Below are positions 1 to 43,416 of a DNA stretch of 43,416 bases, in pieces (position 1 is the stretch's first letter; every line of letters starts with the position of its first letter). The translations under genes were made by a program, and so were the position numbers. The notes beneath the pieces were generated by a model, which did not search any database, had not been told where the DNA came from, and worked only from the letters and a program-made list of their open reading frames with translations. Origin of the DNA: an uncultured Nitrospiraceae bacterium (GTDB lineage: Bacteria; Nitrospirota; Thermodesulfovibrionia; Thermodesulfovibrionales; Thermodesulfovibrionaceae); assembly GCA_937139565.1 (NCBI GenBank), contig CAKZQH010000085.1:1-43416 (forward strand), read 5' to 3'.

Positions 1-225
1 ATTCATCTTTTGATTCAAGTTATACGGGTAAAGATTTTTGATATTAGTAAACAAAGAAAGAGAGAAATTGGCTTTAAGAAGAGTAAAAGACTTTAGACTA
101 CATTAGGTGGGAAAGGAAAATATGAGTTCTGAAATATTTAGTTTTTTTAAATAAAATATGCCCTAAATTGATGAAGTCGGGTTATACTTATTTTTGGATC
201 TCAAAAAAGGGGATTTCTCTTACTG

Positions 226-234
226 TGGTATAAT
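226..234 (+). promoter_or_regulatory. Extended -10 promoter before the methyltransferase gene
   Basis: TGG-TATAAT is a perfect -10 hexamer with the extended TGn motif. It ends 9 bases before the ATG at 244, so the predicted transcript would start about 3 bases before the start codon. No Shine-Dalgarno sequence is visible, which fits a leaderless or near-leaderless mRNA. No convincing -35 is present. The rest of bases 1-243 is AT-rich with no gene I can support; a frame open from base 1 to a stop near 99 could be the tail of an upstream gene but is not recognisable. Confidence 0.45.
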
Positions 235-243
235 ATTTAAGTT

Positions 244-1179
244 ATGAAAAGTTTTTTGTTAGACTATCTTATCTGTCCTGCTTGTTTACCTAAGGAATTA
301 CCTCTTATACTCCAAGCCTTTGAAATTCATGGAGATGATGTTTTAATTGGAGTAATAAAATGTGCCTATTGTGGAGCTTCCTATCGAATTGAAGAGGGTA
401 TTGCCATATTACATCCTGATCCAAACTGGACTCCTTCTTCTAATAAATACGAAACTCCAAAGGTCGTATCCTCTTATCTTTGGAGCCATTACGGAGACGG
501 GCTTAATGATTCTGAATGGATTGATGCCTATAGGGGTTGGGTAAATTTGATTGAAGACTGCGAAGGTCCATCTCTTGATATTGGTTGTGCTACTGGAAGA
601 TTTACCTTTGAAATGACAGCTAAAAGTAGTTTTTCTGTGGGGATTGATTTATCTTTCAGTTTTATAAGGACTTCGAGGCGATTAATGCAAGAGCGTAGTG
701 TTACGTTTGAACTAATAGAAGAAGGCGAGATTACCACTCCTGTTGAGATAATTCTTCCAAATCATTTAAAAACTGAAAATTTAGAGTTTGTTGTTGCAGA
801 TGCTATGAGACTTCCTTTGAGGCGAGAACTTTTTGAATGTGTGGCTTCCCTAAATATTATTGACAAGTTACCAAATCCTCTTTTGCACCTTGAAGAAATG
901 AGCCGTGTTGCTAAAAGCACTAAAGCCCAGTTTCTCCTTTCTGATCCTTACTCTTGGTCTGAGGAGGTTACTGATTCAAACAATTGGCTTGGTGGTAAGA
1001 AACAAGGAGAATTTCGTGGATTTGGAGAGGATAATGTGGCTAAGCTCATCGAGGGATGGGGAAATAAAATCTCTCCCACATGGAAAATTACTCATAAAGG
1101 GATTCAATTATGGAAGATAAGAAATCACAGGAATCACTATGAGTTTATAAAAAGTCGTTACTTACGAGCGTTTCGATGA
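244..1179 (+). CDS. Trm112-like zinc domain plus SAM-dependent methyltransferase
   Basis: The 311-residue protein has an N-terminal Trm112/UPF0434-like zinc-ribbon region with CxxC pairs at C11/C14 and C40/C43. A class I methyltransferase domain follows: motif I LDIGCATGRF at 111-120, the acidic ribose-binding residue in VGID at about D135, and a later VADAMRLPL stretch typical of Methyltransf_11. The substrate cannot be told from sequence; proteins of this build act on small molecules, quinones or macromolecules. The gene ends in a 4-bp ATGA overlap with the molybdopterin oxidoreductase, so the two are probably translationally coupled and may work together. There is no signal peptide or membrane segment. 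Domain calls are firm; the biological role is unknown. Confidence 0.8.
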   Translation: MKSFLLDYLICPACLPKELPLILQAFEIHGDDVLIGVIKCAYCGASYRIEEGIAILHPDPNWTPSSNKYETPKVVSSYLWSHYGDGLNDSEWIDAYRGWVNLIEDCEGPSLDIGCATGRFTFEMTAKSSFSVGIDLSFSFIRTSRRLMQERSVTFELIEEGEITTPVEIILPNHLKTENLEFVVADAMRLPLRRELFECVASLNIIDKLPNPLLHLEEMSRVAKSTKAQFLLSDPYSWSEEVTDSNNWLGGKKQGEFRGFGEDNVAKLIEGWGNKISPTWKITHKGIQLWKIRNHRNHYEFIKSRYLRAFR

Positions 1180-3221
1180 AGAAAATAACTGTTTGTAGGC
1201 TTTGTTCTGCCTGTTGCCCCATAGAAGTAGAGGTTTCAGAGGGTGTTTTAATTGGTGCAAGAAGAATCACAGCCTTCGAGAGAGTTATCACCTGTCCTAA
1301 ACTTCAAAATGCAAAGAGTATTGTTTATTCAAAAGAACGCATTCTTAAACCTCTCCTTAGAGACTCACTTAAAGAGGACTTTAAAGAGGTCTCTTGGCAA
1401 GAGGCGCTTAACTTTATAGCAGAAAAAACACAAAGCATAGTGGAAAAAAATGGTCCTCAGTCAGTCGCACTTCTTAGAGGCATGGCAGCAGATTGGGGAA
1501 CTCCATGGGATTATGCAGTGAGATTAATGAGTGCTCTTGGTTCTCCCAATGCCCTGGGAAATGGCTCAGTGTGCTTTGTTGCAAGAGAAATGGCTCATAC
1601 ATATACCTATGGAGCAATGACAATTCCTCAAGTTAAGGACTCTAAGTGCATAGTTATTTGGGGCAAAAACGACAGAAACACAGCACCTACAATGGCTGAG
1701 GGAATCATTTACGCAAAAGATAAGGGTGCTAAATTAATAGTGATTGATCCTGTAAAAACCTTTTTCGCTGATATGGCTGATATATGGTTAAGAGTAAAGC
1801 CAGGACATGATGGAATTCTTGCAATGGCTATGATAAAGGTGATTTTAGAGGAAGGGCTCTTTGATAGAGAATTTGTATTCAAGTGGTGCCTTGGATTGGA
1901 CAAATTGGAGAGTGTCATATCAAAACTAAATTTAGAGGATGCCTCATTAAAAACAGGGGTGCCATTAGATTTGATTCAAAAGACAGCAAGAGAATACGCT
2001 ACTAGCAAACCAGCCTGTATTATCGATGGAAATGGTTTAGATATGCAACTTGATGTTTTTAACACAACCCGTTGTGTTTCTATTTTGAGAGCTTTGACTG
2101 GAAATATTGACATTGTAGGAGGAGACTTTCTTCCCCAGCCAATTCCTCTAAGAAATATCCAACTTAAGGATAAGGTATCTAATGTGCCTTCTGTCATGCA
2201 AAATTATCCTCTCTTTGAAAGATTTCATCCTACCTGGGGACTACATGGGCAGTCATCATTGATTGACTCAATTATCGATGAGAAACCCTATCCTGTGAAA
2301 ATGCTTTTTGTGCAATCGGGAAATCCGGTGGTAACTATGATGGACTCTAATAGAGTAAAAAAAGCCTTTCAGAAACTTGACTGTGTTGTGATGATAGATC
2401 CCTTTATGAATAAAACATCCCATTTCGCAAATGTAATTCTTCCAGCTTGTACTTGCTTTGAGAAAACCCAGATTAACAGAGCATACATCAGACATTGCTT
2501 TATTATGCTTCAACATAAGGTAATAGAACCCCTCGGTGAAAGCAAATCGGACATTGAGATAGTCTTTGAAATCGCCCGTGCACTTGGGCTTAATGATTAT
2601 TTTCCCTGGAACAGTGTTGAAGAGGCTTTAGATTATCAATTAGAGCCTACTGGTCTAACAATAGATGCTCTAAAGGAAAATCCGTCTGGTATTTGGTATG
2701 AAAGACCGAAAGAGAGAAAATTCATAGAAAAAGGCTTTAAAACACCCTCACAGAAGGTTGAAATATTCTCTGAGAGGCTATCTCAGGCAGGATATGACCC
2801 TGTGCCTTACTCAAGTGGTTTTCCTCAAAATCTAATTGGATTTGCTAAAGAGAACTTATCCTTTATTGGAATAAGTGGTGAAAGAGTCACTCCTTATACT
2901 CACACCCAGTTTAGAAGAATTGAAGAACTTAGAAAGCTTGACAGAGAGCCATATGTAGATATAAATTTCGAGGATGCAGCGAGATTAGAGATAAAAAGGG
3001 AAGACCTTGTAAGAGTTTCTACACCAAAAGGATCCATTGAAATGAAAGCAAGACTGACAGATCTCATACCTTCAGGAGTGATAAGAATTGCCTGGGGTTG
3101 GGGAGAGGAAAGTGAGCTCTGGAACCTAAATGCAATTACCGATGACCTTGAGCGTGACCCTGTTACCTGTACTCCTCCTGGACGAAGTTTCTGCTGTAGT
3201 GTTGAAAAAGTAGATAAGTAG
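1176..3221 (+). CDS. Molybdopterin-dependent oxidoreductase, DMSO reductase superfamily
   Basis: This 681-residue protein has the N-terminal [4Fe-4S] ligand set of the family (C7, C10, C13 or C14, and C40). The molybdopterin oxidoreductase core follows, and a C-terminal dinucleotide-binding domain lies from about 565, including TPKGSIEMKARLTDLIPSG. The likely Mo/W ligand is Cys133 in GNGSVCFVARE, where formate dehydrogenases may carry Cys or Sec and nitrate reductases Cys or Asp. No twin-arginine signal is present, so it should be cytoplasmic. No NrfC-like Fe-S subunit or NrfD-like anchor is adjacent, which is unusual for Phs/Psr-type complexes. The start overlaps the methyltransferase stop (ATGA). 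The substrate is not assignable: thiosulfate/polysulfide-type reductase, formate dehydrogenase-like or hydratase-like enzymes are all possible. Confidence 0.85.
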   Translation: MKKITVCRLCSACCPIEVEVSEGVLIGARRITAFERVITCPKLQNAKSIVYSKERILKPLLRDSLKEDFKEVSWQEALNFIAEKTQSIVEKNGPQSVALLRGMAADWGTPWDYAVRLMSALGSPNALGNGSVCFVAREMAHTYTYGAMTIPQVKDSKCIVIWGKNDRNTAPTMAEGIIYAKDKGAKLIVIDPVKTFFADMADIWLRVKPGHDGILAMAMIKVILEEGLFDREFVFKWCLGLDKLESVISKLNLEDASLKTGVPLDLIQKTAREYATSKPACIIDGNGLDMQLDVFNTTRCVSILRALTGNIDIVGGDFLPQPIPLRNIQLKDKVSNVPSVMQNYPLFERFHPTWGLHGQSSLIDSIIDEKPYPVKMLFVQSGNPVVTMMDSNRVKKAFQKLDCVVMIDPFMNKTSHFANVILPACTCFEKTQINRAYIRHCFIMLQHKVIEPLGESKSDIEIVFEIARALGLNDYFPWNSVEEALDYQLEPTGLTIDALKENPSGIWYERPKERKFIEKGFKTPSQKVEIFSERLSQAGYDPVPYSSGFPQNLIGFAKENLSFIGISGERVTPYTHTQFRRIEELRKLDREPYVDINFEDAARLEIKREDLVRVSTPKGSIEMKARLTDLIPSGVIRIAWGWGEESELWNLNAITDDLERDPVTCTPPGRSFCCSVEKVDK

Positions 3222-3257
3222 TGTTGCTAAAATTTTGTAAGAAGGAGTTTTAAACTC

Positions 3258-4412
3258 ATGGGGCTTCTTCATAAATTGAGTCCACTTTTTAAAAAAAGAA
3301 AGGTCGTAGCGCTTATTATTTTTCTCTTATTAATTGGGGTAATCGCAGGTGTTTTTTATATCAGAAACAAGAAAGATTTGAATTTACTTGCTGTCGAAAA
3401 GAAGAAAATAGTTCGTTCCATTTATGCCTCCGGATACATTGATTCATCGGATAGTGTATCAATAAAAACTCAGGTTTCAGGATATATAAAGCGAATATAT
3501 GTAAAAGAAAACGATTCTGTTAGCCCTCGCCAGATTTTGGCAGAGCTTGATCGAGATGTGGTAGAGGAGAACTTAAAGGAGGTTTCAGCACAGATTAAAA
3601 TCTTTACAGAGAGGCTAAAACCAGAGTCTCAATTTAGAAGAGAGAATGAAAGGCTTATTGCAATTAAAAAAGAGGAGATGGAAAATTTAAAAAACATATA
3701 CGAAAGAAGAAAGAAACTTTATGAGGAAGAATTAGTGTCAAGAGAACACATGGATGATATCAAGAAAAAATACGAGATTTCTAAGCTTGATTACGAAAGG
3801 CAGATTAGTAGCTATACTGATTCTATAACCACAATGCAGTTAAATCTAAAATCCTTAAAGGCTAGAGAGAGTTCACTAAGAGCAGAACTGGATAAATACT
3901 TTATAAAATCTCCAATCGGTGGCAAGGTTTTAAGAAAATTTGTTAACGAAGGAGAATATGTAAATCCACTTTCTAATAATTTGTTATTTACCGTAGGAAA
4001 CATGAAAAACATAGAAACAGTTTTGTTAGTTGATGAGGAGTATGGACCTTATATAAAAAATAATATGAAAGTTCTCATCTCCCTCGATTCCTATCCAAAT
4101 GAGGTTTTTACTGGATTTATAAAGTCAATAGAGGCTCAGTCAGACCGATCCCAGAGAACACTCAAAGTAAAGGCAGATGTGGACTATAAGGATAAAACTG
4201 TTATTTTCAATATGACTGTGGAAGGCAATATAATTTTAGATGAAATAGAGGGAATTTTTGTTCCTGTCACAGCCTATAAAGACGGTTATGTAGAGGTTTT
4301 TAGTAAGGGGAAGGTGGAAAAAAGGCAAGTAAAGATTGATAATTTTAGAGTAAATGGTCAATATAGGGTATTGGAGGGGCTGAAGGAAGGAGAAAGAATA
4401 ATAGTTCCATGA
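3258..4412 (+). CDS. HlyD/MacA-type periplasmic adaptor (membrane fusion protein)
   Basis: The 384-residue protein has a membrane anchor at about residues 16-36. A split biotinyl-lipoyl domain begins around SIKTQVSGYIKRIYVKENDS (near 75-95), an alpha-helical coiled-coil hairpin rich in K/E/R spans about 100-210, and the second lipoyl half is seen in FIKSPIGGKVLRKFVNEGEY. Beta-barrel and membrane-proximal regions follow. This is the RND/MacA adaptor architecture linking an inner-membrane ABC transporter to an outer-membrane channel. An AAGGAG ribosome site lies about 11 bases before the ATG. It overlaps the permease gene by 4 bp, and the next two genes supply the permease and ATPase. No TolC-like gene is in the window. 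The exported substrate is unknown. Confidence 0.88.
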   Translation: MGLLHKLSPLFKKRKVVALIIFLLLIGVIAGVFYIRNKKDLNLLAVEKKKIVRSIYASGYIDSSDSVSIKTQVSGYIKRIYVKENDSVSPRQILAELDRDVVEENLKEVSAQIKIFTERLKPESQFRRENERLIAIKKEEMENLKNIYERRKKLYEEELVSREHMDDIKKKYEISKLDYERQISSYTDSITTMQLNLKSLKARESSLRAELDKYFIKSPIGGKVLRKFVNEGEYVNPLSNNLLFTVGNMKNIETVLLVDEEYGPYIKNNMKVLISLDSYPNEVFTGFIKSIEAQSDRSQRTLKVKADVDYKDKTVIFNMTVEGNIILDEIEGIFVPVTAYKDGYVEVFSKGKVEKRQVKIDNFRVNGQYRVLEGLKEGERIIVP

Positions 4413-5665
4413 ATAGCCATATTTTTTTCATTATCTTAAAATTCCTGCTTGTCCGTAAAAGACAGACCTTAGTTTCCATAATGGGTGTTTCCATAGGAGT
4501 GGCTGCTTTTGTGGTTATGGCATCACTTATGAATGGTTTCCAGAAACATTTTATTCAACAAGCAATTGATCTTAATGCACACATAACGGTAAAGGTAAAG
4601 CCAGTAGAGGAGGCACAAAAAATCTTAGAAAAATATTATGGAAAAGGTGCGGAATATGAAATCTTAGGATCAAAACCCAAAGAGGAACTTGATAAAATTG
4701 TTGACTATCGATACATTCTTGAACGGTACTCAAAAGAGCAATCAGTTCTTGGAATTTCTCCTCATCTTACAGGCCAGGCCATAATAAAATATGGCATAAT
4801 TGAGAAGCCTGCAACAATGGTAGGCATTGAACCTGCTCTTGAAAGAAGGGCATCAGTTATTGATAAGTTCATAGTCAACAAAAAACTTGATACCCTTGTT
4901 TCAGATAGAAATTCGATAATTATAGGAAAGCTTCTTGCTAAAGATCTGGGAATTCACGAAATAGGAAGAAAGGTTCTTATTACAGCTCCAAATGGTAATA
5001 CAAGAGTTTTCAAAGTAGTTGATTTTTTCGATTCAGGAATAACTTCCCTTGATCAGACCAGAGTTTATATAAATTTAAGGACCCTTCAGAGCCTTCTTGA
5101 TAAGCCAGATCAGATTAACGAGATAATTTTAAAGCTCAAAGATGTAAATTTAGCTGAAAAACTATCGAAACAAATCACTCTTGAAACAGGATACTACGCT
5201 GAAAGCTGGCAGCGAGCCTATAGAAATTTTCTTCAGCTGTTTAAAATCCAAAACTATATTACATACATGATTGTCTTTGCTATCCTGATAGTTTCAGCTT
5301 TTGGGATATTTAATATAATTATGATGACAGTTATGGATAAAAGAAAGGACATATCAATTCTTAAAGCAATGGGATTTGAAAGCATTGATATCATAAGAAT
5401 TTTCACATATCAAGGAGTTTTTATTGGTTTTTTGGGTGCAATTTTTGGATTACTTATTGGTTATTTAATTCAAAACTGGTTGGCATCTATAAATATTGAT
5501 GTAGAAGGAATCGTAAGAACCAAAGGTTTTGTTCTTGATAGAAGTCCTGTTTACTATTTTTATGGAGTAATTTTTGCATTCCTTTTTTCATTTATTGCTT
5601 CCTTTTATCCATCTTATAGAGCAGCCAAACTTAATCCTGTGGATATTTTCAGGAGCGGTGCTTGA
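4409..5665 (+). CDS. ABC transporter permease, LolC/MacB (FtsX) family
   Basis: The 418-residue permease has one N-terminal transmembrane helix (about 20-43), a long extracytoplasmic domain (about 45-280) and three C-terminal helices (about 283-310, 336-356 and 381-402), the standard type VII/FtsX topology. The N-terminal sequence RKRQTLVSIMGVSIGVAAF followed by MNGFQ and a downstream AHI strongly resembles LolC/LolE lipoprotein-release permeases. The partner gene, however, is a MacA-like adaptor, which LolCDE systems do not use. It overlaps the adaptor by 4 bp (ATGA) and the ATPase by 4 bp (TTGA). A single permease gene implies a homodimer. A mechanotransmission role moving a lipid-linked or amphipathic substrate is inferred from the family. 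Confidence 0.87.
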   Translation: MNSHIFFIILKFLLVRKRQTLVSIMGVSIGVAAFVVMASLMNGFQKHFIQQAIDLNAHITVKVKPVEEAQKILEKYYGKGAEYEILGSKPKEELDKIVDYRYILERYSKEQSVLGISPHLTGQAIIKYGIIEKPATMVGIEPALERRASVIDKFIVNKKLDTLVSDRNSIIIGKLLAKDLGIHEIGRKVLITAPNGNTRVFKVVDFFDSGITSLDQTRVYINLRTLQSLLDKPDQINEIILKLKDVNLAEKLSKQITLETGYYAESWQRAYRNFLQLFKIQNYITYMIVFAILIVSAFGIFNIIMMTVMDKRKDISILKAMGFESIDIIRIFTYQGVFIGFLGAIFGLLIGYLIQNWLASINIDVEGIVRTKGFVLDRSPVYYFYGVIFAFLFSFIASFYPSYRAAKLNPVDIFRSGA

Positions 5666-6324
5666 GCTGTATTGTTAAGGTAGAAAATATAAAAAAGAGG
5701 ATAGGGGTTGAAGAAATACTGAAAGGTATTTCCCTTGAAATTAGAGGAGGAGAATTCACTTGTATAGTTGGTCCATCTGGCTCAGGTAAAAGTACTTTGC
5801 TTTATATTTTAGGACTTCTTGACATTCCAACTGAGGGAAAGGTGTTCATTTGTGAATCTCCCATTGATTTTAAAGATGAAAAATTTCTTTCACGGATAAG
5901 AAATGAGAAGTTTGGTTTTATCTTTCAGTTTCATTATCTTCTGCCTGAGTTCACTGCTCAGGAAAATGTTATGATTCCCATGCTTAAAAAGGGAGTTCAA
6001 ATAGAAAAAGCAAAGGAACGTGCAATTTTTCTTCTTGATAGCCTTGGACTCCGTTTAAAGGCATCAAAAAGGATTTATCAACTATCTGGTGGTGAGCAGC
6101 AAAGAGTTGCAATTGCTCGGGCACTTGCGAATGATCCAGAGCTTATAATTGCAGATGAACCAACAGGTAATCTTGATTCTAAGAATACTGAGAATGTTAT
6201 GACGATATTTAAACAATTAAACCAAGAAGGTAAAACCATATTAATGGTTACCCATGATTTAGAGCTTACCCGTTATGCAACAGGATTAATAAAAATAAGA
6301 GATGGTCTGCTCGACAAGGTATAA
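5662..6324 (+). CDS. ABC transporter ATP-binding protein, MacB/LolD-type
   Basis: The 220-residue ATPase carries every motif of a functional nucleotide-binding domain: Walker A GPSGSGKST at 37-45, a Q-loop in FGFIFQFHYLLPEFTA, signature LSGGEQQRVAIARAL, Walker B LIIADEPTGNLD and the switch histidine in MVTHDLEL. FQFHYLLPEFTAQENV is the hallmark of the LolD/MacB subfamily. The start is a TTG sharing bases with the permease stop (TTGA), so translation is probably coupled. It closes the adaptor-permease-ATPase operon. A 1.26-kb gene-free stretch follows it. Confidence 0.92.
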   Translation: MSCIVKVENIKKRIGVEEILKGISLEIRGGEFTCIVGPSGSGKSTLLYILGLLDIPTEGKVFICESPIDFKDEKFLSRIRNEKFGFIFQFHYLLPEFTAQENVMIPMLKKGVQIEKAKERAIFLLDSLGLRLKASKRIYQLSGGEQQRVAIARALANDPELIIADEPTGNLDSKNTENVMTIFKQLNQEGKTILMVTHDLELTRYATGLIKIRDGLLDKV

Positions 6325-6676
6325 GGGATTTCTTAATTTAAAGGCAGAAATTGTTCTCTCTACAAGAATCCAAATAGGGCTAAGTCTTTGTAAACCCAAC
6401 TTCATCACAAGAAACTTAAAAACCACTGTAAATCAATGAGTTATCATCTACAAATTATTCTACATACTCTCTAAACTATTTTTAAACCATCTGATTTTCC
6501 TCTAACTGTCTATATTTTCCTCCTCCATTGTTATCTCATTTGCGAATCTGATCATCTCTCTTCGTTCCCTCTATTCTCGCAATTAGAACCTCTCGCCCTC
6601 TTCTGTCATTGCGAGCCCCCTCTTCTGTCATTGCGAGGATTTTCTCTTGTTGTCAATGCGAGGCTTTTCTTTTGTT

Positions 6677-6756
6677 GTCATTGCGAGCGAAGCGAAGCAA
6701 TCTCGTCGTTCCTGCTACTTGGACGAAATGAGATTCCTCACTTCGTTCGGAATGAC
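6677..6756. repeat. 80-bp palindromic intergenic repeat (GTCATTGCGAG...GGAATGAC)
   Basis: The left arm starts GTCATTGCGAGCGAAGCGAA and continues to ATCTC. The right arm runs from GAGATTCC to GGAATGAC. Reverse-complementing the right arm gives GTCATTCCGAACGAAGTGAG and then GAATCTC, a 27-28-base imperfect inverted repeat around a centre at about 6705-6729. It is not coding in any convincing way. Repeats with this GTCATTGCGAG...GAAGCAATCTC signature occur between genes in several bacterial phyla, as I recall. It is probably a REP- or MITE-like element that can form a long hairpin. Confidence 0.75.
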
Positions 6757-6768
6757 GGTGGAGGAGGA

Positions 6769-7140
6769 GTCATTGCGAGCGAAGCGAAGGGATCTCGCCG
6801 TTGCCTCTTCGTAGGCTTTACTTAGAGACTGCTTCGGGACATCGAGTCCCTCGCAGTGACAGCAAGAGACTGCCACGGCCAGTTCGTGGCCTCGCAGAGA
6901 CACCCTCTCCGTCATTGCGAGCGAAGCGAAGGGATCTCGCCGTTGCCTCTTTGTAGAATTTACTTAGAGACTGCTTCGGGGCATCGAGCCCCTCGCAGTG
7001 ACAGAAAGAGACTGCCACGGCCAGTTCGTGGCCTTGCAGTGACACCCTCTCCGTCATTGCGAGCGAAGAGAAGGGATCTCGTCGTTCCTGCTACTTGCAG
7101 TCTCTAAGGAGATTTTTGGTTCGCTCGGAACGAGGGCAAA
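6769..7140. repeat. Tandem 142-bp repeat units (two full, one partial) of the palindromic family
   Basis: GTCATTGCGAGCGAAG recurs at 6769, 6911 and 7053, exactly 142 bp apart each time. Units 6769-6910 and 6911-7052 differ at about 8 positions. The third unit keeps roughly its first 35 bases and then diverges into a degenerate right arm near 7110-7132. Each full unit contains an outer inverted repeat (GTCATTGCGAG with CTCGCAGTGAC, one mismatch). It also has a small hairpin, GGGAC-ATCGA-GTCCC in unit 1 and GGGGC-ATCGA-GCCCC in unit 2, and a second hairpin in GGCCA-GTTCG-TGGCC. Short open frames on both strands here come from the repeats and are not genes. Confidence 0.8.
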
Positions 7141-7150
7141 GGAAATATGA

Positions 7151-7288
7151 CCTCGAGATTCTCAATGTTTTGAAGATTATATAAGTGAGGGCATTAATAT
7201 AGTTAATGAGAGAGTAGCAGAGATTTTTTCTTACTTGCTAAGGCTTAAAGTTGGAGAGACAGTTGAGGAGACCTTATCAAAGGTTTGA
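7151..7288 (+). pseudogene. Possible remnant of an unidentified coding sequence
   Basis: A frame between stops at 7148-7150 and 7286-7288 encodes about 45 residues with a protein-like composition, including YISEGINIVNERVAEIFSYL and LRLKVGETVEETLSKV, which would form amphipathic helices. It has no usable start codon or ribosome site and begins right after the repeat cluster, so it may be the 3' end of a gene destroyed by repeat insertion. I do not recognise the family. It could also be chance open frame in AT-rich DNA. Confidence 0.25.
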
Positions 7289-7586
7289 TAGTTATAATAA
7301 GGATTAAAGAAACGCCGCCAATGATGGGAGAATTTTTTCGTTAATAAGAATCAGAAATGGATTGAGATGGATTTTTAGTTTGTTGACTATAAAATCAAGT
7401 TATAAAAAATCTCATAATTTAAGATTCTCATCTTTCCTTACTTTATATATCTAATAATTATCAAAACATATTCAGAGAAATATAAGTTATGCCATAAAGA
7501 GTGTTTGCTTAATGGATATTTATTTTAGGATATCAGGCTCATGTTAAAATAAATAGAAAGGAAATTAACTATAAAATATAAGGTAA

Positions 7587-10500
7587 ATGGATTATTCTGA
7601 GACAGAAAGTTTAAAGATTTCATTTTCTTTAGAAGACCAAAAGACTAAACTTACAAATCTAATCAAAACAAATAAAGAAATTTACAACCTTTCTATTACC
7701 TCCCTGGCGATTGCTCTTAACTTTTTAGAAGAGGACTTTATTGTTTTCGAAGAAGATGAAGAAAGAGCATATAAACTTTATAGTGGAGTAAAAATTTTTT
7801 CAGAGTTTTTTAATTTGCCTTTAAATGTGATTTATCTTCCCATTGAGGGAAGCGATAGGTTATCTTCGATTTTTAAAATAATTCGAACCAATAACAAAAA
7901 GATTATTACTACCCTCTCAGCTTCAAAAATAGATCCTAATATTGAGTCTCTGTGTATATTTCTTAAGAAAGGCGAAAGCATAGAGAGAGAAATTTTAAGG
8001 AGAAAGCTAATTGAAGGTGGATATAGGCAGGTTGAGATTGTTATGCAGGAGGGAGAGTTTTCTCATCATGGTTGGGTTTTCGATATTTGGAATATTGGTG
8101 AGGAATACCCTCTAAGAGTGGAGTTTTTTGGAGATGAAATTGAGGAAATTAAGTTTTTTTATCCAGACAATCAGCGTTCCTTTAAAAGTAAGGAGGAAAT
8201 ATGGATTATTTCAGCCTTAGAGAGAGAAAAAACAACCTTAATCCATGAACTTTTTGATTTTGATAGAATAATTACTACCGATAGTATTCAATTCAATGAC
8301 GAGGAGAAAATTTGTAAAATTTCCCATCTACCTATTAAATTCTCACCAGCTGCTGTAGATGCTGGTGATCGAGTTTTTTCAGGTCTTGGTATTCTTCCCG
8401 CTGAAAGACAGTCTCTATCAATGTTTCCAAGAAATCTCAAGTCTCTCGGAGTAAATATAATTTTTTCTCTCACTTCAAAAGGAAAGGCAGAGATAATTAG
8501 AGAGATTCTTTTTAATCACGACATTATAGCGCCCTTAATTAATAAGGTTGATGTAAGTAATTATGCTGGTAGATATCTAATAACCCTTTCAGAGCTTCAA
8601 GAAGGATTATATAGAGATAATTTAATGATTATTACAGAGGCCGAACTTTTTTCTGAACGCCCTATTAAAAAGAAAAAAACCGCAATAGGAAAAATCCCAT
8701 CTGATGGACTTGAAATACAAGAGGGTGATTTTATTGTTCACAAGGATCATGGAATAGGAATTTTTCGTGGCATTAAGAGACAGAGATATGAGGATACAGA
8801 GGAGGATGTTTTAGTTCTTGAATATAAAGATGGCGATTTTGTTTATGTTCCTACATGGAGTATTGAAAAAATCCATCGATATTCAGCAAGGGAAGGATTT
8901 ATCCCTGTAATTGATAAGCTTGGAAGTAATAGATGGCAAAAAACAAAGGAAAGAGAAAGGAAAAAAATACATGATATTGCCGATAGATTACTTAAAATAT
9001 ATGCACAAAGGAAAACAGACAGAGGCTTTTTATACAGTGAAGATACAGAAATTCATAAAAATTTCGATGATTTTTTCCCTTATGAAGAAACAGAGGATCA
9101 GGAAAAAGCCATAGAGGAAATACTTAAAAGAATGAGACAACCTCTTCCAATGGAGGTTTTATTATGTGGGGATGCAGGCTACGGTAAAACAGAAGTTGCA
9201 ATGAGAGCAGCCTTTAGAGCAGTCTATGATGGAAAACAAGTGGCATTACTTGCACCTACCACTTTGCTTTGTGAACAACATTATAGGACTTTCAAAAGGC
9301 GATTTGAAGCTTTTCCAGTGACAGTAGAATATTTGAGCAGATTTAGGAGTATTAAAGAGATAAAAAAAATCATTGAGGACACAAAGAATGGCAAAGTAGA
9401 TATTCTTATTGGAACTCACATGCTTGTTTTAAAAGATTTAGAATTTGCCGACCTTGGACTTTTAATTATTGATGAAGAACAGAAGTTTGGAGTAGTTCAA
9501 AAAGAGAAAATTAAGGAGAAATACCCAAAAGTTGACCTCCTAACAATAACAGCTACTCCTATTCCAAGAACCCTTCAAATTGGTTTGAGTGGACTTTGGG
9601 ATATATTTGTAATTCAAACACCTCCAAGAGAGAGGTTGGCTGTTAGAACATTTATAGTTCAAGAAAACGAAGAGGTAATAAAAGAGGCAATTGAAAGAGA
9701 GATTTCGAGAAACGGTCAGGTTTATTATTTGCATAATAGAATAAGCGATATCGAGTTTATCTACTCAAAGCTTCAAAGGTTAGTGCCAAATGCTCGCATT
9801 GCTGTAGCCCATGGAAAAACTAAGGAGAGGGAACTTGATAGAATAATGATAGATTTTTTAGAGGAAAGAATTGATATTTTACTTTGTACTTCTATTATTG
9901 CAGCAGGAATTGACATTCCAAATGTTAACACAATTATTATCGATGATGCCCATAATTTTGGTTTAAGTGATTTATATCAGATTCGTGGGAGAGTAGGTCG
10001 CTCTACAAGGCAAGCTTATGCCTATCTCATTGTGCCTCCAGAGGATACTCTTTCAGAGAGTGCAAAGAAAAGAATAAAGGCTATTCAAGAGATGAGTTAT
10101 CTTGGTGCTGGATTTCATATAGCCCTTAGAGATCTTGAAATAAGAGGAGCGGGAGAACTCCTTGGTATTGAACAATCGGGAGTAAATAGGCTTGGATTTG
10201 ATCTTTATATGGAAATGCTCAATGAAGCAGTGAAAGAGATGAAGGGAGAAGATATTTCTGAGAAAAAATTACCTGAGGTTAAACTTTCAATTGCAGCATA
10301 TATTCCAGAAGATTACATAGAAGAGACATCTATGAGATTAAGAATTTATAGAAAATTAAGCCAAATATTCGAAATATCGGAGATTGATAAACTTTACGAG
10401 GAGATTTATGACAGATTCGGAAAACTTCCGCAGGAAGTGGAGAATCTATTTAAGGTAGCTCAGTTAAGGATTCTTGCTTCTAACTTGAATATATCAGAGA

Positions 10501-10718
10501 TTTATCAAAAAAAGAGAGGCTTTAAATTTTTAATTCAAAAAAGCCTTGAGGAGAAAATGGTTAAAGAGTTGATAGAGTATTTGACTAAATTCAGACAAAA
10601 GGGTATTATTCGGGATTTAAAATTTAGTCCTAATGGTTTTGAAATCGGGATTCGTGAACTTGATGATTTGATTTTATTTTTTAAAAGGTTAATTTCAAAA
10701 ATCTCGGAAAAAAAATGA
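7587..10718 (+). CDS. mfd: Transcription-repair coupling factor Mfd
   Basis: The 1043-residue protein has the Mfd domain order. A UvrB-like N-terminal region includes GYRQVEIVMQEGEFSHHGW and VFDIWNIGE. The RNA polymerase-interacting CarD-like domain starts near residue 375 (GDFIVHKDHGIGIFRGI). A RecG-like SF2 helicase follows, with Walker A GDAGYGKTE near 528, DEEQKFGV near 628 and TATPIPRTLQ, then the TRCF C-terminal domain from about 897 (LSIAAYIPEDYI). It displaces RNA polymerase stalled at lesions and recruits UvrA. It is about 100 residues shorter than the E. coli enzyme (1148), mostly in the N-terminal UvrB-like part. The ribosome site is weak. Its stop codon overlaps the possible start of the TPR lipoprotein gene. 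Confidence 0.95.
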   Translation: MDYSETESLKISFSLEDQKTKLTNLIKTNKEIYNLSITSLAIALNFLEEDFIVFEEDEERAYKLYSGVKIFSEFFNLPLNVIYLPIEGSDRLSSIFKIIRTNNKKIITTLSASKIDPNIESLCIFLKKGESIEREILRRKLIEGGYRQVEIVMQEGEFSHHGWVFDIWNIGEEYPLRVEFFGDEIEEIKFFYPDNQRSFKSKEEIWIISALEREKTTLIHELFDFDRIITTDSIQFNDEEKICKISHLPIKFSPAAVDAGDRVFSGLGILPAERQSLSMFPRNLKSLGVNIIFSLTSKGKAEIIREILFNHDIIAPLINKVDVSNYAGRYLITLSELQEGLYRDNLMIITEAELFSERPIKKKKTAIGKIPSDGLEIQEGDFIVHKDHGIGIFRGIKRQRYEDTEEDVLVLEYKDGDFVYVPTWSIEKIHRYSAREGFIPVIDKLGSNRWQKTKERERKKIHDIADRLLKIYAQRKTDRGFLYSEDTEIHKNFDDFFPYEETEDQEKAIEEILKRMRQPLPMEVLLCGDAGYGKTEVAMRAAFRAVYDGKQVALLAPTTLLCEQHYRTFKRRFEAFPVTVEYLSRFRSIKEIKKIIEDTKNGKVDILIGTHMLVLKDLEFADLGLLIIDEEQKFGVVQKEKIKEKYPKVDLLTITATPIPRTLQIGLSGLWDIFVIQTPPRERLAVRTFIVQENEEVIKEAIEREISRNGQVYYLHNRISDIEFIYSKLQRLVPNARIAVAHGKTKERELDRIMIDFLEERIDILLCTSIIAAGIDIPNVNTIIIDDAHNFGLSDLYQIRGRVGRSTRQAYAYLIVPPEDTLSESAKKRIKAIQEMSYLGAGFHIALRDLEIRGAGELLGIEQSGVNRLGFDLYMEMLNEAVKEMKGEDISEKKLPEVKLSIAAYIPEDYIEETSMRLRIYRKLSQIFEISEIDKLYEEIYDRFGKLPQEVENLFKVAQLRILASNLNISEIYQKKRGFKFLIQKSLEEKMVKELIEYLTKFRQKGIIRDLKFSPNGFEIGIRELDDLILFFKRLISKISEKK

Positions 10719-11443
10719 TATACTATAAAACGATGGGAAAGAAATTATTAATATTGCTCATGTTATTTTTTCTCTCAGCCTGTGTTTCTGAGGAGAGGCT
10801 GAGGCAGGTGAACGAGTCTGATTTTCATAAAGAAATTGGTTTTGCCTATTACATAGAAAAGAATTATCAGCTTGCCTATTCCTCATTTCACAAGGCTTTG
10901 CAGATAGACCCGAATAATAAAGATGCTCTTCACGGATTAGCGCTTGTGCATATGGAATTTCAAGAATTTGAAATGGCAAGAGATCTATTCTTGAGGACTA
11001 TTGGTCTGGATCCAGGTTATGCAGATGCATGGTTTAATCTTGGGATATGTTATCAAAAGCTTAATTCCCATAAAGAAGCTATTGATGCATTCACAAAGGC
11101 TTTAGCTAATCCCCTTTTTACTACTCAGGATAAAGCATACTTTGGTCAGGGAATATCCTATTACAGACTTGGCAAATATGAGGAAGCTAAAAATTCTTTA
11201 GAGAAAGCTATTAATAGAAATGTGTTAATGTTTTCCGCTCATCTTTATCTATCATTGAGTTATCAAAAATTAGGAATGTATTCAGAGGCTTCAAGAATCC
11301 TTAAAAGCGCTTTAAAGATAGATCAAAAATACAAAGGTGATACAAATAAATTTAAAAAGGATTTAATGGATACCCTCAAAATAGAAGATGGTACCATGCC
11401 AAAAGAAGATATTCTTGACCTTCTTGAAATTTTAAAATATTAA
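10715..11443 (+). CDS. TPR-repeat lipoprotein
   Basis: The 242-residue protein has a lipoprotein signal: a hydrophobic stretch LLILLMLFFLSAC with the lipobox LSAC, so Cys23 is the predicted lipidated residue. At least four tetratricopeptide repeats follow (for example AYSSFHKALQIDPNNKDALH, then ADAWFNLGICYQKLNSHKEA). It should be a periplasm-facing scaffold. The chosen ATG overlaps the mfd stop (ATGA). An ATG at 10733 (residue 7) gives a more typical signal peptide and sits 8 bases after an extended -10-like TGA-TATACT at 10716-10724, so it may be the true start. MurJ follows 3 bases downstream. A PilF/NlpI-like role is possible but not shown. Confidence 0.82.
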   Translation: MIYYKTMGKKLLILLMLFFLSACVSEERLRQVNESDFHKEIGFAYYIEKNYQLAYSSFHKALQIDPNNKDALHGLALVHMEFQEFEMARDLFLRTIGLDPGYADAWFNLGICYQKLNSHKEAIDAFTKALANPLFTTQDKAYFGQGISYYRLGKYEEAKNSLEKAINRNVLMFSAHLYLSLSYQKLGMYSEASRILKSALKIDQKYKGDTNKFKKDLMDTLKIEDGTMPKEDILDLLEILKY

Positions 11444-11446
11444 AAA

Positions 11447-13003
11447 ATGGCAAAAGGAAAAATAGTTAAAGCTGCCGGAGCCATTTCTTTAGCAACCACC
11501 TTAAGTAGAATCTTGGGATATGTAAAAGACATGGTTCTTGCTAAATTTTTTGGGGCTACGGGAGTAAGTGATGTTTTCTTTGTTTCTTTTAGAATCCCTA
11601 ATCTTTTGAGAGAACTTTTTGCTGAAGGTTCCATGTCTTCTGCAGTAGTGCCTGTATTAAAGGAGTCACAGATAAAAAATGGAGAGGAAGAAACAAAGAA
11701 GATTGTTAAGAGTCTTTTTACTTTCATATTCCTGGTAGTAGGTTTTATAACCCTTTTAGGCATTGTATTTAGTCCCATTATTGTAAAATTAATAGCCCCA
11801 GGATTTACTGAAAATCCTGATAAATTCGAACTTACGGTGCTTCTTACGAGAATAATGTTTCCTTTTTTACTTTTTATAAGTTTCGCAGCTCTAACCATGG
11901 GAACTCTCAACACAAATGGAATTTTTTTTACTCCTGCATTAGCTCCATGTTTTCTAAATATTGCAATTATTTTTTCTGTTATATTTATAAGCAGTTATTT
12001 TTTTAATCCAATTGTGTCAGTAGCAGTTGGTGTAACCTTTGGTGGGCTTTTGCAATGGCTTGTGCAGGTTCCTCGTTTTTATAAGATTGGTTTTAGTTTT
12101 GGATTTTCACCGTTTCATCCTGCATTAAAAAAAATCCTTTTTCTCATAATTCCTACAACTGTAGCTATGGCAGTGAACCAGATAAACATATTTGTAAGTA
12201 CCATAATTGCAAGCTTTCTTCCCGAAGGAAGTGTAACCTATCTTTATTATTCAATGAGACTTATTCAGCTTCCTATTGGAGTATTTGGAGTGGCTGTAGG
12301 CACTGCTGTGCTTCCAACTCTTTCCCAGCATTTTGCAGAGGGAAACAGGTATGGGCTTGCCCAGGATTTTAGTTTTGCCTTAAGATTCCTTTTTTTTCTG
12401 ACAATACCTTGCATTTTTGGACTGATAATGTTAAGTGAGCCTATTGTAAATACCCTATTTCAAAGAGGTGCTTTTGACCTTATTGCAACAAAAAATACTG
12501 CCATGGCTTTGCTTTTCTACAGTATCGGAATTTTGGGAACTGTTGGTTCAAGAACCATAACAGCTACTTTTTATTCTCTCCAAGATACAAAAACTCCGGT
12601 TATATGTGCCATTTCAGGAATGTTTATAAATATTTTTGCCTCTTTTATGCTCATGCATTCAATGAAACACAATGGATTAGCGCTTGCTTATTCTCTTAGT
12701 GCTACTGTCCAGTTTTTTATGCTTTCATTTTTTATACAAAGGAAAATTCCAGAGTTTTCTTTTACTTTAATTTTCCCATCTTTTTTTAAGAGCACTATTT
12801 CAGCTTTAATAAGCGTTGGAATAGGAAAATTAATATGTGACAGTAAGGCTTACTTATGGATAAGCAGTGGTGATGCTTTTTTAAAATTTATTTGGCTTGG
12901 AGGGACGATAGGTTTGTCCGCTTTTCTTTATTTTTTTATATGCTATTTGATGAAACATGAAGAACTTGGTTATATTTTAAGAAAAGTGAGGAGGAAAAGA
13001 TGA
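11447..13003 (+). CDS. murJ: Lipid II flippase MurJ (MviN)
   Basis: The 518-residue polytopic membrane protein fits the 14-helix MurJ/MviN fold of the MOP superfamily. The family N-terminus is present: LATTLSRILGYVKDMVLAKF and the downstream FFVSFRIPNLLRELFAEGSM, as is the conserved GVFGVAVGTAVLPTLS. MurJ flips lipid-linked peptidoglycan precursors to the outer face of the inner membrane. It starts 3 bases after the TPR lipoprotein stop and overlaps the metallo-hydrolase gene by 4 bp, so it is within an operon. The start lacks a strong Shine-Dalgarno, but the N-terminal alignment supports it. Confidence 0.95.
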   Translation: MAKGKIVKAAGAISLATTLSRILGYVKDMVLAKFFGATGVSDVFFVSFRIPNLLRELFAEGSMSSAVVPVLKESQIKNGEEETKKIVKSLFTFIFLVVGFITLLGIVFSPIIVKLIAPGFTENPDKFELTVLLTRIMFPFLLFISFAALTMGTLNTNGIFFTPALAPCFLNIAIIFSVIFISSYFFNPIVSVAVGVTFGGLLQWLVQVPRFYKIGFSFGFSPFHPALKKILFLIIPTTVAMAVNQINIFVSTIIASFLPEGSVTYLYYSMRLIQLPIGVFGVAVGTAVLPTLSQHFAEGNRYGLAQDFSFALRFLFFLTIPCIFGLIMLSEPIVNTLFQRGAFDLIATKNTAMALLFYSIGILGTVGSRTITATFYSLQDTKTPVICAISGMFINIFASFMLMHSMKHNGLALAYSLSATVQFFMLSFFIQRKIPEFSFTLIFPSFFKSTISALISVGIGKLICDSKAYLWISSGDAFLKFIWLGGTIGLSAFLYFFICYLMKHEELGYILRKVRRKR

Positions 13004-13629
13004 AAATAAAGAAATTCGAAGTAGGTCCCCTTTTTGTGAACTGTTATATTGTTTTTGACGAAGATACAAAAAAAGCATTTATAATTGATCCTGGTGATGA
13101 GCCTGATTTAATCTTAGATTTTGTTAAAGAAGAAGACTTAACCGTTGAATATATAATTTGTACGCATGGACATTTTGATCACATTGGAGCTGTGAGAGAA
13201 GTTAAGGATTACACCGGTGCTAAAGTTATATTACACAAAGGAGACCTTGATGTTTACAGGAATTCTCCTGCTATTGCCTTGGAGTTTTTTGGAATAGAAA
13301 TAGATTCCCAGCCTGAACCAGACAAGTTGATTGAGCATGAAGAGGTTTTAAAAATAATAGATAGAGATGTTAAATTTATTCACACTCCTGGACATTCACC
13401 TGGTAGTTTTTCTATATATGTTGAAGGGTTACTTTTTACTGGGGATACTCTTTTTGCAGGCTCAGTGGGCAGAACAGACCTTTTTGGTGGAAGTATGGAG
13501 GAATTACTGAAATCATTAAAGAAAATTGCATCATTACCTGAGGACACAGAGGTTTTACCTGGCCATGGTCCAAAGACTAAGATTGGAATAGAGATAAAAT
13601 CTAATCCTTTTTATCATGAAGTTTTTTAA
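13000..13629 (+). CDS. Metallo-beta-lactamase-fold hydrolase, glyoxalase II-like
   Basis: The 209-residue cytoplasmic protein contains the di-metal motif THGHFDHIG (H56, H58, D60, H61). It also has the downstream His in HTPGHSPGSF, the bridging Asp in LFTGDTLFAGSVGRTDL and the C-terminal LPGHGPKT histidine. The layout matches the short YcbL/GloB-like hydroxyacylglutathione hydrolase family, which cleaves thioesters such as S-lactoylglutathione. The C-terminal glutathione-binding domain of classical GloB is absent, so the natural thioester is unclear. It overlaps murJ by 4 bp upstream and the PhnD-like gene by 14 bp downstream. Confidence 0.88.
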   Translation: MKIKKFEVGPLFVNCYIVFDEDTKKAFIIDPGDEPDLILDFVKEEDLTVEYIICTHGHFDHIGAVREVKDYTGAKVILHKGDLDVYRNSPAIALEFFGIEIDSQPEPDKLIEHEEVLKIIDRDVKFIHTPGHSPGSFSIYVEGLLFTGDTLFAGSVGRTDLFGGSMEELLKSLKKIASLPEDTEVLPGHGPKTKIGIEIKSNPFYHEVF

Positions 13630-15265
13630 ATTATTTAGTTTATTTTTATTAATTCTTTTTTTCCTCTCCTGTAGTAAAACGACTGAAGAAGTATCCAATC
13701 GTTTACAAAGTGAGGAACCTAAAGGAGAGCCTTTGGTTATTGGTGTGCTGCCTGATGAATCTCCCCGGATAATTTATGAAAAACTCTATCCCCTTAAAAA
13801 ATTTATTTCTGACAAATTGAAAAAACCGGTTCTTATCGAGATAGCCAAGAATTTTAAAGATTTAGAAAATAAAATTAAAGAGGGAAAAATTCATCTTCTT
13901 ATTATAGATCCAACCATATATTGTGAACTTAAATGGACGATGGAAAATAAGATATTTCCTATTTTGAAACCAGAAGGGGGAACAGCTGAGACAAGAAGTG
14001 TATTTGTAACTAAAGAAGGAAAAAACATTGAAAAGATTTTTGATTCATTGGGCAAAAGACTTGCTTTAGGAGATGAAAAATCTTCCTTTAGTTATCTTAT
14101 TCCTATTTCAATGTTAAGAGATGTAGATATATCCCTTAAAGATTTTAAATCTGTTGATTTGCTCGAGAAGGAGCAAAGAATAGCTCTTTCCATATTAATC
14201 GGAGATCACGATATTGGAGCTATGAGTGAAATAACAGCCAATAAATATGTCAGTAATGGTTTGAAAGTCATAAGATATTCAGAGCCTACACCACGATTCT
14301 TGATTGCTCATACTCAAATTATGAACAAGGAGGATATTGAAAAAATTAAAATAAGTCTTACTACTCAAAAAGATGAATCGGTTTATAAGTCTTTAGGAGT
14401 GTCTAATTTTTTAATTGCAGAAGACAGGGATTTTGATTATGTAAGGGTGCTTATTAGAAACTTAAGCGGGAGAGATTACATTAAATATGGGGAAAACACA
14501 ATAAAAGTTGCTATTTTGCCGCTTTATAGTCCAATTACAATATACAAAAGATACGATCCTCTTATGAGATATCTATCAGAGAAAACAGGTTACGAATTTA
14601 AGTTAGTAATTCCAAAAAATTTTGAAGAATTTATAGAGATTGTTTCTAAGGGCAAGGTCCATTTTTCCTATCAGAATCCTTATGTTTTTTCAATTGTCTC
14701 TAAAAAATATCCAATAAAACCAATTGTTGTAACTATTGGAGAAGACTGCACAACAGAGGAAGGCATATGTGGGAATGAAAAGTTTAGAGGAATAATAATT
14801 ACAAGAAAGGATAGTAAAATCAATAAGTTGGAAGATCTTATAGGGAAAAAAATAATGATTGTGTCTCCAACTTCAGCTGGTGGTTATTTATCTCAGAAGC
14901 TTTACTTAGAAAAAAAAGGTTTTAATCTTCATAGAGATTTTAAATTCATTGATGCAAAAAGACAGGAAAAAGTCATAATCGGAGTTTATAAAGGAGAAGC
15001 TGATGCTGGATTTATAAGAGAGGCAGCTCTAAGTGTTTGGTCTGATGAGGTAGACATATCGAAGTTAAAAATTCTCGCATATGGAGAATATCTTCCCAAT
15101 TGGCCCTTTGCTGTTGTTGATAATAGAAACCTTGAATTAACTCAAAAAGTTAAAAAACTAATTTCTGAACTTGATGATAAGAACATTCTCAAGAAAGCTA
15201 AGGTGAAAGGCTTTAAAGAGGCAACAGATGAAGATATGGTGTTACTTAAAAAACTCGGTAATTAA
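13616..15265 (+). CDS. Lipoprotein with two tandem PhnD-like substrate-binding domains
   Basis: The 549-residue protein starts with a lipoprotein signal ending in FFLSC (Cys19 lipidated). Two PhnD-like periplasmic binding domains follow. The first (about 38-285) starts LVIGVLPDESPRIIYEKLYP; the second (about 293-545) starts IKVAILPLYSPITIYKRYDP. Only the second carries the full family signature (FSYQNPYVFSIVS, then a GKKIMIVSPTSAGGYLSQKL region); the first is more divergent. No ABC permease or ATPase is adjacent. Instead the gene overlaps a histidine kinase gene by 38 bp, so it probably acts as the extracytoplasmic sensor of that two-component system rather than in uptake. The ligand is unknown; phosphonate, phosphite or another small anion is possible by family. 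Confidence 0.85.
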   Translation: MKFFKLFSLFLLILFFLSCSKTTEEVSNRLQSEEPKGEPLVIGVLPDESPRIIYEKLYPLKKFISDKLKKPVLIEIAKNFKDLENKIKEGKIHLLIIDPTIYCELKWTMENKIFPILKPEGGTAETRSVFVTKEGKNIEKIFDSLGKRLALGDEKSSFSYLIPISMLRDVDISLKDFKSVDLLEKEQRIALSILIGDHDIGAMSEITANKYVSNGLKVIRYSEPTPRFLIAHTQIMNKEDIEKIKISLTTQKDESVYKSLGVSNFLIAEDRDFDYVRVLIRNLSGRDYIKYGENTIKVAILPLYSPITIYKRYDPLMRYLSEKTGYEFKLVIPKNFEEFIEIVSKGKVHFSYQNPYVFSIVSKKYPIKPIVVTIGEDCTTEEGICGNEKFRGIIITRKDSKINKLEDLIGKKIMIVSPTSAGGYLSQKLYLEKKGFNLHRDFKFIDAKRQEKVIIGVYKGEADAGFIREAALSVWSDEVDISKLKILAYGEYLPNWPFAVVDNRNLELTQKVKKLISELDDKNILKKAKVKGFKEATDEDMVLLKKLGN

Positions 15266-16829
15266 ATCTATTTTAAAAAGTATTCAAAAATTAAGCATAG
15301 GCTGGAAAATATTTTTTTCCTTTCTTGCTCTTTTTCTTGTTATAATGCTCTCTATTAATATCCTCATACTTAACTATCAAAAGAAGTCTTTAAGAAGTCA
15401 GATACATAGCAATATATCAATTTTACTGGATAATCTATCTAAGGATTTAATAGATCACATTATTTTTTTCGATCCTTTAGCAATTGATGAGAAATTATCC
15501 TTATCTATGAATAGTCCAGGAATGGAATACATTTTATTAGCTGATAAAAAAGGGAAGATTGTTGGTCATAGCAACAAAAACATGCTTGGAAGCTTTATTG
15601 AGTTGGACTATAGAAAATGGCAATTTGTTGATGAGAATGAAATTCTTCATATTAATATCCCTATTATTTCTGGAGATAGTTATTTTGGAATTTTAAGAGC
15701 TGGTATTTCTGAAAACAAGATTAACTCTTATATTGACCAAGCAACTAAGAATCTTAAAAACTACATCTATATATTAAGCTCCCTTTCTTTGCTTTTAACG
15801 GTAGTTTTGTCATTTATGCTATCAAAAACTCTTACTAAACCGTTACAAAAGCTGAAAGATAAAATGTCGAGTATTCAAACAGATAAGCTTGAACTTTGTG
15901 AAAATCCAACTAATGTCCTATGTAAAGATGTTTTTAATTGTGATAAAACTGATTGTCCTGCCTATGGGAGAGAAAGATGCTGGTTTATTAGTGAAGCTAA
16001 GGAGAATTGTAAAAAATGTCACAACACAGACTGCAAAGACTGCTATGTATATAAAATCTCCTGCGGTGACGAAATAGGATATTTAATAGAGACTTTCAAC
16101 GAAATGATTGTAAAATTAAAGGAATCCTTCGAAGAGCTTGAGAAAACAACAAGGGAAAAATTAAGGTTAGAAAAGTCCTCTGCAATGGCAGAAATGGCAA
16201 TGACCGTTGCCCATGAAATAAAAAATCCTCTTAATGCTATTAAAGCTTCTACTGCCTATTTGAAATCTAACTTTGAGGGAGAGGTTATTAAGGAGTTTTT
16301 ATCTATAATTGACAGAGAAACGGAAAGATTAAATGAACTTATCACCAGTTTTTTATCCTATGCAAGACCTGTTCCTTTAAAATATGAAAAGGGAGATGTA
16401 AATTATCTTTTAAAGGATGTTATTAAACTGATAGAGGCTGAAGTTAAAGATGAAAAGAAGTATCTTTATACTGATTTTGACTCTTCTATTCCTGAGTTTT
16501 ACTTTGACCACCACCAGCTAAAACAGGCAGTGCTTAATCTTCTCGTTAATGCTATCGATGCTACGGAAGAGGGAGATACAATTTGGTTAAAAACGGAAAA
16601 AACTAATGGTAATTTGAGAATTATAGTAAAAGATACAGGAGTTGGAATTCCAGAGGAGTTAAAGGAAAAGATATTTGAGCCCTTTTTTACAACTAAAACT
16701 ACAGGTTCAGGACTTGGTCTTGCCTGTGTAGAGAGAATTATAAAGGATCATGAAGGCACCATTAAAATGACAAGCTCAATAAATAGTGGAACCGAATTTG
16801 TTATTGAAATACCAATTAAGGAGAACTAA
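15228..16829 (+). CDS. Membrane sensor histidine kinase with Cys-rich HAMP insert
   Basis: The 533-residue kinase has TM1 at about 27-49, an extracytoplasmic sensor region of about 125 residues and TM2 at about 178-200. HAMP helix 1 is LTKPLQKLKDKMSSIQ. A cysteine-rich insert with ten Cys (residues 224, 232, 238, 243, 251, 261, 264, 269, 272 and 279) follows, then HAMP helix 2 (IGYLIETFNEMIVKLKE). The kinase core has the H-box His329 in MTVAHEIKNPLNAIKAS, the N-box LNLLVNAIDA, and G-boxes KDTGVGIPEEL and GSGLGLACVERI. It lies between the double-PhnD lipoprotein (38-bp overlap) and the NtrC-type regulator (2-base gap). The insert could bind a metal, haem or Fe-S cluster, or be redox active. 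The start sits inside the upstream gene; no later ATG precedes TM1. Confidence 0.9.
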   Translation: MKIWCYLKNSVIKSILKSIQKLSIGWKIFFSFLALFLVIMLSINILILNYQKKSLRSQIHSNISILLDNLSKDLIDHIIFFDPLAIDEKLSLSMNSPGMEYILLADKKGKIVGHSNKNMLGSFIELDYRKWQFVDENEILHINIPIISGDSYFGILRAGISENKINSYIDQATKNLKNYIYILSSLSLLLTVVLSFMLSKTLTKPLQKLKDKMSSIQTDKLELCENPTNVLCKDVFNCDKTDCPAYGRERCWFISEAKENCKKCHNTDCKDCYVYKISCGDEIGYLIETFNEMIVKLKESFEELEKTTREKLRLEKSSAMAEMAMTVAHEIKNPLNAIKASTAYLKSNFEGEVIKEFLSIIDRETERLNELITSFLSYARPVPLKYEKGDVNYLLKDVIKLIEAEVKDEKKYLYTDFDSSIPEFYFDHHQLKQAVLNLLVNAIDATEEGDTIWLKTEKTNGNLRIIVKDTGVGIPEELKEKIFEPFFTTKTTGSGLGLACVERIIKDHEGTIKMTSSINSGTEFVIEIPIKEN

Positions 16830-16831
16830 TT

Positions 16832-18172
16832 ATGCCCAACATTCTTTACATAGACGATGAAATAAGTGCTTTAAAGGCAATATCTGCTATTCTTAGAAAA
16901 CAAGGTTACAATGTTTACGTTGCAAAGAGTGCCGAAGAGGGAATTTCTATTCTTAAAAACACTCAATTTGAACTGCTACTGCTTGACTACCGATTACCCA
17001 AGATGGATGGTATAGATGTTTTAAGATGGCTTAAACTAAGTGAAATAAAAATTCCCACTATAATGCTCACTGCTTATGGAACAATAGAAAAAGCTGTTGA
17101 AGCAATGAAACTTGGTGCTTATCACTATTTAATTAAACCTGTGGATACAGAACTTCTTCTCAACTTAATTAAGGAAGCCATTGAAAAGACTCAAGGTCTT
17201 AAGTCCTTAATTACCGATGAATCACCTTTTCCTGAAATTATAGGAAAAAGTAATGCAATGAAAGAAGTATTTCACATAATGCAGATGGTAGTAAAAAGTA
17301 ATGCAAATGTGTTGATTACAGGAGAATCAGGTACTGGAAAAGAGCTTGTAGCAAGAGCAATCCATAAGAATTCTCTAAGAAAATCAAAACCTTTTGTAGT
17401 CGTTGACTGTACCACAATACCAGAAAATCTTCTTGAAAGCGAATTATTTGGTCACGAAAAAGGAGCATTTACAGGCGCAACTGAGAGAAAAACTGGTCTT
17501 ATAGAACTTGCTAATGAAGGCACTGTTTTTCTTGATGAAATTGGTGAATTGCCGATGGTTTTACAAAAGAAACTTCTTAGATTTTTACAGGAGAAAGAGA
17601 TTTTAAGAATAGGAAGCACGAAAAGAATAAAGGTAGATGTGAGAGTAATTTCAGCGACCAATAGGAATCTTGAAACGGCAATAAAAGAGGGCGCATTTAG
17701 GGAAGACCTTTACTGGAGATTAAACGTAGTAAGAGTAATTCTCCCGCCTCTTAGAGAGAGAAAAGAGGACATACCCCTCTTGGTCAGGCATTTTTTAGAT
17801 AAATATTCGAGAGAAAACAATAAACCAATTCCTCAACTTGAACCAGAGGTGATGGAAGCTCTTGTAGGTTATGATTGGCCAGGTAATATCAGAGAACTTG
17901 CAAATGTTATTGAAAGAGCTGTGGTTCTTTCTCCATCAGGTGTGATTTCAATGAAACATCTTCCAAAAAGAATTCAGGAAAAAAGTGGGTGGACATTTTC
18001 AAATGAAAACTCCTTTAATCTTCTTGAAGTAGAAAAATCCTTAATACTTAGAGCTTTAAATTCTACAGGCTGGAATCAAACAAGAGCTGCTGAGATGTTA
18101 GGTATTTCGAGAAAACAGCTGAGAACAAAGATGAAAAATCATGGACTTCTATCTCAGTTAGAGGAGGATTAA
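16832..18172 (+). CDS. NtrC-family sigma-54-dependent response regulator
   Basis: The 446-residue regulator has an intact receiver: acidic pair D8/D9, phosphorylation site D52 in LLLDYRLPKMDG, TMLTAYG and the Lys of LIKPVDTE. An AAA+ sigma-54 interaction domain follows, with Walker A GESGTGKE near 164, the GAFTGA loop near 211 and FLDEIGELP. It ends in a Fis-type helix-turn-helix (TRAAEMLGISRKQLRTKMKN). GAFTGA shows it should activate sigma-54 promoters. It follows the Cys-rich kinase by 2 bases with an AAGGAG ribosome site, so the two are cognate partners. No sigma-54 promoter was found next to this cluster, so its targets probably lie elsewhere. It converges on hemC with only a 2-bp gap. 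Confidence 0.95.
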   Translation: MPNILYIDDEISALKAISAILRKQGYNVYVAKSAEEGISILKNTQFELLLLDYRLPKMDGIDVLRWLKLSEIKIPTIMLTAYGTIEKAVEAMKLGAYHYLIKPVDTELLLNLIKEAIEKTQGLKSLITDESPFPEIIGKSNAMKEVFHIMQMVVKSNANVLITGESGTGKELVARAIHKNSLRKSKPFVVVDCTTIPENLLESELFGHEKGAFTGATERKTGLIELANEGTVFLDEIGELPMVLQKKLLRFLQEKEILRIGSTKRIKVDVRVISATNRNLETAIKEGAFREDLYWRLNVVRVILPPLRERKEDIPLLVRHFLDKYSRENNKPIPQLEPEVMEALVGYDWPGNIRELANVIERAVVLSPSGVISMKHLPKRIQEKSGWTFSNENSFNLLEVEKSLILRALNSTGWNQTRAAEMLGISRKQLRTKMKNHGLLSQLEED

Positions 18173-18174
18173 AG

Positions 18175-19134
18175 CTATCTGTAAATTCTATCAAGAATAT
18201 TTTTCCCACCTTTGTTTAATAACTCTTCAGCCAAATTTTTTCCAAGCTTTTCAGCCCTTTCAAGCAGTGAATTCTCATTAAATGACAAAGAACCAAAAGT
18301 TAAAAAATTCTCTCCTACTATCATTTCTTCTTTGCCTTCAGGATCACCTATCATTCCTTTTATTTTTAGTCCATCTTTAAAGATTTTTGCATGGCAAGCA
18401 ATGGGGACCTGACAGCCACCTCCCATCACAGAGAGAAAGGCACGTTCTGCAATGACACAAACTGCTGTGGGCAAATGGTGTAGTGGATTAATCAATTCAT
18501 TTATAAATTCATCGGTTACTCTTGTTTCTATTCCAACTGCTCCCTGTCCAATAGCTGGAATCATTTTATCTTCATCAAATATTTCTGTAACCATATTTTC
18601 AAAACCCATTCTTTTAAGACCAGCCAAAGCAAGGACAATTGCATCAAACTGGCCTTCCTTAATTTTTCTTATTCTTGTATCTACATTGCCCCTCAAAGGA
18701 GTTATGATTAAATTTTTTCTTTGAGCCTTTAATTGAACAGTTCTTCTTAAAGAACTAGTTCCAACAACTGCCTTTTCAGGAAGCTCATTGAGAAATTTGC
18801 CTTCTTTGCTAATAAAGGCATCTCTCGGGTCTTCCCTTTCGCAAATAGCAGATATGTGCAGACCTCTTGGAATTTCAGTGGGAACATCTTTCATACTGTG
18901 AACAGCTATATCCACTTTTTCCGAAAGAAGAGCTTCTTCTATTTCTTTTACAAATAGTCCTTTGCCACCAATTTTTGCAAGAGGAGCATCAAGAATTTTA
19001 TCTCCCGTTGTTTTTATTTTTACTATTTCGATTTCTAATTTTGGATATAATGTTTGAAGCTTATTTTTAACCCAATTAGCCTGCCATAGCGCGAGTTTAC
19101 TGCCTCGTGTTCCAATGAATATCTTATTCCTCAT
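18175..19134 (-). CDS. hemC: Porphobilinogen deaminase (hydroxymethylbilane synthase)
   Basis: The 319-residue enzyme polymerises four porphobilinogens to hydroxymethylbilane in tetrapyrrole synthesis. Signatures include IGTRGSKLALWQANWVK at the N-terminus, AVHSMKDVPTE, GTSSLRRTVQLKA, LRGNVDTRIRK and GGGCQVPIACHA, whose Cys near 241 attaches the dipyrromethane cofactor. The start chosen is the ATG of MRNKIFIGTRGSK, which overlaps the 3' end of hemA by 11 bp; longer in-frame starts exist but would add residues the family lacks. A GGAGG lies 19 bases upstream, closer to two in-frame TTG codons, so a slightly earlier TTG start is possible. It is the last gene of the ccsA/hemX-hemA-hemC operon. 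Confidence 0.95.
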   Translation of the reverse strand: MRNKIFIGTRGSKLALWQANWVKNKLQTLYPKLEIEIVKIKTTGDKILDAPLAKIGGKGLFVKEIEEALLSEKVDIAVHSMKDVPTEIPRGLHISAICEREDPRDAFISKEGKFLNELPEKAVVGTSSLRRTVQLKAQRKNLIITPLRGNVDTRIRKIKEGQFDAIVLALAGLKRMGFENMVTEIFDEDKMIPAIGQGAVGIETRVTDEFINELINPLHHLPTAVCVIAERAFLSVMGGGCQVPIACHAKIFKDGLKIKGMIGDPEGKEEMIVGENFLTFGSLSFNENSLLERAEKLGKNLAEELLNKGGKNILDRIYR

Positions 19135-20398
19135 CGTTTTCAATTCCAAATAACCTCCTTGCTGCAAAAATAAGTGTTTCCTTGTCATCGAAGTTATTCT
19201 TGAGGGCAACTGTTGGAGAGTGCATTATTTTATTTATTATGCTTTGAGTTAAATAATCTATAGAGTTAAGAATGTCAGGCGGAAGATCTTTAAATTTAGA
19301 CCTAAATTTTTCAATTTCCTCTTGTCTTATCTGTTCTGCCTTATTTCGAATAGATATTATAACAGGTACGCTTTGAAGTGAATTCAACCAAAGAGAGAAT
19401 TTCTCACTTTCTTCTTTGACGATGTCTAATGCTTTGTTTGCTTCTTTTTGTCTTTCAAGAATATTTGAATCAACCACATTCTGGAGGTCATCAATATTGT
19501 ATAAATAGATGTTATCTATTTCATTGCATAGAGGGTCGATATTTCTCGGTACGGAGATATCAATAAGGAAAATTGGCTTATGTTTTCTCTCTTGCATAAC
19601 CTCTTTCATCATTTTATCAGTAATGATATAGGAAGGAGCTCCTGTGGAACATATTACAATGTCTACCTTTGAAAGTACTTCCTTTAGATTTTCAAAGTTA
19701 ACAGCGTAACCACTAAACTTTTCTGCTAACTCAACGGCTCTTTCATAAGTTCTGTTCGTTAAATAGACATTTTTTATTCCGCCTCCAATAAGATGTCTCA
19801 TAGCAAGTTCAGCCATTTCTCCAGCACCAACAAGAAGAATTGATTTCTTAGAAAGATCGTGGAATACCTTTTTTATGAGTCCAATAGCTGCATAACTCAC
19901 AGATACAGGATTTTCAGCTATTCGGGTTTCATTTCTTACCCTCTTAGCAGTAAAGAGAGCTCTTTTCATCAGATGATTTAAAATTAAGGATGTAGTTTTT
20001 TCTGCGAGAGCAATTTCATAGGATTCTTTAACCTGACCTGTTATTTGAGGTTCTCCAACAATCATAGAATCAAGACTTGAGGTTACTTTAAAAAGATGTT
20101 CTACTGCCTCTTTCTCTTCATATATGTAAAGGTATTTTTCAAAAGTTTTTCGTTCAATTTGGTGAAAATCAGATAGGAAATTTTTTATAATTTCCTCAAG
20201 AGGCTTATTATTATCATTATCATAGGCATATATTTCTACTCTGTTACAGGTTGAAAATATAACTGTCTCACTAATTTCTTCATTTTGAGTAAGGTATTTG
20301 AGAGCCTCTCTGATTCGTTCCTTTGAATTAAATGCAAGTCTTTCTCTTATTTCAACAGGAGCGGTTTTATGATTTAGTCCAACAACTATTAGGCTCAT
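19124..20398 (-). CDS. hemA: Glutamyl-tRNA reductase
   Basis: The 424-residue enzyme reduces glutamyl-tRNA(Glu) with NADPH to glutamate-1-semialdehyde, the first committed step of C5-pathway tetrapyrrole synthesis. It has GLNHKTAPVEIRERLAF at the N-terminus, the catalytic Cys51 in FSTCNRVEIYA and VGEPQITGQVKESYE. The NADP-binding motif is VGAGEMAELA, and the DISVPRNIDP segment follows. A C-terminal dimerisation domain ends at a stop within the hemC start region. It overlaps the upstream ccsA/hemX gene by 4 bp (ATGA) and hemC by 11 bp, so the three are translationally coupled. Confidence 0.97.
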   Translation of the reverse strand: MSLIVVGLNHKTAPVEIRERLAFNSKERIREALKYLTQNEEISETVIFSTCNRVEIYAYDNDNNKPLEEIIKNFLSDFHQIERKTFEKYLYIYEEKEAVEHLFKVTSSLDSMIVGEPQITGQVKESYEIALAEKTTSLILNHLMKRALFTAKRVRNETRIAENPVSVSYAAIGLIKKVFHDLSKKSILLVGAGEMAELAMRHLIGGGIKNVYLTNRTYERAVELAEKFSGYAVNFENLKEVLSKVDIVICSTGAPSYIITDKMMKEVMQERKHKPIFLIDISVPRNIDPLCNEIDNIYLYNIDDLQNVVDSNILERQKEANKALDIVKEESEKFSLWLNSLQSVPVIISIRNKAEQIRQEEIEKFRSKFKDLPPDILNSIDYLTQSIINKIMHSPTVALKNNFDDKETLIFAARRLFGIENDEE

Positions 20399-21201
20399 AG
20401 GGGCTTATGAAAACTTTCTGTTAAAAGATTTATACCAAAAAAGCCAAAAATTACAAGAAGAAAGGCAAAAATGGTAAGATAGGCAGCCTTTTTCTTTCTC
20501 CAGTCCCCTTTTATTCGAAGATAGAAAATAGAAAGATATACTACCCAAGTTAAAAAACTCCATATTTCTTTTGGATCAAAGAGAAACCCAAGAATATTAA
20601 GATACTTAACTAATCCAACTAATAAAGCTATTGTGTATATTGGAAAACCCCAAAATATCAGTCTGTAGTTTATTTTATCTAAAACTTCAAGACTGGGAAG
20701 GATATTGCCAATACCACCAAATTTTTTATTTTTTATTGCTTTTTCATGGATAAGATATAAGATACTAAAAACAAAGGCGAGACTAAAAAGGGCTATACCA
20801 AAAACTGCCATCAAAGCATGCATATCAATCCAAATACTTTTAAGTTCTGGTTTTATCAATGGAATGTTTCTTGAAAAAAAGGCACTTATGAACATAAATA
20901 AGAAAATTATTATTACAGAAAAATTTAGAATCTTCCCTTTATATGAAAACCAAAGCCAGATTGAAGTTATCATTATACTCCAGGTAAAGAAAGAGGTTGC
21001 CTCATGCATTGAAAAAACAGGAGCCTGTGATGATTTTATATATCTGATTATTAAGTATAGAGTATGAAGCGCAAATCCAGAAAAACTTACTACCAAAACA
21101 GACTTATCGAAGTCATCCTTTTTTCTAAAAATGCCTGCCATGCTTAGCAGAAAACCAGCAAAATAAAGAGTAAGGGCAAGTTCAAAAAAAATAGTTCCCA
21201 T
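20395..21201 (-). CDS. CcsA/HemX-family cytochrome c assembly-type membrane protein
   Basis: The 268-residue protein has about eight transmembrane helices and the CcsA/HemX family features: histidines in SMHEATSFFTW and DMHALMAVFGIALFSLAF, and the conserved segment FDPKEIWSFLTWVVYLSIFY near the C-terminus. The long periplasmic WWD loop of true CcsA/CcmF haem-handling proteins is missing, so this is closer to Bacillus HemX, found with hemA and hemC and thought to affect glutamyl-tRNA reductase level or cytochrome c assembly. It overlaps hemA by 4 bp and shares one base with the stop of the MobB-like gene (TAATG). Confidence 0.82.
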   Translation of the reverse strand: MGTIFFELALTLYFAGFLLSMAGIFRKKDDFDKSVLVVSFSGFALHTLYLIIRYIKSSQAPVFSMHEATSFFTWSIMITSIWLWFSYKGKILNFSVIIIFLFMFISAFFSRNIPLIKPELKSIWIDMHALMAVFGIALFSLAFVFSILYLIHEKAIKNKKFGGIGNILPSLEVLDKINYRLIFWGFPIYTIALLVGLVKYLNILGFLFDPKEIWSFLTWVVYLSIFYLRIKGDWRKKKAAYLTIFAFLLVIFGFFGINLLTESFHKPL

Positions 21202-21872
21202 TAGAAACAGCCAAGCTCACATTTTCGGATTTTTATCTTAAGTTCATTTGCAAGCCTGCCAACTTCAATATAGGGTATCTTAAGCTCTTCAGCAATTTTT
21301 CTTGCCTCTGCACAGGCAATTTTTCCATTATTACTTCTCTCTTTAAGGGCTTCTTCAATTTTTTTTCTCATTTCTATTTTTTCGATTTGCTCCATTATCT
21401 CCTCCGTTTCGTATTCCCATTTAATTACAATATCTGCTCTTTCCAAAACTTCTTTTGCAGATGGTTTATTGTTAGCATTATTTTTGTCAATGAATATTAT
21501 AACATCAGTTTCCATAGTTCTTACCAGAGAATTTCCTTCCACTAAAACAATCTTTTTTTGATTGGTCGCATAAAGATCATTTATTTTTGCTTTTAAATTT
21601 CTCGTAATTTCAGACAAATCTGCTTCTGTTGCTTTTACCCATATTACCATATCAGCACCAGCTTTTTTCATTCTATCTGTATCTTTTGATTTATGGTCAT
21701 GGTCAACAGGATCAATAATTATGCTTGAATAAAGAGATGTTTTTGTAAATTTAATACCTATTAGGGGTATATTTTTAAATTTCTGTTTTATTCTCCTAAT
21801 AAGATTTTCTGCAAGGGTGGTTTTTCCATCACCACTTTTTCCAGAACATATACCAATTGATAGCGTCTCCAT
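21201..21872 (-). CDS. MobB-like P-loop NTPase with C-terminal helical domain
   Basis: The 223-residue protein begins with a P-loop, GKSGDGKT at 11-18, in the context IGICSGKSGDGKTTLAENLI. The GTPase/ATPase fold resembles MobB of molybdopterin-guanine-dinucleotide synthesis (ADMVIWVKATEADL, KKIVLVEGNSLVR, ETDVIIFID). The last ~45 residues form a separate small domain, IACAEARKIAEELKIPYIEV followed by GRLANELKIKIRKCELGCF, which MobB lacks. A molybdenum-cofactor role is not certain. It sits at the head of ccsA/hemX-hemA-hemC (one-base overlap) and starts 2 bases after the stop of a PAS-like mini-ORF, suggesting coupled translation. The Cys residues near the C-terminus could bind metal. Confidence 0.7.
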   Translation of the reverse strand: METLSIGICSGKSGDGKTTLAENLIRRIKQKFKNIPLIGIKFTKTSLYSSIIIDPVDHDHKSKDTDRMKKAGADMVIWVKATEADLSEITRNLKAKINDLYATNQKKIVLVEGNSLVRTMETDVIIFIDKNNANNKPSAKEVLERADIVIKWEYETEEIMEQIEKIEMRKKIEEALKERSNNGKIACAEARKIAEELKIPYIEVGRLANELKIKIRKCELGCF

Positions 21873-21874
21873 GT

Positions 21875-22003
21875 CTAAGTTTCGTATTTTACCTTCAGTT
21901 CTTTGTACTTTTTATTCCAACGTATTATCCTTCCATAAAGATCAATTGTAAATATTGCTTCAGGAATTAATCTAAGGATACGAGTAAGAATTCTTTTTTC
22001 CAT
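21875..22003 (-). CDS. 42-codon ORF matching the start of a PAS domain
   Basis: An ATG at 22001-22003 (reverse) opens a 42-residue frame whose sequence RILRLIPEAIFTIDLYGRII followed by RWNKKYKEL matches the first strands and helix of a PAS sensor domain (compare the common pattern IPDAIFTIDLEGRIIxWN). It stops with TAG 2 bases before the ATG of the MobB-like gene. No strong ribosome site is visible. It may be a translated micro-PAS peptide, a coupling leader for the MobB-like gene, or the relic of a larger sensor gene. The PAS resemblance is clear; its status as a gene is uncertain. Confidence 0.5.
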   Translation of the reverse strand: MEKRILTRILRLIPEAIFTIDLYGRIIRWNKKYKELKVKYET

Positions 22004-22025
22004 TGGTAAGTTTATTTTACAAAAA

Positions 22026-22101
22026 TTAAGAGATTCTTCACCACCTTTGGAGTGGCTCGGAGAAGTGCTCCGAGGGACGCTTGTCCTGAAGAATCTCTTA
22101 A
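22026..22101 (-). terminator. 76-nt cloverleaf inverted repeat, likely terminator of the exporter-Usp operon
   Basis: Perfect 15-bp arms (TTAAGAGATTCTTCA at 22026-22040 and its complement at 22087-22101) enclose 46 bases that divide without remainder into three hairpins. These are 22041-22055 (CCAC/GTGG), 22056-22074 (CTCGGAG/CTCCGAG, 7 bp, 5-base loop) and 22075-22086 (GGAC/GTCC, 4-base loop). On the minus strand the closing arm is followed at once by TTTTTG. It lies 7 bases after the Usp stop. A rho-independent terminator function is inferred. The shape could also mark a mobile palindromic repeat that has been recruited as a terminator. Confidence 0.65.
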
Positions 22102-22108
22102 AGTAGCT

Positions 22109-22939
22109 TTATTTCTTTTTTACAACCATTACTGGACGGGATACGGTTCCTATTACTCTCTCTGTTACACTGCCCATGAAGAATTTCTCTATACCAGTTT
22201 TTCCATAGGTGCCCATAAATATGATTCCTGCCTGATTTTTATTAGCAGCATCAACAATTTGTTCAAATGGCTCACCCTTTGCCACTATTGTCTGCACTTT
22301 TAATCCTTCTCTTTCAGCAGACTCTTTAACTGTTTTTACTGCTTCTTCTGAGTAAGCTAAGTCACTGTCTCTTTTTGCAACTGAAACCGCAATAAGTTCG
22401 CTGTTAAATCTTTTTGCTGCTGCTATTGCCTCTGCTGCTGCCACATTGCTATATACCGAACCATCTGTGGCAACCAATATTTTCGCAAAGGTTAAAACAG
22501 CTCCAGTAGGCACTACCAGTACTTTGCATGGTGCATTGCCAATTACTTTTTTGCCAACTGCACCAAGCATAACACCCTTTTTACCGAGAATTATTAAATC
22601 AACGCTGTTTTTAATTGCCTCATCAATGATGTATTTATAAGGTTCAGGTCCTGTGTAACTTATAGTTTCGCACTTAACTTGAGCTTTTTCTGCAATAGCC
22701 TTTATCTCATCAAGTGCCTGCGCTGCTCTTTTTTCTAAAACATCAACAACCTGTGGAAGAGTTTCCACAAATTCTGCTGCAAAAACCGGTACTTCAGCAA
22801 CGCATATGGCATAAATTGTGCTTCCACAGGGTTTTGCAAGTTCGATAGCTGCCTGCACTGCAAATTTTGCTGCTTCTGACCCATCAGTGGCAATAAGAAT
22901 TTTATCTAACTTTGTCAATGGACATGCACCAATTGTCAT
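22109..22939 (-). CDS. Tandem universal stress protein (two UspA domains)
   Basis: The 276-residue cytoplasmic protein contains two UspA domains: about 10-145 (KILIATDGSEAAKFAVQAAI) and about 150-276 (KILVATDGSVYSNVAAAEAI). The second has the ATP-binding signature in MGTYGKTGIEKFFMGSVTER (G-2x-G-9x-G-S). The first has a modified version, LGKKGVMLGAVGKKVIG, that may not bind ATP. It is the last gene of the exporter/two-TM/Usp operon and is preceded by a strong GGAGG site. A role in sensing energy state or regulating the exporter is inferred from the operon only. Confidence 0.92.
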   Translation of the reverse strand: MTIGACPLTKLDKILIATDGSEAAKFAVQAAIELAKPCGSTIYAICVAEVPVFAAEFVETLPQVVDVLEKRAAQALDEIKAIAEKAQVKCETISYTGPEPYKYIIDEAIKNSVDLIILGKKGVMLGAVGKKVIGNAPCKVLVVPTGAVLTFAKILVATDGSVYSNVAAAEAIAAAKRFNSELIAVSVAKRDSDLAYSEEAVKTVKESAEREGLKVQTIVAKGEPFEQIVDAANKNQAGIIFMGTYGKTGIEKFFMGSVTERVIGTVSRPVMVVKKK

Positions 22940-22940
22940 T

Positions 22941-23687
22941 TTAGACCTCCTTTTTAACTTTTGCTTTCTTAGTAGAAAGCCCTAAACCCTCAAAAAGATA
23001 TAGCACCCCAAATCCATACCAAATTGTATATATAACATAAAAGGCAAGAAGACCTGTTGCAATACCTGCTTTTTCTGTAATTTTTACAGCAGTGATTCCA
23101 TAGAAGTTATAGGCTGGCTCAATTGCTTTGGTCATCACATTCTTTACGAAATTGGCATCTTCAGCTTTTTTGTCAAGTGTCAATCTCTTGTTTATAAGGC
23201 TTAGAGCATTGTGCCACTGTCTAAACATCTGTTTCATCTTTTCGTCATCGGTAACATCGTATTTTTTCTTTATAAATTCACCGTTGTTCTTATACATTTG
23301 GTCAGAGTCTTCAAGAGCTGCCATCATTAATGCTCCAAAATCACCTAAAATGCGAACCTTTGAGCCTTCAACTGTAACTTGGGCGCCGTTAATTGTAAAT
23401 ACTTTAGCAATTCTCTCAGCTCTTTTTTCAGCGTCACCTGGCTTGTCACCAGCTTTCTTGGCATCTATTGTAATATCTAAAGCCTTACCCTGATATTTTT
23501 CAACTTCCTTCTTTAATTTGGGAATTTGATATGCAGAAGCCTTAGCAAGTTTATTAAAAAGGTCATCGCTGTATTCAAGGCCATTCAGGCCTTCTCCGTA
23601 TATAGGAGCGAATATTAATATAAGCACTCCTACAAAACTAGCAAGTAATATTATTCCCCAAGTTAGATGTTTTTTGTCGGCTGCCAT
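22941..23687 (-). CDS. Unrecognised two-TM protein with large extracytoplasmic domain
   Basis: I do not recognise this 248-residue family. It has an N-terminal membrane helix (about 10-28, WGIILLASFVGVLILIFAPI), a mostly helical, charged domain of about 170 residues and a second helix near 208-235 (GLLAFYVIYTIWYGFGVLYL). A short basic tail ending KKAKVKKEV follows. The topology suggests a periplasmic domain held by two helices with both ends in the cytoplasm. A small beta region (VFTINGAQVTVEGSKVRIL) is followed by helices rich in Lys and Asp. It lies one base from the Usp start and one base from the exporter stop, with its own AGGAGG site, so it is almost certainly a partner of the exporter. 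Confidence 0.75.
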   Translation of the reverse strand: MAADKKHLTWGIILLASFVGVLILIFAPIYGEGLNGLEYSDDLFNKLAKASAYQIPKLKKEVEKYQGKALDITIDAKKAGDKPGDAEKRAERIAKVFTINGAQVTVEGSKVRILGDFGALMMAALEDSDQMYKNNGEFIKKKYDVTDDEKMKQMFRQWHNALSLINKRLTLDKKAEDANFVKNVMTKAIEPAYNFYGITAVKITEKAGIATGLLAFYVIYTIWYGFGVLYLFEGLGLSTKKAKVKKEV

Positions 23688-23688
23688 C

Positions 23689-24942
23689 TTATCCCTCCTC
23701 CTTAAAGGCTTTTAAATTTTTAAAGAAACTTCCAAAAACCCATAGAGCAAATCCTCCAACTGCTGCCCAGAACACAATATTTCCAACGAGCATTATGATA
23801 TCACAGGCTTCCTTTGATATGGACCATAACTCAAGGCTTCTGAGCTTATCCGGAACAACACTTGCTCTGTTTGCAAATCCTGCAAGAATTGTGAGAACCC
23901 AGAATCCTCTGATGACCATTCCAGGAACAACCTTAGTTGTAAGTGCGCCAATTTGAATTCCAATAAGTGAACCGAGAAGAAGTCCCATTGCTAAGGTATA
24001 GAAAACATAACCGTAAATTGCATACTGGGTAATTGATGAATATCCAGCTGTAAATATTATCTGAAGAATGTCGGTTCCAACCGTGGTAGGTGTAGAAACT
24101 CCAAGAACGTAGACAAAAAGTGGAAATGTCACAAAACCTCCACCAACACCCATAACTGCGGCAAGAAGACCTACTACAAAACCGCATATGGTAACAAAAA
24201 GCCAAGAAATCCTTCTTCCACCAAAGTCTTCATCAAAGTTTATCATAGGAGGGATATTGATTTTTTGAATGCTAATGGCAAGATTAGTTGTTGTCATTGG
24301 TCCGCCACCGTGAGCATCCACATGTCCTCCACCTTTGGATGCTTTTTTAAGCTTTATAAAATCCTTTAATCCGTAGAAACCCAGAAAACCAAGGATAATT
24401 GCATATATAATGCTAATGAATGCCTCGCTCATTACAGGGTCGGTGTTATAAATTGCTCTCTGAATGTAACCTCCAGTTGTAGCACCAACCACAGAACCAA
24501 GAACAAAGGCCACTGCAAGACCAACACACACATTTCCGAGCTTTTTGTGAATAACTGTACCCATGATTGCTTTAGCGAAAATATGAAATTGGTCTGTGCC
24601 TACTGCAAGAATACCTTTCACTCCAGCAGCCATCAAAGCAGGTGCAATAATAAATCCTCCACCTGCACCAATACAGCCTGTAATAAGTCCTGCTGCAAGT
24701 CCTACTGCGATAGAAGCTATAAAAATTGTGGTGGTGTAATGGGATGGTGCATAGGCTGATTTTCCACCTAAAAAGTCAGCAGCACCTAAAAAAGATACGA
24801 GAACAATTGGAGAAATGAGAGCAATCAAAATTAAGAGCCTCTTCTTGTTCTTAAGGATGTTGTCAGACATTTGTTTTTCCCACTTGGCCTGGTATATTGC
24901 ACCAGCCATCATAAGTTCGTAAAGTTTCCTTACCTTACTCAT
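23689..24942 (-). CDS. TauE/SafE (TSUP) family anion exporter
   Basis: The 417-residue membrane protein has the TSUP two-fold repeat, each half opening with a Gly-rich signature: GLITGCIGAGGGFIIAPALM in the first and LAAVMGVGGGFVTFPLFVYV in the second. About ten membrane helices are predicted. An N-terminal cytoplasmic extension of about 35 residues and a His/Gly-rich cytoplasmic loop between the halves (GGGHVDAHGGGPM) are visible. TSUP members export or import sulfite, sulfoacetate, sulfonates or related anions; sulfite or another sulfur anion is plausible in a sulfur-metabolising anaerobe but is an inference. It is the first gene of a three-gene operon behind a sigma-54 promoter, with a GGAGGAGG ribosome site. 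Confidence 0.9.
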   Translation of the reverse strand: MSKVRKLYELMMAGAIYQAKWEKQMSDNILKNKKRLLILIALISPIVLVSFLGAADFLGGKSAYAPSHYTTTIFIASIAVGLAAGLITGCIGAGGGFIIAPALMAAGVKGILAVGTDQFHIFAKAIMGTVIHKKLGNVCVGLAVAFVLGSVVGATTGGYIQRAIYNTDPVMSEAFISIIYAIILGFLGFYGLKDFIKLKKASKGGGHVDAHGGGPMTTTNLAISIQKINIPPMINFDEDFGGRRISWLFVTICGFVVGLLAAVMGVGGGFVTFPLFVYVLGVSTPTTVGTDILQIIFTAGYSSITQYAIYGYVFYTLAMGLLLGSLIGIQIGALTTKVVPGMVIRGFWVLTILAGFANRASVVPDKLRSLELWSISKEACDIIMLVGNIVFWAAVGGFALWVFGSFFKNLKAFKEEG

Positions 24943-25153
24943 TCCACAGCCTCCTCCTTTTAAATTTCTTGTTTTTAATTAAAGACTTTTACATTTACAC
25001 AAAACATTTAATTCCCTTTTTCTTTTCACCTCCCTTCTTTTTTTGTTTTTCAGACTTTTTGCTGAGTCTGTCAAACTCCTTCGGTTTAGAAAAGGTTATT
25101 GACACCAAAAGATCTTTCATTTTTTTTAAGACTTTTTTCATATGTAAAATTTA

Positions 25154-25170
25154 TGCAATTGATATGCCAG
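25154..25170 (-). promoter_or_regulatory. Sigma-54 (-24/-12) promoter
   Basis: The minus strand reads CTGGCATATCAATTGCA. It keeps the invariant GG and GC exactly 10 bases apart and matches the consensus TGGCAC-N5-TTGCW at nearly every key base (TGGCAt, TTGCA). Transcription would start about 12 bases downstream of the GC, near 25143, toward the exporter gene. The neighbouring activator carries the GAFTGA loop required at such promoters, which supports the call. Confidence 0.85.
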
Positions 25171-25221
25171 ATTTGGAAGTGAGATAATATAAAGAAAAAA
25201 TGTCGTCAAATAGTTGTCGAA

Positions 25222-25238
25222 TGCAACAGATTATTGCA
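25222..25238. promoter_or_regulatory. Promoter-proximal activator-binding dyad (UAS1)
   Basis: TGCAACAGATTATTGCA is a TGCAA-N7-TTGCA inverted repeat, and one further base on each side extends it to AATGCAA...TTGCATT. Its centre is about 62 bp upstream of the -24 element, a usual distance for an enhancer of an NtrC-class activator. A second, similar 17-bp dyad lies exactly 66 bp away. Confidence 0.65.
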
Positions 25239-25287
25239 TTTTTATGATTTTTTTAAAAAAGAAGTATATAAAATAAATAGTAAATGG

Positions 25288-25304
25288 TGCAACAAAATGT
25301 TTCA
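25288..25304. promoter_or_regulatory. Promoter-distal activator-binding dyad (UAS2)
   Basis: TGCAACAAAATGTTTCA is TGCAA-N7-TTTCA, one mismatch from the perfect dyad of UAS1 and sharing its first six bases. The 66-bp spacing from UAS1 is close to six helical turns, placing both on the same DNA face. It lies 7 bases beyond the stop codon of the activator gene. Confidence 0.6.
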
Positions 25305-25311
25305 GTTAAAA

Positions 25312-26604
25312 TTATGTGGCGATTTTATAATGTTTTAATTTGCGCTGAAGTTGTTGTCTGTGTATTCCAAGTAATTCTGCTGCTTTTGAAATATTTCCTC
25401 TGCTTTTCTGAAGGGCTGACCAGATTAACTCTTTTTCAAATGTATCTACGGCTTCCCTTAAGTTTCCCTGCGTTGATTTTTTTGAATGTGGTGTTTTTAG
25501 TAAATAGGCTGGTAAATCTTTAACGGTAATTTCCGCTGAAGAGGTAAATGCAATGGCTCTTTCAATAATATTTTCAAGTTCTCGTACATTTCCTGGAAAG
25601 GAGTGATTCATTAAAGCATCGAGGGCTTCCTCGGTAATACCTCTTATGGTTAAATCTTTTCTTTTATGAGCGTGTTTTTTTATAAAGAATTCGACAAGAG
25701 ATGGAATGTCCTCCTTTCTATTTCTAAGAGGAGGAATTTCAATATTAATTACATTTAAGCGGTAAAAAAGGTCTTCCCTAAAACTACCTTCTTTACAGGC
25801 TTTTTGAATATCCTTATTGGTAGCTGCAATAAATCTTACATCAACTCTTACGGGATGATTTCCGCCTATTCTTATAAACTCACCTTCTTGAATAACTCTT
25901 AAAATTTTTGTCTGGAAAAGAGCAGATACATCTCCTATTTCATCAAAAAATAGAGTGCCCTTATCAGCCCATTCAATAAGTCCTTTTTTAGTATAGTTTG
26001 CACCTGTAAAAGCACCCTTTTCAAATCCAAAAAGCTCAGATTCCAAGAGTGTATCTGGTATGGCTGTGCAGTTTATAACAATAAAGGGATTATCTTTTCT
26101 GTCACTTAATTTATGAATAGCCCTTGCCACAATTTCTTTTCCTGTTCCTGATTCGCCTGTAATAAGAACATTGCTATCAGTAAGAGCTGCCTTTCTTACT
26201 CCGCAGTATACATCCTCCATTATTCTACTTGTTCCAATTAGCCCTTCTATTTCTACCTTAGGCTTATCCTTAAAATTCTGGAAAATTTCTCTCATTGAAT
26301 TATCTTTAAGAGGTTTTTGAAGAAAATCAGTTGCTCCTAATTTCATAGCCTTCACTGCTAAGTTTACATTTGGTTTTCCAAAGACAATTACAGGCATGTA
26401 TTGTTTTAGTTCTATGAGTCTTTTTTCCCATCCTTCTGAGTCAATATCGAGAAAGGCAATATCATAGTTAGAAAAGGTCGCATTAGAGTTCGCTTTTGCT
26501 TTATTTGTTTTTCTAAGAGTTATTCCGATTGAGTCAAAAATTTCAAAAAGGCTCTTTGCTTCATCGGAGATTACAAGAACACTGAATGATCTTAAAAAAA
26601 CCAT
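25312..26604 (-). CDS. Sigma-54 activator with degenerate receiver domain
   Basis: The 430-residue NtrC-class protein has an N-terminal receiver-like domain (about 8-115), an AAA+ domain with GESGTGKE, GAFTGA and FFDEIGDVS, and a C-terminal Fis-type helix-turn-helix (NISKAAELLGIHRQQLQRKL). The receiver keeps a candidate Asp53 (FLDID) and the Lys of FLQKPL, but the acidic pair at strand 1 is reduced to SDE and the switch Thr/Ser position reads VFGKP. Phosphorylation may therefore be weak or absent. No kinase gene is adjacent. The location upstream of the exporter operon, the paired dyads and the sigma-54 promoter make that operon the probable target. The ATG has no ribosome site and lies next to a promoter-like sequence. 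Confidence 0.92.
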   Translation of the reverse strand: MVFLRSFSVLVISDEAKSLFEIFDSIGITLRKTNKAKANSNATFSNYDIAFLDIDSEGWEKRLIELKQYMPVIVFGKPNVNLAVKAMKLGATDFLQKPLKDNSMREIFQNFKDKPKVEIEGLIGTSRIMEDVYCGVRKAALTDSNVLITGESGTGKEIVARAIHKLSDRKDNPFIVINCTAIPDTLLESELFGFEKGAFTGANYTKKGLIEWADKGTLFFDEIGDVSALFQTKILRVIQEGEFIRIGGNHPVRVDVRFIAATNKDIQKACKEGSFREDLFYRLNVINIEIPPLRNRKEDIPSLVEFFIKKHAHKRKDLTIRGITEEALDALMNHSFPGNVRELENIIERAIAFTSSAEITVKDLPAYLLKTPHSKKSTQGNLREAVDTFEKELIWSALQKSRGNISKAAELLGIHRQQLQRKLKHYKIAT

Positions 26605-26611
26605 TGAGTTA

Positions 26612-26641
26612 AAAATAGAACATTTAAGGCTCTGTTGTCAA
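26612..26641 (-). promoter_or_regulatory. Sigma-70-type promoter of the sigma-54 activator gene
   Basis: On the minus strand TTGACA (26636-26641) is followed after 18 bases by TATTTT (26612-26617). The -10 ends 7 bases before the ATG at 26604, so the transcript would begin at or next to the start codon. The -35 is a perfect match; the -10 is 4 of 6. It overlaps the divergent mutS promoter region. Confidence 0.5.
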
Positions 26642-26646
26642 TAAGT

Positions 26647-26652
26647 TATAAT
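26647..26652 (+). promoter_or_regulatory. TATAAT -10 box immediately before mutS
   Basis: A perfect TATAAT ends 6 bases before the ATG at 26659, predicting a transcript with essentially no leader. No Shine-Dalgarno and no good -35 are seen. The only 54 bases between the divergent activator and mutS genes must carry both promoters. Confidence 0.4.
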
Positions 26653-26658
26653 AAAAAA

Positions 26659-29226
26659 ATGAACTCCTTTGAAATCTCACATGAAGAACTCACTCCTCTT
26701 ATGCGACAATACTTCAAAATAAAGGAGCAGTATGCAGATGCAATAGTTTTTTTTAGACTGGGTGATTTTTATGAGATGTTTGGAGAAGATGCGGTCATTG
26801 CTTCTCGAATACTCTCAATAACCCTTACATCAAGAGATAAATCAAAGGATAATCCCATACCCATGTGTGGGATTCCTTACTTTTCAGCAGACTCCTATAT
26901 TGAGAAGTTGATTCGAAATGGGTACAAAGTAGCCATATGTGAACAAATAGGAGATCCAAAATCTGCAAAAGGTATTGTTAAAAGAGAAGTGGTTAGAGTA
27001 ATCACTCCTGGAACATATCTACCTGATGGAGTTAAGGAGAATCTCTATACCATGTCTGTCTATCCATCCAAAGGAAAAATAGGTATTGCTTTAGCCGATG
27101 TGACCACAGGTGAGTTTTACCTATATGAAACAGATAAGAACATGGTTGATGAATTTACCCGTTTTGAGCCAAGAGAGATAGTCCTTCCCATGAGTTTAGA
27201 AGATAGTTTCCGTTTTGAAGAAACTCCATATCATAAAACCTATCTTGAAGACTGGAAGTATGAATACATTGGAGCATATAAAAGTCTTCTTGAACATTTC
27301 AAAGTGGCTTCTCTTAAAAGTTTTGGCGTGGAAGACCTGCACAATGCCATATGTGCCGCTGGCGCACTTTTAAAGTATTTGCAGGAAAACAAACAAATAG
27401 TTAATTTCAAAGAATTAAAAGTATTAAACCTTTCAGAGTACATGCTTCTTGATAGCGCAACAAAGAGGAATCTTGAAATTTTTTCCTCCCTTGATGGAAG
27501 CAGGGAGGGCTCGTTGATTTGGGTTTTAGATGAGACATTGACTCCTATGGGCACCCGTTTTCTGAGAAATGCCTTATCCTGTCCTCTTCTTAAAAAAGAA
27601 GAAATAGAAAAAAGGCTCAATGGTGTTGAAGCTTTTTTAAGAGATTTTTATTTAAGACAAGAGACTGAAAAAATTTTAAAGGATTTTCCTGATATTGAAA
27701 GGATTTCTCTTAAAGTAAAAAGCCAATCAATAACTCCTCGTGAATTAAAAGCCTTAGAGTTTGGTCTAAAAAAAATCCCATTGCTAAAAGAAGCTTTAAA
27801 AAAAGGTAATGATTTTTTAAGGCAGATGGGAGAATTGCTTAATGAAGTTACTGAAGGAGTTTCTCTAATAGAGTCAGCTTTAGTAGATAATCCACCAAAT
27901 GTAATCTCTGAGGGAGGAATTTTTAGGGATGGATACAATCAAATGGTTGATGAGCTTAGAGCCTTGAGTAGAGAGAGTAAAAAGTATATAGTTCAGATTG
28001 AATCAGAGGAGAAAAAACGCACAGGAATAAACTCTCTTAAGATTGGATATAACAGGGTTTTTGGATATTATATTGAAGTAACTAAGCCAAATCTTCATCT
28101 CGTTCCATCTAAATATATAAGAAAACAAACATTAGCCAACGCAGAACGATTTATCACTGAGGAATTAAAAGAGCTTGAGTCAAAACTAATTACTGCTGAA
28201 GAAAAGTTAAAGGGAATTGAGGGTGAACTTTTTGAAGAACTGGTAAAGAGACTGATGCCCTATACAGGAGCTATTTTAAATAATGCTGAGTTAATTGGTT
28301 TTATTGATTTCCTTCTTTCCCTATCGAAAGTATCGGCAAAGTATAATTATGTGAGACCAGAAATTGTCTGCGAAGATTTAATTGATATAAAAGAGGGAAG
28401 ACATCCGGTTATTGAAAGACTAATACAATTAGGGAAACTACCCGAAGGAAGATTTATTCCCAATGATCTTCTAATAGGAACAGAAGACCAGAAAATTATC
28501 ATACTTACAGGACCTAACATGGCAGGAAAATCTACCTATATGCGGCAGAATGCTCTTATTGTGCTTATGGCTCAGGTTGGTTCTTTTGTTCCTGCACAAT
28601 CTGCAAAAATAGGTATTGTTGATCGAATTTTTACTCGCATAGGAGCCTCTGATTTTCTTTCAAAAGGCCAAAGTACTTTTATGGTTGAAATGATTGAAAC
28701 AGCTAATATTCTTAATAATGCTACATCAAAGAGTTTCATTCTTCTTGATGAAGTTGGAAGAGGCACAAGTACTTTTGATGGGATAAGTATAGCATGGTCA
28801 GTGGTAGAGTATATAGCAGAAAGGATTAAGGCAAGAACTCTTTTTGCCACCCACTATCATGAACTTACGGATATTGCTTTCAGTATTGAAAGCGTTAAAA
28901 ATTTCACAGTAGTTGTAAAAGAATGGGGTGATGAAATAATTTTTCTTAGAAAGATTGAAAAAGGTGGAGCTGATAAAAGTTACGGAATTCAGGTAGCAAG
29001 ACTAGCCGGTCTTCCATCAGAGATTTTAAATCGTGCAAAGGAAGTTTTAAGTCGCCTTGAGAAAAAGGAAAGGGAGATATTTTCTCCAAAGGCAAGACAA
29101 CTGGATCTTTTCTTCCAAGGTGATCCCATAAAGGCTGAGCTTGCAAAGCTTGATATAGAAAATATATCACCGCAAAGAGCGATAAAGAAACTTAGAGAAT
29201 TAAAGGAGATGTTAAGAGATGATTAA
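26659..29226 (+). CDS. mutS: DNA mismatch repair ATPase MutS
   Basis: The 855-residue protein has the mismatch-binding Phe-x-Glu in LGDFYEMFGEDA (F37, E39), connector, lever and clamp domains. The C-terminal ATPase shows Walker A GPNMAGKSTYMRQ near 617, STFMVEMIET, Walker B ILLDEVGRGTSTFDG and ATHYHEL. It recognises mispairs and recruits MutL; no mutL is in the window. The ATG giving MNSFEISHEELTP was chosen over an upstream TTG at 26635 because it matches the usual MutS N-terminus and because the TATAAT lies between the two codons. It overlaps coaE by 8 bp. Confidence 0.96.
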   Translation: MNSFEISHEELTPLMRQYFKIKEQYADAIVFFRLGDFYEMFGEDAVIASRILSITLTSRDKSKDNPIPMCGIPYFSADSYIEKLIRNGYKVAICEQIGDPKSAKGIVKREVVRVITPGTYLPDGVKENLYTMSVYPSKGKIGIALADVTTGEFYLYETDKNMVDEFTRFEPREIVLPMSLEDSFRFEETPYHKTYLEDWKYEYIGAYKSLLEHFKVASLKSFGVEDLHNAICAAGALLKYLQENKQIVNFKELKVLNLSEYMLLDSATKRNLEIFSSLDGSREGSLIWVLDETLTPMGTRFLRNALSCPLLKKEEIEKRLNGVEAFLRDFYLRQETEKILKDFPDIERISLKVKSQSITPRELKALEFGLKKIPLLKEALKKGNDFLRQMGELLNEVTEGVSLIESALVDNPPNVISEGGIFRDGYNQMVDELRALSRESKKYIVQIESEEKKRTGINSLKIGYNRVFGYYIEVTKPNLHLVPSKYIRKQTLANAERFITEELKELESKLITAEEKLKGIEGELFEELVKRLMPYTGAILNNAELIGFIDFLLSLSKVSAKYNYVRPEIVCEDLIDIKEGRHPVIERLIQLGKLPEGRFIPNDLLIGTEDQKIIILTGPNMAGKSTYMRQNALIVLMAQVGSFVPAQSAKIGIVDRIFTRIGASDFLSKGQSTFMVEMIETANILNNATSKSFILLDEVGRGTSTFDGISIAWSVVEYIAERIKARTLFATHYHELTDIAFSIESVKNFTVVVKEWGDEIIFLRKIEKGGADKSYGIQVARLAGLPSEILNRAKEVLSRLEKKEREIFSPKARQLDLFFQGDPIKAELAKLDIENISPQRAIKKLRELKEMLRDD

Positions 29227-29830
29227 GGTAGGTCTTACAGGTAATATTGGCATGGGCAAAAGTACCGTATGTGAACTTTTTAAAAAACTTGGTGCCCATG
29301 TGATAGATACAGACAAAATAGTGGAAGAACTTTTTAATGATACAGAGATAGTTCAAGAGATAAAGAGTTTATTTGGAGAGGATACTGTTAAAAATGGAAA
29401 AGTTGATAAAAAATTCATTTCTCAAATAGTTTTTGAAAATCCATTAATGCGTATTTATTTGGAAAATCTTCTTCATCCAAAAGTTTTTGAGCGGATTGAC
29501 GAAATTATAAAAAAAATTCCGCTAAGAGGAGAGCCTAACATTGTTATCGTAGAGGCTCCGATAATTTTTGAAAGAGGGTATCAGAACCGTTTTGATCTGA
29601 TAATAACAGTTTTTACCTCTGAAGACATAGCCTTACAGCGGCTTGAGAAAAAGGGAATTTCAAGGGAGGAAGCATTAAAGAGATTAAAAAGTCAGTTTCC
29701 AATCGAGATGAAAAAAACAAAGGCAGATTATATAATAGATAATTCAGGAAGTATAGAAGCTACGGCAGAACAGGTTGAGGCTATATTTCAAAAATTGTTA
29801 GCAATGGAGAGAAAATATGCAGGTAATTAA
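29219..29830 (+). CDS. coaE: Dephospho-CoA kinase
   Basis: The 203-residue P-loop kinase phosphorylates dephospho-CoA at the 3'-hydroxyl in the last step of CoA synthesis. It has GLTGNIGMGKSTVCELF (P-loop 8-15), the conserved HVIDTDKIVEEL, LLHPKVFERI, VEAPIIFERGYQ and the LID-type SREEALKRLKSQFPIEMKK, then ADYIIDNSGS. Length is normal for the family. It overlaps mutS by 8 bp and ribF by 14 bp. Confidence 0.95.
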   Translation: MIKVGLTGNIGMGKSTVCELFKKLGAHVIDTDKIVEELFNDTEIVQEIKSLFGEDTVKNGKVDKKFISQIVFENPLMRIYLENLLHPKVFERIDEIIKKIPLRGEPNIVIVEAPIIFERGYQNRFDLIITVFTSEDIALQRLEKKGISREEALKRLKSQFPIEMKKTKADYIIDNSGSIEATAEQVEAIFQKLLAMERKYAGN

Positions 29831-30767
29831 GGGAGTTGAAAAGCTTGACTGTGAAAATACGGTTATAACCATAGGTAATTTCGACGGAGTTCATATTGGA
29901 CACCAAAAAATATTTGATTTTGTAAAAAGAAAAGCCAAAGAAATAGGAGGTAAAAGCGTAGTTGTCACTTTTACTCCGCATCCAATAAAAGTTTTATTTA
30001 AAGATCACCCATTAAAGCTAATTACAACCTGTGAAGACAAGATAAAGTTAATTGACAATTGTGGTGTAGATATACTAATTTTAATTCCTTTTACATTAGA
30101 ATTTGCTCAGATAGAGGCAGAGGATTTTGTTAAAAACATTCTTTTTGAAAAACTCCATGCGAAATGGGTGGTTGTTGGATATGATTATCGCTTTGGAAAA
30201 GCAAGAAAGGGAGATAGAGAATTGCTTAAAAAGCTTGGTACCAAATATGACTTCAAAGTAAAAGTTCTTAAGGCTTATAAAAAAAAGGGAAAAATACTCA
30301 GTAGTACTGCTGTAAGAGAAGCACTCAGGGAGGGAGACATTAGAGAGGCTAATCTTTTCTTAGGAAGAGCCTATCATATAGATGGTGAGGTTATTAAAGG
30401 AGCAGGAAGAGGCTCTTCAATACTCGGATATCCTACAGCAAATATTTTACCTAAACAGGAGATTATTCCTAAGGAAGGTGTATACGCAGTAAAAGTAACT
30501 ATTCCACATTTGTTAAAGACCTTCAAGGGAGTTGCAAATATTGGGAAAAATCCCACTTTTGGTAATAAAAATTTAAGCTATGAGGTTCACATTCTTGATT
30601 TTTATGATAATCTTCTCTCCCGAGAAATCAGGGTTCATTTTATTTCAAGATTACGAGATGAGAAGAAATTCTCATCACCTCAAGAACTAAAAGAAGGCAT
30701 AGCAAGGGATATTGAAAAGGCAAGAGAAATTTTTAAGAAGGATAGAACAAAGCTATTTTTAAAGTAG
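29817..30767 (+). CDS. ribF: Bifunctional riboflavin kinase/FAD synthetase
   Basis: The 316-residue enzyme makes FMN and then FAD from riboflavin. The N-terminal nucleotidyltransferase domain shows GNFDGVHIGHQ at 20-30, TFTPHPIKVL and VVGYDYRFGKARKGD, with STAVREALREGD further on. The C-terminal flavokinase domain starts near 185 with GRGSSILGYPTANI and includes EGVYAVKV and GVANIGKNPTFG. Length is typical. It is the last gene of mutS-coaE-ribF, overlapping coaE by 14 bp, with a possible weak terminator at its end. Confidence 0.95.
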   Translation: MQVIKGVEKLDCENTVITIGNFDGVHIGHQKIFDFVKRKAKEIGGKSVVVTFTPHPIKVLFKDHPLKLITTCEDKIKLIDNCGVDILILIPFTLEFAQIEAEDFVKNILFEKLHAKWVVVGYDYRFGKARKGDRELLKKLGTKYDFKVKVLKAYKKKGKILSSTAVREALREGDIREANLFLGRAYHIDGEVIKGAGRGSSILGYPTANILPKQEIIPKEGVYAVKVTIPHLLKTFKGVANIGKNPTFGNKNLSYEVHILDFYDNLLSREIRVHFISRLRDEKKFSSPQELKEGIARDIEKAREIFKKDRTKLFLK

Positions 30768-30782
30768 AAAAGATAGTTTTTT
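30752..30782 (+). terminator. Weak AT-rich hairpin with T-run after ribF
   Basis: GCTATTTTT and AAAAGATAGT around the ribF stop can pair (one bulged base) over an approximately 8-base loop, and TTTTTT follows. The stem is AT-rich and short, so termination may be partial. It separates ribF from the hydrogenase promoter. Confidence 0.35.
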
Positions 30783-30784
30783 AA

Positions 30785-30815
30785 TTGTCAATCCGTTTTC
30801 CATTTTTGTTATAAT
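30785..30815 (+). promoter_or_regulatory. Promoter of the hydrogenase operon
   Basis: TTGTCA (30785-30790) is followed after 19 bases by an extended -10, TGT-TATAAT (30807-30815). The spacer is longer than ideal, but the TGn and perfect -10 make this the best promoter in the gap. The transcript would start near 30822, giving a leader of about 10 bases before the ATG at 30832 with no obvious Shine-Dalgarno. Confidence 0.5.
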
Positions 30816-30831
30816 AAGAAGATAATTTTAA

Positions 30832-32469
30832 ATGAATGATTTCTATCAACAAATTGCATCAGTTGCAAAAGTTGAACCTTTAGAGGAAAACCTTATTGTC
30901 TTTGCCGAACCGGGTCAGATAAAAGAAATTGTTAATATTGTCAAAATTCAAAATGCCCGTTTTGTTCATTTAACAGCAATTGATTTCTCAGAGAAGAAAA
31001 ACAAAATAGAGCTTAACTATTTTTTTCTTCTGCTAAAGGATAAGTTAAACATTATATTAAAAACCGAGCTTGACTCAACCAATCCTATCATTTCATCCAT
31101 CTCGGAGATAATTCCAGGAGCTATTTGGGCTGAAAGAGAGTGTAAGGACCTTTTTGGAGTTAACTTTGAAGGACATCCTGATCCAAGAAGGCTTGTTCTT
31201 GCCGATGATTGGCCAGATAATATTTATCCGCTTCGAAAAAACTTTTCCTATAATTCCAAACCTAAGGTTAAATCTGAGACGACTGTAGAACTTAAAAAGC
31301 CCGGTGAGGGTAAAACAGTTATTCCCATAGGTCCGTTTTATCCATCCTTAGAAGAACCAGCTTATTTTAGACTTATAGTTGAAGGCGAGGAGATTGTTGA
31401 TTTTGATTATCGAGGATTTTATGTTCATAGAGGAATCGAAAAGCTTGCAGAAAGTGCTCTTAATTATCAGCAAATTCCCTTTCTTGCAGAGCGTATTTGT
31501 GGTATATGTGGTTTTGTTCATAGCACTGCTTATTGTCAAGCAGTTGAAAAAGCAGGAGGTATAGAAATTCCTGAGAGAGCAAAATATATTCGCACAATCT
31601 TCCTTGAACTTGAAAGACTTCATAGCCATCTTCTCTGGGTTGGTCTTGCTGCTCACATTGTTGGTTTTGATACTCTTTTTATGCAGGCATGGCGAATAAG
31701 AGAACCTGTAATGTATCTTTGTGAACTTATTACAGGTAATAGAAAAACCTATGGTATTAATATTGTTGGTGGAGTGACAATAGATGTGCTTCCAAAGCAT
31801 CTTGAGGATATGAAGGAAGTGCTGAATCAAATTGAAAAAGAGGCAAGAGAAATAAGAGAAATAATTCTTGAAGATGAGGTTCTTCAGCTAAGATTTAAAG
31901 ATGTTGGTAGGCTAACCGAAGATGATGCTATGAAATATTTTGTGGGTGGCCCTGTTGCTCGAGCATCAGGAGTAGAGATTGATATAAGGGCTAATTTCCC
32001 TTATGCTGCCTATTCTAATATAGATTTTCGCATACCGCTTAGAAAAGAAGGAGATGTTTGGGCAAGAACCCTTGTGAGACTTGAGGAGATTTTTATCTCA
32101 ATAGGTATTCTTAGGACTATAATAAACAGTTTACCAGAAGGCAACACATCAACTAAGGTGGTAAAAATAGAACCTTGGCGTGAAGCGATATCCTATGTTG
32201 AAGCACCTAGAGGACAGCTTTTTCACTATGTTATGACTGGTCCTGAGGGAAGGCCTTATCGTTGGAGTGTAAGAGCTCCCTCTTATCAAAATTATCAGGC
32301 ACTTTCTGTTTTGCTTAAAGGTGGTTCAATAGCAGATGCTCCACTAATCATTGCAAGTATTGACCCATGCTTTTCCTGTACAGAAAGATTTGAAGTATTG
32401 GATAGAAAGAACAAAAAAGTGGATATTTACACAGCTAAGGATTTACGAAAATGTTTAGAAGCAAACTAA
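30832..32469 (+). CDS. hyfG: Group 4 [NiFe] hydrogenase large subunit (HyfG/HycE-like)
   Basis: The 545-residue protein fuses an N-terminal 30-kDa complex I (NuoC-like) domain (signature ERECKDLFGVNFEGHPDPRR near 103-122) to a NuoD-like catalytic domain. The Ni-binding cysteine pairs of a true hydrogenase are present: RICGIC at 221-226 and DPCFSC at 511-516, so this is not a Nuo subunit. After CTER a 26-residue tail remains, as in HycE, where a protease cuts after this Arg once nickel is inserted. It starts the nine-gene operon and overlaps the Fe-S subunit by 19 bp. H2 oxidation or proton reduction would occur on the cytoplasmic side of the membrane. Confidence 0.93.
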   Translation: MNDFYQQIASVAKVEPLEENLIVFAEPGQIKEIVNIVKIQNARFVHLTAIDFSEKKNKIELNYFFLLLKDKLNIILKTELDSTNPIISSISEIIPGAIWAERECKDLFGVNFEGHPDPRRLVLADDWPDNIYPLRKNFSYNSKPKVKSETTVELKKPGEGKTVIPIGPFYPSLEEPAYFRLIVEGEEIVDFDYRGFYVHRGIEKLAESALNYQQIPFLAERICGICGFVHSTAYCQAVEKAGGIEIPERAKYIRTIFLELERLHSHLLWVGLAAHIVGFDTLFMQAWRIREPVMYLCELITGNRKTYGINIVGGVTIDVLPKHLEDMKEVLNQIEKEAREIREIILEDEVLQLRFKDVGRLTEDDAMKYFVGGPVARASGVEIDIRANFPYAAYSNIDFRIPLRKEGDVWARTLVRLEEIFISIGILRTIINSLPEGNTSTKVVKIEPWREAISYVEAPRGQLFHYVMTGPEGRPYRWSVRAPSYQNYQALSVLLKGGSIADAPLIIASIDPCFSCTERFEVLDRKNKKVDIYTAKDLRKCLEAN

Positions 32470-32951
32470 GAGCGCTTCTTCTTTCTTCAAGGCATAAGAA
32501 AATAATAAGACACTATCCTTTTGTTCCTGTAACACCACCTGAAAATCTCAGAGGAAGACTTGAGGTATTTGCTGATAGATGTATTGGATGTGGAAATTGT
32601 GTCAGAGTATGTCCATCTCGCTTGATAGAAATTAAAAGTTCCGATGAAGAGAAGGCTGTTATTTTTTATGCTGGAAGATGTATCTACTGCGGAAGATGCG
32701 CAGTTAGTTGCCCTGAAAAGGCAATTCAGATAACCCATGAATTTGAGCTTGCTACAGATAATAAGAATGATCTTGAGATTATAATCAAAATAAAAATGGT
32801 AAAGTGTCGCCAATGTGGCAAGCCTTTTATTACTCAAAACATGTTTAACAAACAGGTGGCAAAGCTTGAAGACAAAAGCGAAGAGAACATAAGCAGACTT
32901 ATGTTATGCGCTGAATGTAAGAGAAAAAGCCAAAGTAGAGGGAATGAGTAA
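32451..32951 (+). CDS. hyfH: Hydrogenase 2x[4Fe-4S] subunit (HyfH/HycF/NuoI-like)
   Basis: The 166-residue protein carries two [4Fe-4S] motifs, CIGCGNCVRVCP (C44, C47, C50, C54) and CIYCGRCAVSCP (C77, C80, C83, C87). It would pass electrons between the catalytic module and a soluble partner. The C-terminus has a separate pair of CxxC motifs (C119/C122 and C153/C156) that look like a zinc ribbon, also seen in some HycF/HyfH relatives. Its start lies within the 3' end of the large-subunit gene, and the next gene starts immediately after its stop. Confidence 0.9.
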   Translation: MFRSKLRALLLSSRHKKIIRHYPFVPVTPPENLRGRLEVFADRCIGCGNCVRVCPSRLIEIKSSDEEKAVIFYAGRCIYCGRCAVSCPEKAIQITHEFELATDNKNDLEIIIKIKMVKCRQCGKPFITQNMFNKQVAKLEDKSEENISRLMLCAECKRKSQSRGNE

Positions 32952-34412
32952 ATGGATGTTCTTCTTATTCAGTTGTTAGTTCCATTTTTTGGAGCAATTA
33001 TATGTTATCTTTTTAAAAGCAGGGCATCTGGATTAGTAGCAAGTTTTTTTGCTCTCATGACATTTTCTTTGACATTATTTAATATTCTGACTAGCCTTTC
33101 TTTTACTCAAAAAACGGATTATCAATGGGATTTCTTTTCATGGCTTAACATTCCATTTTCTTTTGGCCTTTTTACAGACGGGTTAAGCTCACTTATGCTT
33201 ATTTTAATTACTCTGATCGGCCTTTTTGTGATTCTATATTCTGTTGGTTATTTAAGCCCAAATAACCGAGATCATGGCTTTTATCCACCATATGGTAGTT
33301 ATTACTTTTTAATGCTTCTTTTTATTGGAGCAATGATTGGAGTTGTCACATCAAAGAATTTTCTTCAGGTCTTCTTATTTTGGGAAATTACTACTATTTG
33401 CTCCTGGGCTCTTATTTCTTATATGAGGGACAGCAAAGGGATTTTTTCAGGCTTTAAGGCTTTCATAATGACTCACATTGGAGGTATCTCTTTTTTAGTG
33501 GCTTTGGGAATACTCTATGTAGAGGCTAAGTCTTTTGATTTTTCCTCTATCTCAGTTTTACCACCTACTGAAAAGTTTTTGGTTTTTGGCCTGTTGTTTT
33601 TTGCAGCTTCTGCTAAATCTGCACAGATCCCTCTTTTTACATGGCTTCCAAATGCAATGGTTGCACCCACTCCTGTTAGTGCCTATTTACATGCGGCGGC
33701 TATGGTAAAGGCAGGAGTTTATCTTATTGCCAGGATATATCTTTCAAATCCTGAACTATCAGCTAATTGTGCCTTTATTGTTGCAGTAGTCTCTATTCTT
33801 ACAATGCTTATTTCGGTAATTTTATACTACATTCAAGATGACCTTAAAAGTCTTCTTGCCTATTCAACAATTGGTCACCTCGGATATATTCTTTTTGGTG
33901 TGTCTCTCGGAATTTTTGGCTCAATAACCGGTGGAATTGGAGGTATTTTCCATATAATAAATCATGGTTTTGCTAAGGGACTTCTATTCCTCTGTGTTGG
34001 TGCAATTTCCTATGCAACGGGTTCTAAGAGCATAAATGAACTTAGAGGCATAAGCAGTAAGTTTCCATTTTTAGCCGTATGCTTTATTGTTGGGATGTTT
34101 TCTATTGTCGGAATTCCTCCCTTTTCAGGCTTCTGGAGCAAGTTCATGATTTTTACCGGTGCTTTTGAACTAAAATACGGACCTCTAACTTTTTTCGGCA
34201 TACTGGCCATATTTGAAAGCTTGCTTTCCTTTTGTTGGTATATTTTTGTAGGACATAGAGTTTTTTTTGGAACACCATCGGAAAAAGTTCTAAATGCTCA
34301 CAAGGATTTACCGTTTTCAATGAGAATATCATTGGTCTTGCTACTTTTCTTTACTATTATTTCACCTCTTCTTGGATATCCTTTTGTAAAGGTTCTTTAT
34401 GGAGGAGTTTAA
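32952..34412 (+). CDS. Antiporter-like membrane subunit (HyfD/NuoL-M-like)
   Basis: The 486-residue polytopic protein belongs to the proton_antipo_M family (NuoL/M/N, MrpA/D, HyfB/D/F). Expected charged helices are seen: the Glu of QVFLFWEITTICSWALISY and the Lys of FFAASAKSAQIPLFTWLPNA, followed by MVAPTPVSAYLHAAAMVKAG. It should form one ion-translocating channel of the membrane arm. Its length is close to E. coli HyfD (479). The start immediately follows the hyfH-like stop, and the following gene starts immediately after its own stop. HyfD versus NuoL naming rests on length and context. Confidence 0.85.
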   Translation: MDVLLIQLLVPFFGAIICYLFKSRASGLVASFFALMTFSLTLFNILTSLSFTQKTDYQWDFFSWLNIPFSFGLFTDGLSSLMLILITLIGLFVILYSVGYLSPNNRDHGFYPPYGSYYFLMLLFIGAMIGVVTSKNFLQVFLFWEITTICSWALISYMRDSKGIFSGFKAFIMTHIGGISFLVALGILYVEAKSFDFSSISVLPPTEKFLVFGLLFFAASAKSAQIPLFTWLPNAMVAPTPVSAYLHAAAMVKAGVYLIARIYLSNPELSANCAFIVAVVSILTMLISVILYYIQDDLKSLLAYSTIGHLGYILFGVSLGIFGSITGGIGGIFHIINHGFAKGLLFLCVGAISYATGSKSINELRGISSKFPFLAVCFIVGMFSIVGIPPFSGFWSKFMIFTGAFELKYGPLTFFGILAIFESLLSFCWYIFVGHRVFFGTPSEKVLNAHKDLPFSMRISLVLLLFFTIISPLLGYPFVKVLYGGV

Positions 34413-36479
34413 ATGGAATACCTTTATTTTTCCTTTCTATCTTTAACTTTAGGCGCTCTGCTTACAGCCTTAATCAGGAATAAAATTGGGAGCGGAGTTC
34501 TGGCTGTTCTTTTTACATCTATTAGTGCAGTTTTGCTTATTGACCTGGCTTTAGATGTTCTTTTCAATAATAAAATATTTGAAGAAGAAGTGTTCTCTCT
34601 ACTTCCACTTCTTAATGCTTCTATTTTTATTAGAGTGGATGCTCTTTCTGCTTTATTTCTTTTAATTGTGGCAATTGTATCTTTCTGTGTTTGTCTTTTC
34701 TCAGTTAAATATATAAGCAGTTATAGCCAATCGTCATTGTCCTTTTATCCACCAATTCTGTCTCTTTTTGCATCTTCAGTAGGCTTAGTCTGTATAAAGG
34801 ATTTGCTTTTTTTTATCCTATTTTGGGAAATGATGACCCTTACTTCATGGATTCTTGTTGTTTTTGAACGAGAGAAAAAGCAAGCCCTGAAAGCAGGACT
34901 TCAGTACTTTATCGCCACCCATGTGGCAACAGCCTTTTTAATTCTTGCTGCGGTTATTATTTATTCATATTCCAATTCCTTTGAATTTTCAGAAGTTTAT
35001 AAGTCCTTAGGTAATATTTTGGTTAACAATTCTTTATTGGGCAATTTTCTCATATTTTGCTTTTTTATAGCCTTTGTTACAAAGGCTGGAGTTTTACCTT
35101 TTGGTTTCTGGCTTCCAAATGCTTATCCTCAACCTCCATCTTCAGCTTCATCTTTTTTTGGTGGCGTCATGTCAAAACTTGCTGTTTATGCAATATTGCG
35201 ATTCTTTTTATCGGTAATTCCTCTATCTTCAACCACTGAAGCATGGGGATTTGTGATTGCCTTTTTTGGCGTTATATCTATTTTTATTGGAACGATTGCA
35301 GCGCTTACCCAGGATGAGGCAAAAAGGCTTATGTCTTTCCATGCGATTGGACAGGTGGGCTATATGCTTCTCGGTATAGGTGTAGGAATTTATTTTATCC
35401 ATATTAGTCCTTTCCTGAGTGTTATTGCTCTTACAGGAGGCATTTTTCATGCTTTTAATAACTCCATATATAAAAGTCTCTTGTTTCTCAATGCAGGTGC
35501 GATTTTCTATAAAACATCAACTACGGATTTAAATAGAGTGTCAGGTTTAATCAAAGTTATGCCTTTAACTGCTCTTGCTGCAATGGTTGGGGCCCTCTCA
35601 ATAGCTGGAGTGCCTCCTTTTAATGGATTTGTTTCAAAGTTGCTTATTTTTGAGTCTTCCATTTGGTCAGCAAGAGTTAATGAAGCTTTATTTTTAGTTA
35701 AAGGAGCATTTATTATTTTTGGAATTATTTCGATATTTATCTCAGCAATTACACTGGCATCCTTTCTTAAGTTTATCAATTCTGCCTTTATGGGTAAATT
35801 TAAGGAAGAGGACATTAAAGGAGGAAGACTCTCATGGAGCATGACTTTGCCCCAGATAATTCTTGCGACTATATGCGTTGTTACTGGACTTTTTCCATCT
35901 GTACCTATCAAATTTATGTATGACGCAATTTTGGTATCAAGCAAGATAAATTTGCCAGATTTTAACCAGGTTTTCAGTGCTGATATTGCGGGAATTGGTA
36001 TTAACTACTGCCAGAGTTGTTTATCCTCTGGTGCATGGTATCCTCTTTTTATTATTTCTTCAACAATTATGCTTTCTTTAATTATTTTTAGCTTTGAGAG
36101 ATATGCAGGGGCTAAAATTAGGGAAGTTAAGACATGGTATGGTGGTAAGGAGCATACTCCAGAGGAGGTAATATACACAGGACATAGTTTTTATCAACCT
36201 TTTAAAGAAATTGTTAGTTTCAAAGTAGGAGGGATTTATTTCAAAGGATTTTATCCCTCTGAGTTTCCTCCTTTAAAGTTTGCCTTTCCAAAGTGGATAA
36301 CTAAAATTATTCAACCAGATGATTGGTTTTACTATCCTTTGGCAAATTTAATTTCAAAGTTTTTTGATAGAATGAGTAATTTTTATGAGAGATTAAACAG
36401 ATACTATATTTTCTGGTTTGTGTTAGGTAGTTTGCTTGTAGGAATTCTTGTATTTTATTTTTATGGAGGGAAGCTGTGA
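34413..36479 (+). CDS. Antiporter-like membrane subunit (HyfB-like)
   Basis: The 688-residue protein is a long NuoL/HyfB-type antiporter-like subunit, close in length to E. coli HyfB (672). It has the channel Glu in LLFFILFWEMMTLTSWIL, the Lys in FVTKAGVLPFGFWLPNAYPQ and a GVMSKLAVYAILRF helix. A C-terminal extension after about 560 ends in a final membrane helix (FWFVLGSLLVGILVFYFYGG), preceded by a soluble segment GGKEHTPEEVIYTGHSFYQP. It probably contributes a second ion channel. It overlaps the HyfC-like gene by 4 bp (GTGA). Confidence 0.87.
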   Translation: MEYLYFSFLSLTLGALLTALIRNKIGSGVLAVLFTSISAVLLIDLALDVLFNNKIFEEEVFSLLPLLNASIFIRVDALSALFLLIVAIVSFCVCLFSVKYISSYSQSSLSFYPPILSLFASSVGLVCIKDLLFFILFWEMMTLTSWILVVFEREKKQALKAGLQYFIATHVATAFLILAAVIIYSYSNSFEFSEVYKSLGNILVNNSLLGNFLIFCFFIAFVTKAGVLPFGFWLPNAYPQPPSSASSFFGGVMSKLAVYAILRFFLSVIPLSSTTEAWGFVIAFFGVISIFIGTIAALTQDEAKRLMSFHAIGQVGYMLLGIGVGIYFIHISPFLSVIALTGGIFHAFNNSIYKSLLFLNAGAIFYKTSTTDLNRVSGLIKVMPLTALAAMVGALSIAGVPPFNGFVSKLLIFESSIWSARVNEALFLVKGAFIIFGIISIFISAITLASFLKFINSAFMGKFKEEDIKGGRLSWSMTLPQIILATICVVTGLFPSVPIKFMYDAILVSSKINLPDFNQVFSADIAGIGINYCQSCLSSGAWYPLFIISSTIMLSLIIFSFERYAGAKIREVKTWYGGKEHTPEEVIYTGHSFYQPFKEIVSFKVGGIYFKGFYPSEFPPLKFAFPKWITKIIQPDDWFYYPLANLISKFFDRMSNFYERLNRYYIFWFVLGSLLVGILVFYFYGGKL

Positions 36480-37390
36480 ATTTTACCTCCCTTTTTTTGT
36501 CAGTAATGGTTAATATATTTGTTGTTCTTCTTCTATCTCCTCTCTTTGATGGTTTTACGAGAAAAGTACGAGCCCTTATTCAAAGTCGTGTTGGTCCACC
36601 ACCGCTTCAGTCCTATTATGATATCCTTAAGCTGATGGGTAAAGAAGACCTTAAGTCAACTATTAATCCTCTTTTTAGATTCTCTCCTTATCTCTCGGTA
36701 ATAAGTATTGCAATGGCTTCTTTGCTCATACCTGTCACAGGACTCAATCCTCCTTTTAACTTTTTTGGAGATATATTTCTCTTTATATATATAATCACTG
36801 TTGTAGGTATCGCAATAATAATTACTGCATCAGCTTCTGAAAATCCCTTTGCCTATGTTGGAGCATCAAGAAAGATGATGCTTCATCTCTCTGTTGAACC
36901 CATTCTTGCCATCGCGCTTATAACTGGAGCTATTAACGCTGGCTCATTCAAAATTGGAGATATTGTTAGCTGGTATCACTTAAGTGGTCCTAATGTTTCA
37001 ATGCTTTTAGCCACCGTTTGTGTATTTCTCTCTCTTCAAGCATTAATAGGAAAAATTCCCTTTGACATATCTGAAGCAGAGCAGGAAATAGCCGAAGGTG
37101 TTTTAATTGAATTAAGCGGACCTAAATATGCCTGCCTTAAATGGGCTAACATGGCAAGACAGGTTCTTTTCTGCCTGGTTTTCAGTCAGATTTTTATACC
37201 CTGGCCAATAACTGATAGTTTAATTTTAAATACACTTATAGCCCTTTTCAAAGTTACAATAATTATATTTATTAGCACTCTTATTGAATCGCTCAATCCG
37301 AGACTTAGAATAGACCAGGCGCTGAAATATAATCTTACATTAGCTGGATTTTCTCTAACAGCAATATTTTTAGCCTTGTTAGGAGTATGA
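36476..37390 (+). CDS. Hydrogenase membrane anchor subunit (HyfC/HycD/NuoH-like)
   Basis: The 304-residue protein has about eight membrane helices and the NuoH family signatures: KVRALIQSRVGPPPLQSYYD then LKLMGKEDLK near the N-terminus, and the acidic loop IPFDISEAEQEIAEGVLIEL. NuoH-type subunits attach the catalytic module to the membrane arm. The start is a GTG sharing bases with the preceding stop (GTGA). It overlaps the HyfE-like gene by 4 bp (ATGA). Confidence 0.92.
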   Translation: MNFTSLFLSVMVNIFVVLLLSPLFDGFTRKVRALIQSRVGPPPLQSYYDILKLMGKEDLKSTINPLFRFSPYLSVISIAMASLLIPVTGLNPPFNFFGDIFLFIYIITVVGIAIIITASASENPFAYVGASRKMMLHLSVEPILAIALITGAINAGSFKIGDIVSWYHLSGPNVSMLLATVCVFLSLQALIGKIPFDISEAEQEIAEGVLIELSGPKYACLKWANMARQVLFCLVFSQIFIPWPITDSLILNTLIALFKVTIIIFISTLIESLNPRLRIDQALKYNLTLAGFSLTAIFLALLGV

Positions 37391-38040
37391 GAATGGAAAT
37401 AATCTATATAGCAATTTTATTTTTCGCCTTTCTCTCAGGAGAGTCAAAAAATCTTAAATTTTCCACATTTAGCCTAATTCCTCATTCATTACTCATTGCT
37501 ACTTCTGTTTTTCTTCTTGGCTATTATCAAAAAATTCCATCTCTCTATTTAATAGCAGGGGTAGATTTTCTTGTAAGGGCTATTCTTATGCCCGTTCTTT
37601 TAATAATAATACTTAAACAGAGGCTTGAAAGAGAAACCAAACCTCTCATAACTCATGCTCTTTCTATAGCTCTTTCTGTGGTTCTTTTATCTGTAATTTT
37701 TAATCTTGTCGAAACACTTAAGATTCAAAAATTACCGGATGTGCTTTCATCCTTTTCCTGTGGCTTTACACTTGCTATTTATGGACTTTTTCTTCTTATC
37801 TCAAAGAGAGATATGGTAAAAATGATTATTGCATTTTTTATTATAGAAAACGGAATCCATTTTCTTATCATTGCTCTTATTCCGCATTTGCCAAAGGGTA
37901 TAGAGCTTGCTCTTACCTTTAATTTTGTGGTTGCGCTGTTTTTATTCATCTATGTAACATTGAGACTTAATGAGATATTGGTTTTTGAGGAGATAAGGAA
38001 ATTTAGAGAATCGAATATTTTTTATAAATCAAAGGAGTGA
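37387..38040 (+). CDS. HyfE-like membrane subunit (NuoK-related)
   Basis: The 217-residue protein has about six or seven membrane helices. Its length equals that of E. coli HyfE (216), a NuoK-containing subunit of hydrogenase 4. The NuoK-like part is in the C-terminal half, with FFIIENGIHFLIIALIPHLP including the conserved Glu in a membrane helix. An alternative start is ATG at residue 3. Presence of HyfE, which formate hydrogenlyase (Hyc) lacks, points to a Hyf-type complex. Confidence 0.85.
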   Translation: MRMEIIYIAILFFAFLSGESKNLKFSTFSLIPHSLLIATSVFLLGYYQKIPSLYLIAGVDFLVRAILMPVLLIIILKQRLERETKPLITHALSIALSVVLLSVIFNLVETLKIQKLPDVLSSFSCGFTLAIYGLFLLISKRDMVKMIIAFFIIENGIHFLIIALIPHLPKGIELALTFNFVVALFLFIYVTLRLNEILVFEEIRKFRESNIFYKSKE

Positions 38041-38047
38041 GTAAGAG

Positions 38048-39496
38048 ATGGATTTCACAGGATTTATAAGTGTTCTTACCTTCAGTGGTCCAATGATTGG
38101 TTCTTTATTAGTATTTTTCTTTAGAAAAAATCTAATTTCTTCATCGGTGTCTCTTATTTCAATCTTTATAGCATTTTTATGTACACTCCTTTGTTCTTTT
38201 GAATTGGGAAAATCCGGTCAATATGTAATAGTTCCCTTAAATGGTTTTTACATAGATGGATTAAGTATTCTCATGCAGTTTATGGCTGAGATAGTTGCCT
38301 TTTTCGGAATTCTCTATTCTATTAAGGAATTACTTAAGCTTTATGAGCATAGAAAGAAAAATTTTTACCTTTTTTATTGTGCTATCCTTCTTTCTACAGG
38401 ATTTATGAATCTATCATTTATGCTTAATAATCTCTTTCTTGTTTACATATCTTTGGAATTGAGTAGTATAGTGGCTGTATATCTTATAACCTTTAATCTT
38501 AGCAAAGAAGCATTAAAAGCAGGTTTTCGATATCTGTTAATTGTAAATATTGGAATACTTTTTAGTCTTGTTGGAATTGTCCTTTTATTTTATGCGACTG
38601 AAGGAAATGTTTTAATAGCTGATATGGGACAAAATGTTAGGGAACTATCAAAAATTATGGCCTTTATTTGCGCAGGCTTGTTTATAGTTGGATTTTTTAC
38701 AAAGGCTGGACTTATACCTTTTCACACATGGTTACCTGATACCTATTCACAGGCACCAACAGCAGTGACAGTATTTCTTTCAGGAGGAATTACAAAAATT
38801 GGTTTGTATGGTGTTACAAGAACCTTGACTGTATTTAGCTCTCATTTAGAAGAAATAAAGCTCCTTGTTATTTTACTTTCCTCAGTAAGTATGCTTTTTG
38901 CAGCAATACTATCCTTTAGTCAGAAGGATGTAAAAAAGCTCATTGCTTATACCAGCATAAGTGAGATGGGAATAATAGCAGGAGCATTTGCAATTAATAG
39001 TTATCTTTCAATTTTTGGAGGGTTGTTTCATCTTCTAAATCATACTTTAATGAAAGCAACTTTGTTTTTTTCTATCGGAGCATTAATATACATTAAGGGC
39101 ACTAAAATTATAGATGAACTCAAAGGCATAGGAAGGGAAAATACTTCTACAGCTACTTCTTTTTTTATAGGAGCCTTAGCTGTAGGTGGACTGCCCCTAT
39201 TTGGTAGTTTTTATAGCTCTGTAACAATATTTCTTGCCTTTTATCAATCCAATATGCCCTGGACGTCAGTTTTACTTGCGCTTTCGGGTTTTATAAGTGC
39301 ATTAGCTTTACTAAGAGCTGCAACAAAAGTTTTTTGGAGCAATGCCCATCCACAAATTAGCTTGCATGTTCCTTTAACACTCAAGTTTTGCTTTCTATTT
39401 TTTTCCTTTAGCCTTATTTTAGTTGGAATATTTCCTCAAACAGTCTATCCCTTACTACATATAGCGGCAATGGGGATATTAAAAATAGTGAATTAA
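38048..39496 (+). CDS. Antiporter-like membrane subunit (HyfF-like)
   Basis: The 482-residue protein is the third NuoL/M/N-type subunit of the operon. It has the Glu-containing helix LFLVYISLELSSIVAVYLIT, the Lys-helix VGFFTKAGLIPFHTWLPDTY followed by SQAPTAVTVFLSGGITKIG, and another Lys in SQKDVKKLIAYTSISEMG. Position next to HyfE matches E. coli HyfF. Three such subunits imply up to three ion channels, more than in the Hyc complex. It starts 7 bases after the hyfE-like stop. Confidence 0.85.
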   Translation: MDFTGFISVLTFSGPMIGSLLVFFFRKNLISSSVSLISIFIAFLCTLLCSFELGKSGQYVIVPLNGFYIDGLSILMQFMAEIVAFFGILYSIKELLKLYEHRKKNFYLFYCAILLSTGFMNLSFMLNNLFLVYISLELSSIVAVYLITFNLSKEALKAGFRYLLIVNIGILFSLVGIVLLFYATEGNVLIADMGQNVRELSKIMAFICAGLFIVGFFTKAGLIPFHTWLPDTYSQAPTAVTVFLSGGITKIGLYGVTRTLTVFSSHLEEIKLLVILLSSVSMLFAAILSFSQKDVKKLIAYTSISEMGIIAGAFAINSYLSIFGGLFHLLNHTLMKATLFFSIGALIYIKGTKIIDELKGIGRENTSTATSFFIGALAVGGLPLFGSFYSSVTIFLAFYQSNMPWTSVLLALSGFISALALLRAATKVFWSNAHPQISLHVPLTLKFCFLFFSFSLILVGIFPQTVYPLLHIAAMGILKIVN

Positions 39497-39516
39497 TAAG
39501 GATTATAGGAGGTTTT

Positions 39517-39987
39517 ATGTCATTTTTAAAAAAAATAGCTCAAAATATGCTTAAAAAATCTATCTGGATATTTCATGTAAATACCGGTGCTTGTAATGGC
39601 TGTGACATAGAACTACTTGATATACTTACACCCTATTATGATATTGAGAGATTTGGGATGAAGGCAGTAAGCTCTCCCCGCCATGCAGATGCTCTTGTTA
39701 TATCAGGCCCAGTAACTCGACCGACTGTAGATTTTGTAAAAAGTGTGTATGAAGCCACTCCTGAGCCAAAAATCGTTATTGCTCTTGGTTCCTGTGCAAC
39801 AGCAGGAGGAATATGGTTTGACAGTTATAATGTAGTTGGTGGTGTTGATAAAATCATCCCTGTGAATCTTTATATTCCAGGATGTCCACCTCGTCCTGAG
39901 GCAATTTTGTTTGGAATAGCCCAGGCAATGGGTATTTCAAAGAAGAAAATTAAACCTCTTATTTCTGAACAAATTGGATATCAATGA
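39517..39987 (+). CDS. hyfI: [NiFe] hydrogenase small subunit (HyfI/HycG/NuoB-like)
   Basis: The 156-residue protein carries the four cysteines of the proximal [4Fe-4S] cluster (C26 and C29 in TGACNGCDIE, C93 in ALGSCATAGG and C123 in YIPGCPPRPEA). It lies against the nickel subunit and relays electrons. It is shorter than E. coli HyfI (252), similar to the compact small subunits of Ech/CooL-type enzymes. A GGAGG site precedes the ATG. It overlaps the protease gene by 14 bp. Confidence 0.92.
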   Translation: MSFLKKIAQNMLKKSIWIFHVNTGACNGCDIELLDILTPYYDIERFGMKAVSSPRHADALVISGPVTRPTVDFVKSVYEATPEPKIVIALGSCATAGGIWFDSYNVVGGVDKIIPVNLYIPGCPPRPEAILFGIAQAMGISKKKIKPLISEQIGYQ

Positions 39988-40444
39988 ATTTTTAAATAAT
40001 CTAAGAGGTAGGGTTTTAATTGTTGGAATAGGAAATCCTCAAAGAGGGGATGACTATGTAGGTAGCTATATAGCAAAATATTTAGAAGGAAAACTCTCGA
40101 TCCCAGTCATCGATTGTGAAGATCGTCCTGAGAGATTTTTAGATAAAATTACTAAAGAAAGGGCAGATACTGTGATTATAATTGATTCGATTCAGATGAA
40201 CGAGGCTGCAGGAAGTTTTGCTTTTTTTTCTGAGGATAACTTTTATCAAGAGGGATTATTTACTCATGAGACAAATTTAGCTTTAATAATAAAGTATCTA
40301 AAGGAGGCTGTCTCTTCGCAGATTATTATTATAGGAATTCAACCGGAAAAAACTCAATACGGCGAGTCAATGAGTAAGAAGGTAAAAGAAACAGCAGACT
40401 TATTTTTAGAGATACTTATAAAAAAGTTGTCATCTATTAAATAG
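39974..40444 (+). CDS. Hydrogenase maturation endopeptidase (HycI/HyaD family)
   Basis: The 156-residue protein has the family opening VLIVGIGNPQRGDDYVGSYI with the metal-sensing acidic residues at 26/27. D71 (IIIDSIQM) and H98 (GLFTHETNLALI) complete the usual nickel-contacting triad. It should remove the 26-residue tail of the large subunit after nickel insertion. The start is a TTG inside the small-subunit gene; no ATG is available before the conserved N-terminus. hypA-F accessory genes are not in the window. Confidence 0.88.
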   Translation: MDINEFLNNLRGRVLIVGIGNPQRGDDYVGSYIAKYLEGKLSIPVIDCEDRPERFLDKITKERADTVIIIDSIQMNEAAGSFAFFSEDNFYQEGLFTHETNLALIIKYLKEAVSSQIIIIGIQPEKTQYGESMSKKVKETADLFLEILIKKLSSIK

Positions 40445-40454
40445 CCGAATGTTA

Positions 40455-40463
40455 TGTTATAAT
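40455..40463 (+). promoter_or_regulatory. Extended -10 promoter of dapA
   Basis: TGT-TATAAT matches the extended -10 consensus. It predicts a start near 40470 and a leader of about 22 bases containing GGGAGG (40479-40484), 7 bases before the dapA ATG. A TTGTCA sits near 40427 but is too far upstream to pair with this -10. Confidence 0.5.
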
Positions 40464-40491
40464 TTCATAAAAACTTTTGGGAGGTTTAAAA

Positions 40492-41367
40492 ATGTTTAAA
40501 GGTTCAATGGTGGCAATAGTTACCCCTTTTAAAAAAGGAAAGGTAGATGAAAAGGCTCTTGCAAATCTTATAGAATGGCACATAAAGGAGGGTACCCATG
40601 CTATAGTTCCATGCGGTACAACAGGAGAAGCATCAACCCTTGATTATGAAGAACATTATAAAGTTATAGAGATTACAGTTAAAGTGGTTAATGGAAGGAT
40701 ACCTGTTATTGCAGGTACAGGTTCAAATTCAACTGATGAAGCAATTATGATTACCAAAAAGGCTGAAAAGTTAGGTGCTAATGGGGTTCTTTCTGTAACT
40801 CCCTATTATAATAAACCCACACAGGAAGGACTTTACAGACACTTTAAAGAGATTGCCGATAAAACAGGTCTACCTGTAATTCTATACAATGTACCAGGTA
40901 GAACGTCTCTTAACATGCTTCCGCAAACAGTAGCAAGACTTAGAGAACATCCAAGAATAGTAGGAATAAAGGAAGCAACAGGAGATATGAAGCAGGTAAG
41001 TGAGATTATTAGGCTCTGCGGAAAGGATTTCGTAGTTCTCTCAGGAGATGATTTTACGAATCTTACGCTTCTTGCACTCGGAGGAAAAGGATTTATCTCG
41101 GTTACAGCAAACATATGTCCAAAGGATGTGGCTGAGCTTTTCAATTCATGGGAAAGAGGAGAGATTGAAAAGGCAAGAGAGATTCACTATAAACTTGAGC
41201 CCATAAATAAGGCTATGTTTATAGAGACAAATCCTATTCCAGTTAAAACAGCTCTTGCCCTGATGGGTAAAATAAAGGAAGAGTTTAGGTTGCCCCTTTG
41301 TGAAATGATTCCTTCAAATAGTGAAAAATTAGCGGAGGTTTTGAGGAGCGCTGGCTTGATTAAATGA
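40492..41367 (+). CDS. dapA: 4-hydroxy-tetrahydrodipicolinate synthase
   Basis: The 291-residue aldolase-type enzyme condenses pyruvate with aspartate semialdehyde in lysine/diaminopimelate synthesis. Active-site residues are intact: the Schiff-base Lys160 in GIKEATGD, Tyr132 in VILYNVPGRTS, Arg137 and the GTTGE loop. SVTPYYNKPTQEG is the other family signature. The ATG at 40492 is chosen because GGGAGG lies 7 bases before it; an in-frame TTG five codons earlier falls before that site. It overlaps recN by 4 bp (ATGA). Confidence 0.97.
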   Translation: MFKGSMVAIVTPFKKGKVDEKALANLIEWHIKEGTHAIVPCGTTGEASTLDYEEHYKVIEITVKVVNGRIPVIAGTGSNSTDEAIMITKKAEKLGANGVLSVTPYYNKPTQEGLYRHFKEIADKTGLPVILYNVPGRTSLNMLPQTVARLREHPRIVGIKEATGDMKQVSEIIRLCGKDFVVLSGDDFTNLTLLALGGKGFISVTANICPKDVAELFNSWERGEIEKAREIHYKLEPINKAMFIETNPIPVKTALALMGKIKEEFRLPLCEMIPSNSEKLAEVLRSAGLIK

Positions 41368-43025
41368 TCGAAGAGATACGGATCAAAGATTTTGCAATTA
41401 TTGATAGACTTACGCTAACCCTTACAAAAGGATTTAATGTAATTACAGGAGAGACAGGAGCAGGAAAATCGATTATCGTTGATGCTCTGGCTGTACTTCT
41501 TAAAGAAAAGGTTATCCCTGCTGATTTTGTTAGACATGGAAGCAGTGATGCTACAGTAGAGGTTATAATTTCTGGCATTAAATCGCAGATTGAGAATTCT
41601 GAGGAAGATATACTAATTTTAAGAAAGATTCTAAGCCTTCAGGGAAAGAACCGCTGTTATATTAATGATTCAGCTTATACTCTTCAGGGTTTTGCAAAGT
41701 TTGTAGCATCATACATTAACATTCATGGTCAGCATGAGCATACGGCATTGCTTAAAACAGAAAATCATCTTAACTTTTTTGATTCTCTTGCTGGAGTTGG
41801 AGAAGATGTAAAAAAAATGGAAAAACTCTACGGTAATTATCAAAATCTTAAATCGGAAACTGAGAGACTTAGAGAAGATTTAAAAGAAAGGAGAAAGAGG
41901 ATAGATTTCCTTAAGTTTCAAATAGAGGAAATTGAGAAGGCAAATCTGGAAGAAGATGAGGAAGCTGTGCTTTCTGAAAAAAGACAGATTTTAAGAAATA
42001 TCCTTAAACTAAGAGAGCTTGCGGAAAAAAGTTTCAGTCTTTTGGAAGAAGACAGAAATTCCGTATATTCAAACCTTTCGAAAGTAATAGGCCAAATTAG
42101 GGAAATATCAAAGTTTGATTCTCAAGCATACGAGATAGAAGGTATGCTCCAGTCAGCCATTGCTCAAATTGAGGAGGCTTCTTATCTTCTTAGAAAAATT
42201 AAAAGTTCCTATGAACCGGATCCTCATCTTCTTGAAAAAGTTGAAGAAAGACTTACACTTATAAATAAGCTTAAGACAAAATATGGTAATAGCATAAAAG
42301 AGATAATAGATTTTGGCTTAAAAGCAAAGGAAGAATTAGATGGAATAAACATTTCAGAAGAGTCTCTCAGCCAAAAAGAGAAAGATTTAGCTTTTTTAGA
42401 GAGAGAAGTTTTCGACTTTGCTATGGAACTTTCATCGAAAAGAAAATTAAAAAAAAGAGAAATCGAAGAAAGAATTATGAATGAGCTTAAATTTTTAGGT
42501 TTTTCTAAGCCGGTTTTTGAGGTAAAAATTAGTGAAACAGCTATTAGCAGGTTAGGATTAGATAGTGTAGAGTTTTATTTCTCAGCTAATCCAGGACAGC
42601 CTCCTAAACCCTTGAGCAAGATTGCATCAGGCGGTGAACTATCAAGACTAATGCTTGCCCTCAAGTGTGTTGAGCTTTCAATGGGAGAAACTATGGGATC
42701 TTCAATGACTCTTGTATTCGATGAAATAGATGCTGGAATTGGTGGCAAAATTGCTGAGAATGTAGGAAGAAGACTTAAAGAAGTATCGAAGCATTATCAA
42801 GTTCTCTGCGTTACTCACTTGCCTCAGATTGCAGCACTTGCCGATAATCACATATTCGTAGAAAAGCGCATAGTGGATGCAAAAACAAAGGTAGAAATAA
42901 GAACACTTAATACACAAGAGCGTAAGGAAGAGATAGCGCGCATGCTTAGCGGAAGAGTGACTGAGAGCTCTTTAGAGCATGCAGAGGAACTCTTGAAGCA
43001 GTCAACTATAAAGAATTCTCCTTAA
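41364..43025 (+). CDS. recN: DNA repair ATPase RecN
   Basis: The 553-residue SMC-like protein has Walker A GETGAGKS at 29-36, a long coiled-coil region (about 155-370), ABC signature KIASGGELSRLMLALK and Walker B LVFDEIDAGIGGKIAENVGR. It acts in double-strand break repair. The ATG overlaps the dapA stop. Homology appears to run to HAEELLKQS; the last six residues, TIKNSP, and the stop lie in sequence shared with the opposite-strand IS110 transposase, so the natural tail was probably altered by the insertion. Confidence 0.95.
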   Translation: MIEEIRIKDFAIIDRLTLTLTKGFNVITGETGAGKSIIVDALAVLLKEKVIPADFVRHGSSDATVEVIISGIKSQIENSEEDILILRKILSLQGKNRCYINDSAYTLQGFAKFVASYINIHGQHEHTALLKTENHLNFFDSLAGVGEDVKKMEKLYGNYQNLKSETERLREDLKERRKRIDFLKFQIEEIEKANLEEDEEAVLSEKRQILRNILKLRELAEKSFSLLEEDRNSVYSNLSKVIGQIREISKFDSQAYEIEGMLQSAIAQIEEASYLLRKIKSSYEPDPHLLEKVEERLTLINKLKTKYGNSIKEIIDFGLKAKEELDGINISEESLSQKEKDLAFLEREVFDFAMELSSKRKLKKREIEERIMNELKFLGFSKPVFEVKISETAISRLGLDSVEFYFSANPGQPPKPLSKIASGGELSRLMLALKCVELSMGETMGSSMTLVFDEIDAGIGGKIAENVGRRLKEVSKHYQVLCVTHLPQIAALADNHIFVEKRIVDAKTKVEIRTLNTQERKEEIARMLSGRVTESSLEHAEELLKQSTIKNSP

Positions 43026-43416
43026 CATGAAAATGAGATTTATGAGTAAGCATAGCAAAAATAACTCTAATAAGCTTATGGGCAGTAGCCATGACAGCCT
43101 TTCTGAAAGGCAGACCGTCCTGTTTTCTTTTAAGGAAATAAGCCTTAAAGAAGGCGTTACAGCGTATGACACCGATAGTCATGAGGTAAATAATTCTTCT
43201 GAGATGACGGTTGCCTCTTTTAGAGATTCTACTTGTGCCTTGAAACTTACCGGACTGAAAAACACTAGGGTCAAGCCCTGCATAGGCAATAAGAGACTTA
43301 TGAGAAGAGAAGTTGTTGATATCTCCTATCTCAGCAAGGAAAGCAGCTCCTGTTGCATCCCCAATACCGTCAATGGAAGTGATGATTTCCATCTCCTCAA
43401 TTGCAATAGACTCACA
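43006..43416 (-). mobile_element. IS110-family transposase, C-terminal part, cut by window edge
   Basis: A reverse-strand frame open to the window end encodes the Transposase_20 (IS116/IS110/IS902) C-terminal domain: ITSIDGIGDATGAAFLAEIG, SHKSLIAYAGLDPSVFQSGK and SKRGNRHLRRIIYLMTIGVI. The residues before the first in-window Met (ESIAIEE) continue the same frame. The DEDD catalytic N-terminal domain and any bridge-RNA region lie outside. Its stop overlaps the last codons of recN by 20 bp, so the element end falls at about 43000. No terminal inverted repeat is visible, as expected for the family. Confidence 0.88.

Follow-up and report, generated by a model that had tools for sequence, protein, structure and literature searches.

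A Predicted Sigma-54 Switch in Nitrospirota with a Small Protein as Its First Product and a Possibly New Motif Family

Introduction

A sigma-54 promoter, a pair of dyads and the gene of an NtrC-family activator lie side by side in the genome of an uncultured Nitrospiraceae bacterium, which raises the question of what this arrangement controls. The window, that is, the whole stretch of DNA that was analysed, is 43,416 nucleotides long. A sequence-only reading of it proposed a switch for an operon encoding an exporter, a two-TM protein and a universal stress protein (Usp). The parts named there are present, but the first gene below the promoter is an ORF of 48 codons that had been missed. The locus very probably represents a self-contained sigma-54 switch, predicted to consist of the activator, two dyads, the promoter, a near-leaderless small protein and then the exporter operon.

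The switch itself is of a known type, since sigma-54 activators already control several operons for TSUP/PSE transporters of unknown substrate in Desulfovibrio vulgaris. According to the portions of PMC4641369 drawn on here, nine sigma-54 operons of that species encode transporters of the TSUP or PSE family, and DVU0110/DVUA0057 act on DVU0132-DVU0133. Both systems have NtrC-family activators and conserved binding motifs at the sigma-54 promoters of TSUP permease operons. The D. vulgaris regulators described in those portions are counted as two-component regulators, with a motif common to two activators, one of which has further targets, whereas in the window a regulator with a degenerate receiver stands beside its one target, which begins with a small gene. 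Against this background, it is possibly the motif family of the small protein that is new; the same portions of PMC4641369 make no mention of the motif. TSUP proteins are abundant but functionally unresolved in sulfate reducers (PMC5840216).

The Sigma-54 Promoter and Its Dyads

A promoter of the -24/-12 type, TGGCATATCAATTGC, can be read directly on the minus strand at 25155..25169. The sequence-only reading had given its GG-N10-GC spacing as exact, and so it is in TGGCATATCAATTGCA (minus strand, 25169-25154), which stands near the form TGGCA-N6-TTGC. In a pattern scan, TGGYA-N6-TTGC matches only this site in the 43-kb window; genome-wide, there are 43 matches versus one for the reversed pattern. 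The sigma-54 gene is present in the same genome (PF04552, E 1.4e-59). From the -24/-12 geometry, transcription is predicted to start at 25143 on the minus strand, 12 nt below the C of the GC and 2 nt above the ATG of the small ORF.

Two 17-bp dyads are located upstream and are predicted activator sites: the proximal dyad TGCAACAGATTATTGCA at 25222..25238 and the distal dyad TGCAACAAAATGTTTCA at 25288..25304, both given in plus-strand reading. Their centres are 62 and 128 bp above the GG and their starts 66 bp apart, as had been claimed. The earlier description of the dyads as phased is only approximately right, as 66 bp corresponds to 6.3 turns of 10.5 bp; the 63-64 bp found in relatives make about 6.0-6.1 turns. 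When the 142-nt stretch upstream of the promoter is shuffled 20,000 times, one shuffle yields an exact TGCAA-N7-TTGCA and 46 yield a one-mismatch version.

The exact dyad is found at four places in the 2-Mb genome. The other three (C11, C53 and C76) were considered as further targets of the activator and rejected, since a sigma-54 site is absent at the right distance. A genome scan for the dyad near sigma-54 promoters, which had been suggested as a check, gives at most one hit per genus genome, always at this locus. The exact dyad and promoter pattern is found in 10 genus genomes, once in each, with none for the reversed-pattern control; the genomes missed have one-letter variants of the dyad or lack the site, and nothing else was found for the combined pattern elsewhere in the genus genomes. 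The predicted switch is a dedicated local one, since the combined pattern is restricted to this locus.

Within the genus, the promoter and one or both dyads lie between the activator gene and the following gene in 15 of 16 genomes, the window's included, and the proximal dyad is centred 60-62 bp above the GG in all 15. Where the exporter operon is retained here, in ten genomes including the window's, the distal dyad lies 63-66 bp above the proximal one and 124-128 bp above the GG. Conservation in operon-keeping relatives had been named as another check; taking as such the nine with the exporter gene next after the activator here, all nine retain both dyads, the promoter and the spacing. The distal dyad is absent from the five genomes without the exporter operon at the locus. 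Averaged over all pairs in the 15-genome alignment, identity reaches 0.97 in the promoter core, 0.94 in the proximal arms and 0.88 in the distal arms, versus 0.63-0.70 in the dyad spacers and 0.47-0.48 in the DNA between the elements. Other families of the order, compared at loci whose activators have about 57-63% identity, show a TGCA-N9-TGCA-like dyad 60-63 bp above the GG of a sigma-54 site. Because of this footprint, the single occurrence and the same dyad position in other families, it is very likely that the activator, the dyads and the promoter are linked.

The dyads are thus predicted binding sites, conserved in sequence, position and adjacency to the activator gene. Since the sites are predictions and action at a distance is possible for NtrC-family proteins, the dyads might instead serve another regulator, such as a repressor or a global factor, while the adjacent activator works elsewhere; dyad and activator, though together at the locus, may be linked by adjacency alone. 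This reading is extremely unlikely. The pair of dyad and promoter stands beside this activator wherever it is found, it also accompanies the orthologous activator in other families, and the dyads are placed and paired as is usual for activator sites at sigma-54 promoters.

The Activator

The adjacent gene (25312..26604, minus strand) encodes an NtrC-family activator (EBP) of 430 aa with a degenerate, receiver-like domain, an AAA+ domain and a Fis-type HTH. The AAA+ domain belongs to the sigma-54 interaction family (PF00158, E 3.5e-69), and the C-terminal HTH matches PF02954 (E 5.2e-15). GAFTGA can be read directly and Walker motifs are present, in agreement with the earlier description of a GAFTGA activator. 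Orthologs with 77-85% identity are found in 15/15 other genus genomes, and one with 61% in another family.

The activator gene has a predicted sigma-70-type promoter of its own, TTGACA-N18-TATTTT (26612..26641, minus strand), with its TTGACA and -10 region conserved across 16/16 genus genomes. Because this promoter ends 7 nt above the ATG, the activator mRNA is predicted to be near-leaderless. Throughout the genus, the end of this promoter lies a few bases above the ATG (26604-26641), and leaderless mRNAs may be common.

How the activator is controlled depends on the reading of its N-terminal domain. One reading is that it is a true response regulator with an unlinked kinase, making the locus an ordinary two-component switch. 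All 13 aligned orthologs share D53 and K97, and the operon of the relative L168 is followed by genes for a histidine kinase and a receiver; both observations would fit. However, the acidic pair of the receiver is replaced (ISDEA, also ISEEA, SNEA and AQHA) and its conserved Thr/Ser position has changed; at 24.3 bits, the domain also falls short of the Pfam cut-off of 30.2, and a canonical receiver is not recognised. Likewise, no kinase gene adjoins the activator gene, which is flanked by a mutS-like gene and the target operon. The absence of a kinase partner, as stated in the sequence-only reading, is upheld to this extent; the kinase in the window (15207-16826) stands beside a different activator about 8 kb away. 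The two-component reading is therefore somewhat unlikely. Given a receiver-like domain without the canonical acidic pair and a kinase that does not adjoin, control by a ligand or a protein partner is likelier than control by phosphorylation. The region around the window's kinase (13598-18169) also encodes a phosphonate-type binding protein and a second NtrC-type activator, and has the look of an ordinary two-component cluster.

Similar to NtrC-family EBPs with paired sites, the activator has a GAFTGA-bearing AAA+ domain and a Fis-type HTH, and two dyads lie upstream of its -24/-12 promoter. It differs from them in its receiver, in the kinase not being alongside, and in having apparently one promoter per genome. 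The tie of one activator to one promoter, unusually firm by comparative data, offers a clean system for the study of kinase-free activators.

The First Gene

The first gene (24995..25141, minus strand) encodes a basic protein of 48 aa, MKKVLKKMKDLLVSITFSKPKEFDRLSKKSEKQKKKGGEKKKGIKCFV, with orthologs in 16/16 genus genomes, all matched by a profile of the small protein. In its reading frame, codons 2-27 give a pS of 0.665 and a pN of 0.071, a ratio of 0.107, while pN/pS in the other frames is 1.1 and 3.7. By this measure, the small ORF is protein-coding and under strong purifying selection. A context-blind search with the profile finds relatives beside activators and TSUP/Usp genes in other families of the order.

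In 15/15 aligned loci, the ATG follows the C of the GC at a distance of 13-16 nt. With transcription starting 12 nt below that C, the leader would be only 2-5 nt long, and a near-leaderless mRNA with leaderless translation of the small ORF is predicted. Outside the genus, the near-leaderless arrangement is lost: the ATG is farther down, at a distance from the GC of 18 nt to about 110 nt or more, which would make for a longer leader.

In an AlphaFold2 model, the protein has helices at residues 2-17 and 21-36; the first ten residues reach a pLDDT of 91, and the second helix is of low confidence. Comparison with PDB sequences returns weak matches only, the best (E 0.0018) being an antidote protein of the CopG/Arc type.

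A short, basic ORF with a variable tail at the very 5' end of a transcript resembles a leader peptide, and the switch might serve the exporter operon only, with the 48 codons being a leader peptide or a conserved untranslated leader. This is very unlikely, since purifying selection at the amino-acid level is seen in the right frame only, the ORF is kept in five genomes where no exporter follows, and its homologs occur on their own or as fusions with Usp and receiver domains. A conserved structure in the leader RNA was likewise rejected, as its folding is no better than that of shuffled sequences (z -0.45).

The Exporter Operon and Genomes Without It

Below the small ORF, a Shine-Dalgarno sequence AAGGAGGAGG can be read directly at 24950..24959, ahead of the gene of a TauE/SafE (TSUP) family permease of 417 aa (23689..24942; PF01925, E 9.6e-35). 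This is followed by a conserved membrane protein of 248 aa (22941..23687), the earlier 'two-TM' protein, which travels with this type of TauE and is matched by no Pfam or NCBIfam model. The last gene encodes a tandem universal stress protein of 276 aa with two Usp domains (22109..22939; PF00582, two stretches). All of these features are on the minus strand. A MobB-like P-loop protein is encoded at 21201-21872, below the Usp gene, and a similar-looking gene directly follows the activator in genome G006 (L035).

As the predicted target of the switch, the exporter operon holds in ten genomes, but the switch persists without it in five. In G003, G004, G007, G011 and G015, the activator, the proximal dyad, the promoter and the small ORF are kept, while neither the distal dyad nor a TauE operon after the small ORF was found; for G015, whose contig extends only about 0.4 kb beyond the small ORF, the absence of TauE applies to that stretch only. 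Because it is kept in these five genomes, the small protein, not the exporter, is by sequence comparison the most constant of the predicted targets. A single loss in the five exporter-less genomes would fit the activator tree, and since they may represent one event, the link between the distal dyad and the exporter counts as a single observation.

Four of the five exporter-less genomes have a distant TauE elsewhere (57-59% identity), while in G007 TauE is degraded to fragments. The distant copies were considered as targets of the switch and rejected, since neither dyads nor a sigma-54 site lie upstream of them. At L064 (about 2480-2620), L065, L066 and L067, the distant TauE has repeated TTATAACAATAT elements and a sigma-70-like promoter, and is situated directly below the apparent end of a histidine kinase gene, which indicates a different control.

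In G006 (L096), the small ORF has moved beside a Usp gene and has one dyad, TGCAACATAAAGTTGCA. The would-be -12 element is broken there, with GT in place of GC, which suggests decay or a different promoter. In G036, a genome from another family, the activator module is present twice (G036:C28 and G036:C40; L036 and L037). One copy is accompanied by Usp and a distant TauE; in the other, TauE is interrupted by a GntR-like reading frame and the membrane-protein gene contains stop codons.

Proposed Mechanism

The activator would be made from its own conserved promoter, predicted to be of the housekeeping type, and would bind both 17-bp sites of the form TGCAA-N7-TTGCA, which lie some 86 and 152 bp upstream of the predicted start. 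We infer this binding from conservation, position and adjacency. Through DNA looping, the activator's AAA+ ring would then reach the sigma-54 polymerase and open the promoter by hydrolysing ATP; looping and ATP-driven opening of sigma-54 promoters are established for this activator family. Transcription would start 2-5 nt above the ATG of the small ORF, giving a near-leaderless first gene, and run on through TauE/SafE, the membrane protein and the tandem Usp. The most likely role of the small protein, itself a guess, would be that of a docking or adaptor peptide that couples the activity of the exporter and the Usp to a signalling layer.

The FAEAGE Motif Family

A wider family with the motif FAEAGE[FHY]DTARE includes the small protein as a divergent member, with FSKPKEFDRL in place of FAEAGEFDTAR; the profile, the two-helix shape and the neighbourhood all agree with this assignment. 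The consensus of the wider family is close to MKKLxKKxEDxxxAITFAEAGEFDTAREIL, and a profile based on it has matches in 100 of the 296 phylum genomes. Small stand-alone proteins carry the motif, and so does a protein with two tandem copies; in Usp-like proteins it is N-terminal or inserted, and in CheY-type receivers it forms the tail.

Eighty named loci were fetched by the motif peptide alone. TauE is present in 51 of them, an NtrC-type activator in 58 and a Usp gene in 51. At 49 of the 80, TauE lies within 3 kb of the motif (median 771 bp), and all 52 of the TauE genes within that distance are on the motif's strand. The loci come from Nitrospirae, Desulfobacteraceae, Desulfobulbaceae, Thermodesulfobacteriaceae and a few others, mostly as metagenome bins.

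No model for the small protein or the motif family exists in Pfam or NCBIfam, the motif strings tried had no match in open papers, to which the search was confined, and no relatives were found in viral contigs. Among the closest known families is one of repeats: canonical members of the motif family weakly resemble TPR_4 (PF07721), with a similar predicted two-helix shape, but differ in being a single unit and score below the Pfam cut-off (E 0.07-0.2), so that they do not count as members; the genus form of the small protein is not matched by TPR_4. A larger FAEAGE protein has a Usp fold, by comparison of its model with PDB Usp structures of the UspA family (3s3t, 1jmv). In Usp-like FAEAGE proteins, the motif of about 28 residues is N-terminal or inserted, while the protein in the window consists of the motif alone.

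Tentatively, these contexts may point to an undescribed FAEAGE module of about 28 residues as the basis of signalling around the sulfur-type exporters of Nitrospirota, Desulfobacterota and other groups, with the module coupling Usp and receiver proteins to TSUP. In the genus, a private sigma-54 switch would always yield the small-protein form first, from an mRNA translated without a leader. A hidden first gene leads to a widespread short module without a Pfam or NCBIfam entry, and the linkage of the motif to TSUP, Usp and sigma-54 activators provides a handle on transporter control in anaerobes. Many of the anaerobes carrying it are probably sulfur-metabolising, and the TSUP family is poorly understood.

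Two further arrangements of the motif can be noted. A CheY-type receiver in the window's own genome ends in the motif KLELTMSAIAFAEEGEFDTARKIMENKENK (G000:C5:14348-14437, L140; also L170:5346-5804), and near-identical motif-tailed receivers are present in G002 and G012. At L152:3454-3795, a protein of 113 aa contains the motif twice and is encoded directly above two motif proteins and a TauE gene.
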